NCBI RefSeq assembly: GCF_002305895.1
Contig: NZ_CP022203.1
Location: forward strand, 6,668,001-6,732,000
Reading direction: 5' to 3'
Source: Corallococcus macrosporus DSM 14697
GTDB lineage: Bacteria; Myxococcota; Myxococcia; Myxococcales; Myxococcaceae
Length of the DNA stretch: 64,000 nt
In this document: piece after piece, positions 1-64,000 of the stretch
Position numbering within the stretch: the first letter of the stretch is position 1
Layout of the letters: each line of letters begins with the position of its first letter
Translations under genes and position numbers: made by a program
The notes under the pieces: generated by a model
What the model was told of the DNA's origin: nothing
Databases searched by the model: none
What the model saw: only the letters and a program-made list of their open reading frames with translations

Positions 1-756
1 CTGGTGCGCGAGGGCCTCTGCTCGGAGGCCGACGTGCTCCGCGGGCTCTCCGAGCAGCTCGGCGTGGACGCGGTGGACCTGGAGCGCAGCCCGCCGGACG
101 CCACGCTGCTGGGCCACATCCCCGCCCGCATCGCCCGGCAGTACCGGGTGGTGCCCCTGCGCCGCGAGAAGGTGCTGCTGGACCAGGGTGAGCGGGAGGT
201 GCTCCACATCGCGCTGCCCGCCCCTGTCTCGCTCGAGGCCGTGGACGCCGTCCGCGCCGTGTCCGGCATGCCCCGCGTCGAGGCCCACATCGCCGCCGAC
301 GCGGCGCTGAATGGCGCGCTGGCCCGCCTCTATGGCATCGAAGCGCCGGCCGAGCCCCCCACGCCGGCCGCGCCCGCGCCCGGAGGTCCCCTGCTCCTCT
401 ACGGCTGGCCTCCCGTCACCGCCGTGCTCATCACCCGGCTGCTCCGGCGCCATGGCTTCCAGGCCCGCATCGCCTCGCCCCTGGACGTGCTGCACACCGG
501 GCCGGAGGACGTGGTGCTCGCCCCCCTCCAGTCCATGGAGGGACTGCTGGCCGGAGAGGTCCACATCGAGGGTGCCCTCATCGTCCATGGCAGCTCGGAT
601 GACGAAGGCTTCGAGCGGGCCCGGCTGCTCGGCGCGCGCGGCTTCCTGGCCAGCCCCCGCGATGAAGAGCTCCTGCTGCGCGCGGTCCGCCGGCTGAGGC
701 CGCACCCACTCGCTGGCAGTCCAGGCCCCCCGGACCCGGCGTCTCATTCGCACTGA
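1..756 (+). CDS. MshEN (GspE N-terminal) domain protein, 5' end missing
   Basis: The frame is open from the first base, so the gene begins upstream and only its last 251 codons are present. The first ~115 residues match the MshEN/GspE N-terminal domain: a run of short helices, the core PPDATLLGHIPARIARQYRVV, then a repeat of alpha/beta units ending in ALARLYG. This domain occurs at the N terminus of type II secretion and type IV pilus ATPases and in stand-alone cyclic-di-GMP-binding proteins. There is no Walker ATPase downstream. Instead, a proline linker leads to ~110 residues (from LLLYGWPPVTAVLITRLLRRHGF) that look like a degenerate receiver-type alpha/beta domain. It is therefore probably a regulatory MshEN protein rather than a secretion ATPase. 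The domain call is fairly firm; the role is inference. Confidence 0.7.
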   Translation: MVREGLCSEADVLRGLSEQLGVDAVDLERSPPDATLLGHIPARIARQYRVVPLRREKVLLDQGEREVLHIALPAPVSLEAVDAVRAVSGMPRVEAHIAADAALNGALARLYGIEAPAEPPTPAAPAPGGPLLLYGWPPVTAVLITRLLRRHGFQARIASPLDVLHTGPEDVVLAPLQSMEGLLAGEVHIEGALIVHGSSDDEGFERARLLGARGFLASPRDEELLLRAVRRLRPHPLAGSPGPPDPASHSH

Positions 757-898
757 GACACATGACGGGGCCCACGAGCTACATCCACGCCCGAGGTGGG
801 TGAAAGACTCACCTGGCCCGAGAAAAATCCGAGCCCCGATTCTCAAAAAGTGAAGGGGCCAAGCAACTGCGGCCGCGGATCACGGAAAATGGGAGCAG

Positions 899-1879
899 AT
901 GGCGTCCTTCCGGGCGCCCCAGATTCCCGCCGGAGCTCCCATGTCCCCCCGCATTGGCAACCGTCCGCAGCCGCCGCCTCCGCCGCCGCCCCCGCCGCCG
1001 GCTCGCGACAACCGGGCCCCCAGTCAGGGTGGACGCAATGGCCCCCGCGTCGACACCCAGGCGTCCGGTTCCGTGGAGCAGCCCCGGCAGGGCGCGCTGA
1101 GCGGCCAGTCCAGCTTCACGGCCGGCGGCGCCCGCGCCGATGTGAGCGGCACCGGCCCCGGCGGCATCGACACGCGCGCCCACGTCCAGGGCCCCACCTT
1201 CTCCGCCGACGCGCAGGTGGACGCGGACATCGGCCTGTCGGGCATCGACGTGAGCGTCGACATCGACATCGAGGCCAACCTCATCGAGGCGGGCGCCGGG
1301 GCGTCCAAGACGGTGGAGTTCGAGATCGCCGGCGAGGAGTACTCCGTCGAGCTGGACCTGGAGGCGCTGGGCAAGATTGGCGCCGAGGGCAGCATCGAGC
1401 TGGACCTGCACGTGGGCACCGACGGCAACGTGTCCATCAACGCCGCGGCCTCCGGCTTCGCGGGCGCGCAGGCGAGCCTGACGGGCTCCATCGAGCTGAA
1501 GCACGAGGACAACACGCTCGCGTCCGGCAGCATCACCGCCAGCGCCAGCGCGGGTGTCAGCGGCGACGCGCACGCGAACATCGGCATCGAGAACGGCAAC
1601 CTGGAGTTCGACGTCGGCGTGGAGGCCACCGCGGGCCTGGGCCTGGGCGTGGAGATTGAAGGCTCCGTCAACCCCGGCAACGTGCTGAGGGCCGTGGGTG
1701 AGACGGCCGCCGCCGCCGGTGGCGAGGTGCTGGAGAACGTGGTGGACGGCGCCATCAACGCGGGCGGCGCCGTGGCCGACGCGGCGGGCGAGGTGTTCAC
1801 CAACGCGGCGGACGCCGTGACGGACTTCGTCGGCGATGTGGGCGGCGGCATCAAGAACGCCTGGGAGTCGGTGTTCTAG
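899..1879 (+). CDS. Low-complexity Gly/Ala/acidic protein with polyproline tract, unknown function
   Basis: No family is recognised. The 326-residue product opens with a run of ten prolines (about residues 24-33), then a long region rich in Gly, Ala, Asp and Val in which alternating hydrophobic and polar residues recur (for example DVSVDIDIEANL and ELDLHVGTDGNVSIN), suggesting stacked beta-strands. The last ~75 residues are Ala/Gly/Val-rich helical segments (GGEVLENVVDGAINAGG, DAVTDFVGDVGGGIKNAW). There is no signal peptide or cysteine. The ATG at 899 has GGGAG only 2 bases away; an in-frame ATG at 941 has GGAG at a better spacing and would give 312 residues, still including the proline run. 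It ends 18 bp before the TPR gene, so the two are probably cotranscribed. Confidence 0.75.
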   Translation: MASFRAPQIPAGAPMSPRIGNRPQPPPPPPPPPPARDNRAPSQGGRNGPRVDTQASGSVEQPRQGALSGQSSFTAGGARADVSGTGPGGIDTRAHVQGPTFSADAQVDADIGLSGIDVSVDIDIEANLIEAGAGASKTVEFEIAGEEYSVELDLEALGKIGAEGSIELDLHVGTDGNVSINAAASGFAGAQASLTGSIELKHEDNTLASGSITASASAGVSGDAHANIGIENGNLEFDVGVEATAGLGLGVEIEGSVNPGNVLRAVGETAAAAGGEVLENVVDGAINAGGAVADAAGEVFTNAADAVTDFVGDVGGGIKNAWESVF

Positions 1880-1897
1880 CGCGCTAGAATCCGAGCC

Positions 1898-3070
1898 ATG
1901 GCCGTCTCCAAGCTGGCATCCTCCGCCGCGCGTCTCATGAAGCAGGGTCTGCTGAAGGAGGCGGCCCGTGACTTCGAGCGCGCCCTTGAACAGGACCCGA
2001 AGGATGCCAGCGCGCTGCTGGGGCTGGCGCGGTTGCGGCTGGCCCAGCATGACGAGCCCGCGGCGCGCGAGGTGCTCCAGAAGCTGGTGGCGCTGCACCC
2101 CACCCACCCGGAGGCCCTGAGCCACCTGGCCCGGCTGGACGCGGAGCGCGGTGATGCGCGCCAGTTGGACCTGCTGGCGGCGCTCGCCGCGCAGCCCAAG
2201 GCGGGCTTCTTCGAGGTGGTCAATCACGGCCGGGCCTTGCTGGGGCATGAGCGGTACGCCGCCGCCATCCCGGAGCTGGAGCGCGCGCTGGCCCTGCAGC
2301 CCGGCAACGCCCAGACGCTGACGTACCTGGGCATGGCGCTCCAGGGCGACAAGCAGTTGGACCGGGCACTGCGGCGCTATCAGGAGGCCGCGGAGGCCAG
2401 CAAGACGGAGCACCTGCCGCTCCAGCTCGCCGCGCGCGTGCAGCTCCTGCAAGGGCACGTGGGCTCGGCCATCGTCACGCTCCGGCAGGCGATCCTGCGA
2501 AGCCCCCGGGAGACGGCCCTCTTCCGGGAGTTCGCCTCGCTGTGCTTGATGGCCGGCGCGCCCGAAGCGGCGATGCGCGCCGCCATCGAGCTGCGCCTCC
2601 AGCTCCCCGACAGCGCGGACGCCATCTACCTGCACGGCATCTCCGCCTTCGTGGCGGGCAAGGACGAGGACGCCGACCGCATCCTCCGCGAGGCGCTCGC
2701 CAAGGCCCCGGAGTCCGCGCCCGTGCGCGTGGCGCTGGCCAAGGTGCGCCGCAAGCTGGGTGACGACGCGGAGGCGCAGAAGCTGCTGGAGGCCGCCGTC
2801 GCCAGCGCCCCGTCCGAGGCCGGCGCCGCCAATGACCTGGCGGTGCTCCACCTGTCACGCCCCGGCGGTGCCGCCGCCGCGCGCGCCGTCCTCACCGAGG
2901 CGCTGAAGCATCACCCGGAGGACCCGGGCATCCACCTCAACCTGGCGCTGGCCCTGGCGGACAGCGACAAGGCCCAGGCGCTCACCCACGCGAAGCGCGC
3001 CCAGGCGAGCACCCACCGGGACCTCCGCGAGCAGGCCGACCGGCTCGTCGCGGCCCTGGGCCCCAAGTGA
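1898..3070 (+). CDS. Tetratricopeptide repeat protein
   Basis: The 390 residues are almost wholly helical TPR units. Clear repeats begin near residues 8 (AARLMKQGLLKEAARDFERAL), 38 (ASALLGLARLRLAQHDEPAA), 112 (YAAAIPELERALALQPGNA) and 145, with further units at 245-370 (EDADRILREALAKAPES, AEAQKLLEAAV). TPRs are protein-protein scaffolds; nothing shows the partner. There is no signal peptide or membrane helix, so it is expected in the cytoplasm. It follows the low-complexity gene at 899 by 18 bp and converges on the GDSL-type gene with only 19 bp between the stop codons. Confidence 0.88.
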   Translation: MAVSKLASSAARLMKQGLLKEAARDFERALEQDPKDASALLGLARLRLAQHDEPAAREVLQKLVALHPTHPEALSHLARLDAERGDARQLDLLAALAAQPKAGFFEVVNHGRALLGHERYAAAIPELERALALQPGNAQTLTYLGMALQGDKQLDRALRRYQEAAEASKTEHLPLQLAARVQLLQGHVGSAIVTLRQAILRSPRETALFREFASLCLMAGAPEAAMRAAIELRLQLPDSADAIYLHGISAFVAGKDEDADRILREALAKAPESAPVRVALAKVRRKLGDDAEAQKLLEAAVASAPSEAGAANDLAVLHLSRPGGAAAARAVLTEALKHHPEDPGIHLNLALALADSDKAQALTHAKRAQASTHRDLREQADRLVAALGPK

Positions 3071-3089
3071 CGCCTCCGGCGCCGCGCGG

Positions 3090-3974
3090 CTAGCCCTGCT
3101 GGAGCAGGCCCAGCACGCCCAGCACCTCGGGGTACACCTTGTTGGCGAAGTAGCGGCCTCCGGCGACGGTGAAGTGCACGCCGTCCTGCATGCGCAGCCG
3201 CATGGGCCTGCGGAAGCCGTCCACCCTGGCCTGCCGCAGCGCGCGCCCCTTCGCGTCGGTGAAGAACGGGTGCGTGTCCAGGTGCACCGCGTCCTCGCGC
3301 GAGGAGATGACCTCCCGCTGGACGGCGCGGATGATGCGCAGCTTCTGCTCGAAGCGCTTGAGCCCGGTGGTCGGCAGCTCCAGCCAGACAATCTTGCGGC
3401 CCGGCTTGGCGAGCACCGTCAGGAAGTCCTTCATGCGCTGGCGGTAGGCGGCCTCCCACTCCGCGTGCCCCCAGTGGATGGGCTTGCCCCCCTGGGTGTC
3501 CTGGAGCGACTGCCCGTCGTTGCCGCCGAGGATGACGACGACGACGTCCGGCTGGTGACGCTCCACCTCCTCGCGGCCCACGTTCATCCAGTCGAAGAAG
3601 TCCGGGCGGGCCAGGCCCGTGGAGGACTTGGCGCGGCGGGCAGACTGGATGCGCGGGTGCGCGTCCAACTGGGCCTGGAGGTACTCACCGAAGCCGGTGG
3701 CGATGAGGCTGTCTCCCAGCAGCAGCACCTTGTGCTTGCGGGCCACCTCGGGCGCGGGCGGATGCAGTGCGGGCGGATGAAGTGCCGGCGACCGCGGCGC
3801 GGGAAACAGCGCCTCGGGCAACAGCGGCACGGGCAACGGCGGCGCGGCGGCGGGCGCCACGACACCCGCGGGTGCCGAGGTGGAGGGCGACGGCGCCTGC
3901 ACGGAAGCAGCGGACGCGGGCGTCGCGGAGACAACAAGGAGGGTGACGAACAATCGCGTGAGGCAGTTCTGCAT
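3090..3974 (-). CDS. Exported SGNH/GDSL-type hydrolase (DUF459-like)
   Basis: An N-terminal signal peptide (LFVTLLVVSATPASA, residues 8-22) is followed by an Ala/Pro-rich linker to ~residue 78 and then an SGNH-hydrolase fold. Block I is LLLGDSLIATG (nucleophile Ser), block III is VVVILGGNDGQ, and block V is DGVHFTVAGG (Asp and His of the triad). This arrangement is typical of DUF459-type SGNH proteins related to polysaccharide O-acetyl esterases and transferases; the substrate here is not evident. The product is probably periplasmic, with the low-complexity linker acting as a tether. It is transcribed alone, converging on the TPR gene. A mild internal repeat (PALHPPALHPPA) lies in the linker. 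Confidence 0.82.
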   Translation of the reverse strand: MQNCLTRLFVTLLVVSATPASAASVQAPSPSTSAPAGVVAPAAAPPLPVPLLPEALFPAPRSPALHPPALHPPAPEVARKHKVLLLGDSLIATGFGEYLQAQLDAHPRIQSARRAKSSTGLARPDFFDWMNVGREEVERHQPDVVVVILGGNDGQSLQDTQGGKPIHWGHAEWEAAYRQRMKDFLTVLAKPGRKIVWLELPTTGLKRFEQKLRIIRAVQREVISSREDAVHLDTHPFFTDAKGRALRQARVDGFRRPMRLRMQDGVHFTVAGGRYFANKVYPEVLGVLGLLQQG

Positions 3975-4046
3975 TGGCGGGCGAAAGGTAGCGAGCCCCG
4001 CGCCGTCCGTACATCCCCCCTGTCGGGCGAAGGATGCCGGACCGCG

Positions 4047-4811
4047 TCAGGCGGCGCTGCTCGCCACGACGGAGGCACCCGCCCCCAGCGCCTCCAACCA
4101 GGGCTGTAGCAGCCGGGCGCAGGCGTCCGGGTGCGTGAAGTAGGGCACGTGTCCCGCGCCCCGCAGCCGGTGCAGGGGCGTCCCCGGCGGCAGTGACGCG
4201 GCCAGGCGCTCCACCGTGGCGGGTGGCACCAGCACGTCACGCGTGCCCTGGATGCAGACGCAGGACACGGGCAGCCGGCGCAGCTCGGGTGGGGGCGCCT
4301 CGCCCCGGATGGCCAGGGCGCGATGCCATGTGGAGTCACGCTCCAGCGGCGTGGTGGGGACGACCTCCGGCACGCGGGAGAAGGGCACCGGCGTCCAGGC
4401 CGCCAGGCCCGCCGCCACCGCGCCCGGCCGGGCCCACCGGGCGATGGGGCCCATCATCCCAATGGCGAGCCCGCGCACGCCGAGGTGCTCGGTGCGGGTG
4501 AAGGCGCCCAGGAAGGCCACGCCGCGCGCCGCGCCCGCCGCCGCCAGGTGCGCGGCCACCATGCCCCCGAAGGAGCTGGCCACCACCGCGTCCACCTCCC
4601 CCACGGCCCGCAGCACCTGCCGCGCGAGCACGCCCGCGCCACACGCGGCCGCCTCGCCTTCGGGGTACTCCACCAGGAGGGGCCGGGCCGCGGGCAGCAA
4701 CCGCTGGGCCAGCGCCAGGAAGCCGGAGCCGCGCGCGCCCAACCCGGGCAGCAGCAACACCCGGGGGCCGTGCCCCTGCCCCAGCTCCCTCCACTGCACC
4801 TCTCGACGCAT
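4047..4811 (-). CDS. Alpha/beta hydrolase
   Basis: This 254-residue product has the alpha/beta hydrolase layout: an early LLLPGLGARGSGF oxyanion loop, a nucleophile elbow in VVASSFGGMVAAH, an acid in CIQGTRDVLVPP and the histidine in GAGHVPYFTHP. The elbow reads S-x-F-G-G rather than the common G-x-S-x-G, a variant seen in several lactone/ester hydrolases. AAGGAG sits 6 bases before the ATG, which supports the start. There is no signal peptide, so it is cytoplasmic. It is a monocistronic-looking gene between the SGNH hydrolase and the amino acid transporter; substrate unknown. Confidence 0.85.
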   Translation of the reverse strand: MRREVQWRELGQGHGPRVLLLPGLGARGSGFLALAQRLLPAARPLLVEYPEGEAAACGAGVLARQVLRAVGEVDAVVASSFGGMVAAHLAAAGAARGVAFLGAFTRTEHLGVRGLAIGMMGPIARWARPGAVAAGLAAWTPVPFSRVPEVVPTTPLERDSTWHRALAIRGEAPPPELRRLPVSCVCIQGTRDVLVPPATVERLAASLPPGTPLHRLRGAGHVPYFTHPDACARLLQPWLEALGAGASVVASSAA

Positions 4812-4916
4812 GCCACTCCTTCGCGGACGCGGCGAGGAACACCGCCGGTGCGCCGGTTCTGCCCGGACCGCCCGTCAGCATGCCCGGCGGGCGGGCATTG
4901 GAACCAGCCCCGGCGC

Positions 4917-5677
<761 letters not shown>

Positions 5678-5681
<4 letters not shown>

Positions 5682-7210
5682 CCGCGCTCCAGCCTCGCTT
5701 CCAGGTGCCTCGCCAGCCGGGACAAGGGATAGCTCATCGCCAGGTACATCAATGCGCACAACGCGCCGGGTATCAGCCAGCTTCGGACATCCACCGCGGT
5801 AATCGTCATCCGCTTCGTCAGCTCCACCACGGAGATGACGGACACCAGGGAGCTGTCCTTGAGCAGCGCGATGAAGTCGTTGGTGACGCCGGGCAGGGCC
5901 ACGCGGAAGGCCTGGGGGATGATGACCCGCCGCAGCGCCAGCCGCAACGGCATGCCCAGCGCCATCGCCGCCTCGAGCTGTCCCCTGGGCACGGCCAGCA
6001 CGCCCGCCCGGTAGACCTCCGCCTCGTAGGCCGCGTAGTTCAGGCCCAGCCCGAGGATGGCCGCGCTGAGGGGGTCCAGCCGGAGCACGCCCGCCAGCCC
6101 GTAATAGAGGACGTAGAGTTGAAGCAGCACCGGCGTGCCGCGGAACAGCTCCACGTAGCCGGTGGCCAGCCGCCCCGCCCAGCCGGGCCCGTACAGCCGC
6201 GTCAGCGCCAGCCCCACGCCCAGGGGAATGGCCAGCGCCATGGCGCCCACCGACACCAGCAGCGTCACGCCCGCGGCCTGGAGGAACAGCACGAGCTGCC
6301 CCCAGCCCATGCGCGCCGCCCGCGCGGGCGCCAGCACCTCGCGCGTCTGCGCGTCCGTCCAGTCCACCATCCGCTGCTGCGCGGCGCTGTCGATGCCCCA
6401 GCGCTGGAAGATGGCGCGCAGCTCCCCCGAGCGGGCGATGCGCCCCAGCGCCGCGTCCAGCGCCTCGCGCAGGTCCTCCTCGCCGGGCCGCACCGCGATG
6501 GCGTAGTAGCCCTCCCCCACGTCGCCCACCACCCGGAGCCCCGGGCGCGGCTGGCCGTAGCGCTGCGCGATGAGGTCGTCCATCAACACCGCGCGCACCC
6601 GGCCCTGCTCCAGGTCGATGTAGGGCTCCTCCACGCCTTCGTAGGGCACCGCCTCCACGCCGCTGCGCTGGAGCAACTCCCACGCCAGGGAGTTGGCCAA
6701 CGTCCCCACCCGCTGGCCGCGCAGCGGCTCGAGCCCGGTGACGGCCGCGTCGTCCCGCCGGGCCAGGAGCCGCAGGTTGAAGACGTAGTAGGGCCGGGTG
6801 AAGAGGATGCGCCCGGCGCGCGCCGGCGTGACTTCGAGCCCGTTGAGCGCCACGTCGAACGAGCCGCGCTCCAGCGAAGGCACCAGGCTGGACCAGTCAT
6901 TCTGGACGAACCGGGCCCGGACGCCCAGCTCGCGCGCCAGCGCCTCCGCCAGCTCCACCTCGAAGCCGCGCATGCCCCCGGGAGCGTCCGGGTCCTCCAT
7001 GGCGTAGGGCTCCCCACCCTGGGCATCCGCGCCCCAGCGCAGCTCGCCCGTGCGGCGCACCCGCGCCAGCCCGGTGTCCTGCTCCGCGCCACACGCGGTC
7101 AGCAGCCCCAGCGCCAGGAGCGCCAGGACGGGGGGAAGGAGGAATGAAGGCCTTCGTGCCACCAGGGACAGGGACGCGCTCCTTCCAGCATGCGGGCGGG
7201 CTACCGCCAT
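5678..7210 (-). CDS. Fused amino acid-binding lipoprotein and ABC permease
   Basis: One polypeptide of ~510 residues carries two transporter parts. A lipoprotein signal with lipobox LLTAC (Cys ~40) precedes a family 3 solute-binding domain (~45-280; GFEVELAEALAREL, GSFDVALNGLEVTP, DDLIAQRY). After ~300 comes a HisM/GlnP-type permease with about five helices and the EAA loop (EAAMALGMPLRLALRRVIIPQAFR). Binding protein-permease fusions (GlnPH type) are known, mainly in Firmicutes; with the adjacent ATPase they make a complete importer from two genes. The start is uncertain: ATG 7210 gives a usable lipoprotein signal, while a further start at 7390 adds a non-conserved leader. The gene diverges from the response regulator at 7501. 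Confidence 0.88.
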
Positions 7211-7500
7211 ACGCCAGGAACCGCCCCACCGCCAGTCGCGCCTGACAGCGGCGCCCCGCGCGGGAAGGACGATGAACACGAGCGGCAATCCGCCCGCTCC
7301 AGGCCCTGGAGAGTCCGATGGCGTGGCGCGCGGAGCCGCCGGTGCGTTGCTGACGCTTAAATGAACCCTGGGCGCAATGCGGCGCGGCAATCACACCCAC
7401 CCGGACGCAGGTGCGCACCTGACCCGGCATTCATTTTCCAGACTGCGGGATTTTCCTCAGGCGCCCGGTCTAGAGTGCGCGCCCGAGGAGCGACGTCGTC

Positions 7501-8196
7501 ATGGATGCGTTCAAGGTTCTGGTGGTCGACGATGAGCAGCCCATCGCACGCGCGCTGCAGCGTTTGTTGAAGCGAGAGGGATTCGAGGTCCAGATTGCCT
7601 TCAGCGGCAACGAGGCGCTCGAGCGGCTGGAGGCGTTCAGCCCGGACATCGTCCTGACGGATTTCCGGATGCCAGGAATGACGGGCAGCGAGCTGCTCCA
7701 GCGCATCAAACGCAGCCATCCGCTGGCGCTGCGCCTCATCATCTCTGGCTATGCGGACTTCAAGTCCGTGGTGGCCTCGGTGAACGAGGGCGAAATCTGC
7801 CGCTTCATCAGCAAGCCCTGGGACGACGCGGAGCTGGTGACGTACCTCAAGGGGCTGCTGCGGCACCGCGAGTCGATGGCGTGCCTCTACGCCCCCTTCC
7901 GCGGCGCGCCCGACGGGGTGAACGCGGAGGTGGGCCTGTCCGCCGCGGCCATGGTGCTCAAGGTGCAGGTGGCCGACCCGTCCTTCCCGGCCGACCAGGC
8001 CGTCTCGCTCATCGAGCGCTTCGCGGGCGTGCTGGCCGATGACCGCCTCAAGTTGGTGGGCGGCCTGCTCGAACGCTACGGCGGGCGCCTGTCCTTCATG
8101 GCGGACGTCGGCGGGCCGCAGCGGCTCCGGCTGGAGGTGCCGGTGCCCACCCTGGAGTCCGTCAACGCCCTGCGCCCCGGCGCCAGCGACGCCTGA
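7501..8196 (+). CDS. Response regulator, receiver domain plus uncharacterised C-terminal domain
   Basis: Residues 1-122 form a receiver domain: acidic pair D10-D11, phospho-acceptor D54 (DIVLTDFRMPGM), and conserved lysine K105 in RFISKPWDD. The ISGYADFKSVVASVNEGE stretch is typical of receivers in RpfG/hydrogenase-type regulators. The remaining ~105 residues have no helix-turn-helix, GGDEF, EAL or HD-GYP signature; they look like a small alpha/beta domain (AAAMVLKVQVADPSFPADQAV, LLERYGGRLSFMADV). It is thus probably a protein-interaction output rather than a transcription factor. No kinase gene is adjacent. A 290-bp gap separates it from the divergent transporter. Confidence 0.9.
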   Translation: MDAFKVLVVDDEQPIARALQRLLKREGFEVQIAFSGNEALERLEAFSPDIVLTDFRMPGMTGSELLQRIKRSHPLALRLIISGYADFKSVVASVNEGEICRFISKPWDDAELVTYLKGLLRHRESMACLYAPFRGAPDGVNAEVGLSAAAMVLKVQVADPSFPADQAVSLIERFAGVLADDRLKLVGGLLERYGGRLSFMADVGGPQRLRLEVPVPTLESVNALRPGASDA

Positions 8197-8320
8197 GCGT
8201 CGGGCACAGCCCCGCCCACACGCCCTCACCTCCGCCAGGGGTGACGCGTCGCGGCGACAGAATTCACCGAAGGGAAATAACCGGGTCCGTTCTCACCGGT
8301 GCTCAGGGGGAAGCCCACCG

Positions 8321-8914
8321 GTGGAACGACACGAGACAAGGACAACAGACGGCTCCGCCACGCCGGGTGACGGTCACCGCCGTCAGTTCGAGGCGTTCGC
8401 GCGCGCGCGGCGCCCGGCATTGCTCCGCATCGCCCGGCGCTTGTGTTCGGGTGGGGGCATCGACCCGGAGGACCTGGTCCAGGAGACGCTGGAGCGCGCC
8501 TACCGCCACTTCGACAAGCTGATGGCGGAGAACGCGGGCGCGGTGAGCGTCTGGCTGAGCACCACGATGAGCAACCGCTTCCTGGACCACTGCCGGCGGC
8601 GGCGCACCGAGGTGATGGGCGCGCCCATGCTGCGGCTGGTGCAGGACCTGGACGCGGAGGGCGAGGCGGCCCCCCAGGAGCAGTGGGAGCGCGTGTCCCG
8701 CGACGAATTCCAGAAGGCCATCGACCAGTTGCGGCCCCCGCACCTGCGCGACGCCTACCGCCTCCACGTGGCGGGGCTGCGGTACCGGGCCATTGCCCAG
8801 CAGCTCCGTTCGACAGAGGGGACGGTGGGCCGGTGGCTCACGGAGGCCCGGCAGGCGCTGCGCGTGCTGCTGGGAGGCAGTGACGCCTCGCACGAAGGCA
8901 TGGCCGAATCATGA
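8321..8914 (+). CDS. ECF-type RNA polymerase sigma factor
   Basis: The 197-residue product has sigma region 2 (PALLRIARRLC, then DPEDLVQETLERAYRHFDKL, then SVWLSTTMSNRFLDHCRRRR) and region 4 (RDAYRLHVAGLRYRAIAQQL followed by the recognition helix TEGTVGRWLTEARQALR) with no region 1 or 3, as in extracytoplasmic-function sigma factors. The GTG at 8321 is preceded by GGGGGAA about 8 bases upstream; the frame stays open further upstream but lacks family similarity there. The stop overlaps the start of the anti-sigma/CHAT gene (ATGA at 8911-8914), so the two are translationally coupled. That arrangement normally means the second product restrains the first. Confidence 0.9.
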   Translation: MERHETRTTDGSATPGDGHRRQFEAFARARRPALLRIARRLCSGGGIDPEDLVQETLERAYRHFDKLMAENAGAVSVWLSTTMSNRFLDHCRRRRTEVMGAPMLRLVQDLDAEGEAAPQEQWERVSRDEFQKAIDQLRPPHLRDAYRLHVAGLRYRAIAQQLRSTEGTVGRWLTEARQALRVLLGGSDASHEGMAES

Positions 8915-11838
8915 GCAGCGTCTGCGACAACCTGGAGCGCTTCGTCGACGGGGAGCTGCTCCCCGTGGACGCGGAGAACTTCCGTCACCACCTGGCCCGC
9001 TGCGGCGCGTGTGAGTCGCGGATGAAGGAGCTGCTCGCGCTGGAGCTGCTCGCCGACGACGCGTTGAACGGCCCCGCGCCCGAGCGCGCGGGCGCGCGGC
9101 CCTCCTGGCGGAGCAGGTCCTGGCTGATGGTGGTGCCGCTCGCGCTCGCCGCGGGGCTGGCCGCGCTGGTGCTGGTGCCCCGCTCGGAGCCCGCGAGCGC
9201 CGCGCCCGAGCTCTGGCTGGCGGACGCGGCCACCCGGCCCCTGGAGCTCCGCCTCACCCATCCCGGCGCGGACGGGTACCGCCCCTACCAGGTGATGCGC
9301 AGCGGCGCGGGCCCCAAGCCCCAGGCCCTGGCGCTGCGCGAGCTGGCCCGGCTGGAAGAGGCGGCGGACCACCGGGGCATCGCCTCGGCCTTCCTGCTGC
9401 GCGGGGACCTGGCGCAGGCCTCCGCCTTCCTCGACAAGCTGCCGCCCTCCCCGGACCTGGACACGGACCGCGCGGCCCTGGCGCTTCAGCAAGACGAGCC
9501 GGAGAAGGCGCTCGTCCTGCTGGAGCGCGCGCTGAAGGCGCGGCCCCGTCATGCCCAGGCGCTCTGGAACCAGGCGCTGGCGCTCCAGCGGCTCGGCCTG
9601 TCGCTGCGCGCCGCGGAGTCCTTCGAGCAGGTGGCGAAGCTCGGCGAGCGCGGCTGGAGCGACGAGGCGGCGCGGCGCGCCCAGGCGCTGCGGAGCGCGG
9701 CGGAGCAGGAGCGCCAGGACTGGAAGGGCATGCGTCAGGACTGCCAGCGCATGGTGGACGGCGGCGCGCCGCTCACCTCCGCTCAGGCGGAGGCGCTGCC
9801 GGGCATGGCGCGCGTGTGCCTCTACAACGCCCTGCGCGCGGCGGCCTCGCCCGAGCGCGTGGAGTCCCTGCGCCCCCTGGCGGCGACGTTGGACCGGCGG
9901 GAGGACGGCACGCACCTGGAGGACGCCGTGCGCCGCACCGCCCGGCGGGACTTCTCCGCGCGCACGCCGCTGGCCCAGGAGTACGCGCGCCTCACCCGGG
10001 GCGAGGTGAGGGGCCCCGCGTTGGAGTCCCTTCTCACGCGGCTGCGCGAGGCCCGGCAGGAGGACCTGCTGCTGGGCGCGCTCGCGTACGCGGACCCGCG
10101 CCAGTTCCCGGACGAGTACCGGGCGCTCGCGCTGGAGACGAGGGACCCGTGGTTCGCGCTGCTGGCCGAGGAGCGGCAGGCGCGGGCGGAGGCCCGGGCG
10201 GACGCGCCGCAGCGCGCGCGGGAGCGGCTCCAGGCCGCGGTGAAGGCGTGCGCGGCCTCCGGGAAGCAGGCGTACCGCTGCATGCTGATGCAGCGGGAGC
10301 TGGGCCTGGTGATGGCGCGGCTCCACCGGCCCGTGGATGCGCGCGCCAGCTTCCTCGCCGCGCTGCGGGCCGCCCGGGACAGCCGGGAGTGGGGCTCGGT
10401 GCGCAACCTGCTCCAGGACCTGGGACAGGTGGCGCGGACGCAGGGCGACCTGGTGCTGGCCCGGGCGTACGTGGAGGAGCTGCTGCTCCAGACGCCCGAG
10501 GGCTGCGCGGACTCCGAGGTGGCCCTCACCAGCCTGGCGCTCGCACACCACCGGGCGTTGGACTTCGCGGGCGCCCGGGAGTTCCTCGACCGGGCCGTCC
10601 AGTGCAGCCAGAAGCCCTCCATGGCGCGGCTGGCGCTGCTCGCCGACCTGGCCCGCACGCCCTTCCGCAAGCCGGGAGACGCGCGGTTGCTGGAGCAGGG
10701 CCTGGGCGCGCTGCGCGCTTCGGGCACCCAGGACGGGGGAGACCTCGCCCTGCTGCGCCACATCGAGGGGCGCTTCTACCTGGAGCAGGACGCGGGCCGG
10801 GGGCAGACGCTGCTGCGTCAGGCGCTGGCGGACGCCTCCAAGCTGCCAGCGGCGAACGTGAGCGCGCGCAAGGCCCGCGTCTACAGCTACACCTCGCTCA
10901 TCCTCGACGCGGGCCGGACGGGCGCGTTGGAGCAGGGGCTGGACCTCTTCGCCGAGGAGCACGCCATGCCCTCGCCGGAGCGCTGCGTGCTGGGCGTCAC
11001 GGTGGACGACGAGCGGACCCTCGTCGTGGCCCGGGACGCGGACGGGCGCCTGCTGGGCCACCACGACACGGGCCGGGAGGCGCCACTGGAAGGTGCCGAA
11101 GGGCTGGTGCCTGAAGCGGTGGTGAAGGCCCTGCGCGCCTGCCCCAGCGTGGACGTGCTCGCGCGGCCACCGGTGCAGGGGCGCGCGGGGCTGCTGCCCT
11201 CCGACATCGCGTGGTCCTACCGGGTGGGCGGCCTGACCGCGGCCCCGCGCGCCAACGCGAAGGCGCGCCGGCTCATCGTGACGGACGTGCTGGCCCCTGA
11301 GTCGCTGCACCTGCCCGTGCTGCGCGCGTGGAACCCGGCCCATGACACGGGCGAAGGGCTCACCCTGCTCCGCGGCGCCGAGGCCACGCCGCCGCGCGTC
11401 CTCACGGCCATGCGGGACGCCACCGAGGTGCAGGTCCACGCGCACGGCATCATCGACCCGACGGTGGCGGACGCCTCCGTCCTCGTGCTCTCACCGGAGG
11501 CCCAGGGCGGCCGCTTCGCGCTCACCACCGGGGACTTGAAGGGGCAGCGGCTGCGGGGCCGGCCCGTGGTGCTGCTGGCGGCCTGCTACGCGGGCCACAC
11601 CAGCGCGTACCTGCATGAGAACTTCGGCCTGCCCCTGGCCTTCATCGAAGCCGGCGCGCGGGCCGTCCTGGCCGCCACGCAGGAGATTCCCGACGACGAG
11701 GCCCATGCCTTCTTCGAGCCCGTCCTGGCCCGGATTCGCGAAGGCGTCCCCGCGGCCGTGGCCTTGCGCGACGAGCGTCAGGCCTGGCTGCGCCGCAGCG
11801 CCAGCACCTGGGTCCAACAGGTGCTGCTCTTCGAGTAG
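8911..11838 (+). CDS. Anti-sigma zinc finger - membrane helix - TPR - CHAT protease-like fusion
   Basis: This 975-residue protein joins a regulator to a peptidase-like domain. Residues 1-45 are an anti-sigma zinc finger (zf-HC2) with H27-x3-C31-x2-C34. A single membrane helix follows (~71-89, WLMVVPLALAAGLAALVLV). Residues ~110-680 are helical and TPR-like (HAQALWNQALALQRLGLSLR, DARASFLAALRAARDSRE). The C terminus (~690-975) is a CHAT caspase-like domain with catalytic His ~845 in VHAHGI and catalytic Cys ~892 in LLAACYAGHTS. With the finger in the cytoplasm, one helix would place TPR and CHAT in the periplasm. The ATG overlaps the ECF gene stop. By analogy with zf-HC2 anti-sigmas it should hold the ECF factor; whether CHAT cleaves itself or a partner to release it is inference. 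Confidence 0.88.
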   Translation: MSSVCDNLERFVDGELLPVDAENFRHHLARCGACESRMKELLALELLADDALNGPAPERAGARPSWRSRSWLMVVPLALAAGLAALVLVPRSEPASAAPELWLADAATRPLELRLTHPGADGYRPYQVMRSGAGPKPQALALRELARLEEAADHRGIASAFLLRGDLAQASAFLDKLPPSPDLDTDRAALALQQDEPEKALVLLERALKARPRHAQALWNQALALQRLGLSLRAAESFEQVAKLGERGWSDEAARRAQALRSAAEQERQDWKGMRQDCQRMVDGGAPLTSAQAEALPGMARVCLYNALRAAASPERVESLRPLAATLDRREDGTHLEDAVRRTARRDFSARTPLAQEYARLTRGEVRGPALESLLTRLREARQEDLLLGALAYADPRQFPDEYRALALETRDPWFALLAEERQARAEARADAPQRARERLQAAVKACAASGKQAYRCMLMQRELGLVMARLHRPVDARASFLAALRAARDSREWGSVRNLLQDLGQVARTQGDLVLARAYVEELLLQTPEGCADSEVALTSLALAHHRALDFAGAREFLDRAVQCSQKPSMARLALLADLARTPFRKPGDARLLEQGLGALRASGTQDGGDLALLRHIEGRFYLEQDAGRGQTLLRQALADASKLPAANVSARKARVYSYTSLILDAGRTGALEQGLDLFAEEHAMPSPERCVLGVTVDDERTLVVARDADGRLLGHHDTGREAPLEGAEGLVPEAVVKALRACPSVDVLARPPVQGRAGLLPSDIAWSYRVGGLTAAPRANAKARRLIVTDVLAPESLHLPVLRAWNPAHDTGEGLTLLRGAEATPPRVLTAMRDATEVQVHAHGIIDPTVADASVLVLSPEAQGGRFALTTGDLKGQRLRGRPVVLLAACYAGHTSAYLHENFGLPLAFIEAGARAVLAATQEIPDDEAHAFFEPVLARIREGVPAAVALRDERQAWLRRSASTWVQQVLLFE

Positions 11839-11871
11839 TCCTCCACTCCACCATCGAGCGAGCGCATCCCC

Positions 11872-12414
11872 ATGAAGAAGCACCTTCTCCCCCTCTCGTG
11901 CCTGTTCCTGCTCTCCGCCTGCCGGCACACGGGCAACACGCCGGACGGGAACCCCTCGGAGGACCTCCCCGCGGGCACCTACGTCCAAATCACCTTGCAA
12001 GATGTCCGCAATCCCCTGAAGCGCTCCACCTACGTGGTGGACCCACGCACGGACACCGTGGTGGAGCGGCGGGATGGCCGGCGCGCCGTGGCGGCCCCCA
12101 GTCCTCGGGCGCCCGGCGCCGAGCCCTCCGACGAGACCACCCAGGCGGCCTCCGCCGTCTCGCAAACCCACAGCGCCTCTCTGACCCTGTCCGTCCTCTG
12201 CCGGGTCACCGAGACGGCAGAGGACGGCTGCATCGACCTGGCCATCGACCCCAAGCATGAGACGTCCGGCGACCCGAACCCCATCAAGGAGGAGCGGCTT
12301 CGCATCGCCATCACGGAGCGCTACGTGAAGCAGCTCGCCGCGAACATGCTGCGGACCGCGCACCGCGCGGGCGTCCAGGTGCACGTGCCCGCGGTCCGGG
12401 CTCCGGCGAAGTAG
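11872..12414 (+). CDS. Lipoprotein of unknown function in the ECF/CHAT operon
   Basis: The product has 180 residues with a lipoprotein signal (MKKHLLPLSCLFLLSAC; lipobox LSAC, lipidated Cys 17). The mature part has no recognised family: a beta-rich stretch (GTYVQITLQDVRNPLKRSTYVV), a linker rich in Ala, Pro and Ser, and a C-terminal amphipathic helix (EERLRIAITERYVKQLAANML). Two more cysteines (in VLCRVTETAEDGC) could form a disulfide. It starts 33 bp after the CHAT gene on the same strand, so it is probably cotranscribed and could be the envelope partner or ligand sensed by the periplasmic TPR-CHAT region. That role is inference. Confidence 0.75.
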   Translation: MKKHLLPLSCLFLLSACRHTGNTPDGNPSEDLPAGTYVQITLQDVRNPLKRSTYVVDPRTDTVVERRDGRRAVAAPSPRAPGAEPSDETTQAASAVSQTHSASLTLSVLCRVTETAEDGCIDLAIDPKHETSGDPNPIKEERLRIAITERYVKQLAANMLRTAHRAGVQVHVPAVRAPAK

Positions 12415-12437
12415 CGGCCCGCGCGGCGCTACTTCGC
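12406..12437. terminator. Perfect 11-bp inverted repeat spanning two convergent stop codons
   Basis: The arms GCGAAGTAGCG (12406-12416) and CGCTACTTCGC (12427-12437) are exact reverse complements around a 10-base GC loop. The lipoprotein gene and the helicase gene converge here, and each reading frame ends inside the repeat with the same Ala-Lys-stop codons. It looks like a shared bidirectional terminator hairpin; there is no T tract, so its efficiency is an inference. Confidence 0.6.
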
Positions 12438-15400
12438 ACCCGCCCCCGGGGCGCCCTCCGGGGACGGTGCCGCGGGGGCGAGCCCGCCCAGCGTCTCCAC
12501 GTAGGTGGCGGCCACGCGGAGGAAGCGCGCGCCGCGTACGCCGGTGAGGTACTGCCGCTTCATCGCGCGCGTCGCGCCCACGTAGAACATGGCGCGGCGG
12601 ATGCGCTCGTTCTCCCGGGCCGAGCGCTCCCGGGCGCCGGCCATCCACTGCTCCGCGGTGTCCAGCGCGTCCAGGCCCGCGAAGAAGACGATGGGGCACT
12701 CGTGCCCCTTGCAGGAGAACACCGTGGTGGCGCGCACGTGGTCCACGCCGCTGACGCGGAAGTCCGTCACGTTGCGCCCGCCCTTGCCGCCGTAGGCCTC
12801 CGCCGGCACGCCCGCGCGCTTGAGCGCCTCCGTGAACTGGGAGGGCATGACGGGGGCCACCACGAGGATGTCGCCGGGGTGGACGCCCTCCTCGCGGATG
12901 AGGCGGGCAATCTCGCGGGCCACCTGCCGCGCCTCGCTGGCGCTCGAGGCGAAGCCGCGCACCTGGGGCAGCACGCCGCCGCGCTCGGTGGACTGGACGC
13001 GGAAGAGGCCCTCCAGCGTCTCCTCCGGGAGCCAGACGAGCCCCTCGCGCGCCAGCTCCCCCACCTTCATGTATTCGCGCATGCCGGGCTCGGCCGCGCC
13101 GTGCTGGCGCAGCGGGTCCAGCACCACGTTGAAGGCCACGTCGAGGATGTCCCGGGTGGCGCGGAACGTCTCCTTGAGCACGCGGGTGCGGCCGCGGAAC
13201 GACAGCCCTTCGGGGAGCTGCTCCTTCAGCGCGTCGATGGGCACCTGGCCATAGACGTTCTGCGAGTCGTCCATGAAGAGCTGGAAGCAGCGCACCTCGC
13301 GCCCGTCCGGCAGCAGGTCCGGGCGCACCAGCGCGTGGAGCATGGCCAGCGCCTTGGCGTCCATGTCCTGGGCCTCGTCCACGAAGACGCCGTCGAAGGA
13401 GCCGGGGGCATGGCGGCGCAGCGCGCCCACGTGCCGCACCGTCACCCGTGCGCGCAGCTCGCGCACCCGCAGACGGCCCGCGCGCTGGGCCAGCGCCTCC
13501 ACCAACAGCTTGTCCACCAGCGGCGCCAGGGCCCGGTTGTAGAAGGACACCAGCACCTGCGCCTCGGCGTTCTCCAGCAGGTAGCGCGCCACCCAGTGCG
13601 CCAGCACGTACGTCTTGCCGCTGCCGGCCACGCCGCGCACCAGGTGGTGCCCGTCATCGAAGCGGCGCTCGAAGAGGGACACCTGCTCGTGCGTGAAGAG
13701 GGGCTGCCCGGGCCGCGCGCCCTGGATTTCCGCGCCCAGGTCCAGCGGCACCGGAGGAGGGGGTGGCGGCGGCGCGCGCTGCGGGACGGGCAGCGGCTCC
13801 AGGCGCAGGGGCTCGCCGGGGTGCACGCGCAGCCGCGGCAAGAGCGACAGGAAGCGCTGCGGAATCGTGGCGGCGCGCGCCTCGTCACGCGAGGCCAGCA
13901 CCAGCAGGTAGTCCTTCGCGCGGCTGGCGGCCACGTTGAGCATGGGCACCAGCGTGTGGGGCGGAAACGGCCTGCCGCCAGCGACGGTGTCCACCAGCAC
14001 CACGTCGTACTGGGTGCCCTGCTGGCGGTGGATGGTGGACGCGCTGAAGACGTCCCCGCGCAGGCCCGCGGCGTTGCCCAGCCGGCGCAGCAGGGCGGCC
14101 TGGGCGCGGTAGGGCGTGACGCACAGGACGCTGAGGCCCGAGCGCACCGCCTCGCGCGCCAGGGACACGGCGAGGTTGGCGGACAGCTCGCGCTGGTAGC
14201 CGGAGCCCGTCTCGCCGCGTCCATGGGTGAGGCGCTTCGAGTCGCGCGTGAGGCCGTCCAGCACCACCCAGCCCGCGCGCACGGACGGGAAGGCAGCCAC
14301 CGGGGCGGGCCGCTCCGCGCGCTGCTTGACGACGTCGCCGTCCTCCAGCGCTCCGCCGTAGCAGAAGTGGCTCACCACCTTCGCGATGTCCGGGTGCATG
14401 CGGTGCTGGGTGCGCAGCAGCAGCACGTCCGCGCGCGCCGCGTCCTTCACCGCGTCCTCCAGGTGGGACAGGCCGCTGCCGCGCAGCCACTTCTGCGTGC
14501 CCTTGCCCGCGCCCTCCGCGGCACGGCTCACCGGGCCAATCTGCTTCGGGTCTCCCGCCAGCGTCACCCGCTCCGCCAGCGGCCCCATCAACGCGGTGGC
14601 CGCGCGCGTCACCATGCCGGCCTCGTCCACCACCAGCCGCGCGAAGTGCTGCTTCCCCTCCAGCTCCGACACCAGGCGCAGCGCGCGGTGCACGGTGACC
14701 ACCACCAGCGGGCAGTCCCCCTTCTCCACCTCCTTGAGCGTGGGGTCCTTCACCTTGCCGCGCAGGCCGCGCAGCTCCGCCTGGAGCCTGGCCAGCTCAT
14801 GGGCGGGGCCGCCTCGCACGCGCTGGAGCATGAGGTCCCGCTCCCGCTCCTCGATGCTGGCGCGCAGCTTGCCGCCCTTGGTGTCCTCCAGCGTCACCGT
14901 GGGCAGCTTCGCCAGCGCCTCGCTCGCGCCGGTGCCGCCGCGGAAGATGCTGCGCGCCAGGGGCCGCAGCGGGATGGGCTCGCGCTCCAGCAGCGCGCTG
15001 ACGCGGAGGACCAGCTCGTCCGCGGCGCGGTTGGTGGGCGCCACCGCGAGGATGCGCTCGCCAGGGTAGGCGCGCAGGGCCCGGGCGATGAGGTCCGCCA
15101 CGGCCGTCGTCTTGCCCGTGCCGGGCGGCCCCCAGATGCAGCCCCAGGGCTGGCGCCAGAGCCGGTCGGCCGGAATCAGGGCCTCGTCTTGAGGCGTCAG
15201 CGTGGCCGGCGGGGCCTCGCCGCAGGCGCGTCGCAGGGACTCGGTGAGCGCGTCCTGCCGGTCCTCGTAGGCGGAGGCCGCCGCGCAGAGGGCCTCCGCG
15301 AAGTCATAGGGCCGGTAGCACCAGCGGTCCGCGGACAGCGCGCGCCGGTCCACGTCATCCCCGTGGCTGGGCGCGGCGAACACGCGACCCGACTCGAAGT

Positions 15401-16187
15401 CCAGGTGGACGACGTCACCGCCGAAGACGCACTCCTCTCCCAGGAACCCCAGCACCGAGCCGCCGGACCAGTCCGGGTCCGCCGCCGGGCGCGGGATGAG
15501 GGAGAGGACGCTCGCCCCCTGGAGGCTGACTTCTCGCACGTCCTGGAGGAGCTGCGCGCGGTACTGGCTGCGCTCGGACAGCAGCGCCTCCCGCAGGTCC
15601 TCCGGCAGGTACGCGGGCGGCGACCAGAGCTCGCGGCGCTTCCCGGTGGCCACCGCGGCGCGCATCGCCTCGCGCTCGGCGGGGCTGACGTCCTCCGGCG
15701 CCGCGATGTCACGCGAGGGCACGTCCTCCGTGTCTCCGCGCCCCCGCGCCATCCGCGACACGACCAGCATGGGGTTTGGCGCGCGCGCCACCTCCGCCCG
15801 CGCCTCGGTGGGCTCGGGCGCCCGGGGCGGCTCGACGGGCATCGAGCCCACGGTGCGACGCAGCGCCAGCGCCTCTTCCTGGAGCGGCACGGCAGGCGCA
15901 GCGCCCTCGGTGCGACGCAGCCCTGCCGCCTCTTCCGCGGGTGGCTTGACAGGCGCCGTACCCTCGGTGCTCCGTGACGCGACCACCTCTTCCCAATGCG
16001 GCTCCTGCCCCTGGAGCGTGTTGCGCCAGCGCGGCACGGAGCCACTTCGCCGGGGCGGCGTGGCTTCGGGCGGCGGCGCGTCGTCGTACTCGACGTGCAG
16101 CTCGCGGGTGGGCGCCGGCGCGCGCGAGCCCGCATCCCCGGGCTCCACCGCTTCGCCCGTACCTTCCGCCTCCGGCCACCGCATCAT
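12429..16187 (-). CDS. Tandem SF1 helicase: UPF1/DNA2-like module fused to UvrD-like module
   Basis: About 1,252 residues hold two complete P-loop helicase cores. The first (~330-800) has Walker A GPPGTGKTT, DEAG motif II in ARLVVDEAGMVT, LAGDPKQIGPV motif III and a Q-H-R-M motif (LLRTQHRMHPDI), all typical of UPF1/DNA2-like helicases. The second (~830-1235) has Walker A GVAGSGKTY, DEAQD motif II, a TFRATRDI motif IV-like segment, FSCKGHECPIVF and VGATRAMKRQY, as in UvrD/AAA_19 proteins. A Pro-rich linker joins them. The N-terminal ~190 residues are low complexity with a triple 19-residue repeat. ATG 16187 (or 16184) was chosen because the open frame before it is unlike coding sequence. Probably acts on nucleic acids in the cytoplasm; pathway unknown. 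Confidence 0.85.
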   Translation of the reverse strand: MMRWPEAEGTGEAVEPGDAGSRAPAPTRELHVEYDDAPPPEATPPRRSGSVPRWRNTLQGQEPHWEEVVASRSTEGTAPVKPPAEEAAGLRRTEGAAPAVPLQEEALALRRTVGSMPVEPPRAPEPTEARAEVARAPNPMLVVSRMARGRGDTEDVPSRDIAAPEDVSPAEREAMRAAVATGKRRELWSPPAYLPEDLREALLSERSQYRAQLLQDVREVSLQGASVLSLIPRPAADPDWSGGSVLGFLGEECVFGGDVVHLDFESGRVFAAPSHGDDVDRRALSADRWCYRPYDFAEALCAAASAYEDRQDALTESLRRACGEAPPATLTPQDEALIPADRLWRQPWGCIWGPPGTGKTTAVADLIARALRAYPGERILAVAPTNRAADELVLRVSALLEREPIPLRPLARSIFRGGTGASEALAKLPTVTLEDTKGGKLRASIEERERDLMLQRVRGGPAHELARLQAELRGLRGKVKDPTLKEVEKGDCPLVVVTVHRALRLVSELEGKQHFARLVVDEAGMVTRAATALMGPLAERVTLAGDPKQIGPVSRAAEGAGKGTQKWLRGSGLSHLEDAVKDAARADVLLLRTQHRMHPDIAKVVSHFCYGGALEDGDVVKQRAERPAPVAAFPSVRAGWVVLDGLTRDSKRLTHGRGETGSGYQRELSANLAVSLAREAVRSGLSVLCVTPYRAQAALLRRLGNAAGLRGDVFSASTIHRQQGTQYDVVLVDTVAGGRPFPPHTLVPMLNVAASRAKDYLLVLASRDEARAATIPQRFLSLLPRLRVHPGEPLRLEPLPVPQRAPPPPPPPVPLDLGAEIQGARPGQPLFTHEQVSLFERRFDDGHHLVRGVAGSGKTYVLAHWVARYLLENAEAQVLVSFYNRALAPLVDKLLVEALAQRAGRLRVRELRARVTVRHVGALRRHAPGSFDGVFVDEAQDMDAKALAMLHALVRPDLLPDGREVRCFQLFMDDSQNVYGQVPIDALKEQLPEGLSFRGRTRVLKETFRATRDILDVAFNVVLDPLRQHGAAEPGMREYMKVGELAREGLVWLPEETLEGLFRVQSTERGGVLPQVRGFASSASEARQVAREIARLIREEGVHPGDILVVAPVMPSQFTEALKRAGVPAEAYGGKGGRNVTDFRVSGVDHVRATTVFSCKGHECPIVFFAGLDALDTAEQWMAGARERSARENERIRRAMFYVGATRAMKRQYLTGVRGARFLRVAATYVETLGGLAPAAPSPEGAPGAGAK
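15822..15977 (-). repeat. Three tandem 57-bp coding repeats in the helicase N terminus
   Basis: Within the helicase gene the encoded segments STEGTAPVKPPAEEAAG, RTEGAAPAVPLQEEALA and RTVGSMPVEPP follow at an exact 19-residue spacing. Each unit has a basic R-S/R-T head, a Pro-Val-Pro centre and an acidic Glu-Glu pair except the last, which has decayed. The repeat lies in a disordered-looking region before the first helicase core and may be a flexible tether or a docking array. Confidence 0.6.
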
Positions 16188-16520
16188 CGGACGCGCGGCC
16201 CCCGCTCCTCGCCACGCACCGGCCCGGGGCCACCGGCGCCAGGCGGGGCCGTCCTGTCTCGCGGGGCTGGAGGATGTGCCGCGGCTGCCATGGCGAACGC
16301 TCGAAAAACCCACACTTCATGACCTGCCCACCCGAACAGGTCGCCACATGTAAGAGGGCGGCCAAGGTAGGGGAGGCTTGGATCGACGTCAATGCGCCAC
16401 ACCCAGGGTGCATGCGTGGTGGGTAGGAAGGCAGGCCGCCCCGGTGTACACCCTCTCCAGCCGGGCTTGCTTCCGCGTCCTCCCGATGTTCTGGGTGGAA
16501 GCCCCCCGCCCCCCAACGAC
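16188..16520. promoter_or_regulatory. Divergent intergenic region with a perfect 6-bp hairpin
   Basis: This 333-bp gap separates the divergent helicase and radical SAM genes and must hold both promoters. The clearest structure is GACCTG (16321-16326) and CAGGTC (16337-16342) around a 10-base spacer, which could be an operator or a hairpin. I see no convincing sigma-70 or sigma-54 promoter and no small gene with a ribosome binding site. Confidence 0.4.
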
Positions 16521-18527
16521 ATGGCCTCTTCGACGCGCTACGCCCATCCCTTCCTGCCCACCACCCGCGCCGACATGCAGGCGCGCGGCTGGGAGCAGTG
16601 CGACATCATCATCGTGACGGGGGACGCGTACGTGGACCATCCGGCCTTCGGGCCGGTGCTCATCGCGCGCTTCCTGGAGGGCCGCGGCTTCAAGGTGGGC
16701 CTGCTGCCCCAGCCGGACTGGCACTCGGCCGAGCCCTTCAAGGCCCTGGGGCCCCCGCGCATGTTCTTCGGCGTGGCCGCGGGCAACCTGGACTCGATGC
16801 TCAACCGGCTGACGGCCCAGAAGAAGAACCGCTCGGAGGACCAGTACAGCCCCGGCGGGCAGACCAACTGCCGGCCGGACCGCGCCACCATCGTCTACGC
16901 GCAGCGCTGCCGCGAGGCGTACCCCGACGTGCCCATCATCCTGGGCGGCATCGAGGCCAGCCTCCGCCGCATCGCCCACTTCGACTACTGGAGCGAGAAG
17001 GTCCGCCGCTCCATCCTCTTCGACGCCAAGGCGGACCTGCTCGTCTTCGGCATGGGCGAGCGCCCCATCATGGAGGTCGCGGACCGCCTGCGCCAGGGCG
17101 AGCGCATCCAGGACATCCGCGACGTGCGCGGCACCGCGTACACCATCAACGACGAGGAGATGCGCGCCCTGGAGGCGGACCCGGCCAGGCGCGCCGCGGA
17201 CCGCAAGACGGTGGTGCTGCCCTCCTACGAGCAGGTCATCGAGGACAAGCACGCCTTCGCGGTGATGAGCCGCGACTTCCAGATGGAGACCAACCCGGGC
17301 AACGCGCGGCCGCTGGCGCAGCGCCACGGCAACCGCGCCATCTACATGAACCCGCCCGCGCTCCCGCTGGAGGACGGCGTGGGCACCGCGGGCGCGGAAG
17401 GCACGTCCGTGGCCATGGACGAGCTGTACGACCTGCCCTTCAACCGCGTACCGCACCCCATGTACCGGGAGCGCATCCCCGCCTACGAGACGGTGAAGCA
17501 CTCCATCGTGCTCATGCGCGGGTGCTTCGGCGGCTGCACCTTCTGCTCCATCACCGAGCACGAGGGCCGCGTCATCCAGAGCCGCTCCGCGGAGAGCGTG
17601 CTGCGCGAGGTCCGCGCCCTGCGCCGCATGGGCGACTTCCGGGGCACCATCACCGACCTGGGGGGCCCCACCGCCAACATGTACAAGCTCAAGTGCAAGA
17701 GCGAGGACATCGAGAAGCGGTGCCGCAAGCTGTCCTGCGTCCACCCGGGCGTGTGTGAGAACCTCCAGACGGACCACGGCCCGCTCATCAGCCTGATGCA
17801 GGACGTGCGCAAGGAGGACGGCGTCAAGCACGTCTTCATCGCCAGCGGCGTGCGGTACGACCTGGCGGAGCGCTCGCCGGAGTACGTGAAGGAGCTGGCC
17901 GCGCACCACGTGGGCGGGCAGCTCTCCGTGGCGCCGGAGCACGTGTCCCCGCGCGTTCTGGAGAAGATGAAGAAGCCCGGCATCGAGAGCTTCGAGCGCT
18001 TCCAGCAGATGTTCGCCTGCGCCAGCGAAGAGGCCGGCAAGGAGCAGTACGACATCCCCTACTTCATCAGCGGCCACCCGGGCTCCACGCTGGAGGACAT
18101 GGTGGAGCTGGCGCTGTGGCTGAAGCAGAACGGGAAGCGGCCCCGGCAGGTGCAGGACTTCATCCCCACCCCCATGGCCATGGCCACCGCCATGTACTTC
18201 ACGGGCCTGGACCCGCTGAAGATGGAGCCCGTCTACACGGCCCAGGGGCTGCGCGAGAAGCGGCTCCAGAAGGCGCTGCTCCTCTACTGGAACCCGGAGC
18301 AGTGGCCGCTGGCGCGCGAGGCGTTGAAGCAGGCCGGCCGCGAGGACCTCATCGGCCGCGGGCCCCACGCGCTGGTTCCGCCGGAGTCGCCCGCGGAGGC
18401 CGCGCGCCGGCAGCGCTCGGAACGGGACTCGGGCGAGGGCGCCTCCGCGCCGCGTCAGGGCACCGCGCCCCGCAATGCCCCGCGCGGTGGCGGCCGGCCC
18501 CGGCCGGGTGGGCCGCGCGCCCGCTGA
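16521..18527 (+). CDS. YgiQ family radical SAM protein
   Basis: The 668-residue product follows the YgiQ family order. An N-terminal domain ([26 protein letters not shown], then [20 protein letters not shown]) precedes the radical SAM core, whose [4Fe-4S] cysteines form C335-x3-C339-x2-C342 in [12 protein letters not shown]. Further family segments are [30 protein letters not shown] and [18 protein letters not shown]. The C-terminal ~60 residues are basic and Gly/Pro-rich. The ATG at 16521 was preferred because the family starts here, though no strong SD precedes it. YgiQ proteins are presumed cytoplasmic radical SAM enzymes; the reaction is unknown. Confidence 0.93.
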
Positions 18528-18631
18528 GCCCACCTCCACCGCCAGGCGGCACACCTCGCCCGCCTGGCGCGCGGGCGGCTCCGACACGGCCGGTTGAATA
18601 AATCGCCGCCGATTTCGTCGGGCCTCCCACC

Positions 18632-19252
18632 ATGCTCAGCCTCCTCTCCGCGTTGTGGCTCGCCACGGCTCCCGTGGCGACCTCGGAACCGCCCGTCGTC
18701 CGGCCCCCGCCTCCGGAGTGTGTGTTCTCCCAGGGGCGCTCGGTGTGCGGCTACCAGTGCAAGCGCACCGCGACGGAGGTGGCCTGCGCCCGGACGCCCT
18801 ACGGCATCTGTGAGGTCCTCGTGGGCGGGGTGCACTGTTGGGACCCGCCCCTGGTCGCCATCCAGCACCCGCCAGCCACGGGCGCGAAGCCCGAGTGCAA
18901 GGAACTCCGGGGCCAGGTGGCCTGCGGCTACAACTGCCGCCAGTTCAACGGCGAGGTGGCCTGCAACCGGACGCCCTACGGCGTCTGCTCCACGAACTTC
19001 AACAAGCTGACCTGCTGGGACCCGCCGGACGCCGTCATCCACCAGTACGGCGCGCAGACGCCCGCGCCCCGCTGCCTCAATGCCTCCGAGGCCCTGGCCT
19101 GCGGCTATGACTGCAAGGCCACGCGCACCGAGGTGCAGTGCGCCAGCACGCCGGACGGCGTGTGCCGGCTCGACAACCAGCGCTTCAGCTGCTTCGACCC
19201 GCCGTCGCTGCTGCACTGCGACCACAGCGCGCCGCCGCCGCCCCGGCACTGA
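18632..19252 (+). CDS. Exported cysteine-rich protein with three tandem repeats
   Basis: A short signal peptide (MLSLLSALWLATAPVA) leads to three copies of a ~55-residue unit, beginning near residues 30, 89 and 150. Each has the frame C-x(6-8)-(V/A)-C-GY-x-C-(K/R)-x(5-6)-V-x-C-x2-TP-(Y/D)-G-(I/V)-C-x(6-9)-C-(W/F)-DPP. The regular cysteines (six per unit) suggest disulfide-bonded exported domains; the recurring TPYG and DPP residues mark the unit edges. No characterised family is recognised. The gene stands alone between the YgiQ gene and the small protein gene at 19396. Confidence 0.8.
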   Translation: MLSLLSALWLATAPVATSEPPVVRPPPPECVFSQGRSVCGYQCKRTATEVACARTPYGICEVLVGGVHCWDPPLVAIQHPPATGAKPECKELRGQVACGYNCRQFNGEVACNRTPYGVCSTNFNKLTCWDPPDAVIHQYGAQTPAPRCLNASEALACGYDCKATRTEVQCASTPDGVCRLDNQRFSCFDPPSLLHCDHSAPPPPRH

Positions 19253-19395
19253 AGTCACACGTCCAGCGCGTGTGGCTGTGCACGCGAGTCCTGCCCACGG
19301 AGGGGTGGCCCCGCCCCCCTTTGCGGCGCTACACGGCTCCGGATAGGGTGCGCCGCCTTTCGCAACATCGCGACACATCCAGGAGCACGAAGACG

Positions 19396-19905
19396 ATGCC
19401 GAGGACTTCCCAGGAGCAGACCCAGGAGCGCCACGCGTTCCTGCTCGACCTCTTCCGCCAGCAGCCGGACATCAGCAGCAAGGAGGCGCTGGAGTCCTTC
19501 AAGGAGAAGTTTGGCGGCACCATCAACATGAAGACCTTCAACCAGCTCCGCGAGCAGGCCGAGGACGAAGCCGCGTCCGTCGCCGCGCCCGCGCCCGCGC
19601 CCGCCCCGGAGGCGGAGCCCGAGCCGGAGCCCGTCGAGGAGCAGGAGCCCACGGTCGATGACGCCGCTTCCCGGCTGAAGGCCGCCGCGACGGCCCCGGA
19701 GTCCCTCAACGGCTCGGCCGCCGCCCCCGCGAAGAAGGCCAAGGCGAAGGGCAACGGCCCGAAGAACATCTTCGTGGACGCGCCCAAGGAGCACCTCACC
19801 TTCCTGGAGGGCATCATCCAGCAGTTCCAGGAGGCCGGCGCCGCCAACATCCGCATCGACCACGCCACGGACCGGTGGATGGTCGTCGTGGTGGACTCGA
19901 AGTAG
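19396..19905 (+). CDS. Small modular protein with Ala-Pro-Glu linker, unknown function
   Basis: The 169-residue product has three parts. Residues 1-55 are helical and charged (QERHAFLLDLFRQQPDISSK, ESFKEKFGGTINMKTFNQLR), reminiscent of a winged-helix or HTH-like segment. Residues 56-120 are a disordered Ala/Pro/Glu linker with an APAPAPAP run and a short basic KKAKAK patch. Residues 120-169 form a compact alpha/beta unit (FLEGIIQQFQEAGAANIRID, RWMVVVVDSK). AGGAG lies 11 bases before the ATG. No family is recognised; the basic patch and N-terminal helices would fit nucleic-acid binding, but this is a guess. Confidence 0.75.
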   Translation: MPRTSQEQTQERHAFLLDLFRQQPDISSKEALESFKEKFGGTINMKTFNQLREQAEDEAASVAAPAPAPAPEAEPEPEPVEEQEPTVDDAASRLKAAATAPESLNGSAAAPAKKAKAKGNGPKNIFVDAPKEHLTFLEGIIQQFQEAGAANIRIDHATDRWMVVVVDSK

Positions 19906-19921
19906 GCCGTACCCCCGACGA

Positions 19922-19959
19922 GCCCGCGTGCCCGTCTCCGGACACTGGAGCGCGCGGGC
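19922..19959 (+). terminator. Hairpin after the small modular protein gene
   Basis: GCCCGCG (19922-19928) and CGCGGGC (19953-19959) are perfect 7-bp arms 24 bases apart, 16 bases after the stop codon at 19905. It is a plausible terminator before the next gene, but the long loop and lack of a T tract keep confidence low. Confidence 0.4.
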
Positions 19960-20022
19960 CCGTCCCCGGTTCAACTCCGCGGTGGCCCCCAGCACCCGCG
20001 GTGTGGATGAATCGCGCGCGTG

Positions 20023-21018
20023 ATGCGCACCCTCCTCATCGCCGCCGCCCTGCTGCTCGCCGCCGCCTGCTCTCGCGCCACGCGCCCTGATTCGGCAGGG
20101 GCCCCGCCAGCGCCGTTGCCCGGCGGATGGACGTCCCCCTTGCACCGGGAGCACCCGCTCACCGGCCGCATCTGGGATGTGAAGGCGGGCCGCTTCGTGG
20201 ACGCGGAGGCGCTGCGGGACGCGCTCGCCCAGGCCCGCTTCGTGGTGCTGGGGGAGCGGCATGACCAGCCCGACCACCACCAGCTCCAGGCCTGGCTCGT
20301 CCAGTCCCTGGCCACGGGCGGACGCAAGCCCGCGCTGGCCTTCGAGATGCTGGACGTGGGCCAGCAGGCGGCGGTGGACGCGTCGCGGTCACGGGCGCCG
20401 GGTGACGCGGACGCGCTCGCGCTCGCCGTCGATTGGGCGGGCAGCGGCTGGCCGGACTGGAGCCTGTACCGGCCCGTCTTCGCGGCCGGGCTGGCTGCGG
20501 GGCTTCCCATCGTCGCCGCCAACCTGCCGCGCGCGCAGGTGCGCGACCTGGTGATGCGCGGCCCGGAGGCGCTGGCGCCCGAGCTGCGTCAGCGCCTGTC
20601 CCTGGACACGCCGCTGCCTGAAGCGGTGGAGCAGGCGATGCGCCAGGAGCAGGACGAGGCCCACTGCGGCCACCTGCCCAAGGAGATGCTGGGCCCCATG
20701 GTGCAGGCCCAGCGCGCGCGGGACGCACACCTGGCGGACCGGCTGCTGAGCGCGGCGACGGACCCGGGCGGCGTGCTCATCACCGGGAATGGCCACGCCC
20801 GGACGGACCGGGGCGTCCCCGCGCAACTGGCAGCGCGTGCCCCCGGCCAGGACGTGCGCTCCGTGGGCCTGCTGGAGGTCGACCCGAAGTTGCGTGAGCC
20901 CGCGGACTACGCGGCCTCCTTTGGCGCGCAATCCCTGCCCTTCGACTACGTCTGGTTCACCCCGGCGGTGCCGATGGAGGACCCGTGCGCGGCGCTCCTC
21001 AAGCACCACAAGAAGTGA
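20023..21018 (+). CDS. ChaN family lipoprotein
   Basis: A lipoprotein signal (LLIAAALLLAAAC, Cys ~16) precedes a ChaN/EreA-like fold: ARFVVLGERHDQPDHHQLQ contains the conserved GE-x-H-D metal/haem-site motif, ALAFEMLDVGQQ the second, and VLITGNGHARTDRGVP the third. Family members are iron-regulated, haem-binding lipoproteins (ChaN of Campylobacter) of about this length, so the product is likely an envelope-anchored haem- or metal-handling protein. GTG 20020 and ATG 20023 are adjacent; the ATG was taken. No haem receptor gene is next to it, though the downstream gene encodes a probable outer-membrane protein. Confidence 0.85.
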   Translation: MRTLLIAAALLLAAACSRATRPDSAGAPPAPLPGGWTSPLHREHPLTGRIWDVKAGRFVDAEALRDALAQARFVVLGERHDQPDHHQLQAWLVQSLATGGRKPALAFEMLDVGQQAAVDASRSRAPGDADALALAVDWAGSGWPDWSLYRPVFAAGLAAGLPIVAANLPRAQVRDLVMRGPEALAPELRQRLSLDTPLPEAVEQAMRQEQDEAHCGHLPKEMLGPMVQAQRARDAHLADRLLSAATDPGGVLITGNGHARTDRGVPAQLAARAPGQDVRSVGLLEVDPKLREPADYAASFGAQSLPFDYVWFTPAVPMEDPCAALLKHHKK

Positions 21019-21080
21019 AGCCCAGGGCGCGCTGCGTGACATAGCCAACATGTCAGCGATTGGGCTATGTCGGCGCGCCC

Positions 21081-22508
21081 ATGACGTCCTCGCTCCTCGC
21101 CGCCTCGCTCATCGTCGCCCTGGGACAGAGCCCGGAGTCCGTCTCCACGGAGCCCGCGCCCCCCGAAGACGACTTCCTCCAGACCCGCCTGTCCTTCCTG
21201 GCGGGCGACACCGACTTCGGCGCCCCCGACGCCAACACGCGGTTCCACGTCGCGCTGGACGCGCGCACGACGGAGCTGGCGTCCGGCCTGCACGCCGAGG
21301 CCAGCGTGTCGGTGTTCATCAATCCCTTCGCCATCACAGGCGTCACGCTCGAGGACAACGCCAGCTCCTTCGGCCTCCGGTACCGGCCTTCGTCCTGGGC
21401 CCCAGGTGAGCGCCTCGCATTGACGGTGTTCCCGGTGGGCGCCACCCGTTTGTACATGGGCTACGAGAACCCGGTGGCATGGGCGCGAATCTCGTCCATG
21501 ACGCGCCGGGGGAATGACGGCGAACCAGGCATGGAGCTGCGCCTGTCGCGTCGGAGATGGGATGCCTTTGTCGCAGCCAAGGTTCCCAGCTTGGAGAACG
21601 GCGTCACTTCGGATTACGAGCGGCGCCTCGTCCTCCTGGTAGGTGCCGGGCTGAACCTCTCCCCGGCCCTCCGGGTGGAAGCCGAGGCCGCGAACCTCGA
21701 CCTCGGCCCAGCAGGCGCCATCAAAACGGGCGGAAGGGAGAGCGACATCTACACACGTGGCGTTTCCGGGCGGGTGATGTGGCGCCATGGCGTCCCCGTC
21801 GGAGCCAACGTCGACCTGGAGCTCTACGAGGGGGACCCCGCCTTCTTCGAGCGCTTTTTCGCCCCCGACGTCTACCCCGGTGGCGTTGGCGCCCACGTCG
21901 CCCTGGAAGGGAGCTACATCTCCCAGCAACTCCTCGACACCAACTCGGCCGAGCCGGGGGCCGTGCGCAATCAGACCGCGCGCGCCGCTGCGCTGGTGAC
22001 CCGCTTCAAGTGGGACCGGCTGCGGCTTCATGGGCTCGCGTACTACAGGACGCCCTCGTTCTTGGTACTCGCGAACCCGGGCTTTCCGCTGGAAGGCACG
22101 CTGTACGAACAGATGGAGTCCCTGGCCGAGTTGTCCGCAACGGTAGGGGCGGACTACTTCCTCCAGGACCTGGGCCTTACACCCGGTCTGCTGGTCCGAG
22201 TCACTGCCCCAGCCAGCCTGAGGACACGGGTCCCCGGGGACGTGCCCTTCTATCGCAATCCCCTCCTTGTCGGGAGCCGCGGGTTGGTCTCCTTCCTGCC
22301 GGAGGGCGAGAGTCGGCAGCCCATCTTCACCGCCAAGGCCACCGCGCGGTGGGACCTGGGAGAGGTCGCGGGCGTCCTGGCCGAACTCTTCTACACACGC
22401 AACCTCAACCGGACCACCATCGCGGACGGCGACACGGGCGAGGCCACGGTCGTCTGGGATTCGCCGGACAGCGTCGGCGGCAACTTGTTGCTCCAGGTGC
22501 GCTTCTAG
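21081..22508 (+). CDS. Probable outer-membrane beta-barrel protein, unknown function
   Basis: The 475-residue product starts with a signal peptide (SLLAASLIVALGQS) and then consists of alternating-polarity strands separated by short turns (LHAEASVSVFINPFAI, FGLRYRPSSWAPGERLALTV, MELRLSRRRWDAFVAAK, LRVEAEAANLDL), ending in a terminal Phe (LLLQVRF). This pattern fits an outer-membrane barrel, where the C-terminal aromatic residue is the BAM recognition signal. No specific family is recognised. It lies 62 bp after the ChaN-type gene; the ATG at 21081 has no obvious SD and an upstream TTG at 21060 is possible. It ends 12 bp from the convergent pseudouridine synthase gene. Confidence 0.7.
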   Translation: MTSSLLAASLIVALGQSPESVSTEPAPPEDDFLQTRLSFLAGDTDFGAPDANTRFHVALDARTTELASGLHAEASVSVFINPFAITGVTLEDNASSFGLRYRPSSWAPGERLALTVFPVGATRLYMGYENPVAWARISSMTRRGNDGEPGMELRLSRRRWDAFVAAKVPSLENGVTSDYERRLVLLVGAGLNLSPALRVEAEAANLDLGPAGAIKTGGRESDIYTRGVSGRVMWRHGVPVGANVDLELYEGDPAFFERFFAPDVYPGGVGAHVALEGSYISQQLLDTNSAEPGAVRNQTARAAALVTRFKWDRLRLHGLAYYRTPSFLVLANPGFPLEGTLYEQMESLAELSATVGADYFLQDLGLTPGLLVRVTAPASLRTRVPGDVPFYRNPLLVGSRGLVSFLPEGESRQPIFTAKATARWDLGEVAGVLAELFYTRNLNRTTIADGDTGEATVVWDSPDSVGGNLLLQVRF

Positions 22509-22520
22509 AGACGACCGCGC

Positions 22521-23441
22521 TCACCCACCTCGCAGCACCGTGAGCGCGCGCTGGAAGTCCTCGGGCAGCGGCGCCTCGACGCGGAGGGGCTGACCCGTAG
22601 CAGGGCTCGGCAGCTCCAAGGTGAAGGCATGGAGCGCCTGCCGTCCCAGCGCGCGCGCCGCTGCGTGCGTGCGCGCCGCCTCGGTTCCGTAGAGTGAATC
22701 CGCCAGCACGGGGAACCCGGCCTCGGAGAGCTGCACGCGAATCTGGTGCGTGCGGCCCGTGTCCAGGTCGACCTCCAGCAGCGCGGCGTCGGCGAAGCGC
22801 TCACGGACCTGGAAGGAGAGCGCGGCCCGGCGCGCGGACGGCACGCGGGTGGTGAAGCGCCGCGGGTCCTCCGGGTTGCGTGCATAAGGCCCCTCCAGGC
22901 GCCCCTGCTCGGGCGGATGTCCCAGCACCAGCGTCCAGTAGCGCTTGTCCACGCGCTTCTCCTGGAAGGCGCGCAGGAGCGCGGCGGCGGCCACATCCGT
23001 GCGCGCGAAGGCCAGACAGCCGCTCGTCTCCCGGTCCAGGCGGTGCACCACGCCGGGCTGGGCCAGCCCCTCCACGTTGAAGGGCGGCCGCTGCGCTGCG
23101 AGCAGCCCCACCACGGAGGCCGCGCGCCCCTCCGGCTCCACCACGATGCCCGGCGGCTTGTTCACGATGACCAGCGCCGCGTCGTCGTGAAGCACCGGGA
23201 GCACGGGCCCCTCGGCGGATGGAGCTGGCGTGACGCGAGGCTCGGGCCTCTCGATTTCAATCTCCTCACCACCCCACAGCTTGCGCGTGGGCTGGCACTG
23301 CTTGCCGCGGATGCGCACGGCCCCTGAGTCAATCAAGGCGCGGGCCCGCTCCAGGTTGAGGCCCGGCACCTGCTTCGCCAGGAAGCGGTCGAGCCGTTCA
23401 CCGGCGGCCTCACGAGGAACCTGGACCTTCTGCTGTGCCAT
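22521..23441 (-). CDS. RluA family RNA pseudouridine synthase
   Basis: The 306-residue product has an N-terminal S4 RNA-binding domain (GERLDRFLAKQVPGLNLERARALI...GAVRIRGK) and the RluA/RluD catalytic domain. The catalytic aspartate lies in VVHRLDRETSGCL, and the supporting motifs are VNKPPGIVVEP, KRYWTLVLG and LDTGRTHQIRVQL. These enzymes isomerise uridine to pseudouridine in rRNA or tRNA. S4 plus RluA resembles RluC/RluD, but the target site cannot be assigned. The ATG at 23441 has GGGAAG about 3 bases upstream and matches family length. It diverges from the kinase-like gene. Confidence 0.93.
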   Translation of the reverse strand: MAQQKVQVPREAAGERLDRFLAKQVPGLNLERARALIDSGAVRIRGKQCQPTRKLWGGEEIEIERPEPRVTPAPSAEGPVLPVLHDDAALVIVNKPPGIVVEPEGRAASVVGLLAAQRPPFNVEGLAQPGVVHRLDRETSGCLAFARTDVAAAALLRAFQEKRVDKRYWTLVLGHPPEQGRLEGPYARNPEDPRRFTTRVPSARRAALSFQVRERFADAALLEVDLDTGRTHQIRVQLSEAGFPVLADSLYGTEAARTHAAARALGRQALHAFTLELPSPATGQPLRVEAPLPEDFQRALTVLRGG

Positions 23442-23562
23442 GGGCTTCCCGTCCCTCAACCCGGGGGACGAGTCAACGGCATTGGTCCGTGGACGGCGGC
23501 CCTGGCTTGCGGACGGCGGGGACGGCCCGGAAGATGGCGGAGTCCCAACCCAAGCCCCTCCC

Positions 23563-24477
23563 GTGACGCCCACCTGCCCCGCATGTCATTCGCCCCACCC
23601 CGGCGCCGAGGCAGGCACGCGAACCCCCTGCGCCACCTGCGGCGCGGACCTCGCACCAGCAGCGAAGGCACCAGTCCCTCCACGGGCGCCGGACCTCACG
23701 GGGGAGTCCCTGGGTGGCTTCCGGCTGCGAGCCCGCCTGAGCACCGACGACATGGGCACGCTGTATGCCGCGGAAGGCCATGTGGGCCCGTGCGAGGTGA
23801 AGGTACCGGCCTCGCACCTGACGGGGGACGCGGAGGCACGGGCGCGCTTCCACCGTGAGGTGGAGACGCTGAGGAGCCTCCGCCATCCGCACCTCGTCCG
23901 CGTCCTGGCCGCTGGCGAGGAGCGGGGCCACTGCTGGTACGCCCAGGAGCCCGTGAGCGCACCGGACCTGGGCACCCGGCTGGACCGGGTGAACGCCCTG
24001 CCCTTCCCGGAGGTGGAGCAACTGGCGTCGCAGTTGCTCGACGCGCTGGGCGCCGCGCACGAAGCGGGGCTCGTTCATGGCGACGTGCGGCCCCAGAACA
24101 TCCTGCTCGCGAAGGGCGGCGTGAAGCTGACGAACTTCGGCCTGTCGCTCGTGCCACCGGGTGCCCATGGCTACCAGGCGCCCGAGCAGCGACGGTGGGG
24201 CCGCGCCGTCACGCAGTCGGACCTGCATTCCCTGGGGCGCGTGCTGCATGAAGCGCTCACGGGCGGCGCGCCAGAGACGCAGCCGCTGCCCAGGGGCGTC
24301 CCCCGGCACCTGCGCCGGCTCCTGCGCGCGCTGCTCGCGGAGGCCATCCCGGACCGGCCGGACAGCGCGGTCTCCGCGCGGCGGCTGCTGGCCCAGCGCG
24401 CGCCGCTGGGCCCGCTGACCGTGGGCTTCGCGGCCCTGCTGGCAGTGATGCTGTACCTGCTGCTGCGCGCCGCGTGA
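23563..24477 (+). CDS. Tail-anchored kinase-like protein with zinc ribbon and degenerate active site
   Basis: The 304-residue product opens with a zinc ribbon (C5-x2-C8 and C23-x2-C26), followed by a kinase fold (~50-275) and a single C-terminal membrane helix (VGFAALLAVMLYLLL). The kinase domain keeps the ATP lysine (K80 in CEVKVPA), the catalytic-loop Asp and Asn (HGDVRPQN, D174, N179) and an APE-like motif (YQAPEQR). However, the glycine-rich loop is eroded (RARLSTDDMGTLY) and the DFG metal-binding Asp is replaced by Asn191 (TNFG). It is therefore likely a weak or pseudo-kinase held at the inner membrane. The GTG at 23563 was chosen so the protein begins just before the zinc ribbon; an upstream start is possible. 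Confidence 0.8.
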   Translation: MTPTCPACHSPHPGAEAGTRTPCATCGADLAPAAKAPVPPRAPDLTGESLGGFRLRARLSTDDMGTLYAAEGHVGPCEVKVPASHLTGDAEARARFHREVETLRSLRHPHLVRVLAAGEERGHCWYAQEPVSAPDLGTRLDRVNALPFPEVEQLASQLLDALGAAHEAGLVHGDVRPQNILLAKGGVKLTNFGLSLVPPGAHGYQAPEQRRWGRAVTQSDLHSLGRVLHEALTGGAPETQPLPRGVPRHLRRLLRALLAEAIPDRPDSAVSARRLLAQRAPLGPLTVGFAALLAVMLYLLLRAA

Positions 24478-24488
24478 GCGCCGCTCGC

Positions 24489-24827
24489 TCAGACGCGCTG
24501 GAGCTGTCCGCTGGACATGCGGTGCTTGGGCTTGCGGCGGATGAAGCGGTTCGCGTCGCCCCGCCGGTAGCAGGTGATGAGGCGCTCCTCGTCATTGAGC
24601 AGGACAATCCACCCTCGCGCCTGCCGCACCACGTCCAGGGTCCGCCAGGCCCGGGGCAGCTCCCGCTCCAGCAGCGTGACGTGCGTCATGCCCGCCGCCC
24701 GGGCCCGGACGCCAAACTCGAGGATGAACTCAAGCACGTCGTCTCGAAGCTGCCGGAGCGAGCTGCGCTCGACGAAGTGACGCGTGACGGTGAAGGCGGG
24801 GGCGACGGGCGGACGGCAAGCGGGCAT
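24489..24827 (-). CDS. Small basic hypothetical protein (possible DUF4258-like fold)
   Basis: The 112-residue product starts at an ATG with a perfect AGGAGG seven bases upstream, which decides the start over longer frames. It contains TRHFVERSSLRQLRDDVLEF, ILEFGVRARAAG, then WIVLLNDEERLITCYRR followed by a basic tail. The order His-Arg helix, FG turn, and a final strand with a basic tail is reminiscent of DUF4258-like small proteins, a weak match made by eye. It is convergent with the kinase-like gene (11 bp between stops). No antitoxin-like partner is adjacent. Confidence 0.6.
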   Translation of the reverse strand: MPACRPPVAPAFTVTRHFVERSSLRQLRDDVLEFILEFGVRARAAGMTHVTLLERELPRAWRTLDVVRQARGWIVLLNDEERLITCYRRGDANRFIRRKPKHRMSSGQLQRV

Positions 24828-25023
24828 GGCGTGGGCCTCCTGTTGCCGGGAGCCCATTACACGAACCGTTCCAACGCCCTCCACACGGGATTCCGCGAGC
24901 CTGGTCAGCGCCGCTTCGGCGGGCGAATGACAATCCGTCAATTCCCCTGGGCGCGTGTGACAGCAAGGCGCGGATGACCGGCGTCGCCTCAGCTCAGGTG
25001 CGACACCTGGTGTAGAAGGCCCC

Positions 25024-26070
25024 ATGCCTTCCGCGCCGAAGCTGCCCCCCGGTGAGCTGCTCCAGGATGCCACCCGCGCCTACGTGCGCGGATACCGCAC
25101 GGCCTCCCTCTGCGCCGGCATCACCCAGGCAGGCGTGCACCACGTCGAGGCACTGAGGAGCAAGGGCGCGCCCCCCGCCGCCGACGCCCTCTTCGCGCTG
25201 GGCGAGTTGACGCAGGTCTTCACGGGGGCCCTCCTCGCGTTGCTCGCGGACCAGGGCAAGGCGCGGCTCGACATGCCCCTGTCGGAGGTGATTCCCCGGT
25301 CGCTGCTCGCGGATGCCACGGCGGGCCGCATCACCCTGGAGCAGTTGGCGACCCACACCTCCGGAATGCCCCACCTGCCTCCCAACCTGGAGGACGACGC
25401 CCAGCGACAGGAGGACCCGTTCGGCCACTACGACGCGAGGCACCTCGGAGCGTTCTTCCAGGGCTACCAGCCCCAGTGGCCGCCCCCGCGCCGCCACGCA
25501 CACTCCATCCTCGGCATGGGCGTGCTGGGCCATGCCCTCTCACGGCGCGCGGGCGTCAACTATGGGCACGCCTTGAGGGACCTGCTCTTCCGGCCCCTGG
25601 GCATGGCCGACACCACGCTGCGCCTGTCGGAGGAACAGGAGCCCCGCCTCGCGCCGGGCCACACCGCCCGAGGCAAGCCGGTGCCCGCCTGGACCTTCCC
25701 CGCGCTGCCCGGAGCGGGCGCCGCCTGCTCCACCGCGCCCGACCTGCTCCGCTTCCTCGACGCGAACCTCGGGCGGGGGGACGCGGGCGTCGTGCGTGCC
25801 CTTCAACAGACGCACGCGCCACGCGCGGATGCGCCCCCGGGGCAGCAGGTGGGGCTTGGCTGGAGCGTGACGCAGGTGCGCGGGCAGCCCGTGGTGTGGC
25901 GCGCCTCCGTCATGGGGGGCTACACCGGCTTCATGGGCTTCGCCGCCGGGGCGGACGCGGGGGTGGTGCTCCTGTCGAACCATGGCTGGTCCTTCTTCTC
26001 CTCGCTCCGTGGACGCGTCCCCCTGGCGGCCCCAGGGCTGGCGCTGCTCTCCCGCCTCATTCCCGGATGA
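25024..26070 (+). CDS. Beta-lactamase-fold (serine hydrolase) protein lacking catalytic residues
   Basis: The 348-residue product has the class C beta-lactamase/serine hydrolase layout: LFALG...VFTGALLALLADQGKARLD, ITLEQLATHTSGMP, LFRPLGMADTTL, GAGAACSTAPDLLRFL and VMGGYTGFMGFAAG. In active members the first segment carries S-x-x-K; here it reads GELTQ, so Ser is replaced by E61 and Lys by Q64. The later Y-x-N motif is replaced by HSI (160-162). The fold is kept but the catalytic machinery is gone, so it is likely a binding or regulatory pseudoenzyme. There is no signal peptide. It is followed by a catalytically intact family member. Confidence 0.85.
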   Translation: MPSAPKLPPGELLQDATRAYVRGYRTASLCAGITQAGVHHVEALRSKGAPPAADALFALGELTQVFTGALLALLADQGKARLDMPLSEVIPRSLLADATAGRITLEQLATHTSGMPHLPPNLEDDAQRQEDPFGHYDARHLGAFFQGYQPQWPPPRRHAHSILGMGVLGHALSRRAGVNYGHALRDLLFRPLGMADTTLRLSEEQEPRLAPGHTARGKPVPAWTFPALPGAGAACSTAPDLLRFLDANLGRGDAGVVRALQQTHAPRADAPPGQQVGLGWSVTQVRGQPVVWRASVMGGYTGFMGFAAGADAGVVLLSNHGWSFFSSLRGRVPLAAPGLALLSRLIPG

Positions 26071-26126
26071 GCGCGGCGGCGCGGAAAAAGGCGCAACCTT
26101 CGCGAAGAGCGGGTGTTGTCAGGGAC

Positions 26127-27314
26127 ATGAACCTCCGCCTCCTGCCCCTCATCGCCGCGTGCGCCCTCTGGGGCTGCGCCGCGGACCCGTCCACCGACAA
26201 CAGTGAGCCGACGCCTGACGCGGGGGTCGAACAGCCGCCCCCCGACGCGGGCACCGAGTCGCTTCCCGACGCGGGCACGGAGCCGATTCCGGATGCAGGC
26301 ACGGAGCCGCCACCGGATGCGGGCGTGAATCCGCCCCGCGCGATTGTGTTCCCCCAGGAAGACGCGACGTGGCCCACGGTGGCCCCCTCCGCGGCGGGCT
26401 GGGACACGGCGAAGCTGAACGCCGTGCTGGACTTCGTCGGCTCACGCGACACGCGCGCGTTCGTCATCGTCCAGGACGGAAAGCTCGTCGCCGAGCGTTA
26501 CTGGAACTTCGGCCCGAACCTGCGGCGGGACATCGCCTCCGCCCAGAAGGCCGTCGTCGCCATCCTGGTGGGCATCGCCGTGGACAAGCAGTTGCTGACG
26601 CTGGATGAAAGCGTCTCCGGCGTGCTGGGCGAGGGGTGGTCGAACGCCGACGCCACCTCCGAGGCCCGCATCACCGTGAGGCACTTGCTGACCATGTCGA
26701 GCGGCCTGAGCTTGTCACTCAGGAGGGTGGCGGCCCCCGGCACGACCTGGCTGTACAACAACGACGCCTACCACCGGCTCCGCCATGTGCTGGAGGCGCG
26801 CACGGGCAAGGACATCCAATCCCTCTCCGAGGAATGGCTGTTCGACGCGCTGGGAGCGCGGAACAGCCAATGGCAGGAGCGAGCGGACCTCGACAGCATG
26901 GGGCTCCCCTTGTGGGGCCTGCACATGAGCGCACGGGACCTGGCGCGCTTCGGGCTGCTGATGCAGGCCCGCGGCGCCTGGAACGGCGTGCCCGTCGTCT
27001 CACCTGCCCAGGTCGACCTGGCGACGCACTCCTCTCAGGCGCTCAATCCCGCCTATGGCCACCTCTTCTGGCTCAATGGGCAGGCGTTCAGCCTGGTCCC
27101 CCCCGCGAGCACGCGCGTGGACGGCCCCATGCTCCCCAGCGCTCCACCGGACCTGTTCGCGGGGTTGGGCAAGGACGACCAGAAGGTCTACGTGGTCCCC
27201 TCGCTCGGGCTCGTGGTGACGCGGCTCGGCGCCCAGGCGGGTGAGCGCGGCACGGAGGCGCTGTCCGACTTCGACGACACGCTGTGGGCCATGCTCATGG
27301 ACGCGCGCCTCTGA
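26127..27314 (+). CDS. Beta-lactamase-fold serine hydrolase lipoprotein
   Basis: A lipoprotein signal (LLPLIAACALWGC) is followed by a spacer with four PDAG repeats (residues ~30-72, spaced 9-11) and then a serine hydrolase domain. The S-x-x-K motif is intact in IASAQKAVVAIL, the Y-x-N motif is in WLYNND, and TMSSGL and the ARDLARFGLLM helix fit the family. It should be an envelope-anchored beta-lactamase-fold hydrolase (esterase or peptidase type). AGGGA lies just before ATG 26127. It is 56 bp after the pseudoenzyme gene on the same strand; the two may work together. Substrate unknown. Confidence 0.9.
   Translation: MNLRLLPLIAACALWGCAADPSTDNSEPTPDAGVEQPPPDAGTESLPDAGTEPIPDAGTEPPPDAGVNPPRAIVFPQEDATWPTVAPSAAGWDTAKLNAVLDFVGSRDTRAFVIVQDGKLVAERYWNFGPNLRRDIASAQKAVVAILVGIAVDKQLLTLDESVSGVLGEGWSNADATSEARITVRHLLTMSSGLSLSLRRVAAPGTTWLYNNDAYHRLRHVLEARTGKDIQSLSEEWLFDALGARNSQWQERADLDSMGLPLWGLHMSARDLARFGLLMQARGAWNGVPVVSPAQVDLATHSSQALNPAYGHLFWLNGQAFSLVPPASTRVDGPMLPSAPPDLFAGLGKDDQKVYVVPSLGLVVTRLGAQAGERGTEALSDFDDTLWAMLMDARL
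26210..26335 (+). repeat. PDAG-coding short tandem repeats in a lipoprotein spacer
   Basis: Within the serine hydrolase gene, four imperfect units of about 30 bases encode x-PDAG-(T/V)-E-x-(P/L/I)-P. Such acidic Pro/Asp/Gly spacers are common behind lipoprotein signals and probably act as a flexible tether lifting the enzyme off the membrane. Confidence 0.6.
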
Positions 27315-27392
27315 CGCGAGGGCGCGCCGCGGCGTCGGCCTGGCTGTCACGCACTTGAAAGAACAAGCACCTGACAGCCGTGGCGCCACGGC

Positions 27393-27824
27393 TCAGCGCA
27401 GGCGGCGCAGGGGCAGCAGGGCTCGCAGCCGTGCGTCCCGCAGGAACAGTCCGGCCCAGGCGAACACGCCCACGAGGATGGGGGCGATGAACGGCTCGGA
27501 CAGACGCACGTGCGTCGCGGTGGCGCCGCCGAGGTAGCCCGTGACGAGGATGGCGCCCAGCACGGCCGTCCGTGGCACCGCGTAGAGCACCAGGCAGAGG
27601 AGCTCGGCAATCCCGATGCCGAGCAGCACCGAGCCCGGGTAGCCAGACTTCTCGATGCCCTGGATGGCTTCGGGTGACTGGCCCAGCTTCATCGACGCGC
27701 TGAAGGCCAGCATGGCGACGACGAGCCCGGTGAAGACACGCCCCAGCCAGAGCATCCATCCCTTGGTGACAGGGGCGGATGGAGCGGAGGCCGGAGCAGC
27801 GACGGAGGAGGAGGTGCTCGACAT
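27393..27824 (-). CDS. DoxX-like membrane protein
   Basis: The 143-residue product has four hydrophobic helices (~25-42, ~63-80, ~85-103, ~110-128) after a Ser/Ala-rich leader. The third region contains GYLGGATATHVRLSEP and the second GIAELLCLVLYAVPRT, both characteristic of the DoxX-like family; MKLGQSPEAI between the first two helices is also typical. Function is not established; relatives are small inner-membrane proteins linked to redox or quinone biology. It diverges from the gene at 28014. Confidence 0.85.
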   Translation of the reverse strand: MSSTSSSVAAPASAPSAPVTKGWMLWLGRVFTGLVVAMLAFSASMKLGQSPEAIQGIEKSGYPGSVLLGIGIAELLCLVLYAVPRTAVLGAILVTGYLGGATATHVRLSEPFIAPILVGVFAWAGLFLRDARLRALLPLRRLR

Positions 27825-28013
27825 GAGTGAACGTCCTGGGTGGAGGTCGAATCTGGAGACGTCGACGTTCTAACGGCCTCCCGCATTGCTTCACAAGAGA
27901 GGCACCCGCCACCCGGGGAGGGCCTCCGGCGGACCGTCGCCCCGGATATAGGGCGGGAACAATGCCCGGGCGGCCGCCTCCAGCGCTATGCTCGGGCACC
28001 GGGGGATTGTCCA

Positions 28014-28637
28014 ATGACCGTGATGAACGAGCTGCGCCAGCGCATCGAGTCGCGCTTCGCGCGCAATGCCTATCCAGACGCAGCGCCCAGGGCGTTCCAG
28101 CCCGCCGCGGTGCTGGCCTTCGCCACCCGGGTGACGGATGCATACGCGGCGGACGCCAGACTCCTCGACGAGGGCGTCAGCGGTTCATGGCGGGCCCTGC
28201 TGGAGCACGCCTACGAGGTCTACGAGGCCGTCCGGCCCTGTCTGTCCATCCGCTATTCGACGCGCACCGTCTACGCGGGGCCGGAGGACATCGTCGCGGA
28301 CCTGGAGCGGGGGCAGCTCGAAATCAACACGGAGCACTGTGAACACCCGCTCTGGACGCCGGAGGAGAACTGCATCTTCCGCATCGCCCACGACGTGATT
28401 CCCCATGCCCTGAACCTGCGGCCCTTCTCCCTGGAGGGAGAGGTGCTCGCATTCCATGACCACGTCCGCAGGGCCCCCGCCGAGGCGAAGCTGGCGCTGT
28501 TCACGGAGATCTTCGGCTACGCCGCCATCCGCTACTCAACCGGCGTGTACCCCGAAGCGCAGAAGTGCGTCGTCTTCCCCGAGCTGCTCGCGGACTACGA
28601 GGCGAGCTTCCTCCCCAGCGCCCGCGCCGCGAACTGA
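28014..28637 (+). CDS. Hypothetical protein with His/Cys-rich central segment
   Basis: I do not recognise this 207-residue family. It is mostly helical with no signal peptide or membrane segment. The middle contains NTEHCEHPLW, ENCIFRIAHDVIPHALNLRP and LAFHDHVRRAP, so clustered His, Cys, Asp and Glu residues (HD-x3-H, H-x-D-H) could bind a metal, which is inference only. The ATG at 28014 is the start that keeps the conserved-looking MTVMNELRQRIES N terminus; an in-frame frame extends further upstream. It is 12 bp from the convergent DUF5872 gene. Confidence 0.7.
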   Translation: MTVMNELRQRIESRFARNAYPDAAPRAFQPAAVLAFATRVTDAYAADARLLDEGVSGSWRALLEHAYEVYEAVRPCLSIRYSTRTVYAGPEDIVADLERGQLEINTEHCEHPLWTPEENCIFRIAHDVIPHALNLRPFSLEGEVLAFHDHVRRAPAEAKLALFTEIFGYAAIRYSTGVYPEAQKCVVFPELLADYEASFLPSARAAN

Positions 28638-28649
28638 AGCCGCCGGGGC

Positions 28650-29177
28650 TCAGCGCCGCCGGGTCGTCTTCTTGCGCGCGGTCCGCGCCGCGGCCGTGTT
28701 GCGCACGAACTGCTTGCCGCGCCGGGTCCCCTCGCGCTTCTTGCGCTCCGTCGCGCGCTTCTGCGTGGGACTCAGCGCTTCCCAGGCCTTCTTGGGCAGG
28801 TAGCGGGCCGTGGTGCCCCCCCGGCGCGCGCGGGCGTCCCCTTCCTTCGTCTGCCATTCCTCCTTCGTCCAGGACGTGAGCGACTTCTGCGTCGCGCCGC
28901 GTCCGCCCCGGTAGCCGCCGCCGGCCTTCTTGTATTCGGCGGCCACGAGCTGGGCCTTGCGCGCGCTCCACTCTCCAGGGCGCCCGCCCTTGCTGCTTCG
29001 CATGACGCGCGCCTTGATGCGCTCGCGCAGCTCCGGCTCCGTGTACCGCCCGCTGGAAGCGGACTTGCGCGCGGTGGAGCGGGAGGCCGTCCCCGTCTTG
29101 CGGGCAGCCGGACGCCCTCGCGACGACGTACGGCCGCGGGTCGATGCGGTGGTGCGTGAGCGCTTCCTGACAGCCAT
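28650..29177 (-). CDS. DUF5872 domain protein, strongly basic
   Basis: The 175-residue product begins at an ATG with GGAGGGGG about 7 bases upstream. An extremely Arg/Lys/Ser/Thr-rich, probably disordered head (~1-55) precedes the DUF5872 region: DPELR-like YTEPELRERIKARVMRSSKG, then GEWSARKAQLVAAEYKKAGGG, TSWTKEEWQT, ARYLPKKAWEALSPTQK and GKQFVRNT. I recall this domain from bacteria, haloarchaea and large DNA viruses with no known function. The basic head and tail (ARTARKKTTRRR) suggest nucleic-acid binding. Domain recognition is from memory. Confidence 0.82.
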   Translation of the reverse strand: MAVRKRSRTTASTRGRTSSRGRPAARKTGTASRSTARKSASSGRYTEPELRERIKARVMRSSKGGRPGEWSARKAQLVAAEYKKAGGGYRGGRGATQKSLTSWTKEEWQTKEGDARARRGGTTARYLPKKAWEALSPTQKRATERKKREGTRRGKQFVRNTAAARTARKKTTRRR

Positions 29178-29681
29178 GGGCGGCCCCCTCCAGGTGTCCC
29201 GAGTCCCCCTCAGACTGGGAGCGGCGCCCGACATCCGCAAGCGTGGCGGCCCGCGTGGACGCCGGGCACCAGGGGCCTCGACAGCTCCCCTGCCCCGCCC
29301 TCACCGCGGCAGCACCACCCTCTCGTGCACCAGTCAGCCGGTGATGAAACCTTCCGGCGCCAGCGTCCTCACGCGCGTTGATGCATGAGCGTGTCTTTCC
29401 GTTGAGCACGGATTCCAAGGCCAATGAGTCACCCGTGACACGGTGACCCGCGACTTCACCCCGCAGCGCAGTCAACGCGCCGCGACACAGAGGACCACGA
29501 CACAAATCAATGCACTGCGTCGCGAGCTTTTGACGCAATACAGCAAGAGCGCATGACAACAGGATTCGCTCGCTTTGAGGATAATGCAGGAGGTGCCTTG
29601 ATCTTCGTCTGTGATTGGCCTACGCGCTGATTCGCGGGTCAATCGGCAGAGGGACCCGTCCCCCGAACAGGAGCCCTCCTC
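29178..29681. promoter_or_regulatory. 504-bp intergenic region upstream of the lipase operon
   Basis: No gene is supported here. The region carries divergent promoters for the DUF5872 gene and the lipase operon. From about 29380 to 29620 it is visibly less GC-rich than its surroundings. A perfect inverted repeat GTCACC (29428-29433) / GGTGAC (29442-29447) with an 8-base spacer is a candidate operator. A TTGACG hexamer near 29529 could be a -35 element, but no good -10 follows at the right distance. Confidence 0.4.
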
Positions 29682-30608
29682 ATGCGAAACGCTGTCCGGA
29701 CACTGGTTCTGGCTGTCGCGGCACTCGGCTTGTGGGCGCAACCCGCGCTCGCGAATACCCAAACGAAGACCCGTTATCCCATCGTGCTGGCGCACGGCAT
29801 GGCGGGCTTCGACTCGCTGTTTGGCGTCTACGACTACTTCTACGGCATCGGCTCCGACCTGCGCGCGGGCGGCGCGACGGTGTACGTGACGAGCGTTCCG
29901 CAGTTCAACACCACGGAGCAGCGGGGCGAGGCGCTGCTGGCGCAGGTGAAGGACATCGTCGCGCGCTCGGGCAAGGGCAAGGTGAACCTCATCGGCCACA
30001 GCCACGGCGGCCTGGACGTGCGCTACGTGGCCGCGGTGCGGCCGGACCTGGTGGCGTCCGTGACGACGGTGGGCTCGCCGCACAAGGGCGCGGACCTGGC
30101 GGACTACCTGCGCGGCAACCTCCGCGGCGGCTCGTTCACGGAGAGCGTGCTGGCCTACTTCGCCAACAACCTGGGCACCGTCCTGGGGCTGCTGTCCGGG
30201 AAGACGAATCCGCAGGACGCCATTGGCGCGTTGGCGGCGCTGAGCAGGTCCGGCACGGCGGCCTTCAACCAGCGCTTCCCCTCGGGCATCCCGTCCAGCA
30301 GCTGTGGCCAGGGCGCCGCGACGGGCACGCAGGGCCAGCGCTACTACTCCTGGTCCGGCACCGACCCCTTCACCAACCTGTTCGACGTGTCCGACTACCC
30401 GATGAAGCTGTCCTCCTTCTTCTACAGCGAGGCGAACGACGGCCTCGTCGGCCGCTGCAGCTCGCACTTCGGCACGGTGCTGCGTGACAACTACGACATG
30501 AACCACCTGGACGAGGTGAACCAGGTGCTGGGCCTCACCGCCTTCTTCACCAACCCCAAGACGGTGTTCCGCAACCACGCCAACCGCCTGAAGGGGCTCG
30601 GCCTCTAG
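29682..30608 (+). CDS. Secreted triacylglycerol lipase, foldase-dependent family
   Basis: The 308-residue product has a Sec signal peptide cleaved near ALA-NT (residue ~24) and matches Pseudomonas/Burkholderia family I.1/I.2 lipases: oxyanion HGM (YPIVLAHGMAGF), nucleophile S107 in NLIGHSHGG, acid D253 in EANDGLVGRCS, and base H275 in MNHLDEVN. Cys208 and Cys259 correspond to the single disulfide of the family. These enzymes fold in the periplasm with help from a dedicated foldase and then leave by type II secretion; the foldase gene follows 24 bp downstream. Confidence 0.95.
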   Translation: MRNAVRTLVLAVAALGLWAQPALANTQTKTRYPIVLAHGMAGFDSLFGVYDYFYGIGSDLRAGGATVYVTSVPQFNTTEQRGEALLAQVKDIVARSGKGKVNLIGHSHGGLDVRYVAAVRPDLVASVTTVGSPHKGADLADYLRGNLRGGSFTESVLAYFANNLGTVLGLLSGKTNPQDAIGALAALSRSGTAAFNQRFPSGIPSSSCGQGAATGTQGQRYYSWSGTDPFTNLFDVSDYPMKLSSFFYSEANDGLVGRCSSHFGTVLRDNYDMNHLDEVNQVLGLTAFFTNPKTVFRNHANRLKGLGL

Positions 30609-30632
30609 AACGGCCGTGAGCGAAGGACCGCC

Positions 30633-31682
30633 ATGAAGAGCCGCGTCGTCATTCCCGTAGCCGCGCTGTGCGCCCTGCTGGGTGCGGGCGTGTTCTCATG
30701 GTGGAAGGCCCGGGCGACCTCCACGCCGCCCGGGCCCGCTGTCACCGCTGTCCCGACACCAGGGGGCCCCGCGCCGCGCGTGGGTGCGCCAGCGCCAAGG
30801 CGGGCCGCCGTGCCCGCCGCGTCCGCGACCGAAGCCACGCCCACCGCCCTGCCCCCGATGCCGGGCTCGCTCCAGGACACGGAGGAGGATGGCTCGGTGC
30901 AGGTGGATGGCTCGGGCCATCTGGTGGTGACGCCCGACCTGCGGCGGCTGTTCGACTACTACCTGTCCGCGATGGGCGAGGAACCTCTGTCCGTCATCCG
31001 CGAGCGAATCCTCGCCTCGCTGCGGGCGAAGAACCTGCCGGCCGCCGCCATGGAAGAGGCCGTGCGCCTGCTGGATGACTACCTGGCGTACCGCGACGCG
31101 GCGCGCACCTTCGCGGCGAATCAACGGGGCGCGGAGCTGGACCTGGGCGCCCGGCTGGAGTCCCTGCGCGAGCTGCGCCGGGAGCACCTGGGCCCCTGGG
31201 CGGACGGACTCTTCGGCGACGAGGAGCGCGTGGACGCGGTGTCGGTGGAGCGGATGAAGCTCCAGCAGGACACCACGCTGACGCCCGAGGAGCGCGAGCG
31301 CCGCATCGCCGCGCTGGACGAGCAGCTCCCCGCCGACTACCGCGCCGGCCGTGACGAGGCGCTGCGGCCCCTGCGGCAGCAGACGGTGGAGCGGGAGTTG
31401 GTGGAGTCCGGCGCGACGGCCGAGGACCTGCGCCAGCACCGGCTGGCCACCGTGGGCCCGGAGGCCACCGAGCGGCTGGAGGCCATGGACCGCGAGGAGG
31501 AGGCCTTCAAACAACGGCTCGCGGAGTTCCGCGCGCGCCGCGACGCCCTGGCCCAATCCGAGCCGAACCCCGCCGCGCGTCAGGCCGCCGCGCAGCGGCT
31601 GCTGTTTGACTCCTTCACTCCGGAGGAGCGCCTGCGGGTGGAGGCCCTGGACGCCATCGACGCGGCGGCCAAGGCCCCCTGA
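30633..31682 (+). CDS. Lipase-specific foldase (lipase chaperone)
   Basis: The 349-residue product has an N-terminal membrane anchor (VIPVAALCALLGAGVFSWW), a long Ala/Pro linker (~28-80) and a helical body. The family hallmark R-x-x-F-D-Y-(F/C/Y)-L-S-A is present as RRLFDYYLSAMGE (104-116), and the rest is extended, charged helices, as in Lif proteins that wrap around the lipase. AAGGA precedes the ATG. It is the second gene of the lip-lif operon and would fold the lipase in the periplasm from an inner-membrane anchor. Lif proteins are best known from gamma- and betaproteobacteria. Confidence 0.93.
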   Translation: MKSRVVIPVAALCALLGAGVFSWWKARATSTPPGPAVTAVPTPGGPAPRVGAPAPRRAAVPAASATEATPTALPPMPGSLQDTEEDGSVQVDGSGHLVVTPDLRRLFDYYLSAMGEEPLSVIRERILASLRAKNLPAAAMEEAVRLLDDYLAYRDAARTFAANQRGAELDLGARLESLRELRREHLGPWADGLFGDEERVDAVSVERMKLQQDTTLTPEERERRIAALDEQLPADYRAGRDEALRPLRQQTVERELVESGATAEDLRQHRLATVGPEATERLEAMDREEEAFKQRLAEFRARRDALAQSEPNPAARQAAAQRLLFDSFTPEERLRVEALDAIDAAAKAP

Positions 31683-31685
31683 GCC

Positions 31686-32738
31686 TCAAAGCGCCGGGTA
31701 GTCCACGTACCCCTGTGGGCCCGGCGTGTAGAAGCTCTGGAACTGAGGCGCCGCGAGGTCGGCGCCCGTCTGCATCCGCGCCACCAGGTCCGGGTTGGAG
31801 ATGAAGGGCCGGCCGAAGGACACCAGGTCCGCCTGCCCGGCGTCGACCGCCGCCTGCGCGCTCTCGTGGGTGAAGCCGCCATTGAGGATGAGGGGCCCGC
31901 CGAAGCCCTCCCGGATGGCCCGCGCCGTCGCCGCGAAGCCCTCGTGGGGATTGAGCACCAGGTGCACGTAGAGCAAGCCCTTCAGGGATTGCGCCAGCGC
32001 CCTGTACTGCGCCTCCACCGCGTCATGCACCGGGAGGTCGTTGAAGGTGTTGAAGGGCGACAGCCGGATGCCCACGCGCTCGGCGCCGATGGCGTCCGCG
32101 CTGGCTCGCGCCACCTCCGCGACGAACCGCGCCCGGTTCTCCACGCTGCCGCCATAGGCGTCCGTGCGCCGGTTGGTGTGCGGATGAAGGAACTGCTCCA
32201 GGAGGTAGCCATTCGCGCCGTGCAGCTCGATGGCGTCGAAGCCCGCCTCCATGGCGTTGCGCGCGGCCTGGACGAACTCCTCGCGCGTGGCGCGCAGGTC
32301 CGCGTCATCCATGGCCTCCGGTACCGGGTACGGCTGCATCCCTCCCGCGTCCGTGTACATCTGCCCCTCGGGACGAACGGCGCTGGGCGCGAGGATGCGG
32401 GCCCCCTCCGGCAGGTTGAGGGGATGCGCGATGCGGCCCACGTGCATGAACTGGGCGACCATGCGGCCCCCCGCGGCGTGGACGCTCCGGGTGATGCCGC
32501 GCCAGCCTTCGACCTGCTCCGCCGAGAAGAGCCCCGGGATGCGCGCGTAGCCCAGCGCATTGGGCGAGGGCGCGATGCCCTCGGTGATGATGAGCCCCGC
32601 GGTCGCGCGCTGCGTGTAGTACTCCCGCATCAGGTCGTTGGGCACACCGCCCACCGCGCGGCTCCGCGTCATGGGCGCCATCACGACGCGGTTCGACAGC
32701 GCGAGGTTTCCGAGACGGTAGGAAGAGAAGAGGGCCAT
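31686..32738 (-). CDS. Old yellow enzyme family alkene/N-ethylmaleimide reductase
   Basis: The 350-residue product is an FMN-dependent OYE-family protein: [13 protein letters not shown] at the start, the substrate-binding [14 protein letters not shown] motif (His and Asn bind the substrate carbonyl), [17 protein letters not shown], and LILNGGFT plus [15 protein letters not shown] at the phosphate-binding end. These enzymes reduce activated alkenes, quinones or nitro compounds with NAD(P)H. It diverges from a LysR gene 87 bp away, a common arrangement in which the regulator senses an electrophile and controls the reductase. Chain ends four bp from the foldase stop. Confidence 0.95.
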
Positions 32739-32765
32739 GGGTTGCTCCAGGCAATGGGGACACCC

Positions 32766-32792
32766 CCAATGTGCGCCCGCCAGGCGCGTTGG
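32766..32792. promoter_or_regulatory. Imperfect inverted repeat between OYE and LysR genes
   Basis: CCAA-x3-GCGC and GCGC-x-TTGG flank a 7-base centre in the short divergent gap. The half-sites are offset by two bases, so symmetry is imperfect. Position and dyad make it the best candidate for a LysR-type operator controlling both genes. Confidence 0.4.
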
Positions 32793-32825
32793 CCAATCTC
32801 ATGTTTCTGGAAGTACTGTCCGGCC

Positions 32826-33743
32826 ATGCGGACAATCCGTCAGGCGGACCCCAACGCCGTCATCGCCTTCGTCGAGGTGGCCGACCGGAAGAGCTTCCGC
32901 GCCGCGGCGCTCGCCCTGGGGGTGCCGAAGTCCACGCTGAGCCAGCGTGTGGCGGCGCTGGAGACGCACCTGGGCGTCCGGCTCTTCTCACGCACCACGC
33001 GCAGCGTGGCGCTCACGGACATCGGCGCCAGCTACCTGCACGAGGTGGCCCCCGCCATCACCACGCTGCGGGACGCCGAGGCCCTGGTCGGCAAGCTCCA
33101 ATCCCACCCGAGCGGACGGCTGCGGATGACGACGCCCTTCGAGCTCGGGCAGAGCGTGCTCGGGGAGGTGCTCGCCACCTACGCGTCCCGCTACCCCGAC
33201 GTGCGCGTCGAGGCCGACTGCACGGACCGGCGGGTGAACCTGGTGGAGGAGGGCTATGACGTGGCTGTGCGCATCGGCCCCATGGATGACTCACGCCTCA
33301 TCGCGCGCAAGCTCGGCGAGCCGCACCGGCTGGGCGTGTTCGCGAGCCCAGCCTATCTCCAGCGGAGGGGTGTCCCCCACAAGCCACGCGACCTGGTGAA
33401 GCACCGCTGTCTGGCGATGACGGGCGCCCTCACGCCCACCACCTGGAACTTCCGCGGCGACACCCGGACGACGTCCGTGAGCATCGACCCCGCCCTGTCC
33501 GTCAACAGCTTCCGGGTACTGGTGGCACTCGCTGAGGCGGGCCAGGGGCTGGTCCGCCTGTCGGGGATTCATGCCACCGCCGCCGTCGCCGAGGGCCGGC
33601 TCGTCGAGGTGCTCCAACGGTTCGCGCCGCCGCCCCTCCCCCTCTTCGCCGTCCACCCGAGCGCGCGCCACGTCTCGCCCGCGGTGCGCGCCATGCTCCA
33701 GGTGCTGACGGACACCTTCAAGCAGCCACCCTGGACGCGGTAG
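32826..33743 (+). CDS. LysR family transcriptional regulator
   Basis: The 305-residue product has an N-terminal winged helix ([36 protein letters not shown], then [14 protein letters not shown]) and a C-terminal co-inducer-binding domain ([49 protein letters not shown]). An open frame extends more than 900 bp upstream through the divergent reductase gene, but LysR similarity begins at ATG 32826. It is likely the regulator of the adjacent OYE-type reductase and of itself; the inducer is unknown. Confidence 0.93.
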
Positions 33744-33754
33744 CGCGCCGGCGC

Positions 33755-34147
33755 TCACTTCCCAGGGAAGGTGTCGTACTCCACGAGCCCTGGCGCGACG
33801 TCGTAGTAGTCCCCCTTGCTGCCCAGGTAGATGTGCGCCTTCTCGCGGATGCCCGTCGGAGACTCCATCGTCCCGGCGCAAATCGACATCTTCGGGGAAG
33901 GGGCCTCATCGAACAGCACGCTGGAACCACATTCGAGGCAGAAGCCGCGCCGCACCGTGGGCGAGACGGTGTGCCATTTGAGCCCGCGCTCCTCCGTGAG
34001 CCGGAAGCCCTCCCGGTCCACGGCCGCGTAGGCCCCGACGTGCCCGTGCCATTTGCGGCACTTCGAGCAATGGCAATACGTCACCGCCGTCAGCGGCGCA
34101 CTCACCTCGTACCGAACCGCTCCGCAATAGCAGCCACCCGTGTTCAT
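33755..34147 (-). CDS. GFA family zinc-binding protein
   Basis: The 130-residue product carries the glutathione-dependent formaldehyde-activating (GFA) fold, with zinc ligands in GGCYCGAVRYEV, TYCHCSKCRKWHG and FCLECGSSVLFDE. GFA proteins are small zinc-binding carbon-sulfur lyase-like proteins; most, like this one, have no proven substrate. It is convergent with the LysR gene and monocistronic. Cytoplasmic. Confidence 0.93.
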   Translation of the reverse strand: MNTGGCYCGAVRYEVSAPLTAVTYCHCSKCRKWHGHVGAYAAVDREGFRLTEERGLKWHTVSPTVRRGFCLECGSSVLFDEAPSPKMSICAGTMESPTGIREKAHIYLGSKGDYYDVAPGLVEYDTFPGK

Positions 34148-34226
34148 GCGCCCGTTCTACAACATGCCGCAGCGAACGAGCGCATGCGATTTTTGAATGG
34201 GTTGTTGGCCTGACACGACGCCGGAT

Positions 34227-34829
34227 TCAGTCGTCATCATCATCGTCGTCATCGACGTCCCCGCCCAACCAGCCCGCGGCCCGGTCCGGTGAAGGCACGT
34301 TGAAGGTGCACGTCAGCTCGCTGCCATCCTCGTAACGATAGACATACCGACCCGCGGCGAGGTCTTCCGTCACGGCCTCCAGGGTCACCGAGCCCTCCCG
34401 CGGCACACCCGACGTTTCGGGGAAGCCCGTCGTCGAGCCCGAGCTCGAGCGCCCCATCGAGTGGGCGAGCCAGTCCACCACCAGCGAATCCGTCTCCGGC
34501 ACCAGCCGCCGCGCGTCCTCGTTGGCCAACGCCACCGTCTCCGGCCCGGCATTGACGGCGGCCCCGTTCACCAGCCGGATGTTCACGCCGAACTCCGTCA
34601 GGCCCGCGTCCCCCTTGGGGGTATAGCTCAGGTCAATCCAGGTGCCCGTCACCCCATTGGCGCCGGACCCATAGCGGATCCACTGGGACCGCTCCCCGTC
34701 GATGGGCCATTTGACCTTGGCCCCCAGGTGGGTGCCCGTGCATTCCCCCGTGGCATCGGTACCGCAAGCCGTGGTGAGCAGGGCGCTGGCAATGATTGGA
34801 ACGACGACACGCGAACGAAATAGAGGCAT
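34227..34829 (-). CDS. Lipoprotein with poly-aspartate C terminus, unknown function
   Basis: The ~200-residue product has a lipoprotein signal (VVVPIIASALLTTAC, then Gly) and an unrecognised beta-rich body (GTWIDLSYTPKGDAGLTEFG, VTLEAVTEDLAAGRYVYRYEDG). The chain ends in D-V followed by eight consecutive Asp residues, encoded by mixed GAT/GAC codons. A second Cys pair (TGECTG and LTCTF) could form a disulfide. ATG 34829 was chosen because it directly precedes the basic n-region; other in-frame starts upstream would give an overlong leader. The acidic tail might bind calcium, which is inference. Confidence 0.7.
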   Translation of the reverse strand: MPLFRSRVVVPIIASALLTTACGTDATGECTGTHLGAKVKWPIDGERSQWIRYGSGANGVTGTWIDLSYTPKGDAGLTEFGVNIRLVNGAAVNAGPETVALANEDARRLVPETDSLVVDWLAHSMGRSSSGSTTGFPETSGVPREGSVTLEAVTEDLAAGRYVYRYEDGSELTCTFNVPSPDRAAGWLGGDVDDDDDDDD

Positions 34830-35057
34830 GAACACCATCATAGAGGAGCCAGCGTGCCCTTCCGCAAAGTGCGTCCCCATCCCGGCATGACGCGGCGCAT
34901 CCTGGCGATTGACAAGGATTGTCATTCACGGTTCAGCCCCGCCCGCGTGCAAGGCATCCCCCGCCGCCCGGTAGCCCCCCTGGCCATGCGTGAGCAGGAA
35001 CCCGCCAGGCCCACCGAGGGTGAGTCCGCGCGCGTTTCCTGAGATAGTCGCCCCCAC

Positions 35058-35519
35058 ATGAAAATCTGGGTCGATGCCGATGCCTGCCCGGGCCCCGTCC
35101 GGGACATCATCCTGCGTGCTGGCCAGCGCGTGAAGGTCCACTCCGTGTTCGTGGCCAACCGCGCGCTCTCCCTGCCCCGGCTGGCCTATGTCTCCAGCGT
35201 GCAGGTGGGCGCGGGCCTGGACGTCGCGGACCAGCACATCGCCCAGCAGGCGCAGGCGGGGGACCTGGCCGTCACCCAGGACATCCCGCTGGCCGCGCTG
35301 CTGGTGCCCAAGGGCGTCGTGGTCCTGGACCCGCGCGGGGAGGTCTTCACCGAGGAGAACGTCGCCGAGCGCCTCTCCGTCCGGAACTTCATGCAGGAGC
35401 TGCGGGAGAGCGGCGTGACGACCGGCGGTCCGGACGGCTACTCGGCGCAGGACAAGCAGCAGTTCGCCGCCGCCCTGGACCGGGAGCTGACCCGGCTGGT
35501 GAAGGCGGAGCCGAAGTAA
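35058..35519 (+). CDS. YaiI/YqxD family protein (DUF188, PIN-like)
   Basis: The 153-residue product matches the UPF0178 family over its length: KIWVDADACPGPVRDIILRA at the N terminus, DVADQHIAQQAQAGDLAVTQDIPLAALLV in the middle, and a conserved acidic DVADQHI segment. Members have a PIN-like nuclease fold with acidic residues at the active site (D6, D8 here), but no substrate is established. Monocistronic; cytoplasmic. Confidence 0.93.
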   Translation: MKIWVDADACPGPVRDIILRAGQRVKVHSVFVANRALSLPRLAYVSSVQVGAGLDVADQHIAQQAQAGDLAVTQDIPLAALLVPKGVVVLDPRGEVFTEENVAERLSVRNFMQELRESGVTTGGPDGYSAQDKQQFAAALDRELTRLVKAEPK

Positions 35520-35590
35520 AATTCGTCCAATCCTTCCGCGCGCGGAGCGGGCATCTTCCTGGCATCCACACCCACCCAGGAAGGTGCTCC

Positions 35591-36070
35591 ATGACCGACA
35601 AATCCGCGTCCTCCTCCACGACGAAGCTCGCTGACGGCCCCCGCCTCTCCCTGGCCCTGGTGCTGAAGGACGCGCCCGCGGCGCTCGACTTCTACGCACG
35701 GGCCTTCGGCGCGACGGAGAAGTACCGGCTCGTCGAGCCGAGCGGCCGCGTGGGCCACGCGGAGATGGACCTGGGCGGCGTGACGCTGATGCTCGCGGAC
35801 GAGTACCCGGAGTACGGCATCGTGGGCCCCCAGAGCCGCGGGGGTACGACGTGCTCCCTCAACCTCCGGGTGGAGGATGTGGACGCCGCCGCCCAGCGCG
35901 CCATCGACGCCGGCGCCACATTGGAGCGCCCCATCCAGAACGAGTTCTACGGCGAGCGCGCGGCGCACCTGAGAGACCCCTTCGGCCACCGCTGGGCCCT
36001 CAACGCCCGCGTCGAGGACGTGTCCCCCGAGGAGATGCAGCGCCGCTTCACGGAGCTGCTCAAGGGCTGA
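35591..36070 (+). CDS. VOC family protein (glyoxalase/PhnB-like)
   Basis: The 159-residue product has two beta-alpha-beta-beta-beta modules of the vicinal oxygen chelate fold: LVLKDAPAALDFYARAFGATEKYR...HAEMDLGGVTLMLADE and LRVEDVDAAAQRAIDAGATLERP...ERAAHLRDPFGHRWALN. The metal-ligand-type His and Glu positions (GHAEMD, DPFGHRWAL) are kept. This is the PhnB-like branch, whose members include glyoxalase- and bleomycin-resistance-type proteins; the reaction here is unknown. AGGAAGG lies 6 bases before the ATG. Confidence 0.9.
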   Translation: MTDKSASSSTTKLADGPRLSLALVLKDAPAALDFYARAFGATEKYRLVEPSGRVGHAEMDLGGVTLMLADEYPEYGIVGPQSRGGTTCSLNLRVEDVDAAAQRAIDAGATLERPIQNEFYGERAAHLRDPFGHRWALNARVEDVSPEEMQRRFTELLKG

Positions 36071-36137
36071 GGCCCCGTTGGCCCCACCAGGGGCACCGCG
36101 TGCGAAAGCAGCCGGAACGGAGCGCGAGACTGTGGAG

Positions 36138-36158
36138 CCCGGAACGCCCCGTTCCGGG
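36138..36158 (+). terminator. Perfect 8-bp hairpin between the VOC and phosphoglycerate mutase genes
   Basis: CCCGGAAC (36138-36145) and GTTCCGGG (36151-36158) flank a 5-base loop, 68 bases after the VOC stop and 52 before the mutase start. The short loop makes a stable hairpin, most simply a terminator for the upstream gene; a leader regulatory role for the mutase is the alternative. Confidence 0.5.
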
Positions 36159-36209
36159 AACCCGCGGCGCCCCCTGGCCGCGCCGGAGCTTCCGGATTAG
36201 CTGGGGTGC

Positions 36210-36818
36210 ATGCCTACCCTCGTCCTCGTCCGACACGGTCAGTCGCTGTGGAATCAAGAGAACCGCTTCACCGGCTTCGTCGACGTCCCCCTCACCGACC
36301 AGGGGCGACAGGAGGCCCGGCGCGCGGCGGAGGCGCTCAAGGGGATGACCTTCGACGTCGCCTACACGTCCGCGCTCAGCCGGGCCCAGGAGACGCTCGC
36401 CATCCTCCTGGATTCGCTGGGGCAGCAGGTCCCCACCATCCGGGACGCCGCCCTCAACGAGCGCAACTACGGCGACCTCCAGGGGCTGAACAAGGCGGAT
36501 GCCGCCAGGCGCTGGGGGGATGCGCAAATCAAGGAATGGCGCCGCTCCTTCGACGTGCCGCCCCCCAACGGCGAGTCCCTGGAGATGACCGCCAGACGGG
36601 TGCTGCCCTTCTATGACCGGGCCATCGCCGGCGACCTGCGCCTGGGGAAGAACGTGCTCGTGGTGGCCCACGGCAACTCCAACCGCTCCCTGGTCATGAA
36701 GCTGGACAAGCTCACGGGCGCGCAGGTGGTGGGGCTGGAGCTGGCCACCGGGGTGCCGCTCATCTACGAGATGTCCCCGGACGGCGAGGTGCTGTCCAAG
36801 CGCACCGCGTCCGCTTGA
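36210..36818 (+). CDS. gpmA: 2,3-bisphosphoglycerate-dependent phosphoglycerate mutase
   Basis: The 202-residue product is a histidine phosphatase-fold enzyme with the catalytic motif LVLVRHGQSLWNQENRFTG, the GpmA-specific GFVDVPLTDQG and LNERNYGDLQG segments, and a second histidine in VVAHGNSNRSL. It interconverts 3- and 2-phosphoglycerate in glycolysis and gluconeogenesis. The chain is short (about 250 in E. coli), lacking the insert and C-terminal tail, as in the compact GpmA subgroup. The gene is monocistronic behind a hairpin. Confidence 0.93.
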   Translation: MPTLVLVRHGQSLWNQENRFTGFVDVPLTDQGRQEARRAAEALKGMTFDVAYTSALSRAQETLAILLDSLGQQVPTIRDAALNERNYGDLQGLNKADAARRWGDAQIKEWRRSFDVPPPNGESLEMTARRVLPFYDRAIAGDLRLGKNVLVVAHGNSNRSLVMKLDKLTGAQVVGLELATGVPLIYEMSPDGEVLSKRTASA

Positions 36819-37012
36819 TTTTTCGCGGCGTGAAGGGGGCTACCCAAGCCCCTCGCAGTCGTGAGATACGCGCGACAGCGCGAGGACGGCCCGGGCCGCT
36901 CCAGGGGGGAACTTCCGTGATGCGGAGGCAGGCTGCACGCCCCATCGCGGCCGGTTGAATGCAACCGGCCCCGGCGCGTCAGACTGTACGAGCACATGAA
37001 AGGAAGCTCCCC

Positions 37013-37669
37013 ATGAAGGCCCTGATCACCTCCCTCGCCCTCCTCTTCGCCCTTCCTTCCCTTGACGCCTCCGCCCAGGCGGATGCGCGCCGGCCGCACG
37101 GGCCGCCGCCGGGCCAGCAGATGCCGCGCCCGCATGGCCCGCCGCAGCACAGTGGCACCCAGGTGGTGGTGGACCGGAGCGAGCTGACCGACCGCCTGGA
37201 GCGGCTGGAGCGGCAGCTCGCCGAGGCCGAGCAGCGGATGAACCGGCAGGAGCGCAACAAGTTCCGCAAGGCCAAGGAGCTGCTGGACTCCGTGCAGGAC
37301 CTGGTGCGCCAGGCCCCGCCGCTGGCCGTGGTCCTCCCGCCGCCAGCGCCGATGCCGATGCCGCCGCCCCCGCCGGTGGTGCGCCCCATCTCGGACCACG
37401 AGCTGCGCCGCATCAGTGAGTCCATCTCCCGGCAGTCGTTCGCCGAGGACAAGATGCGCGTGCTCGTCTCCGCGGCCCAGCACCACCACTTCCTCGTGTC
37501 GCAGGTGGGGCAGCTCCTCGGCCACTTCCAGTTCAGCCAGGACAAGCTCACCGTGGTCCGGACGCTGCGGCCCTACATCCTGGACCCGCAGAACGGCCAC
37601 CTGCTCTACAGCTACTTCTCCTTCTCCAGCGACAAGAAGAAGCTGGATGACATCCTCTCGCGGCGCTGA
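37013..37669 (+). CDS. Exported DUF4476 protein
   Basis: The 218-residue product has a signal peptide (SLALLFALPSLDASAQA), a His/Pro/Gly-rich linker, a coiled-coil-like segment (DRLERLERQLAEAEQRM), a Pro-rich hinge (~100-125) and a C-terminal DUF4476 domain (SFAEDKMRVLVSAAQHHHF, QFSQDKLTVVRTLRPYILD). AGGAAG precedes ATG 37013. The function of the domain is unknown; the layout suggests a periplasmic or surface protein. Many myxobacteria carry several copies. Confidence 0.85.
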   Translation: MKALITSLALLFALPSLDASAQADARRPHGPPPGQQMPRPHGPPQHSGTQVVVDRSELTDRLERLERQLAEAEQRMNRQERNKFRKAKELLDSVQDLVRQAPPLAVVLPPPAPMPMPPPPPVVRPISDHELRRISESISRQSFAEDKMRVLVSAAQHHHFLVSQVGQLLGHFQFSQDKLTVVRTLRPYILDPQNGHLLYSYFSFSSDKKKLDDILSRR

Positions 37670-37694
37670 GCCGCGAGGGCTGACAGCAGGACTT

Positions 37695-37727
37695 CGGGCG
37701 CCGCGGGACTTCCTCCCCCGGCGCCCG
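37695..37727. terminator. Perfect 8-bp inverted repeat between convergent genes
   Basis: CGGGCGCC (37695-37702) and GGCGCCCG (37720-37727) lie between the DUF4476 stop and the hemerythrin stop and could end transcription from both sides. The loop is 17 bases and there is no T tract. Confidence 0.5.
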
Positions 37728-37734
37728 TCGCGTT

Positions 37735-38313
37735 TCAGAACGAGCACACTGGCCCGCGTGGGAAGGGGCGGCCGGGCGGGACGGGCAGGAAGGCGCGCTC
37801 CATGGCCTCCGCGGCCTCCGCCAGCGAGCCATGCGACGCCTCGATGCGGGCGAAGCGCGTGCGCATCCGGTCCAGGATGCCCGTGGGCAACAGCCGCCGC
37901 GCCAGGGGAAACACCTGGGCCTCTTCCACCGAGGTGTGCCCCCGGTACAGCCGCAGCCAGTCGTCCGCCGCGTCGAGCATGCGCGCCGGGTCCGTCTCCC
38001 CGCCGCGCAGCATCGTCTCCGCCGCGCAGAGCATGGCGACGGCGTGCTCGCTGCCGGTGCCGTGCTCGCCGGACACCTGGGCCAGCAGCCCGGGCGCCAG
38101 CGGCAGCCGGTGCGCCACCATCGTCTGGAACAGCACCATCTCCTTCGCGTGGTGGCTGCCATCCACGAAGGTGAGGAAGAAGTTCGCGGCGCGGAGGAAC
38201 AACGAGGCCGAGACGAACTCCCCGTCGCGCCCCTTCGCCACCGCCCGCTCCAGGACCTCCAGCACACGCTGGATGTGACGGTGCTCCTGGTTCAACACGT
38301 CCAATGCATCCAT
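37735..38313 (-). CDS. Hemerythrin-domain protein
   Basis: The 192-residue product begins with the hemerythrin signature (DVLNQEHRHIQRVLEVLE) and continues with FVDGSHHAKEMVLF and HTSVEEAQVFPL, giving the spaced His and Glu ligands of a di-iron site in a four-helix bundle. Bacterial hemerythrins bind O2 or protect iron-sulfur proteins. It starts 11 bp downstream of the hemN stop on the same strand and so is probably the last gene of a hemN-hemerythrin unit. An upstream extension of the open frame was rejected in favour of ATG 38313, which matches the family start. Confidence 0.9.
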   Translation of the reverse strand: MDALDVLNQEHRHIQRVLEVLERAVAKGRDGEFVSASLFLRAANFFLTFVDGSHHAKEMVLFQTMVAHRLPLAPGLLAQVSGEHGTGSEHAVAMLCAAETMLRGGETDPARMLDAADDWLRLYRGHTSVEEAQVFPLARRLLPTGILDRMRTRFARIEASHGSLAEAAEAMERAFLPVPPGRPFPRGPVCSF

Positions 38314-38324
38314 GACCCACCCCT

Positions 38325-39698
38325 TCACACCGTGCGGGAAAAGCGGGGCCGCTCCGCCCCCGCGAGATATGCGTCGAACACCATGGCCACGTTGCGGACG
38401 AAGAGCCGCCCCATGGGCGTCAGCTCCAACTGCGAGCCGGTGCGCGTCAGCAGCCCGTCGTCCTCGAAGGCGCGCAGCCGCTGCAGCTCTGGCGCGAAGT
38501 AGTCGGCGCCGTCCGCCCCCAGGTCCACCCAGAAGTTGCACATGAGCCGGGTGATGACCGCGCGCCGGCGCTGGTCGTCCGCCGTCAGCGTCAGGCCCCG
38601 CTCCGTGGCCAGGCAGCCCTGGGAGACGCGCTCGTAGTAGCGCGGCAGCGCGCGGACGTTCTGCGCGTACGCCCCGGCCACGTCGCTGATGCCGGTGCTG
38701 CCAAGGGCCACCACGTCCGAGGCCGCCTTGACGGTGTAGCCCTGGAAGTTGCGGCCCAGCCGGCGCTCGGCCTGCGCGCGCGCCAGCTCGTCCTCGGGCA
38801 CGGCGAAGTGGTCCATGCCAATGGGCCGGTAGCCCGCGGAGACGAAGGCCGCGTAGGCGTCACGGAACAGCTCCAGCTTGGTCCGGCCGCTGGGGATGGC
38901 ATCCGCGGGCATGCGCCGCTGGTGCTTCAGCACGTCGGGCATGTACGCGAAGGAGTAGACGGCCAGCCGGTCCGGCCGCATGGACAGCACCGTGTCCAGC
39001 GTGCGGGCCCACCCTTTCGCGTCCTGGTGGGGCAGGCCGTAGATGAGGTCGAAGTTCACGCCCTTGAAGCCCAGGCGCCGCGCGTGCTCCAGCAGCGCCC
39101 GCGTCTGCTCCGGAGATTGGATGCGGTTGGTGACCTCCTGCACGCGCGCGTCGAAGTCCTGGAGCCCCATGGACACGCGGTTGAAGCCCAGGCTCCGCAG
39201 CAGCGTGAGCTGGCCGGGAGTCGTCACCGCCGGGTGGATTTCAATGGCCACCTCCGCGTCCGGCGCGACACGGAAGCGGCGGGTGATGGCCGTCCACAGC
39301 CGTTCGAGCTGCCCCTCATCCAGGAAGGTGGGCGTGCCGCCGCCCCAGTGAATCTGGGACAGCGCGCGCCGCGAGCCGAGCCGCTGCACCACCAGGTCCA
39401 GCTCCAGCTCCAGGTGGTCGAGGTACTGGTCCGCCGCGCCCCGGTCCCGGCTGATGACGACGTTGCAGCCGCAGTACCAGCAGAGGCTGCGGCAGAAGGG
39501 CAGGTGCACGTAGAGCGACAGCGGCTCGGCGCGCTCCCGGGCGCCCGCTTGCTCCAGCCGCGCCACCAGGTGCTCCGGACCGAAGTCCTTCCGCCACTCA
39601 GGGGCGGTGGGGTAGCTGGTGTACCGGGGGCCGGAGACGTCGTACCGGCTCAGCAGGGCTTCGGGCGGCGTGGGGACTTCCGGGCGAGGGGGCTCCAT
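38325..39698 (-). CDS. hemN: Oxygen-independent coproporphyrinogen III oxidase
   Basis: The 457-residue product is a radical SAM HemN. The cluster motif is C-x3-C-x2-C in LPFCRSLCWYCGCNV, followed by IHWGGGTPTFLDE, FNRVSMGLQDFDARVQ, FDLIYGLPHQD and ALGSTGISDV. It has the HemN-specific N-terminal RYTSYPTAPEW trip-wire segment and the full ~450-residue length, so it is HemN rather than the HemW type. It makes protoporphyrinogen IX without O2 and belongs with the cbb3 genes upstream as part of a low-oxygen programme. Confidence 0.96.
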   Translation of the reverse strand: MEPPRPEVPTPPEALLSRYDVSGPRYTSYPTAPEWRKDFGPEHLVARLEQAGARERAEPLSLYVHLPFCRSLCWYCGCNVVISRDRGAADQYLDHLELELDLVVQRLGSRRALSQIHWGGGTPTFLDEGQLERLWTAITRRFRVAPDAEVAIEIHPAVTTPGQLTLLRSLGFNRVSMGLQDFDARVQEVTNRIQSPEQTRALLEHARRLGFKGVNFDLIYGLPHQDAKGWARTLDTVLSMRPDRLAVYSFAYMPDVLKHQRRMPADAIPSGRTKLELFRDAYAAFVSAGYRPIGMDHFAVPEDELARAQAERRLGRNFQGYTVKAASDVVALGSTGISDVAGAYAQNVRALPRYYERVSQGCLATERGLTLTADDQRRRAVITRLMCNFWVDLGADGADYFAPELQRLRAFEDDGLLTRTGSQLELTPMGRLFVRNVAMVFDAYLAGAERPRFSRTV

Positions 39699-39835
39699 CT
39701 CACCGCGTCACCACTCCAAGCCTCGTGCCAGGCTCATCCCGTCGAGGGAGCCGGCGGGGCCGCGCAAGGCTTGCGGACCACCCCACCCACACCGCAACCC
39801 CTGCGCCGCCGCGCCCCGCCCGGGGGCGCATTGCC

Positions 39836-41251
39836 CTACCCACCCGTGGCCGCGGGCCCCAGGAACCGGGCCTCCATGCGCTTCACTTCACCGGAGGCCG
39901 CGTCTGAGACCTCGACGATGAACGTGAAGGGTGTTTTCACACCTGGGCCCACGGTGATGAACAGCGGCACGCGGAAGCTCTCCAGGGAGCCGAGCGTCAC
40001 CTGCGCCTGGGGCACCACCACCTTCGCGGGCACGGGACTGTCCACGCGGATGCTGAGCACCGTGTCGGAGGGGTTCTTGTTCACCAGGTGCAGTTCGAAC
40101 TGGTTGCGCACGGTGCCCTGCTCCACGACGTAGGGCATGCCCTGGAAGCGCAGCAGGTTCGCCTCGAAGGGCACGCGGCGCGCGAGGCTCAGCGTGAGGC
40201 CCACGACCACCACCAGCAGCAGCGCGCCGTAGATGAACAGCCGGGGCCGGAGCACCCGCCGCGGCTGTCCGTCCAACCCGTTGAGCGAGTCATACCGGAT
40301 GAGCCCGCGCGGCTTGCCCAGCTTGTCCATGACGCCGTCGCATGCATCCACGCACTGCGCGCACGCCAGGCAGTCCATCTGCAAGCCATTGCGGATGTCG
40401 ATGCCCGTGGGGCACACGGCCACGCACCGGAAGCAGTCCACACAGTCGCCGCGCGGCGGCGCCGTGGCCCCCGCAGGCACCTTGACCAGGCGGCCCCGGG
40501 GCTCTCCGCGCCGCGCGTCGTAGCCGACAATGAGCGAGTCCCGGTCCTGCATCGCGGACTGGAGCCGGCCATAGGGGCACACCACCACGCAGAGCTGCTC
40601 CCGGAACCACGCGAAGTTGAAATACAGCGCGCCCGTCACGGCCATGGCCCAGGTGAAGGCCACCGGCGAGGCCACCGGCCCCTCGGACACCATGGCCACC
40701 AGCCCTCCCGCCGAGACGAAGAGGCTCAGCGCCGCGTGGGAGATGAGCATGGACACGGCGGCATAGGCCCCGTGCTTGAGCACCGCCCGCGTCACGCGCG
40801 CGGGCGTCCAGGGCTCCCTGGCCGCCTTCAGCCGCCGCTCCCGGGGCCCATCGAAAAAGCGCTCGATGGGGCGATAGAGCGCCTCCAGGAACACCGTCTG
40901 CGGACACGCCCAGCCGCACCACACGCGCCCCAGCCACGCGGTGAAGAACAGCAGACCGAAGCCCACTGACGTCACCAGGAAGAGGACGCGCCAGAAGTCC
41001 TGCGCGTTGTACGTGCCGCCGAAGAGGTAGAAGCGGCGCGCCGCCACGTCCAGGTGCACCGCCGGGTGGCCCCCCACCTCCACCAGGGGGAGGGCCAGGT
41101 AGATGGCGATGAGGACCGCGAAGCCCACCCGCCGCCGGGTGATGAACCGGCCGCGCACATCCGCCGGGTGGAGCGCCAGCCGCGAGCCATCCGCGCGGAT
41201 GGAGGAGAGCTGGTCGATGCGCGGGCCATCCCGCTGCGGTGCCGCCGACAT
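39836..41251 (-). CDS. ccoG: cbb3 oxidase accessory protein CcoG (FixG/RdxA)
   Basis: The 471-residue product is a membrane iron-sulfur protein: TM helices near 40-60 and 85-110, the conserved WCGWACPQTVF motif, then two ferredoxin-type clusters (CVDCFRCVAVCPTGIDIRNG and CLACAQCVDAC), a further helix (LFIYGALLLVVVVGLTL) and a C-terminal immunoglobulin-like domain. CcoG is a Cu(II) reductase needed to supply copper to cbb3 oxidase. It is the last cco gene of the cluster; ATG 41251 fits family length, the longer open frame upstream overlaps ccoP. Confidence 0.95.
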   Translation of the reverse strand: MSAAPQRDGPRIDQLSSIRADGSRLALHPADVRGRFITRRRVGFAVLIAIYLALPLVEVGGHPAVHLDVAARRFYLFGGTYNAQDFWRVLFLVTSVGFGLLFFTAWLGRVWCGWACPQTVFLEALYRPIERFFDGPRERRLKAAREPWTPARVTRAVLKHGAYAAVSMLISHAALSLFVSAGGLVAMVSEGPVASPVAFTWAMAVTGALYFNFAWFREQLCVVVCPYGRLQSAMQDRDSLIVGYDARRGEPRGRLVKVPAGATAPPRGDCVDCFRCVAVCPTGIDIRNGLQMDCLACAQCVDACDGVMDKLGKPRGLIRYDSLNGLDGQPRRVLRPRLFIYGALLLVVVVGLTLSLARRVPFEANLLRFQGMPYVVEQGTVRNQFELHLVNKNPSDTVLSIRVDSPVPAKVVVPQAQVTLGSLESFRVPLFITVGPGVKTPFTFIVEVSDAASGEVKRMEARFLGPAATGG

Positions 41252-41271
41252 GGGAGCGTCCTCTCCGTGGG

Positions 41272-41823
41272 CTACGGCTGCTCGGCCTCGCCCTGCGGCT
41301 CCTTGCCGCCGGGCGCGTGGGTGCCCTTGAGCGTGAGCAGGTAGGCGGTGACGGCCTTCACGCGCTCGGCGCCCAGGGTGCGCTCCCACGCGGGCATGCC
41401 CTTGGCCACCACGCCGTCCGCCACGACCTTGTGGATGGCCATGGGCCCGCCGCCGTGCATCCAGTACGCGTCCGTCAGGTTGGGGCCGATGAGCCCCTGT
41501 CCCTGCGCGCCGTGACAGGCCGCGCAGTTCGCCTGGAACACCTGCTTGCCGCTGTCCACGGAGGCCGGGTCCTTGGCCAGCGCGAGCAGCATGTCGTCGG
41601 ACGCGGGCTTGTTGCCGGACGCGCGCTTCGCCACCTCCGCGGACTCGGCGGCGTACTCCCCGAGCTGCCCCGGCCCCGCCTCCGCGATGTGGTACCAGAA
41701 CCAGTAGCCCGCGCTGAAGACGATGGACGTCCAGAGGATGAACAGCCACCAGTTGGGCAGGTGGTTGTCGTGCTCCTCGATGCCGTCATAGACGGAGTGC
41801 ACCAGCGGCTTGTCGCTACTCAT
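41272..41823 (-). CDS. ccoP: cbb3 oxidase subunit III, single haem c (CcoP)
   Basis: The 183-residue product has an N-terminal membrane helix (LPNWWLFILWTSIVFSAGYWF) with the CcoP start VHSVYDGIEEHDNHLPNWW, then one cytochrome c domain with CxxCH (NCAACHGAQGQG) and axial-Met region GMPAW. Canonical CcoP is about 300 residues with two haem c groups; only the C-terminal one is here. It passes electrons toward the catalytic subunit at the periplasmic face. GGAGG precedes the ATG, and its start overlaps the ccoQ stop by 8 bp, so this block is cotranslated. Confidence 0.95.
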   Translation of the reverse strand: MSSDKPLVHSVYDGIEEHDNHLPNWWLFILWTSIVFSAGYWFWYHIAEAGPGQLGEYAAESAEVAKRASGNKPASDDMLLALAKDPASVDSGKQVFQANCAACHGAQGQGLIGPNLTDAYWMHGGGPMAIHKVVADGVVAKGMPAWERTLGAERVKAVTAYLLTLKGTHAPGGKEPQGEAEQP

Positions 41824-41994
41824 GGCCGCCCTCCCCCCGTTCGCTCAAGGGCATCCGCGCGAGCGCGTCGAAGTCCCCGCTGCGCCGCGCCAGGAACACC
41901 CAGGCGACGACGCCGAAGAACACCGCGATGAACAGGACCAACGCGAAGAGGGGCAGCTCGGTGAGCGACATCCCTTGGTAGAATTGCTTGTACA

Positions 41995-41995
<1 letters not shown>
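41816..41995 (-). CDS. ccoQ: cbb3 oxidase small subunit CcoQ
   Basis: This 59-residue gene is short enough to miss. Reading down the minus strand from 41995 gives MYKQFYQGMSLTELPLF, a hydrophobic helix (ALVLFIAVFFGVVAWVFLA), and a charged tail ending RGEGGHE. One short membrane helix with a polar C-terminal tail is typical of CcoQ, which stabilises the oxidase. Its ATG overlaps the ccoNO stop (ATGA at 41992-41995 read on the minus strand) and its stop overlaps the ccoP start, so it is embedded in the operon between its partners. Confidence 0.9.
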
Positions 41996-44379
<2,384 letters not shown>

Positions 44380-44383
44380 GGCT

Positions 44384-44575
44384 TCACTCCTGGGAAGCGG
44401 AGGGCGGAGGCTCGGGGGCGCGCGGCGCCGGGGCGGCGCTGTCGTCTTCAAGCGGAAAGAGGGAGAGCCGGTCGGCGTGCTCGTGGTCGCGGTGGCGCAC
44501 GCTGTAGACGAACAGCAGCACCGAGCTGGCGACGAGCATCAGGCTCACGAAGACCTGGAGGACGAGGACGTTCAT
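44384..44575 (-). CDS. ccoS: cbb3 oxidase maturation protein CcoS
   Basis: The 63-residue product has one membrane helix (VLVLQVFVSLMLVASSVLLFVYSVR) and a polar tail containing DRLSLFPLEDD, the typical ending motif of CcoS/FixS. CcoS helps insert redox cofactors into cbb3 oxidase. It sits 4 bp upstream of ccoNO and its ATG overlaps the ccoI stop (44572-44575), in the standard I-S order. It could be mistaken for the tail of a longer antisense open frame, but the ATG at 44575 and family length decide the start. Confidence 0.9.
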   Translation of the reverse strand: MNVLVLQVFVSLMLVASSVLLFVYSVRHRDHEHADRLSLFPLEDDSAAPAPRAPEPPPSASQE

Positions 44576-47088
44576 GCCGGCACCTCCCGCAGCGGCGGTG
44601 TGGGCGTGGCGGCTGCGGCGCGCTCGCGTGAAGCGGACAGCCACCACACCGTGAAGAGCACGGTGGCCAGGCTGGTGGCGGGCATGGCCACGGCGGCGCG
44701 CAGCGGCGTCATCCACCCGGACAGGCACACGGAGACGGCCACCACGTTGTAGCCCACCGCCAGGGCCAGCAGCCGGCGCACCACCCGCCGCAGCCGCGCC
44801 GACAGCCGCAGGGCCTCGCGGATGGCGCCCAGGCCCTCGCCCAGGAGGAAGAAGTCGCTCTTGCCCGGCATCACCGGCCGGTCGATGGCGGGCGTGCCCG
44901 CGCAGAGCGCCCGCTCGAAGGCGAGGCTGTCGTTGACGCCGTCGCCCAGGTACAGCGTGTCCGCCGCGTCCAGCTTCGCGACAGCCTCGGCCTTGTCCTC
45001 GGGACGCAGGCCGCCCAGGGCGTGCCCGGCGGGGATGCCCAGCGCGGCGGCCAGGGCCTCCACGCGCGTCGGCAGGTCCCCGGAGATGAGCCACACCTCG
45101 CGCCCTTCGCCCTGGAGCGCGTGGACCTCGCGGCGCGCGTCGGGCCGCACCGACTCCTGGAGCTGGAAGAAGGCCACCGGCACGCCGTCCCGCGTGAGCA
45201 CCGGACCCGCCGCGAGCCCCGCGCCGGAGAGGAGGACCTCCACGCGCGCCGGGGCTTTCGGGAGTCGGCCCTCGGCCGCGAATGGCCGGTCCGGCGCATG
45301 GACCTGCGGCTCCGCCACCCGCGCCTCCGTGGCCCAGTCCGCGCGGCCCAGCCGCCACCGGACACCCTCGCGAACCATCTCCAGCCCCTGGCCGGCCCGC
45401 TCCGCCACCCGCGCCTCGGGGTTGAAGCGCGCGCCCCCCCGGGCCAGCGCGGCGGCCAGACACCGGCTGGCGGGATGGTTGCTGCGCGACACCAGGTCGA
45501 ACGCGACGTCGCGCGTCGCGGGCGTCAAGCCCGTCACGGCGGCGCGGTCCACCAACTCCAGGCGCCCCAGCGTCAGCGTCCCCGTCTTGTCGAAGAGCAC
45601 CTTGCGCACGCGGGGCAGCCGGTCCAGCAGGTCCGTGCTCCGGATGAAGAAGCCGCCACGGCGCAGGCGCGCCTGGACCAGCTCGTAGGCCAGCGGCGTG
45701 GCGATGCCGATGGCGCACGGGCACGTCACCACCAGCAGCGCGACCGCCACCTCCAGCGCCTTGTCCGGCCCGGCGGGCCACCACGACGCGAGCCCCAGCG
45801 CGGAGACGAAGAGCACCGTCGCCACCCAGCGCCGCGACACGCGGTCCCAGAAGCGGGTGTGCAGCGCGGGGCCGCCCGCATCGGCGGGAGCGCGACGGAG
45901 CAGCGCCACCAGCGGCGAGTCCGTGAAGGCCTGCTTCGCCTGGACGCGCACCGCCTCGCGCCCGGCGTTGAACGCGCCCGCGGGCAGCGCCTCGCCCTGC
46001 CCCACCGCGCGCTCGCCGGGCTCGCCCGTCATCCAATCCGTGGACACCCGCGCGCCCGAATCGAGCAGCGCCGCGTCCACGGGCACCAGGTCTCCCGGCG
46101 CAATCACCAGCACGTCGCCGTCGGCCACCTCGGCGGCGCGCACGGTGGCGAGCCGGGTGCCCTCCTCCCTGCGCACGAAGAGCCCTTCCGCGCCGTCGTC
46201 ATCCAGCAGGAAGCGCCGGTTGCGCTCCAGCACGCGCTGCTGGAGCCACCGCCCCACCAGCATCAGCGTGACGAAGGTGTTGAGCGTGTCGAAGTACGCC
46301 AGGTCGCCGCGCCCGCCGCGCGCCTGCGCCAGCGACATGCCGAACACCAGCAGGATGCCCAGGGCGATGGGCAGGTCCAGGTGCAGCACGCCGCGCCGCA
46401 GTCCCTGGAGCGCCGCGCGGAAGAAGGGCCAGCCGCCCACCCCCACGACGGCGGACGACAGCCACAGGCTCAGCCGCGTGAAGAGGCGGAAGGCCTCACC
46501 GTCCTCCGGCGTGAGCCCCACGTAGAAGCTCACCGAGAACAGCATCACGTTCATCGACAGCGCGGCGCAGACGCCCAGGCGGATGGGCAGGTCCAGGCTC
46601 GCGCGCTCCGGGCGCTTGCGGCTGGGACCGAAGCGGTAGCCGAAGCCCTCCACGCCGCGCAGGAACTCCGCCACGTCGAAGGCGCCCCGCCGCCACTGCA
46701 TCCGCACCTTGCCCAGGGCCGGGTCCACCGTCAGGCCCGCGCCGCCCGGCTGGCGGCGGAACAGCTCGTTCATCAACCACACGCATGCGGCGCAGTGGAT
46801 GCCCTGCACGTCCAGCTCGAGCGCGCACAGCGGGCCAGGGATGGACTCGGCGCGGCTGATGAGCGGCTCCAGCCACGCGAACGCGCGTTCCTTGCGCGGC
46901 TCAGGGGCGGGCGCCGTCCTCCCTTGCGCGAGCTGGTAGTAGCGCGTGAGCCCCTGCTCCACGAGCAGCCCGTGCACGGCCTCGCACCCCACGCAGCAGA
47001 AGTCGCGCGCCGCGCTCCCGGGAGGGACGGGGCTGCCGCAGTGGAGACAGGTGGCCGGAGCAGGCTCCGAGGTCGTGGAGGCAGGCAT
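44572..47088 (-). CDS. ccoI: Copper-exporting P-type ATPase for cbb3 assembly (CcoI/FixI)
   Basis: The 838-residue product has a cysteine-rich N terminus (CLHCGSPVPPGS, FCCVGCEAVHG), a heavy-metal-associated domain (GIHCAACVWLMNEL), and a P1B ATPase core: CPC in VVTCPCAIGIA, phosphorylation site FDKTGTLT, TGEP actuator loop (WMTGEPGERA), HP locus (SNHPASRC) and GDGVND hinge. About eight membrane helices are visible. CcoI supplies copper for cbb3 oxidase. It is the first gene of the minus-strand cco run, and its start lies only 24 bp from the divergent DsbD-like gene. Confidence 0.95.
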   Translation of the reverse strand: MPASTTSEPAPATCLHCGSPVPPGSAARDFCCVGCEAVHGLLVEQGLTRYYQLAQGRTAPAPEPRKERAFAWLEPLISRAESIPGPLCALELDVQGIHCAACVWLMNELFRRQPGGAGLTVDPALGKVRMQWRRGAFDVAEFLRGVEGFGYRFGPSRKRPERASLDLPIRLGVCAALSMNVMLFSVSFYVGLTPEDGEAFRLFTRLSLWLSSAVVGVGGWPFFRAALQGLRRGVLHLDLPIALGILLVFGMSLAQARGGRGDLAYFDTLNTFVTLMLVGRWLQQRVLERNRRFLLDDDGAEGLFVRREEGTRLATVRAAEVADGDVLVIAPGDLVPVDAALLDSGARVSTDWMTGEPGERAVGQGEALPAGAFNAGREAVRVQAKQAFTDSPLVALLRRAPADAGGPALHTRFWDRVSRRWVATVLFVSALGLASWWPAGPDKALEVAVALLVVTCPCAIGIATPLAYELVQARLRRGGFFIRSTDLLDRLPRVRKVLFDKTGTLTLGRLELVDRAAVTGLTPATRDVAFDLVSRSNHPASRCLAAALARGGARFNPEARVAERAGQGLEMVREGVRWRLGRADWATEARVAEPQVHAPDRPFAAEGRLPKAPARVEVLLSGAGLAAGPVLTRDGVPVAFFQLQESVRPDARREVHALQGEGREVWLISGDLPTRVEALAAALGIPAGHALGGLRPEDKAEAVAKLDAADTLYLGDGVNDSLAFERALCAGTPAIDRPVMPGKSDFFLLGEGLGAIREALRLSARLRRVVRRLLALAVGYNVVAVSVCLSGWMTPLRAAVAMPATSLATVLFTVWWLSASRERAAAATPTPPLREVPA

Positions 47089-47112
47089 TCACGGTGTCAC
47101 CTTGCGAACGGC

Positions 47113-47850
47113 ATGCCTGTTGCGAAGCACGCGTTCATGTCACCCGAACCGGCCGCGCTCGCCGCTGTGTTGCACAGCACCGCTCCCAACGTTGTCGCCG
47201 GCGCGCTGGGCGCGTTCGTGGTGGGCCTCACGGGGAGCTTGCATTGCCTCCTCATGTGCGGCCCGCTGGCCTGCGCGGGCCTCCCTGGCGCTCCAGGCCC
47301 GGAGCGGCGCGGGGCCGTCCTCGCCTACCAGGGCGCGCGCCTGGGCGCCTATGCCCTCGTGGGCGGCGCGCTGGGCCTGCTGGGCGGAGGCGTCACCCAG
47401 GCGCTGGCGGTCTCCACGCGCCCGTACCTGCCCTGGCTGATGGCGGTGGCGCTGGTCGCGTCCGCGCTGGAGCTGGGCAAGCGCCTGCGTCCGCTGCCGG
47501 GCATGGCGAACCTGGCGCGTCACGTGACGCGCTGGGGCGCAAAGTTTTCGTGGGCGGGCCGCGCGAGCGCAATGGGTGCGGTGACGCCGCTGCTGCCCTG
47601 CGGCGTCCTCTATGGCGTGTTCGCGGTGGCGCTGGCGAGCGGCTCGTTCAGCGGCGGCGCGCTGGTGCTCGCGGCGTTCGCGCTCGGCGGCCTGCCTGCC
47701 CTGCTGGGCGCCCAGCTTCAGGCCGCGCTGTGGAAGCACCGCCCGAAGTGGATGTCCCTGCTGCTCCAGCGGGCGGTGCCCCTGGCGGCGGCGGCGGTGC
47801 TCATCTACCGCGCCGTGGGCACCGGCAACGGAGGTCCGAGCTGCCACTGA
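47113..47850 (+). CDS. DsbD-like/sulfite exporter-type membrane protein of the cco cluster
   Basis: The 245-residue product has about six membrane helices. The N-terminal helix pair contains LTGSLHCLLMCGPLACAGLPG and a later pair contains TPLLPCGVLYGVF, the cysteine placement of the DsbD/CcdA-related (UreH-like, sulfite exporter TauE/SafE-type) family. Such genes recur in cbb3 clusters and are thought to act in copper or disulfide handling during oxidase assembly. The start at 47113 leaves only a 24-bp divergent gap; ATG 47137 is an alternative and gives 237 residues. No good SD precedes either. Confidence 0.82.
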   Translation: MPVAKHAFMSPEPAALAAVLHSTAPNVVAGALGAFVVGLTGSLHCLLMCGPLACAGLPGAPGPERRGAVLAYQGARLGAYALVGGALGLLGGGVTQALAVSTRPYLPWLMAVALVASALELGKRLRPLPGMANLARHVTRWGAKFSWAGRASAMGAVTPLLPCGVLYGVFAVALASGSFSGGALVLAAFALGGLPALLGAQLQAALWKHRPKWMSLLLQRAVPLAAAAVLIYRAVGTGNGGPSCH

Positions 47851-48005
47851 GCAGTCGGGCCCACGTCGGGAGCCGGTGGGTGACACGCACGGTGCGCGCC
47901 GCCCGCGTCCCCTTTCTTCCCGGATGGGCCATGCCCAGATTCGACCGGGGGCTTGACCGAAGGCCCCGGGCCCACCGGTTGGGCGGGGAGACACACGCGG
48001 CCACC

Positions 48006-49310
48006 ATGCAGCTCCGTCTTACACGCTTCGCTGAGCGGCTCAGCACGAGCTATTGGGTGGTCCCCGCGCTCTGCGTGGCCGCCGCCATCGGCCTGTCCCA
48101 GCTCGCCCAGGCGCTGGACGCCCGCCTGACGCAGCACGAGCATGACTGGTACCTCTTCCAAGGCGGCCCCGAGGGCGCCCGCTCCGTCCTCTCCGCCGTG
48201 GCGTCCTCGATGCTGACGTTCGCGGGCCTCGTCTTCTCCGTCACCATCCTGGTGCTCCAGCAGGCCAGCAACCAGTTCTCACCGCGCATCCTCCGCACGT
48301 TCCTCCGGGACCGGAAGAGCCAGATGGCGCTGGGCATCTTCACGGGCACCTTCGTCTATGCCCTGCTGGGGCTGCGCACCGTCCGGGGCACGTCGGAGAA
48401 CCTGGACATCGAGAGCCATGTCCCGTCGCTCTCCGTCTGGCTCGCCGTGGTGCTCGCGCTGCTGTGCGTGGGCGCCTTCATCTTCTACATCCACCATGTG
48501 GCGCAATCCATCCGGGCCGTGGTCATCCTCTCTCGCATCCACGACGAGACGTGCGAGACGATGGAGCGCATGTATCCGGAGGGTGTCGGGCTCGACGCCG
48601 CGGAGACGTGTCAGGAGGGCGCCCCCCGCGGCGCGCCCTCGCTCGTCATCCCCCACGACGGCAGCTCCGGCGTGCTCCTCACCGTGGATGAGGACCAGTT
48701 GATGACCCACGCACGGCGCGCGGGCGTCACGCTCGCCGTCGTGCCCATGGTGGGTGACTTCGTGCCCCACGGGAGCGCGCTCTTCGAGGTCTGGGGAGAG
48801 GCCGGCTCGCTCGACGTCAAGGCCGTCCTGGGCGCGGTCGGGCTCGGTCGCGAGCGCACGCTCCAGCAGGACACCGCCTTCGGCTTCCGCCAGCTCATCG
48901 ACGTGGCCGAGCGCGCCCTCTCCCCTGGCATCAACGACCCGTCCACGGCCGTCCAGGCCATCGACCAGCTCCATGACCTGCTGCGCCGGCTGGTCCTCCG
49001 GCGCTTCCCGAGCACGCATCGGCTGGACGACCAGGGGGCGCTGCGGCTGGTCTGCCCGCGCCCCGACTTCGACGACTACGTGCGGCTCTCCCTGGATGAG
49101 ATTCGCGAGTACGGGGAGGAGTCCATCCAGGTGGCCCGCCGCCTGCGCTTCCTGCTGGAGGACCTGCTGCGGGTGGCGCCCGACTTCCGGCGCGGGGAGC
49201 TGGAGCGCCAGCGCTCGCTGCTCGACGCCACCGTCACCCGGGTGTTCGAGGATGCCAGGGTCGCGGCGGAGGCCCGGCGCGCGGGGCCCCAGGGCCACGG
49301 ACCGCACTGA
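48006..49310 (+). CDS. DUF2254 membrane protein
   Basis: The 434-residue product has four N-terminal helices (YWVVPALCVAAAIGL near 16-30, MLTFAGLVFSVTILVL, GIFTGTFVYALLGL, LSVWLAVVLALLCVGAFIFYIHHV) and a long cytoplasmic domain. QQASNQFSPRILRTFLRDR, then RALSPGINDPSTAVQAIDQL and DFDDYVRLSLDEIREYG are hallmarks of the DUF2254 family, which has no proven function. ATG 48006 was chosen because the hydrophobic N terminus begins just after it; an upstream open frame shadows the previous gene. It precedes the convergent potassium uptake pair. Confidence 0.9.
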   Translation: MQLRLTRFAERLSTSYWVVPALCVAAAIGLSQLAQALDARLTQHEHDWYLFQGGPEGARSVLSAVASSMLTFAGLVFSVTILVLQQASNQFSPRILRTFLRDRKSQMALGIFTGTFVYALLGLRTVRGTSENLDIESHVPSLSVWLAVVLALLCVGAFIFYIHHVAQSIRAVVILSRIHDETCETMERMYPEGVGLDAAETCQEGAPRGAPSLVIPHDGSSGVLLTVDEDQLMTHARRAGVTLAVVPMVGDFVPHGSALFEVWGEAGSLDVKAVLGAVGLGRERTLQQDTAFGFRQLIDVAERALSPGINDPSTAVQAIDQLHDLLRRLVLRRFPSTHRLDDQGALRLVCPRPDFDDYVRLSLDEIREYGEESIQVARRLRFLLEDLLRVAPDFRRGELERQRSLLDATVTRVFEDARVAAEARRAGPQGHGPH

Positions 49311-49324
49311 GCCGGGCCGCGGCG

Positions 49325-49981
49325 TCAGCGCAGCGCGGCCACGGCCTCGAGCGCCGAGGGCTCGCCCGCGACCAGCAGCGCATCGGACGGGGTGAGCAGC
49401 CGGTCCGGATCCGGCACGGGGAGCATGCGGTCCTGGAGCACGTCATGCACGGCGACGACGTGCACGCGGTAGCGCTGCGGCAGGGCGAGCACGCGCAGGC
49501 TCTTTCCGTACCAGGCCTCCGGCACCGGCATCTCCTGCAGCCCGAACTCCGTCCCCAACTGCACGTACTGCAGCAGCCGGCCGCTGGTGATGCGGCTGGC
49601 CAGGCCCAGGGCGCTCTCGCGCTCGGGGAAGATGCTCTCCGTGGCCCCCAGCGCGTTCGCGATGCGCGCGTGGTCATCCGAGCGGACCTTCACGTAGATG
49701 TCCTGGATGCCGGTGTCGCGCAGGGCGAGCAGCGCGAGGATGCTGGCCGAGAGGTCCTCGCCCGTGGAGACGATGGCCGCGTCCGCGCCGCGCGCCCCCA
49801 CCTCCTCCAGGACCTGCCGCTGCGTGGCGTCTCCGACCATGGCCTTGGACACCCGCGAGCCCAGCGCATCGACCACCGCGGGGCGCGGGTCGATGGCGAT
49901 GACGTCATGCCCCTGCTCATGCAGGCGCACGGCGAGGACCGAGCCGAAGTTGCCCAACCCCACCACGATGATGCGCTTCAT
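49325..49981 (-). CDS. TrkA/KtrA-type potassium channel regulatory subunit
   Basis: The 218-residue product has an N-terminal Rossmann RCK domain (IIVVGLGNFGSVLAVRLHEQG, then DVIAIDPRP and AMVGDATQRQVLEE, with the nucleotide-binding G-x-G-x-x-G) and a C-terminal RCK_C domain (GLQEMPVPEAWYGKSLRVLALP, LTPSDALLVAGEP). It gates a Trk/Ktr potassium transporter in response to nucleotides. AAGGAG is 6 bases from the ATG. It follows the TrkH-type gene by 9 bp in the same operon. Confidence 0.93.
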   Translation of the reverse strand: MKRIIVVGLGNFGSVLAVRLHEQGHDVIAIDPRPAVVDALGSRVSKAMVGDATQRQVLEEVGARGADAAIVSTGEDLSASILALLALRDTGIQDIYVKVRSDDHARIANALGATESIFPERESALGLASRITSGRLLQYVQLGTEFGLQEMPVPEAWYGKSLRVLALPQRYRVHVVAVHDVLQDRMLPVPDPDRLLTPSDALLVAGEPSALEAVAALR

Positions 49982-49990
49982 CCCTGCTCC

Positions 49991-51436
49991 TTAACCAACG
50001 ATGAGGTCCTCTTGCGCGGGGCGCACGTGCCGCAGGTGCGTCCGGGCGCGGAGGCTGAGGGCCGCGAAGAAGGACAGCGGCCCCAGCCGCCCCACGAACA
50101 TCAGCGCGATGACCTGCAGCTTGCCCGCCACGGTCAGCGAGGGTGACACGTCCATGGTCAGCCCCACCGTGCAGAAGGCGCTGACCACCTCGAAGAAGAC
50201 GGGCAGGAAGCTGGCGCGCGCGGCCTGCACGGACTCCGCCCCGCGGCCCTCGGTGAAGCTGAGCACGAAGACCGCGGCCGTCATCACCCCGAAGGCGATG
50301 AGGGCCAGCGACACGGTGCGCTCGATGGTGCCCTCCGGGATGGCGCGGCCGTGCAGCTCGGCGTGCCGGCGGCCCCGGATGCGCGTGAAGGCGAGCGCCG
50401 CCAGCACCGCCAGCGTCGTCGTCTTCAGCCCGCCCGCCGTGGAGCCAGGGCTGCCGCCCACCACCATGAGCAGGATGGTGAAGAAGCCGCTCGCGTTGCT
50501 CACCTCGGCGTAGCTCACGCTGTTGAAGCCCGCCGTGCGCGCCGTGGCGGACATGAACCAGGCGTTGGCCACCCGGTCCACGTAGCCCAGGTGCGCCAGC
50601 GTCCCGCGCCACTCGAAGAGCGCGAAGAGCACGGCCCCTCCCACCAGCAGCACGCCGGTGACGAGCAACGCCGCGAAGGTGTGCACGCTCATCCGCCGGG
50701 AGCGCTCGTCCCGGCTGCGCCACCAGCGCAGCGCCTCCTCGCTGGACAGGTAGCCCAGGCTGCCCAGGATGATGAGGAAGGAGAGGACCAGGAGCGAGAG
50801 GGGCGACTCGTCGAGCCCCACCAGCGAATCACTGAACGTCGAGAAGCCGGCGTTGCAGAAGGCGCTGACCGAGTGGAAGACGGCGTGCCAGGCCGCATCC
50901 TTCCAGCCGAAGCGCGGCAGCCACAGCAGCCACAGCAGCAGCGCCCCCAGCGCCTCCACCCACAGGGTGAAGCGCGCGACACGCAAGGTCAGGGACAGCA
51001 CGTTCTCCCGATGCGTGTAGTCAATGGGGGCGCCGACGATGACCTCGCTGCGGAGCGACAGCCGGCGGCCCAGCGCGCCGATGACGAGCGTGGTGAGGGT
51101 GACGAGCCCCAGGCCGCCCAACTGGATGAAGACGAGCAGCCAGAGCTGCCCCCAGAGGGTGAGCGCCGTCGCGGTGTTCACCACCGAGAGGCCCGTCACA
51201 CACACCGCGCTCGTCATGGTGAAGAGCGCGTCGAGGAACCCCAGCCGTGGGCCCGTGTACAGCCCCGGGAGCCAGAGCAGCCCCGCCGTCCCGACCGCGA
51301 TGAGCGCCGCGAAGGAGAGCGCCAGCAACATCGCGGGTGAGATGGAGAACCAGCGCAGCCAGAGCCAACGAAAGGGAGATCGCAGGAAGGAGTCCACGGA
51401 GCAGGGGTGACCATCCACCAAGTCGGGGCGCCGCAC
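49991..51436 (-). CDS. TrkH/KtrB-type potassium transporter
   Basis: The 481-residue membrane protein has the four pore-loop repeats of the Trk/Ktr family, each with a filter glycine: SAVCVTGLSVVNT, AFCNAGFSTFSD, ATARTAGFNSVS and SAFCTVGLTMDVS. Helices alternate with these loops. It takes up K+ driven by the membrane potential and is paired with the RCK subunit immediately downstream. The start is a GTG at 51436 or another at 51397; neither has a clear SD. It diverges from nothing: the next gene is the TetR-type gene, also on the minus strand, 46 bp away. Confidence 0.9.
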   Translation of the reverse strand: MRRPDLVDGHPCSVDSFLRSPFRWLWLRWFSISPAMLLALSFAALIAVGTAGLLWLPGLYTGPRLGFLDALFTMTSAVCVTGLSVVNTATALTLWGQLWLLVFIQLGGLGLVTLTTLVIGALGRRLSLRSEVIVGAPIDYTHRENVLSLTLRVARFTLWVEALGALLLWLLWLPRFGWKDAAWHAVFHSVSAFCNAGFSTFSDSLVGLDESPLSLLVLSFLIILGSLGYLSSEEALRWWRSRDERSRRMSVHTFAALLVTGVLLVGGAVLFALFEWRGTLAHLGYVDRVANAWFMSATARTAGFNSVSYAEVSNASGFFTILLMVVGGSPGSTAGGLKTTTLAVLAALAFTRIRGRRHAELHGRAIPEGTIERTVSLALIAFGVMTAAVFVLSFTEGRGAESVQAARASFLPVFFEVVSAFCTVGLTMDVSPSLTVAGKLQVIALMFVGRLGPLSFFAALSLRARTHLRHVRPAQEDLIVG

Positions 51437-51482
51437 CAGTTTCTACGGCGCGAACCCGGGCGGAAGTCGAGCGGGGACCGTC

Positions 51483-52124
51483 TCAACCGCCGCGCCGCTT
51501 CGGAGCGCGCCGCCCACCGGACGTGGACGGCTCCTTCGGCAGGTGCCGGAGCCCCATCCACCCGAGCGCCGCGACATGGCGCGCGACGTGGTCGATGGAG
51601 AAGGAGCGCCCGTCCTCGGCCCACCACTGCCCCACCTGCGTCACCATGCCCAGCAGCGCGTTCGCGTAGATGGGGGCGACCTTGGGGTTGTAGCCGGCGT
51701 GCTCGAACTCGACCTTGAAGATGTCCGCCACGCGCAGCGCCAGGTCGTCGATGACGCGCGTCAGGCCCCGGCGCCCCACCGTCAACGGGGAGTCGCGCGT
51801 CAGCACCGCGAAGCCCGCGGGCACCTCCTTGGCGTACGTCATGAAGGCCAGCACCGCGCGCTCGAACCGCTCGCGGGGCGTGCCCGTGGCGATACGCTCC
51901 GACACGCGCGACACCAGGTCATCCATCTCCCGGTCCACGATGGCCGCGTAGAGCCCCTCCTTCGCGCCGAAGTGCTCGTAGACGATGGGCTTCGACACGC
52001 CCGCCCGCTGCGCGACCTCCTCGATGGAGGTCGCTTCGTAGCCCTTCGCGGCGAACACCCCTCGCCCCACCTCCATCAACTGAACCCGGCGGTCAGCCCC
52101 CGACAGTCGCTTCTTCGTCGCCAC
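51483..52124 (-). CDS. TetR family transcriptional regulator
   Basis: The 213-residue product has an N-terminal TetR helix-turn-helix (RRVQLMEVGRGVFAAKGYEATSIEEVAQRAGVSKPIVYEHFGAKEGLYAAI) and a helical ligand-binding domain (GYNPKVAPIYANALLGMVTQVGQWW). The GTG at 52124 is preceded by GAGGT about 5 bases away and matches family length; the open frame continues upstream only as a shadow. It probably represses itself, the divergent haemolysin III-type gene, or both, through the palindrome at 52139. The C-terminal tail is strongly basic. Confidence 0.9.
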   Translation of the reverse strand: MATKKRLSGADRRVQLMEVGRGVFAAKGYEATSIEEVAQRAGVSKPIVYEHFGAKEGLYAAIVDREMDDLVSRVSERIATGTPRERFERAVLAFMTYAKEVPAGFAVLTRDSPLTVGRRGLTRVIDDLALRVADIFKVEFEHAGYNPKVAPIYANALLGMVTQVGQWWAEDGRSFSIDHVARHVAALGWMGLRHLPKEPSTSGGRRAPKRRGG

Positions 52125-52138
52125 GTTGACCTCGAACC

Positions 52139-52150
52139 TACTGGACAGTA
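52139..52150. promoter_or_regulatory. Palindrome in the tetR/haemolysin III divergent region
   Basis: TACTG-GA-CAGTA is a perfect 5-bp-arm dyad 14 bases upstream of the TetR GTG. A second, looser dyad (CGGAACCTACCG) lies just downstream. Position and shape fit a TetR operator that also covers the promoter of the divergent gene at 52290. Confidence 0.45.
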
Positions 52151-52289
52151 ACTTACCCGACCGGAACCTACCGACTCGTAACTCTCCGGTGGCGCTGGAG
52201 CCCCTCATGTATCCCGTCTCTCGTGGAGCCGTCTTGCCCGGCGCGGCCGAGCACCACATCCTCGCTGTCGCCGAAGCGCGGGGGCGACC

Positions 52290-52943
52290 GTGAGCGCCCA
52301 GCCCCTGGAGAAGCCGAAGCTGCGCGGCGTCCTGCACCAGTTCGCCGCCACGGGCGCGCTGGGCGCGGGGCTGGTGCTCGTCTCCATGGCCCCCACGGAC
52401 CGGGCCGCCGCGGCCGCCGCGGTGTATGCCGTCAGCCTGGTGGTGCTGTTCGCGGTCAGCGCGACCTACCACCGGGTGAACTGGTCCACGCGCGGGCGGA
52501 CGTGGATGCGGCGCATGGACCACGCCTCCATCTTCATCCTCATCGCGGGCACGTATACGCCCGTGGCGCTGCTGGGCATCGCCGGGGCCGCGGGCAACCG
52601 CCTGCTGCTCCTCATCTGGGCGGGCGCCTTCGCGGGTGTCCTCCAATCGCTGTTCTGGATACAGGCGCCCAAGGTGGTGACCGCGGCGCTGGCCGTCGCC
52701 GTCGGCTGGACGCTGGTGCCCTACTTCGATGAAGCGCGGCGCGCCCTCACGGGCACCGACCTGGCGCTCATCCTCGGCGGAGGTGTTGCCTACACGGCGG
52801 GCGCGCTCGCCTACGCCCTGAAGCGGCCGAACCTCCGCCCCGGCGTCTTCGGCTACCACGAGGTCTTCCACGCCCTCACGCTGGTGGGCGCGGCGCTCCA
52901 CTTCACCGTCGTCTTGCGGCTCGTCCGCACCGCGACGGTGTAG
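52290..52943 (+). CDS. Haemolysin III/TrhA family membrane protein
   Basis: The 217-residue product has seven hydrophobic helices and the PAQR/haemolysin III signature: VSATYHRVNW (S-x3-H), RRMDHASIFILIAGTYTPV (D-H) and YHEVFHALTLVGAALHF (H-x3-H), the His/Asp metal cluster of this superfamily. In E. coli TrhA adjusts membrane fluidity; haemolytic activity is not established for most members. It is divergent from the TetR-type gene, which probably regulates it. The start is GTG 52290. Confidence 0.93.
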   Translation: MSAQPLEKPKLRGVLHQFAATGALGAGLVLVSMAPTDRAAAAAAVYAVSLVVLFAVSATYHRVNWSTRGRTWMRRMDHASIFILIAGTYTPVALLGIAGAAGNRLLLLIWAGAFAGVLQSLFWIQAPKVVTAALAVAVGWTLVPYFDEARRALTGTDLALILGGGVAYTAGALAYALKRPNLRPGVFGYHEVFHALTLVGAALHFTVVLRLVRTATV

Positions 52944-52975
52944 GCCCCTGGGGGACGCGCGGGCGGCTTGACTGG

Positions 52976-52997
52976 AATCTGATTCTAGAATCAGATT
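52976..52997. promoter_or_regulatory. Perfect 22-bp palindrome directly upstream of a tetR gene
   Basis: The half-site AATCTGATTCT is followed directly by its exact reverse complement, so the dyad is complete with no spacer. It ends six bases before the ATG at 53004, where no SD is visible. Part of the half-site recurs (GATTCTAG at 52981 and 52994), giving overlapping symmetric sites. It is a very strong candidate for the autoregulatory TetR operator, probably covering the promoter. Confidence 0.75.
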
Positions 52998-53003
52998 CTA
53001 GCC

Positions 53004-53627
53004 ATGGAGCGTAGACGCCGCAGCGCGACGGGCGAGCAGAGCCGTCGTGCCATCCTGGATGCCGCGCTGGATTGCTTCTCCCGGCTGGGCTGGGCGGCGA
53101 CCACCATTGAGGACATCCGCAAGGTCAGCGGCGCCAGCGTGGGCAGCGTCTACCACCACTTCGGTGCGAAGGAAGGCATCGCGGTGGCGCTCTACATCGA
53201 CTGCCTGCGCCTCCATCAGGACTCGCTGCGGGCACGGTTGGAGAAGAAGCACGACGCGGAAGCCTTCGTGCGGACGGTCGTCACGCACCACATCGCCTGG
53301 TCCCGGGAGCACCCGGAGGCCGCCCGCTACCTGCTGCGCATGCGCCGGGAGGAAGCCGTGGCCGCGGCCGAGCAGGAAATCCAATCCGCGACGGGAGACT
53401 TCATCCGGGAGGGCTTCAGCCGGCTGAAGTCCTACGCCCAGTCCGGTGAGCTGCTGCCCCTGCCTTCGTCCGTCTACATGCCGCTGATGCTCGGGCCCGC
53501 GCAGGAGCTGCTGCGCGGCTGGGCCAACGGACACGTCGAGCTCAAGCCCGGCATCGAGAAGGTCCTCGCCGATGCGGCGTGGCGCTGCCTCCGGCCGGAC
53601 TCCGCCGCCTCCAGGAAGGTGCCGTGA
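53004..53627 (+). CDS. TetR family transcriptional regulator, operon leader
   Basis: The 207-residue product has a TetR DNA-binding domain (RRAILDAALDCFSRLGWAATTIEDIRKVSGASVGSVYHHFGAKEGIAVAL) and a helical effector domain. It heads a three-gene operon with an alpha/beta hydrolase and a crotonase, overlapping the hydrolase start (ATGA-type overlap at 53627). The perfect palindrome six bases before its ATG, with no SD, suggests a short or leaderless transcript repressed by its own product, and hence substrate-induced control of the operon. Ligand unknown. Confidence 0.92.
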   Translation: MERRRRSATGEQSRRAILDAALDCFSRLGWAATTIEDIRKVSGASVGSVYHHFGAKEGIAVALYIDCLRLHQDSLRARLEKKHDAEAFVRTVVTHHIAWSREHPEAARYLLRMRREEAVAAAEQEIQSATGDFIREGFSRLKSYAQSGELLPLPSSVYMPLMLGPAQELLRGWANGHVELKPGIEKVLADAAWRCLRPDSAASRKVP

Positions 53628-54544
53628 TGGCCAATGACGCCCTGCCCTCCACCGGCGCGCGGGTTTCGGCGGAGGTGGTCCAGATTCCCGCCCGGGATGG
53701 GCTGCCCCTGGCCGCGACGGTGTACCAGGGACGCCAGGACAACGGCGTGGCCGTCCAGGTGAATCCGGCGACCGCCGTGCCGCGCCGGTATTACGACGCG
53801 TTCGCCCGCTTCCTCGCGGGCAGGGGCTTCACCGTCGTCACGTATGACTACCGGGCCATGGGGGACAGCGTCATGGGCGCGGCCCTGCGCGACCAGGCCC
53901 GCTTCCAGGATTGGGGCGAGCTGGATACGCCCGCCGTCATGGACTGGGTGACGGCCCGGTTTCCATCGCACCGGCTGTCCGTCGTGGGCCACTCGGCGGG
54001 TGGGCAGATGCTGGGGCTGGCGGAGAACGCCTCGCGCATCCAGGCCGTGCTGCTGGTTGGCTCCCAGCATGGCTGGTGGCGGCATTGGCCCATGCCCCTG
54101 GGGCTGGCGGTGGCGGCCCTCTCCTACGTGGCGCTCCCCGTTTCCGCCGCGCTGCTGGGGCGTTTTCCGGGACGGGCCATGGGCGCGGAGGACCTGCCGG
54201 GCGGCATCGCGCGCCAGTGGGCGAGCTGGTGCCGCAACCCGCACTACGTCTCCGACGCGCACGGAGCGCCGCTGCGGCCATACAACGACCGCGTCCGGGC
54301 GCGGCTCCGGCTCTACAGCTTCTCGGATGACGCCTTCGCTCCGGAGGCCGCCGCGCGCGCCCTGCTCGACTACTACCCGAACGCGACACGCGAGCACCTA
54401 CACCGCACACCGGCGGAGCTCGGCATGAAGCGCGTCGGCCACTTTGGCTGGTTCCGCGCCAGCACGCCCGAGGCCGTCTGGGCGGAGGCGGCGGACTGGC
54501 TGGCACAGGTGACGTCACTCCCCACCGAAACGAGGGCCTTGTGA
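53627..54544 (+). CDS. Alpha/beta hydrolase (serine aminopeptidase S33-like)
   Basis: The 305-residue product has the fold elements RYYDAFARFLAGRGFTVVTYDYRAMGDS, the nucleophile elbow VVGHSAGGQML (G-x-S-x-G), an acid in YSFSDDAFAPE and the histidine in RVGHFGWFR. It is the second gene of the TetR operon and overlaps both neighbours by four bases. Paired with a crotonase, it may hydrolyse a CoA thioester or ester intermediate; that is inference. No signal peptide. Confidence 0.9.
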   Translation: MANDALPSTGARVSAEVVQIPARDGLPLAATVYQGRQDNGVAVQVNPATAVPRRYYDAFARFLAGRGFTVVTYDYRAMGDSVMGAALRDQARFQDWGELDTPAVMDWVTARFPSHRLSVVGHSAGGQMLGLAENASRIQAVLLVGSQHGWWRHWPMPLGLAVAALSYVALPVSAALLGRFPGRAMGAEDLPGGIARQWASWCRNPHYVSDAHGAPLRPYNDRVRARLRLYSFSDDAFAPEAAARALLDYYPNATREHLHRTPAELGMKRVGHFGWFRASTPEAVWAEAADWLAQVTSLPTETRAL

Positions 54545-55320
54545 GCAGCTTCATCACGGAAGAGACCGAAGGGTTCGTGCGGAAGATAGGGCTGAACCGC
54601 CCGGAGAAGCGCAACGCGATGAACATCGCGCTCATCGAGCAGCTCTCGGGGGCGCTGAGCCGGGCCGAGGCCGATGAGACTGTGCGCGTGTGCGTGCTCT
54701 TCGCGCACGGCACCGTGTTCACCGCGGGGCTCGACCTCATGGACGTATTTCCCCGGCTGGGAGAGGCCCAGACGCTGTTCAGCGCGGCGGGCATCGACCC
54801 GTGGGCGACGCACGGCCCCGCGAGGACGAAGCCGCTCATCATGGCGGTCCATGGCAAGTGCCTGACGCTCGGCATCGAGCTGATGCTCGCCGCCGACATC
54901 ACGGTGGCCTCCGAGGACGCCACCTTCGAGCAGATTGAAATCGACCGCGGCATCTTCCCCTTTGGCGGAGGCACCGCCCGCTGGGTGCGGACCATGGGCT
55001 GGGGCAACGCGATGCAGTACCTGCTGACGGGCGATGCGCTCGACGCGCGCGAAGCGCACCGGCTGGGGCTCGTGCAGCGGGTCGTCTCGCGTGAGGCGCT
55101 GATGGAGACGGCGATGGGCCTCGCGACTCGCATCGCGTCGAAGCCGCCGCTCGCCATCCAGGCGACCCTCGAGAGCGCGCGGACAGCCGTCCTGGAAGGC
55201 GAGCGCGCCGCGGCGGAGAAGCTCCTGCCGGCCATCCAGCGGCTCGCGACGACCGAGGACGTGCAGGAGGCGCTCTCCGCGCACTTCGAACGCCGGCCGG
55301 CGACCTTCCGCGGCCGCTGA
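54541..55320 (+). CDS. Crotonase/enoyl-CoA hydratase family protein
   Basis: The 259-residue product carries the crotonase fold: LNRPEKRNAMNIALIEQLSGAL, TAGLDLMDVFPRL (oxyanion hole region), KCLTLGIELMLAADITVAS with the conserved Glu, and IDRGIFPFGGGTARWVRTMG. This matches enoyl-CoA hydratase/isomerase family members of standard length. It starts with GTG inside the end of the hydrolase gene, so the three genes form one coupled operon. The pathway looks like acyl-CoA or aromatic degradation; the substrate is not readable. Confidence 0.92.
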   Translation: MSSFITEETEGFVRKIGLNRPEKRNAMNIALIEQLSGALSRAEADETVRVCVLFAHGTVFTAGLDLMDVFPRLGEAQTLFSAAGIDPWATHGPARTKPLIMAVHGKCLTLGIELMLAADITVASEDATFEQIEIDRGIFPFGGGTARWVRTMGWGNAMQYLLTGDALDAREAHRLGLVQRVVSREALMETAMGLATRIASKPPLAIQATLESARTAVLEGERAAAEKLLPAIQRLATTEDVQEALSAHFERRPATFRGR

Positions 55321-55416
55321 CCGCGCGGCTCGAGTCCCCTGGGAAGGCGTGGCGCCCGTCGGCTGCGGCAAAGGCGCGTCGAACAGGGGCGACCTGAACA
55401 ACCTGCGCCCCATGGA

Positions 55417-55444
55417 CGCCTCGCGCCGCCGCCGGCCCGAGGCG
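55417..55444. terminator. Hairpin between convergent crotonase and SEC-C genes
   Basis: CGCCTCG (55417-55423) and CGAGGCG (55438-55444) are exact 7-bp arms with a 14-base loop. It sits 96 bp past the crotonase stop and 11 bp before the SEC-C stop, fitting a bidirectional terminator. Confidence 0.45.
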
Positions 55445-55454
55445 CCGCGCCTGC

Positions 55455-56750
55455 TCAGGCCTGCTCGGTGCGCAGCGTCACCGGGTGCTCCTTGAGCCAC
55501 GCCTGGCAGCGCTCGATGCGCGCGGCGGCGGCCGGCAGGCCCATGCTCAGCAGCAGCGCGCGGTAGGGCTCGAAGGCCTCCGGCGTCCACGCGGTGAGCG
55601 CCTTGAGGTCGGCCAGCGCCACCATCTCCTCGGGTGAGCGCCCCTCCGCCTCCTTCCGCGCCGTCAGCAGCGCGGCGAGCGTCATCCGCGCGGGCTCCGC
55701 CTCGAAGGCGATGGCGGCGTCCATGAATGCCATCTGGGTGGCCTCATCCGCCCCCGCGTCCTTCGCCTTCTGGCGCAGCCTGTCCAACAGGCCCGCGAGG
55801 AAGTCGTCGTCGAGCGCGCCCTTCACCGCCCGCATCAGCGCCGTCACCGCGTCCCGGCGCACCGCGGGCTCCGTCCCCGTGGGCAGGTTCTTCAGCGCCT
55901 GCATCGGCTCCCAGAGCGAGCAGGTGAGCCACAGCTCCTCCTCGGGAGAGAAGACAGCCGGCGACGTCGGGGCCCGCAGCCAGGCCTCCACCCGGGCGGC
56001 GCGCTCCTTGGCTTCACGCGCGATGCGCTCGGCCAGCGCCGGGTCTTCCTGGACGTACTTGAGCAGCGCGCCCACGTCGCCCCCCCGGGCCTGCTGGAGC
56101 GCGGCCTTCGCCTCCTCGGGGAGGGATTGCTCCTCCAGCCCCTTCACCAGCGCCTCGTACTTCTGGGACAGCTCCTTGTGCCGGGCGCTCCACTCGCGGA
56201 ACTGCACGTCGAACACCACGTCCAGCACGGGGATGTCCTCTGGCCGGGCCTTGCCCATCCGCTTGGACGCCGAGGCCAGCAGCGTGCCCACGCCAATCGC
56301 CCGCCGGTCCTCGGCGGACAGGCCCGGCGTGGACAGCTTCGCCATCAGCGCGGCGGCGAGCGACGCCAGGAAGGCCTGCGTCCCCAGCTCGCGCACCGTC
56401 CCCACCAGCAGCTCACGCCGGGCGCTGGAGGCGTCCTGCTCCGCGTTCTCCGACAGCCGGGCCAGCTCCTTGCCGACGTGGTCCGAGAAGGCATTCACGT
56501 CGAAGCGCAGGCCGGGCAGCGGGCCCCAGTCCGCCATCAGGTCCGCCAGCCGCTCCAAGGCGCCGGACAGCTTGGACACATCCGGGTCGCCCAGCACTTC
56601 CATGGCCGCTTCGAGGTCGGCCCGGGCGGACGAGGCGGGGGCGGCGGGCGGCGCGGCCCGGGCCCGGTCCTCGGTGGCATGGCAGACCTTGTACTTCTTG
56701 CCACTGCCACAGGGACACGGGTCGTTACGGCCGGGCTTCTTCGAGCTCAA
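55455..56750 (-). CDS. SEC-C motif protein
   Basis: The 431-residue product opens with a SEC-C zinc motif (GRNDPCPCGSGKKYKVCH) and continues as a helical, charged body with no recognised domain. SEC-C motifs occur at the SecA C terminus and as stand-alone zinc tethers. The body has heptad-like helices (RRELLVGTVRELGTQAFL, DADPALAERIAREAKERAA) and a C-terminal DUF-like segment. The likely start is TTG 56750 with GAGGA 5 bases upstream, giving the family start MSSKKPGRNDPCPCG; the frame is open to 56780 with another TTG. Role unknown. Confidence 0.8.
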   Translation of the reverse strand: MSSKKPGRNDPCPCGSGKKYKVCHATEDRARAAPPAAPASSARADLEAAMEVLGDPDVSKLSGALERLADLMADWGPLPGLRFDVNAFSDHVGKELARLSENAEQDASSARRELLVGTVRELGTQAFLASLAAALMAKLSTPGLSAEDRRAIGVGTLLASASKRMGKARPEDIPVLDVVFDVQFREWSARHKELSQKYEALVKGLEEQSLPEEAKAALQQARGGDVGALLKYVQEDPALAERIAREAKERAARVEAWLRAPTSPAVFSPEEELWLTCSLWEPMQALKNLPTGTEPAVRRDAVTALMRAVKGALDDDFLAGLLDRLRQKAKDAGADEATQMAFMDAAIAFEAEPARMTLAALLTARKEAEGRSPEEMVALADLKALTAWTPEAFEPYRALLLSMGLPAAAARIERCQAWLKEHPVTLRTEQA

Positions 56751-56827
56751 GGGGTCCTCAGAGGGTCGCGTGTGCGACAAGGGGAGTCCACGACACCGCT
56801 AGGAGTAGGCATCCCACCGGGCGGGAA

Positions 56828-57901
56828 TCAAGCAGTGCCTGCGTTGAAGGCCGCACGCTCCGCCTCCGTGAGCGTCAGCGGCTGCGCACGGCCACTCACC
56901 TGCGCCTCGATGCCCGCCTCCAGCACGGCCTGGACCGCCACGGCCTGGATGGGCGTCACGGGGTTGGGCGCCCCTCCCAGCAGGGCATCCCGGATGCCCG
57001 CGTAGTACTGCCGGTAGTCCCCCGCCGATGCGACGGTGGGTGCCCCATGCGGCCCAGGTGACGGGGCCTCGTGCCAGGCCAGGCCCTCCGGGGGTCCTCC
57101 CATCACCAGCCGAGGCACCTGCTGCTCGCGGCCCAGGGTAAGCCATGAGCCCCGTGAGCCATGCACGGCGAAGCGAGGCGTCATCGCCGCGATGAGCATG
57201 GACGCCTGGAGCACCACCCGCCGCCGTGGGTAGGCGAGCGTGTACTGGAACCAGTCATCCACGAAGGCGCCCTCTCGCAACGTCTCGCGCGTGCCGGACA
57301 CGGACTCCGGCAGCCCGAACAGTTGCAGCGCCTGGTCGACGAGGTGCGGCCCCAAATCGAACCACACGCCCGCGCCCGGAACCGTCTGTTCCCGCCACTG
57401 GGCGCGGACCTCCGGACGGAACCGGTCGAAGCGCGACTCGACGTGGGCCACGTGGCCCAGGGTGCCCTCCGCCAGCAGCGCCTGCAGCGCCTGGAAGTCG
57501 GTGTCCCAGCGCCGGTTGTGGAACACCGAGAGCAGCAGGCCACGCGACTCCGCCAGGGCACGCAGCGCGCGCGCTTCGGCCAGGGTGATGGTGAAGGGCT
57601 TGTCCACGACGACGTGCTTCCCCGCCTCGAGCGCGGCCTCCGCCAGCGGCGCGTGCAGGTCATTCGCCGTGGCGATGACGACCAGGTCCACGTCGGGGTG
57701 CGTCGCCCCGGCCTCATGCGAGGTGCACAGGGTGACGTGCGGCAGCGTCGAGCGCACCGCTTCTTCCTGGCGCGAGGCCACGACCTGAAGCACCAGCCCC
57801 TCCACGCCTTGAATCAGCGGCGCGTGGATGTGCCTGCCCGCGATGCCGTAGCCCAGCAAGGCCACTCGGAGGGGTGCTCGTCCAGGGGAGGAATCGGCCA
57901 T
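56828..57901 (-). CDS. Gfo/Idh/MocA family oxidoreductase
   Basis: The 357-residue product has an N-terminal Rossmann domain (VALLGYGIAGRHIHAPLI, G-x-G-x-x-G), the AxDVDLVVIATANDLH and VVDKPFTITLAEA motifs (the latter a DKP variant of the usual EKP), a catalytic FDLGPHLVDQ and a C-terminal alpha/beta sheet domain. These NAD(P)-dependent enzymes oxidise or reduce sugars, cyclitols and related compounds. No sugar cluster is adjacent, so the substrate cannot be inferred. Monocistronic. Confidence 0.93.
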   Translation of the reverse strand: MADSSPGRAPLRVALLGYGIAGRHIHAPLIQGVEGLVLQVVASRQEEAVRSTLPHVTLCTSHEAGATHPDVDLVVIATANDLHAPLAEAALEAGKHVVVDKPFTITLAEARALRALAESRGLLLSVFHNRRWDTDFQALQALLAEGTLGHVAHVESRFDRFRPEVRAQWREQTVPGAGVWFDLGPHLVDQALQLFGLPESVSGTRETLREGAFVDDWFQYTLAYPRRRVVLQASMLIAAMTPRFAVHGSRGSWLTLGREQQVPRLVMGGPPEGLAWHEAPSPGPHGAPTVASAGDYRQYYAGIRDALLGGAPNPVTPIQAVAVQAVLEAGIEAQVSGRAQPLTLTEAERAAFNAGTA

Positions 57902-57926
57902 GGCGCACCCTACCCTGGAAAGTGCA

Positions 57927-57956
57927 ACGCCGCCCGCCGAGGAGGACGGGCGGCGT
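57927..57956 (-). terminator. Strong hairpin after actF
   Basis: ACGCCGCCCG and CGGGCGGCGT are perfect 10-bp arms around a 10-base loop, 72 bp past the actF stop. Read on the minus strand it is followed by TTGCACTTT, the most terminator-like sequence in the window, ending the act operon before the oxidoreductase gene. Confidence 0.7.
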
Positions 57957-58028
57957 CGCTGTCGGGAGCGGGCTTCCGGGGAGGCCCCGCCATCGAGGCA
58001 TCCACCGCTCCCTTCCTCTCAATCCAGC

Positions 58029-59225
58029 TCAGGTGTGGTGATGCAGGCTCTCCACCAGGTACGGGTCGCCCACCGGCACCATCGGCGTGGCGCGCACCGT
58101 CCGCGTCACCGCCAGCGTGAAGAGCGCCGCCATTCCCACGAAGCCGGCCAGTTCGAACACGCCCAGGGCCACGCCGTCAGGCTGCCCCCCGGGCACCACC
58201 ATCAGGTACAGGTCCAGCCAGCGCCCCACCAGGAGGATGCCGGCCACGCGCAGCAGGTGTGACGGATTGCGCTTCGCGGGCCTGGGCAGCAGGAGCACGA
58301 AGGGCAGCGCCCAGTTGAGCGCCACGTTCAGATAGAAGGCCACCGCCCAGGTGCCGTGCGTCCGCGTGACGAAGTAGACCGTCTCCTCCGGGATGTTCGC
58401 GTACCAGATGAGCAGGTATTGCGAGAACCACAGGTAGGCCCACAGCGTGGCGAAGCCGAACATGAGCTTGCCCAGGTCGTGCAGGTGGCTGGTGTTGAGC
58501 TGGGGCAGCGCGCCCGCGCGGTGGAGCAGAATCGCCGTCACGGTGATGGCGCACACGCTGGAGCTGAGCAGCCCCGCGATGTTGTAGAGCGCGTAGATGG
58601 TGCTGAACCAGTGCGGCTCCAGCGTCATCAGCCAGTCGAACGCGGCCAGACAGAAGGTCAGCGCGAAGAGCACCAGGAACACCGCCGACACCGTCACGTT
58701 GCGCCCGGCCAGCTCCGGCGAGCGCTCCGCGTCCTGTCGCAGGGAGATGCGCCGCAGCGTCCACGTGAAGCCCGTCCACAGCGCGAGCATCACCACCATG
58801 CGCACCGCGAAGAAGGGCACGTTGAGGAACGCGGCCTTCTCATGCAGCAGGTGGTCCGTCTCCATGATTCCCGGCTTCGCCCAGGGGTAGAGCGAGGACA
58901 CGAAGGGCAGCAGCGCCAGAATCGTCACCGCGCCCCAGGGCACGTAGGCCGCGAAGGCCTCCGGGATGCGCTTGAACACGGTGAACCAGCCCGCGTTCGC
59001 CACGTACATCAGCGCCAGGAACACCGCGCCGCCCAGGCCCAGACAGAGGAAGTAGAAGCCGCTGGTGAGCAGGCTCGTCAGCGCACGCTCGCGCGCGATG
59101 GCCAGCCCCGCCACCAGGATGCCCAGGCCCACGCCGGCCAGCACCTGCGCCGCGCGGTGCACGGCGGGAGGGACCTCGAAGCCGCTGGTTGGAGCAGCGG
59201 CCACCTCATGCATCGAAGCACTCAT
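58029..59225 (-). CDS. actF: Alternative complex III membrane subunit ActF
   Basis: The 398-residue product has about ten membrane helices without any haem-binding or iron-sulfur motif; GAVFLALMYVANAGWF, AAYVPWGAVTILAL, MFGFATLWAYLWFSQYLLIWY and NIPEETVYFVTR are typical of ActF, the second quinone-interacting membrane subunit related to ActC. It is the last gene of the act operon (B-C-D-E-F order) and its ATG overlaps the actE stop. ATG 59225 fits family length; the frame continues upstream only as a shadow of actE. Confidence 0.93.
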   Translation of the reverse strand: MSASMHEVAAAPTSGFEVPPAVHRAAQVLAGVGLGILVAGLAIARERALTSLLTSGFYFLCLGLGGAVFLALMYVANAGWFTVFKRIPEAFAAYVPWGAVTILALLPFVSSLYPWAKPGIMETDHLLHEKAAFLNVPFFAVRMVVMLALWTGFTWTLRRISLRQDAERSPELAGRNVTVSAVFLVLFALTFCLAAFDWLMTLEPHWFSTIYALYNIAGLLSSSVCAITVTAILLHRAGALPQLNTSHLHDLGKLMFGFATLWAYLWFSQYLLIWYANIPEETVYFVTRTHGTWAVAFYLNVALNWALPFVLLLPRPAKRNPSHLLRVAGILLVGRWLDLYLMVVPGGQPDGVALGVFELAGFVGMAALFTLAVTRTVRATPMVPVGDPYLVESLHHHT

Positions 59226-59791
59226 GGCACGTCCTTCCGCGCCGTCCGCGCGGGGTCCTGCAAGGTCCGGACGTAGTGGACGATCTTCCACCGGTCCTCC
59301 GGAGCCACCTGCGAGCCATGGGCCGGCATCAGCCCCTGCCCGTGGGTGATGATGTGGAACACCTGCCCATCCGGGAGCTGCTTCGCGTGCTCGGCCAGCA
59401 GCGACGGCGGCATGGGGAAGCGCGCGGTGACGAGCCCGTCGCCCAGCCCCTCCGCGCCGTGACACGGCCCGCAGTAGCGCGAGAAGGCCACCTTCCCCCG
59501 GGCCAGCACCTCCGGCGACGCGGGATAGGGATTCTGGAGCTCCCGCCCTGCCCTCGCGGCCTCCTCCGGCCCCGCCGCCAGGTGCAGCGGCTGGTGCCCA
59601 CGCGGCACGGTGCCCTTCACCGGCGCCAGCAGCGTCTTGCCGTCCACGGTGACGGGATTCGCCGCGAAGGTGTCGTAGGGCACGGAGGACACCATGTCCG
59701 GTGCGTATTCGAAGTTGGGCCGCGTCTCGTCCTGCTCGCAGCCGGTGAAGGCCAGACTCACGACCACCACGCCCAGGTGCAGCTTCTTCAC
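59222..59791 (-). CDS. actE: Alternative complex III cytochrome c subunit ActE
   Basis: The 189-residue product is a lipoprotein (VVVVSLAFTGC, Cys ~18) with one cytochrome c domain: CxxCH in FSRYCGPCHGAEGLGDG and the axial-Met region GQGLMPAHGSQV. ActE is the monohaem c subunit that hands electrons from Act complex III to downstream carriers at the periplasmic face. It overlaps actD and actF by four bases each. Confidence 0.93.
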   Translation of the reverse strand: MKKLHLGVVVVSLAFTGCEQDETRPNFEYAPDMVSSVPYDTFAANPVTVDGKTLLAPVKGTVPRGHQPLHLAAGPEEAARAGRELQNPYPASPEVLARGKVAFSRYCGPCHGAEGLGDGLVTARFPMPPSLLAEHAKQLPDGQVFHIITHGQGLMPAHGSQVAPEDRWKIVHYVRTLQDPARTARKDVP

Positions 59792-60309
59792 GACGCCACC
59801 TCCAGCAGGTCCGTCGCCACCGCGCCGTGTCGGCGCATCAGGTCCTCGGCCGCGTCCAGCTCCGAGGGCACCTCGCGCGGCGCCACCGCGATGGCGAACC
59901 GGTCATCCGTGACACGCGGGAGCACCGGGCGGCGGCTCCCCGGGAAGAGCTTCGCCCGCACCAGGAAGGCCGCCACGGTGGTCAGCGCCGCGAAGAGCAC
60001 CGTCAGCTCGAAGGACACCGGGATGAACGCGGGGAACGAGTTGAACGGCTTGCCGCCCACGTTGAGGGGCCAGCTCACCACGCTCGTGTAGTACTGGAGC
60101 GACAGCGCCAGCGTGCAGCCCAGCAGGCCCGCGCCGAAGCACACCCAGGTGAGGCGGCTGGGCTTGAGGCCCATGGCGTCATCCAGGCCGTGCACCGCAT
60201 AGGGCGTGTACACGTCATGGAGGACGAAGCCCGCCTCGCGCACCGCCCGGGTGGCGTCCAGCACCTGGGCCTCACTGTCGAAGTAGCCGACGAGAACCGG
60301 GGCACTCAT
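59788..60309 (-). CDS. actD: Alternative complex III membrane subunit ActD (DUF3341)
   Basis: The 173-residue product begins with the DUF3341 alpha/beta segment ([44 protein letters not shown]) and then two membrane helices ([42 protein letters not shown]) with [19 protein letters not shown] between. This is diagnostic for ActD. It overlaps actC and actE by four bases. Confidence 0.95.
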
Positions 60310-61784
60310 ACGGGGACATCCTTTCGGGTGGCGATGGCCAGCGGCCCCGGCGCCACGGGCCGGTGGGCCACGGGGTGCGGCGCCTCGGCGGCCGGCTTCG
60401 CGGGCGGGTGCGGCTGCGCCTCATGGCCGTCGCGAGCGAAGCCCAGCACGCTCTTCACCTCGCCGATGGAGATGATGGGCAGCACGCGGACGAAGAGCAG
60501 GAACAGCGTGAAGAAGAGGCCGAACGTCCCGATGAAGGTGCCCACCTCCACCATCGTCGGCGTGTACATGGCCCAGCTCGACGGCAGGAAGTCGCGGTGG
60601 AGGCTGGTGACGATGATGACGAAGCGCTCGAACCACATGCCCACGTTGATGACCAACGACAGGACGAAGATTGCCGCGGGCGAGGTGCGAATCTTCTTGA
60701 ACCAGAAGAGGTGCGGCGACACCACGTTGCACGTCACCATGATCCAGTACGCCCAGGCGTAGGGCCCGAAGGCGCGGTTCATGAAGGCGAAGCGCTCGTA
60801 GGGGTTGCCGGAGTACCAGGCGATGAAGAACTCCGTCGCGTACGCCAGCGACACCAGGCCACCTGTGACGATGATGATCTTCGTCATGTTCTCCAGGTGG
60901 CGCAGGGTGATGAGGTGCTCGTAGCCCAGCACCACGCGGGTGATGATCATCAGCGTCAGCACCATGGCGAAGCCGCTGAACACCGCGCCCGCGACGAAGT
61001 ACGGCGGGAAGATGGTGGTGTGCCAGCCGGGGATGACCGACGTGGCGAAGTCCATGGAGACGATGGTGTGCACGCTGAGCACCAGCGGCGTGGCCAGGCC
61101 GGCCAGCAGCAGGTACACCGTCTCGTAGCGGCTCCACGTCCGGTGCGAGCCCGTCCACCCCAGCGACATCACCTTGAAGACAGCCTTGCGGAGGCCCGCC
61201 TTCGCCCTGTCACGCACGGTGGCCAGGTCCGGAATCAGGCCCACGTACCAGAACACCGCGGACACGGTGAAGTACGTGGAGATGGCGAACACGTCCCACA
61301 AGAGCGGCGAGCGGAAGTTCACCCACAGGCTGCCGCGGTCGTTCGGGTACGGCAGCACCCAGAAGGCCAGCCAGGGCCGGCCCATGTGGATGACGGGGAA
61401 GAGCGCCGCGCACATCACGGCGAACAACGTCATGGCCTCCGCCGCGCGGTTGATGCTGGTGCGCCACTTCTGCCGGAAGAGGAAGAGGATGGCGGAGATG
61501 AGCGTGCCGGCGTGGCCAATGCCCACCCAGAACACGAAGTTGGTGATGTCGAAGGCCCAGCCAATCGTCTTGTTGAGGCCCCACACCCCAATGCCCGTGG
61601 CCACCTGGTAGCCGACGATGCCGGCGCCCGTGCCGAGCACGGACACCGCGATGCCGAAGGCCACCCACCACTTCCACGTGGGGGCCCGCTCCATGGGGGC
61701 GCAGATTTCCTCGGTGAGCTGGCCCAGGGTACGCGGCTCGGTGACGAGCGGTTCGCGCAGCGGGGACAGATGCTGGTGGCTCAT
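60306..61784 (-). CDS. actC: Alternative complex III quinone-binding subunit ActC (NrfD-like)
   Basis: The 492-residue product has about ten helices in the NrfD/PsrC arrangement ([100 protein letters not shown]). ActC carries the quinol-oxidation site of alternative complex III in the inner membrane. Overlaps actB and actD by four bases, so stoichiometric translation of the complex is likely. Confidence 0.95.
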
Positions 61785-64000
61785 GTGCCGCTTCCCGACC
61801 CGGTGTTCCGGATCTTCGTGAGGTAGGTGATGGACGAACCGATGTTCAGCTCCTCCAGCAGGCGGAACGCGCGCCCGTCCTTCGCCAGCCGCGCCACCTG
61901 GCTGTCCGGGTCATTCACGTCGCCGAAGTGGATGGCCTTCGCCGGGCAGCTCTGCTGGCACGCCGTCTGGATGTCCCCGTCACGCAGCGGGCGGCCCTCC
62001 CGGTTCGCCGTGGCCTTGGACTCCTGGATGCGCTGCACGCACAGCGAGCACTTCTCCATGACGCCCCGGCTGCGCACCACGACGTCCGGGTTGAGCACCA
62101 TCCGCTCCAGCGGCTCGGCGTGCTCGGAGTCGAACCAGTTGAAGCGACGGACCTTGGTGGGGCAGTTGTTGGCGCAGTAGCGCGTGCCGACGCAGCGGTT
62201 GTAGACCTGCTGGTTGAGGCCCTCGCTGGAGTGCACCGTGGCCAGCACCGGGCACACCGTCTCGCACGGCGCGTTCTCACAGTGCTGGCACATCATCGGC
62301 TGGTGGACGACCTGGGGGTTGGCCTCGTCACCTTGGTAGTACCGGTCGATGCGCATCCAGTGCATCTCGCGTCGGCGCAGCACCTCGTCGCGGCCCACGC
62401 TGGGGATGTTGTTCTCCGCCTGGCACGACACCACGCAGGCCGAGCACCCCGTGCAGGCGCTCAGGTCCACCGCCAGCGCCCAGCGGTGCCCCTTGTACTC
62501 GTGGCCCGACCACAGGGAGAGCGAGTGCCCTCCCCCGCCGTGCCCCGCCTGCACCTCGTTGCCCGCGCGCGGGTTGGCCAGGAAGGCGGCCAGCTCCGCC
62601 TCGCGCACGTGCGGCCGTCCCTCCAGCCGGTGGTGCGTCTGCGTCAGCGCCAGGGGCTGCTGCTCGCCCGTGGCCCGCACCGTGACGCCGGGCACCACGC
62701 GCCGCGCCCGCCCGTCCACCACCGCCGACAGCGGGTAGCCGTTGACGCCGATGCCGTCCGCGACGCGCCCGGCGTGGGTGCGGCCGTAGCCCACCGCCAC
62801 CGCGATGACGGAGGGGTGCGTCCCCGCCTGCACCAGCACGGGCACCGACAGCGTCGTGCTCCCCGCGCGAACCTGGACGACGTCGCCGTCCTCGAGGCCC
62901 AGCGCCTTCGCGCGCGCCGGGGCGATGCACGCCGGGTTGCCCCAGGTCACCTTGGTGATGGGGTCCGCCACCTCCTGGAGCCACGCGTTGTTCGCCGGCG
63001 CGCCGTCACGCAGCGCCACCGTGGGGTACAGCACCAGCTCCCACTCCGCCGCGTGGCGAGCCACACCGGCCAGCGCCTTCGCCAGCCCCTCCTCGCGGAA
63101 GACGGGCGCCTCCACCGAAGCGGCGCCGAGCGTCACCACGCCACGGCGGAGGGCATCGTCCCAGAAGGCGCTGAAGCCCTGGAGCGCTCCACCGGCCCGA
63201 GGGAAGACCTCCGCCTCCCACCGCGCGCGGAGGAAGTCGTAGTGCGCCTGGGGTGCCCCCACCCACTGGAGCAGTGATTCCACCGCGCCGCGCGTCTCGT
63301 GCAGCGGCGCCACCGCGGGCTGGCGCAGGGACACCACGCCCCGGCGCACCTCGGCGTCGCCCCACGACTCCAGCGCCGTGGCCTCCGGCGCGTGCAGCCC
63401 CACGTGGACGGCCGTCTCGTCCCGCCGGTCGCTGGTGGACAGGGTGAGCGGCACGTCCTTCAGCAGCGCCGCCAGCTCCGCGCCGCGCGGGTCGGTGTAG
63501 ACGGGATTGGTGCCCATGAAGAGCACCGCGCCCACGGCCCCGGCGCGCAGCTCCGTGAGCAGCGTGTCCATGGACAGCGCGTCCGCGTCCAACACCGTGC
63601 CGTCCGCCAGCGACACCGTGTGGCCCTCGTTGCCCAGCAGCGCATTGGCGGTGCTGGCCAGCACCTGCATGGCCACGTCATCGCCCCCCGCCACCACCAG
63701 GGCCTCCCGACGTTGGGCCCACAGCGCGTCCGCGAGCTCCGCCCTGGTCGCCTCCTCCAGCGCGGGCGGCAGCGAGGCCAGCCCGGGCACCTCGCGGCCG
63801 GCCTTCACCGCCAGGCGCCGCACCAGGTCCGCCAGCACCAGCGCCATGTCGGAGGGCGCCACCACGAAGCGGCGGTCCGCGGCGGCGCCGGTGAGCGTCA
63901 TCAACGGCTCCACCTGGTAGTGCCGCGACATCGTCCGGCGCCGGGCCGCGTCGCGCGACTCCGCGTACTGCCGGGTGAAGGCCACGGGCGACACCCACGT
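61781..64000 (-). CDS. actB: Alternative complex III iron-sulfur/molybdopterin-like subunit ActB, 5' end off the window
   Basis: The reading frame is open to the right edge, so the N terminus is missing; 739 codons are visible. The first ~470 residues present belong to the molybdopterin oxidoreductase-like half, which in ActB has no cofactor ([43 protein letters not shown]). The C-terminal half carries ferredoxin-type clusters: [44 protein letters not shown] and [12 protein letters not shown]-like ligands. ActB delivers electrons within the complex. Upstream actA, encoding the pentahaem cytochrome, would lie beyond the window. Confidence 0.93.

Follow-up and report, generated by a model that had tools for sequence, protein, structure and literature searches.

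The locus occupies positions 8,321 to 12,414 of the window, by which we mean the whole stretch of 64,000 nucleotides that was analysed, and it includes three open reading frames on the forward strand. The first one (8321..8914, +) starts with GTG and encodes an ECF sigma factor of 197 aa with both the sigma2 and the sigma4 region (Pfam profiles Sigma70_r2 at 3e-14 and Sigma70_r4_2 at 4e-7). It shares an overlap of 4 bp with the second one (8911..11838, +), which encodes a transmembrane protein of 975 aa with zf-HC2, TM, TPR and CHAT regions, while the third one (11872..12414, +) encodes a lipoprotein of 180 aa. An earlier note on this DNA had described a sigma gene overlapping a zf-HC2/one-helix/TPR-CHAT reading frame followed by a lipoprotein, and all three reading frames are as it claimed. 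The host is a Myxococcus, a predatory bacterium of soils.

A member of the family of the 975-aa fused protein was found in 27/27 Myxococcus genomes searched, with 4–13 family matches per Myxococcus genome, and the operon of the window was found in 26/27, its own genome counted. The sigma reading frame overlaps the fused gene in each of the 26 Myxococcus operons. Indeed, sigma factor, fused protein (61–90% identical) and lipoprotein occur together in 26/26 Myxococcus orthologues, so that the arrangement of the operon is not due to chance. Related loci are present in Myxococcus, Pyxidicoccus, Corallococcus, Citreicoccus, Archangium, Hyalangium and a metagenome bin labelled Kofleriaceae. Some loci (L046, L048, L049, L050, L055, L060 and L062) carry two complete units of sigma gene plus zf-HC2-TM-TPR-CHAT gene within a few kb, which suggests that the family has duplicated locally more than once.

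The response regulator gene located upstream (7501–8196) was considered as a further member of the operon and rejected, as it adjoins the operon in the closest relatives only. On the other side, a gene on the minus strand (12429–16313) is convergent with the lipoprotein gene and encodes a protein of 1294 aa, in which one AAA_11/AAA_12 and one UvrD-like module of superfamily 1 helicases were recognised. A defence island at the window was also considered and found no support: the genes examined around the operon, namely those of an ABC transporter, a response regulator, a helicase and a radical SAM protein, include no CRISPR, CBASS or Cas gene, and the defence-helicase matches obtained with PADLOC are generic only.

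Upstream of the sigma gene (8268..8293, +) lies an ECF-type promoter footprint, CGAAGGGA-N12-CGTTCT, whose CGAAGGGA and CGTT parts are nearly invariant across the 26 orthologous operons. Among the seven genomes scanned (this one and six relatives), the exact footprint occurs once per genome and always at this operon; the regulon scan found no exact copy beyond it in any of the seven. Its position in front of its own operon fits autoregulation by the sigma factor. A footprint with one mismatch occurs in the same genome at C1:8968990-8969015 (L086:1501-1526) and also in L100, about 30 bp before a gene for a secreted protein; it is kept in two relatives (G016 and G024) and could represent a second target.

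The fused protein begins with a zf-HC2 anti-sigma finger (8923..9012, +), matched by Pfam at residues 5–34, where the score of 25.0 bits exceeds the cut-off of 22.2. The earlier note was right on the finger and on H27, C31 and C34 as ligands, and had overlooked the fourth one, C5. The full set is C5-H27-C31-C34, a conserved CHCC zinc site that aligns to the N-terminal domain of the anti-sigma factor DdvA (PDB 8rlz). The single strong hydrophobic segment of the protein, at residues 71–89 (9121..9177, +), is predicted as a transmembrane helix with the positive charge on its N side. It is followed by a putatively extracytoplasmic TPR superhelix at residues 142–683 (9334..10959, +), which is delimited by the secondary structure of the AlphaFold2 model and by Pfam TPR matches between the zf-HC2 and CHAT matches. 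The caspase-like CHAT domain extends over residues 690–975 (10978..11835, +) on the basis of Pfam and of VIA-align superposition on Csx29 and separase. The Pfam CHAT match, at residues 813–963, reaches 54.4 bits against a cut-off of 24 and covers the second half of the profile only (122–270 of 289).

The CHAT domain carries the His/Cys dyad exactly at the positions noted earlier, His845 (11443..11445, +) and Cys892 (11584..11586, +), and the dyad is intact. Both residues are invariant in 135/135 distinct CHAT-bearing family members, stand-alone copies and identities down to 36% included, together with Gly846, Cys692, Cys744, Arg953, Arg956 and Trp967. A dyad unbroken over 135 sequences argues for the CHAT domain being an enzyme.

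The TPR-CHAT part very probably sits outside the inner membrane, as the earlier note had predicted. Besides the hydrophobicity of the helix, two patterns of conservation support this topology. The positive-inside rule is respected: in 26/26 orthologues, K/R are more frequent before the helix than after it. Furthermore, the extracytoplasmic cysteines are co-conserved as the pairs 278/303, 447/457, 532/565 and 692/744, which are gained or lost jointly, with one break among 76 members, at 447/457. The pairing is taken from co-conservation, not from distances in the model, and the paired cysteines would fit disulfides and hence an oxidising compartment. In the protein of the window, Cys892 is the single unpaired extracytoplasmic cysteine. 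The cytoplasmic part of the fused members nearly always has the three zinc cysteines and no others. Elsewhere in the family, 18/76 members have an even cysteine count; therefore, a few extra unpaired cysteines exist.

The product of the third gene presents the lipobox LSAC17, followed by two invariant Cys, and its predicted model is weak (pLDDT 62.7). Its gene lies 26–36 bp downstream of the fused gene in 26/26 orthologous operons and is thus a conserved partner. The lipoprotein evolves much faster than the fused protein: it is 24–72% identical in alignment where the fused protein keeps 61–90%. Beyond this paralogue it accompanies some other branches of the family but not all, and many fused paralogues are without it.

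The closest known relative of the fused protein is DdvA. Its whole 975-aa sequence matches end to end the 991-aa chain of PDB 8rot/8rw5 (phmmer against PDB, 5.4e-137). That chain is named "CHAT domain-containing protein", and its N terminus is the same as 8rlz ("Antisigma factor DdvA", 90 residues) at every aligned residue shown; coherently, the PDB titles of 8rot/8rw5 name the transmembrane anti-sigma factor DdvA (cryo-EM; dimeric, symmetry expansion). The fold agrees with the sequence. The AlphaFold2 model, built from 48 family members, has a mean pLDDT of 88.5; its top Foldseek match is 8rot (TM 0.81/0.87), followed by Csx29 and separase. VIA-align gave Z 47.1 over 863 residues for DdvA, Z 15–20 for the TPR-CHAT of Craspase (Csx29) and Z about 16–18 for separase. 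Sequence, fold and gene order considered together, the operon almost certainly encodes a DdvA-type pair of sigma and anti-sigma factors.

DdvA has been published as an ECF anti-sigma factor (reference 287 of PMC12288465), with structures both from cryo-EM and of the cytoplasmic domain, and PMC4374960 describes it as the cognate anti-sigma factor of DdvS, which is active upon DdvA inactivation. The architecture, which the earlier note had implied to be novel, had thus already been published for a protein related by both sequence and fold. The DdvS/DdvA pair is that of Myxococcus xanthus, treated by Bernal-Bernal et al. in Nucleic Acids Research in 2018 and also in Science Advances in 2024 (eadp1053). 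M. xanthus also has an orthologue of the operon of the window.

The operon of the window is not the orthologue of DdvS/DdvA. As a control, the C-terminal third of DdvA matched a relative (G007) at 100%; in this genome, DdvA is immediately preceded by an ECF gene, and Cas10, Cmr3 and Cmr6 follow about 10 kb downstream of it. DdvA is a regulator of a CBASS-CRISPR island. The same G007 also carries a 90% orthologue of the window protein and, because it holds both genes, the two operons are paralogues. Orthology was rejected also on the basis of the tree, in which the window protein belongs to a clade of 27 members (support 1.0) separate from the DdvA clade of 12 members.

The family occurs in more than one format. 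Full-length zinc-finger members with CHAT sit directly behind a sigma gene, including five apparently finger-less ones that carry zinc fingers by sequence. The lipoprotein is missing from many branches. CHAT members without a zinc finger are never directly behind a sigma gene, where this could be judged. There is also a lineage in which TPR-CHAT and a lipoprotein are retained with no sigma gene. The TM-TPR-CHAT paralogues of loci L041–L045 and L047 have neither zinc finger nor adjoining sigma gene, and are followed by a lipoprotein of about 210 aa whose sequence ends in VPR.

A split lineage also exists, in which the order is a stand-alone TM-TPR-CHAT gene, the sigma gene and then a zf-HC2-TM-TPR anti-sigma gene without CHAT. 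Its TPR-CHAT protein is again membrane-bound, measures about 910 aa and is encoded about 2 kb from the sigma gene, and the CHAT-less anti-sigma measures 465–472 aa in five Myxococcus loci and 275–289 aa in Corallococcus/Citreicoccus. The lineage is monophyletic (support 1.0) and includes Myxococcus, Corallococcus and Citreicoccus. The genome of the window has such a pair itself (L080:6734-12944, corresponding to C1:1139733-1145943, with the two halves at C1:1139748 and 1144531), the split system occurs in M. xanthus too, and further split loci are L061, L064, L071, L073, L170, L172, L179, L183, L185, L188 and L167. In the two loci examined for it, a Cupin_8 gene on the opposite strand lies between the two halves. 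Tentatively, and with rather less than even confidence, we propose that myxobacteria could hold a diversified extracytoplasmic caspase-like family that serves ECF sigma factors. It would come in two formats, both old, one fused and one split, in the latter of which TPR-CHAT would cut the CHAT-less anti-sigma in trans.

The evidence as a whole is best explained by an autoregulated DdvS/DdvA-type operon in which a CHAT site-1 cut of the dimer partner, followed by an M50 cut, frees the sigma factor; we give this explanation an even chance. By analogy with DdvA and with anti-sigma factors in general, the sigma factor would be bound by the zinc domain (C5-H27-C31-C34) in the cytoplasm, and an envelope signal could be sensed by the TPR superhelix, perhaps via the lipoprotein as inhibitor or ligand. 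Upon signal, CHAT would make the site-1 cut in the other chain of the dimer, on the extracytoplasmic side close to the membrane. An RseP-type M50 protease would then cleave within the membrane, and the freed sigma factor would transcribe its own operon. The 2024 DdvA paper is said to propose in-trans autoproteolysis ahead of RseP. M50 proteases were found in the genome; since these are, to our knowledge, universal, their presence says little. For the single step on which this explanation turns, CHAT as the site-1 protease for the anti-sigma, we place the chances slightly below even.

The CHAT domain may be inactive, because the Pfam match is partial and the active site of DdvA is, as the 2024 paper is said to describe, incomplete and lacking helices. 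It could then be a non-catalytic fold for transmission or binding, the anti-sigma being cut by an unrelated site-1 protease and RseP, as RseA is; an anti-sigma without a CHAT of its own in the split lineage would agree with this reading. Pseudo-enzymes normally lose catalytic residues in some branches, however, and the invariance of His845 and Cys892 over the whole family, stand-alone copies too, makes a non-catalytic CHAT unlikely.

Alternatively, an active CHAT could cut another envelope protein, such as the lipoprotein, and a change in the TPR could loosen the sigma factor with the anti-sigma left uncut. The fast-evolving lipoprotein present in the operon in 26/26 orthologues would fit such a role, as would the lipoproteins downstream of sigma-less TPR-CHAT paralogues and the stand-alone TPR-CHAT copies without an adjoining sigma gene; the many fused paralogues without a downstream lipoprotein speak against it, and we hold this second reading to be quite improbable. 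Nothing was found in favour of a chance fusion or an annotation artefact whose parts do not function together in one chain. Its probability is negligible, and the comparative data refute it: the same uninterrupted frame recurs in 26 Myxococcus genomes and beyond, and a homologue was solved as one chain.

The preferred explanation, with CHAT as an active site-1 protease, can be compared with known systems, the nearest being DdvS/DdvA itself. The two share an ECF gene overlapping or abutting the gene of a zf-HC2-TM-TPR-CHAT anti-sigma, the CHCC zinc site, the whole-chain fold and a dyad in place. They differ in that the window protein belongs to another clade, at about 37% identity, has a downstream lipoprotein, and shows neither CBASS nor CRISPR genes among its examined neighbours. 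DdvA had already made known both the architecture and the proposed mechanism. What is new is a paralogous operon that includes a lipoprotein gene, the counts for the dyad and for the cysteine pairs, a conserved promoter footprint and a lineage with the system split; the DdvA papers may mention some of these points. The split lineage naturally puts restraint and protease in separate genes, each individually deletable, which opens a direct test of the question posed by DdvA: whether CHAT is active, and against which substrate.

In the ECF54 group, too, CHAT-domain proteins are encoded near ECF sigma genes, but PMC8999054 describes this group as without an anti-sigma factor. The parallel with the type III-E Craspase (Csx29, Csx30 and CASP-sigma; PMC10028731), drawn in the earlier note, holds: TPR-CHAT is linked to ECF sigma release there too, and Csx29 is, with separase, among the next fold matches after DdvA. 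Csx29, however, acts as part of a CRISPR complex guided by RNA, and the anti-sigma that it cleaves is a separate protein, whereas here the system is one membrane protein with its CHAT predicted outside. As in the RseA/DegS/RseP and RsiW-type proteolysis, a membrane anti-sigma should be cleaved first on the outer side and next within the membrane; the difference is that the anti-sigma of the window carries the candidate site-1 protease in its own chain, or has it encoded next door in the split lineage. If CHAT cuts the anti-sigma, this would add, beside DegS/RseP, a caspase/separase-type route in which sigma release is triggered on the outer side of the membrane by the anti-sigma itself.
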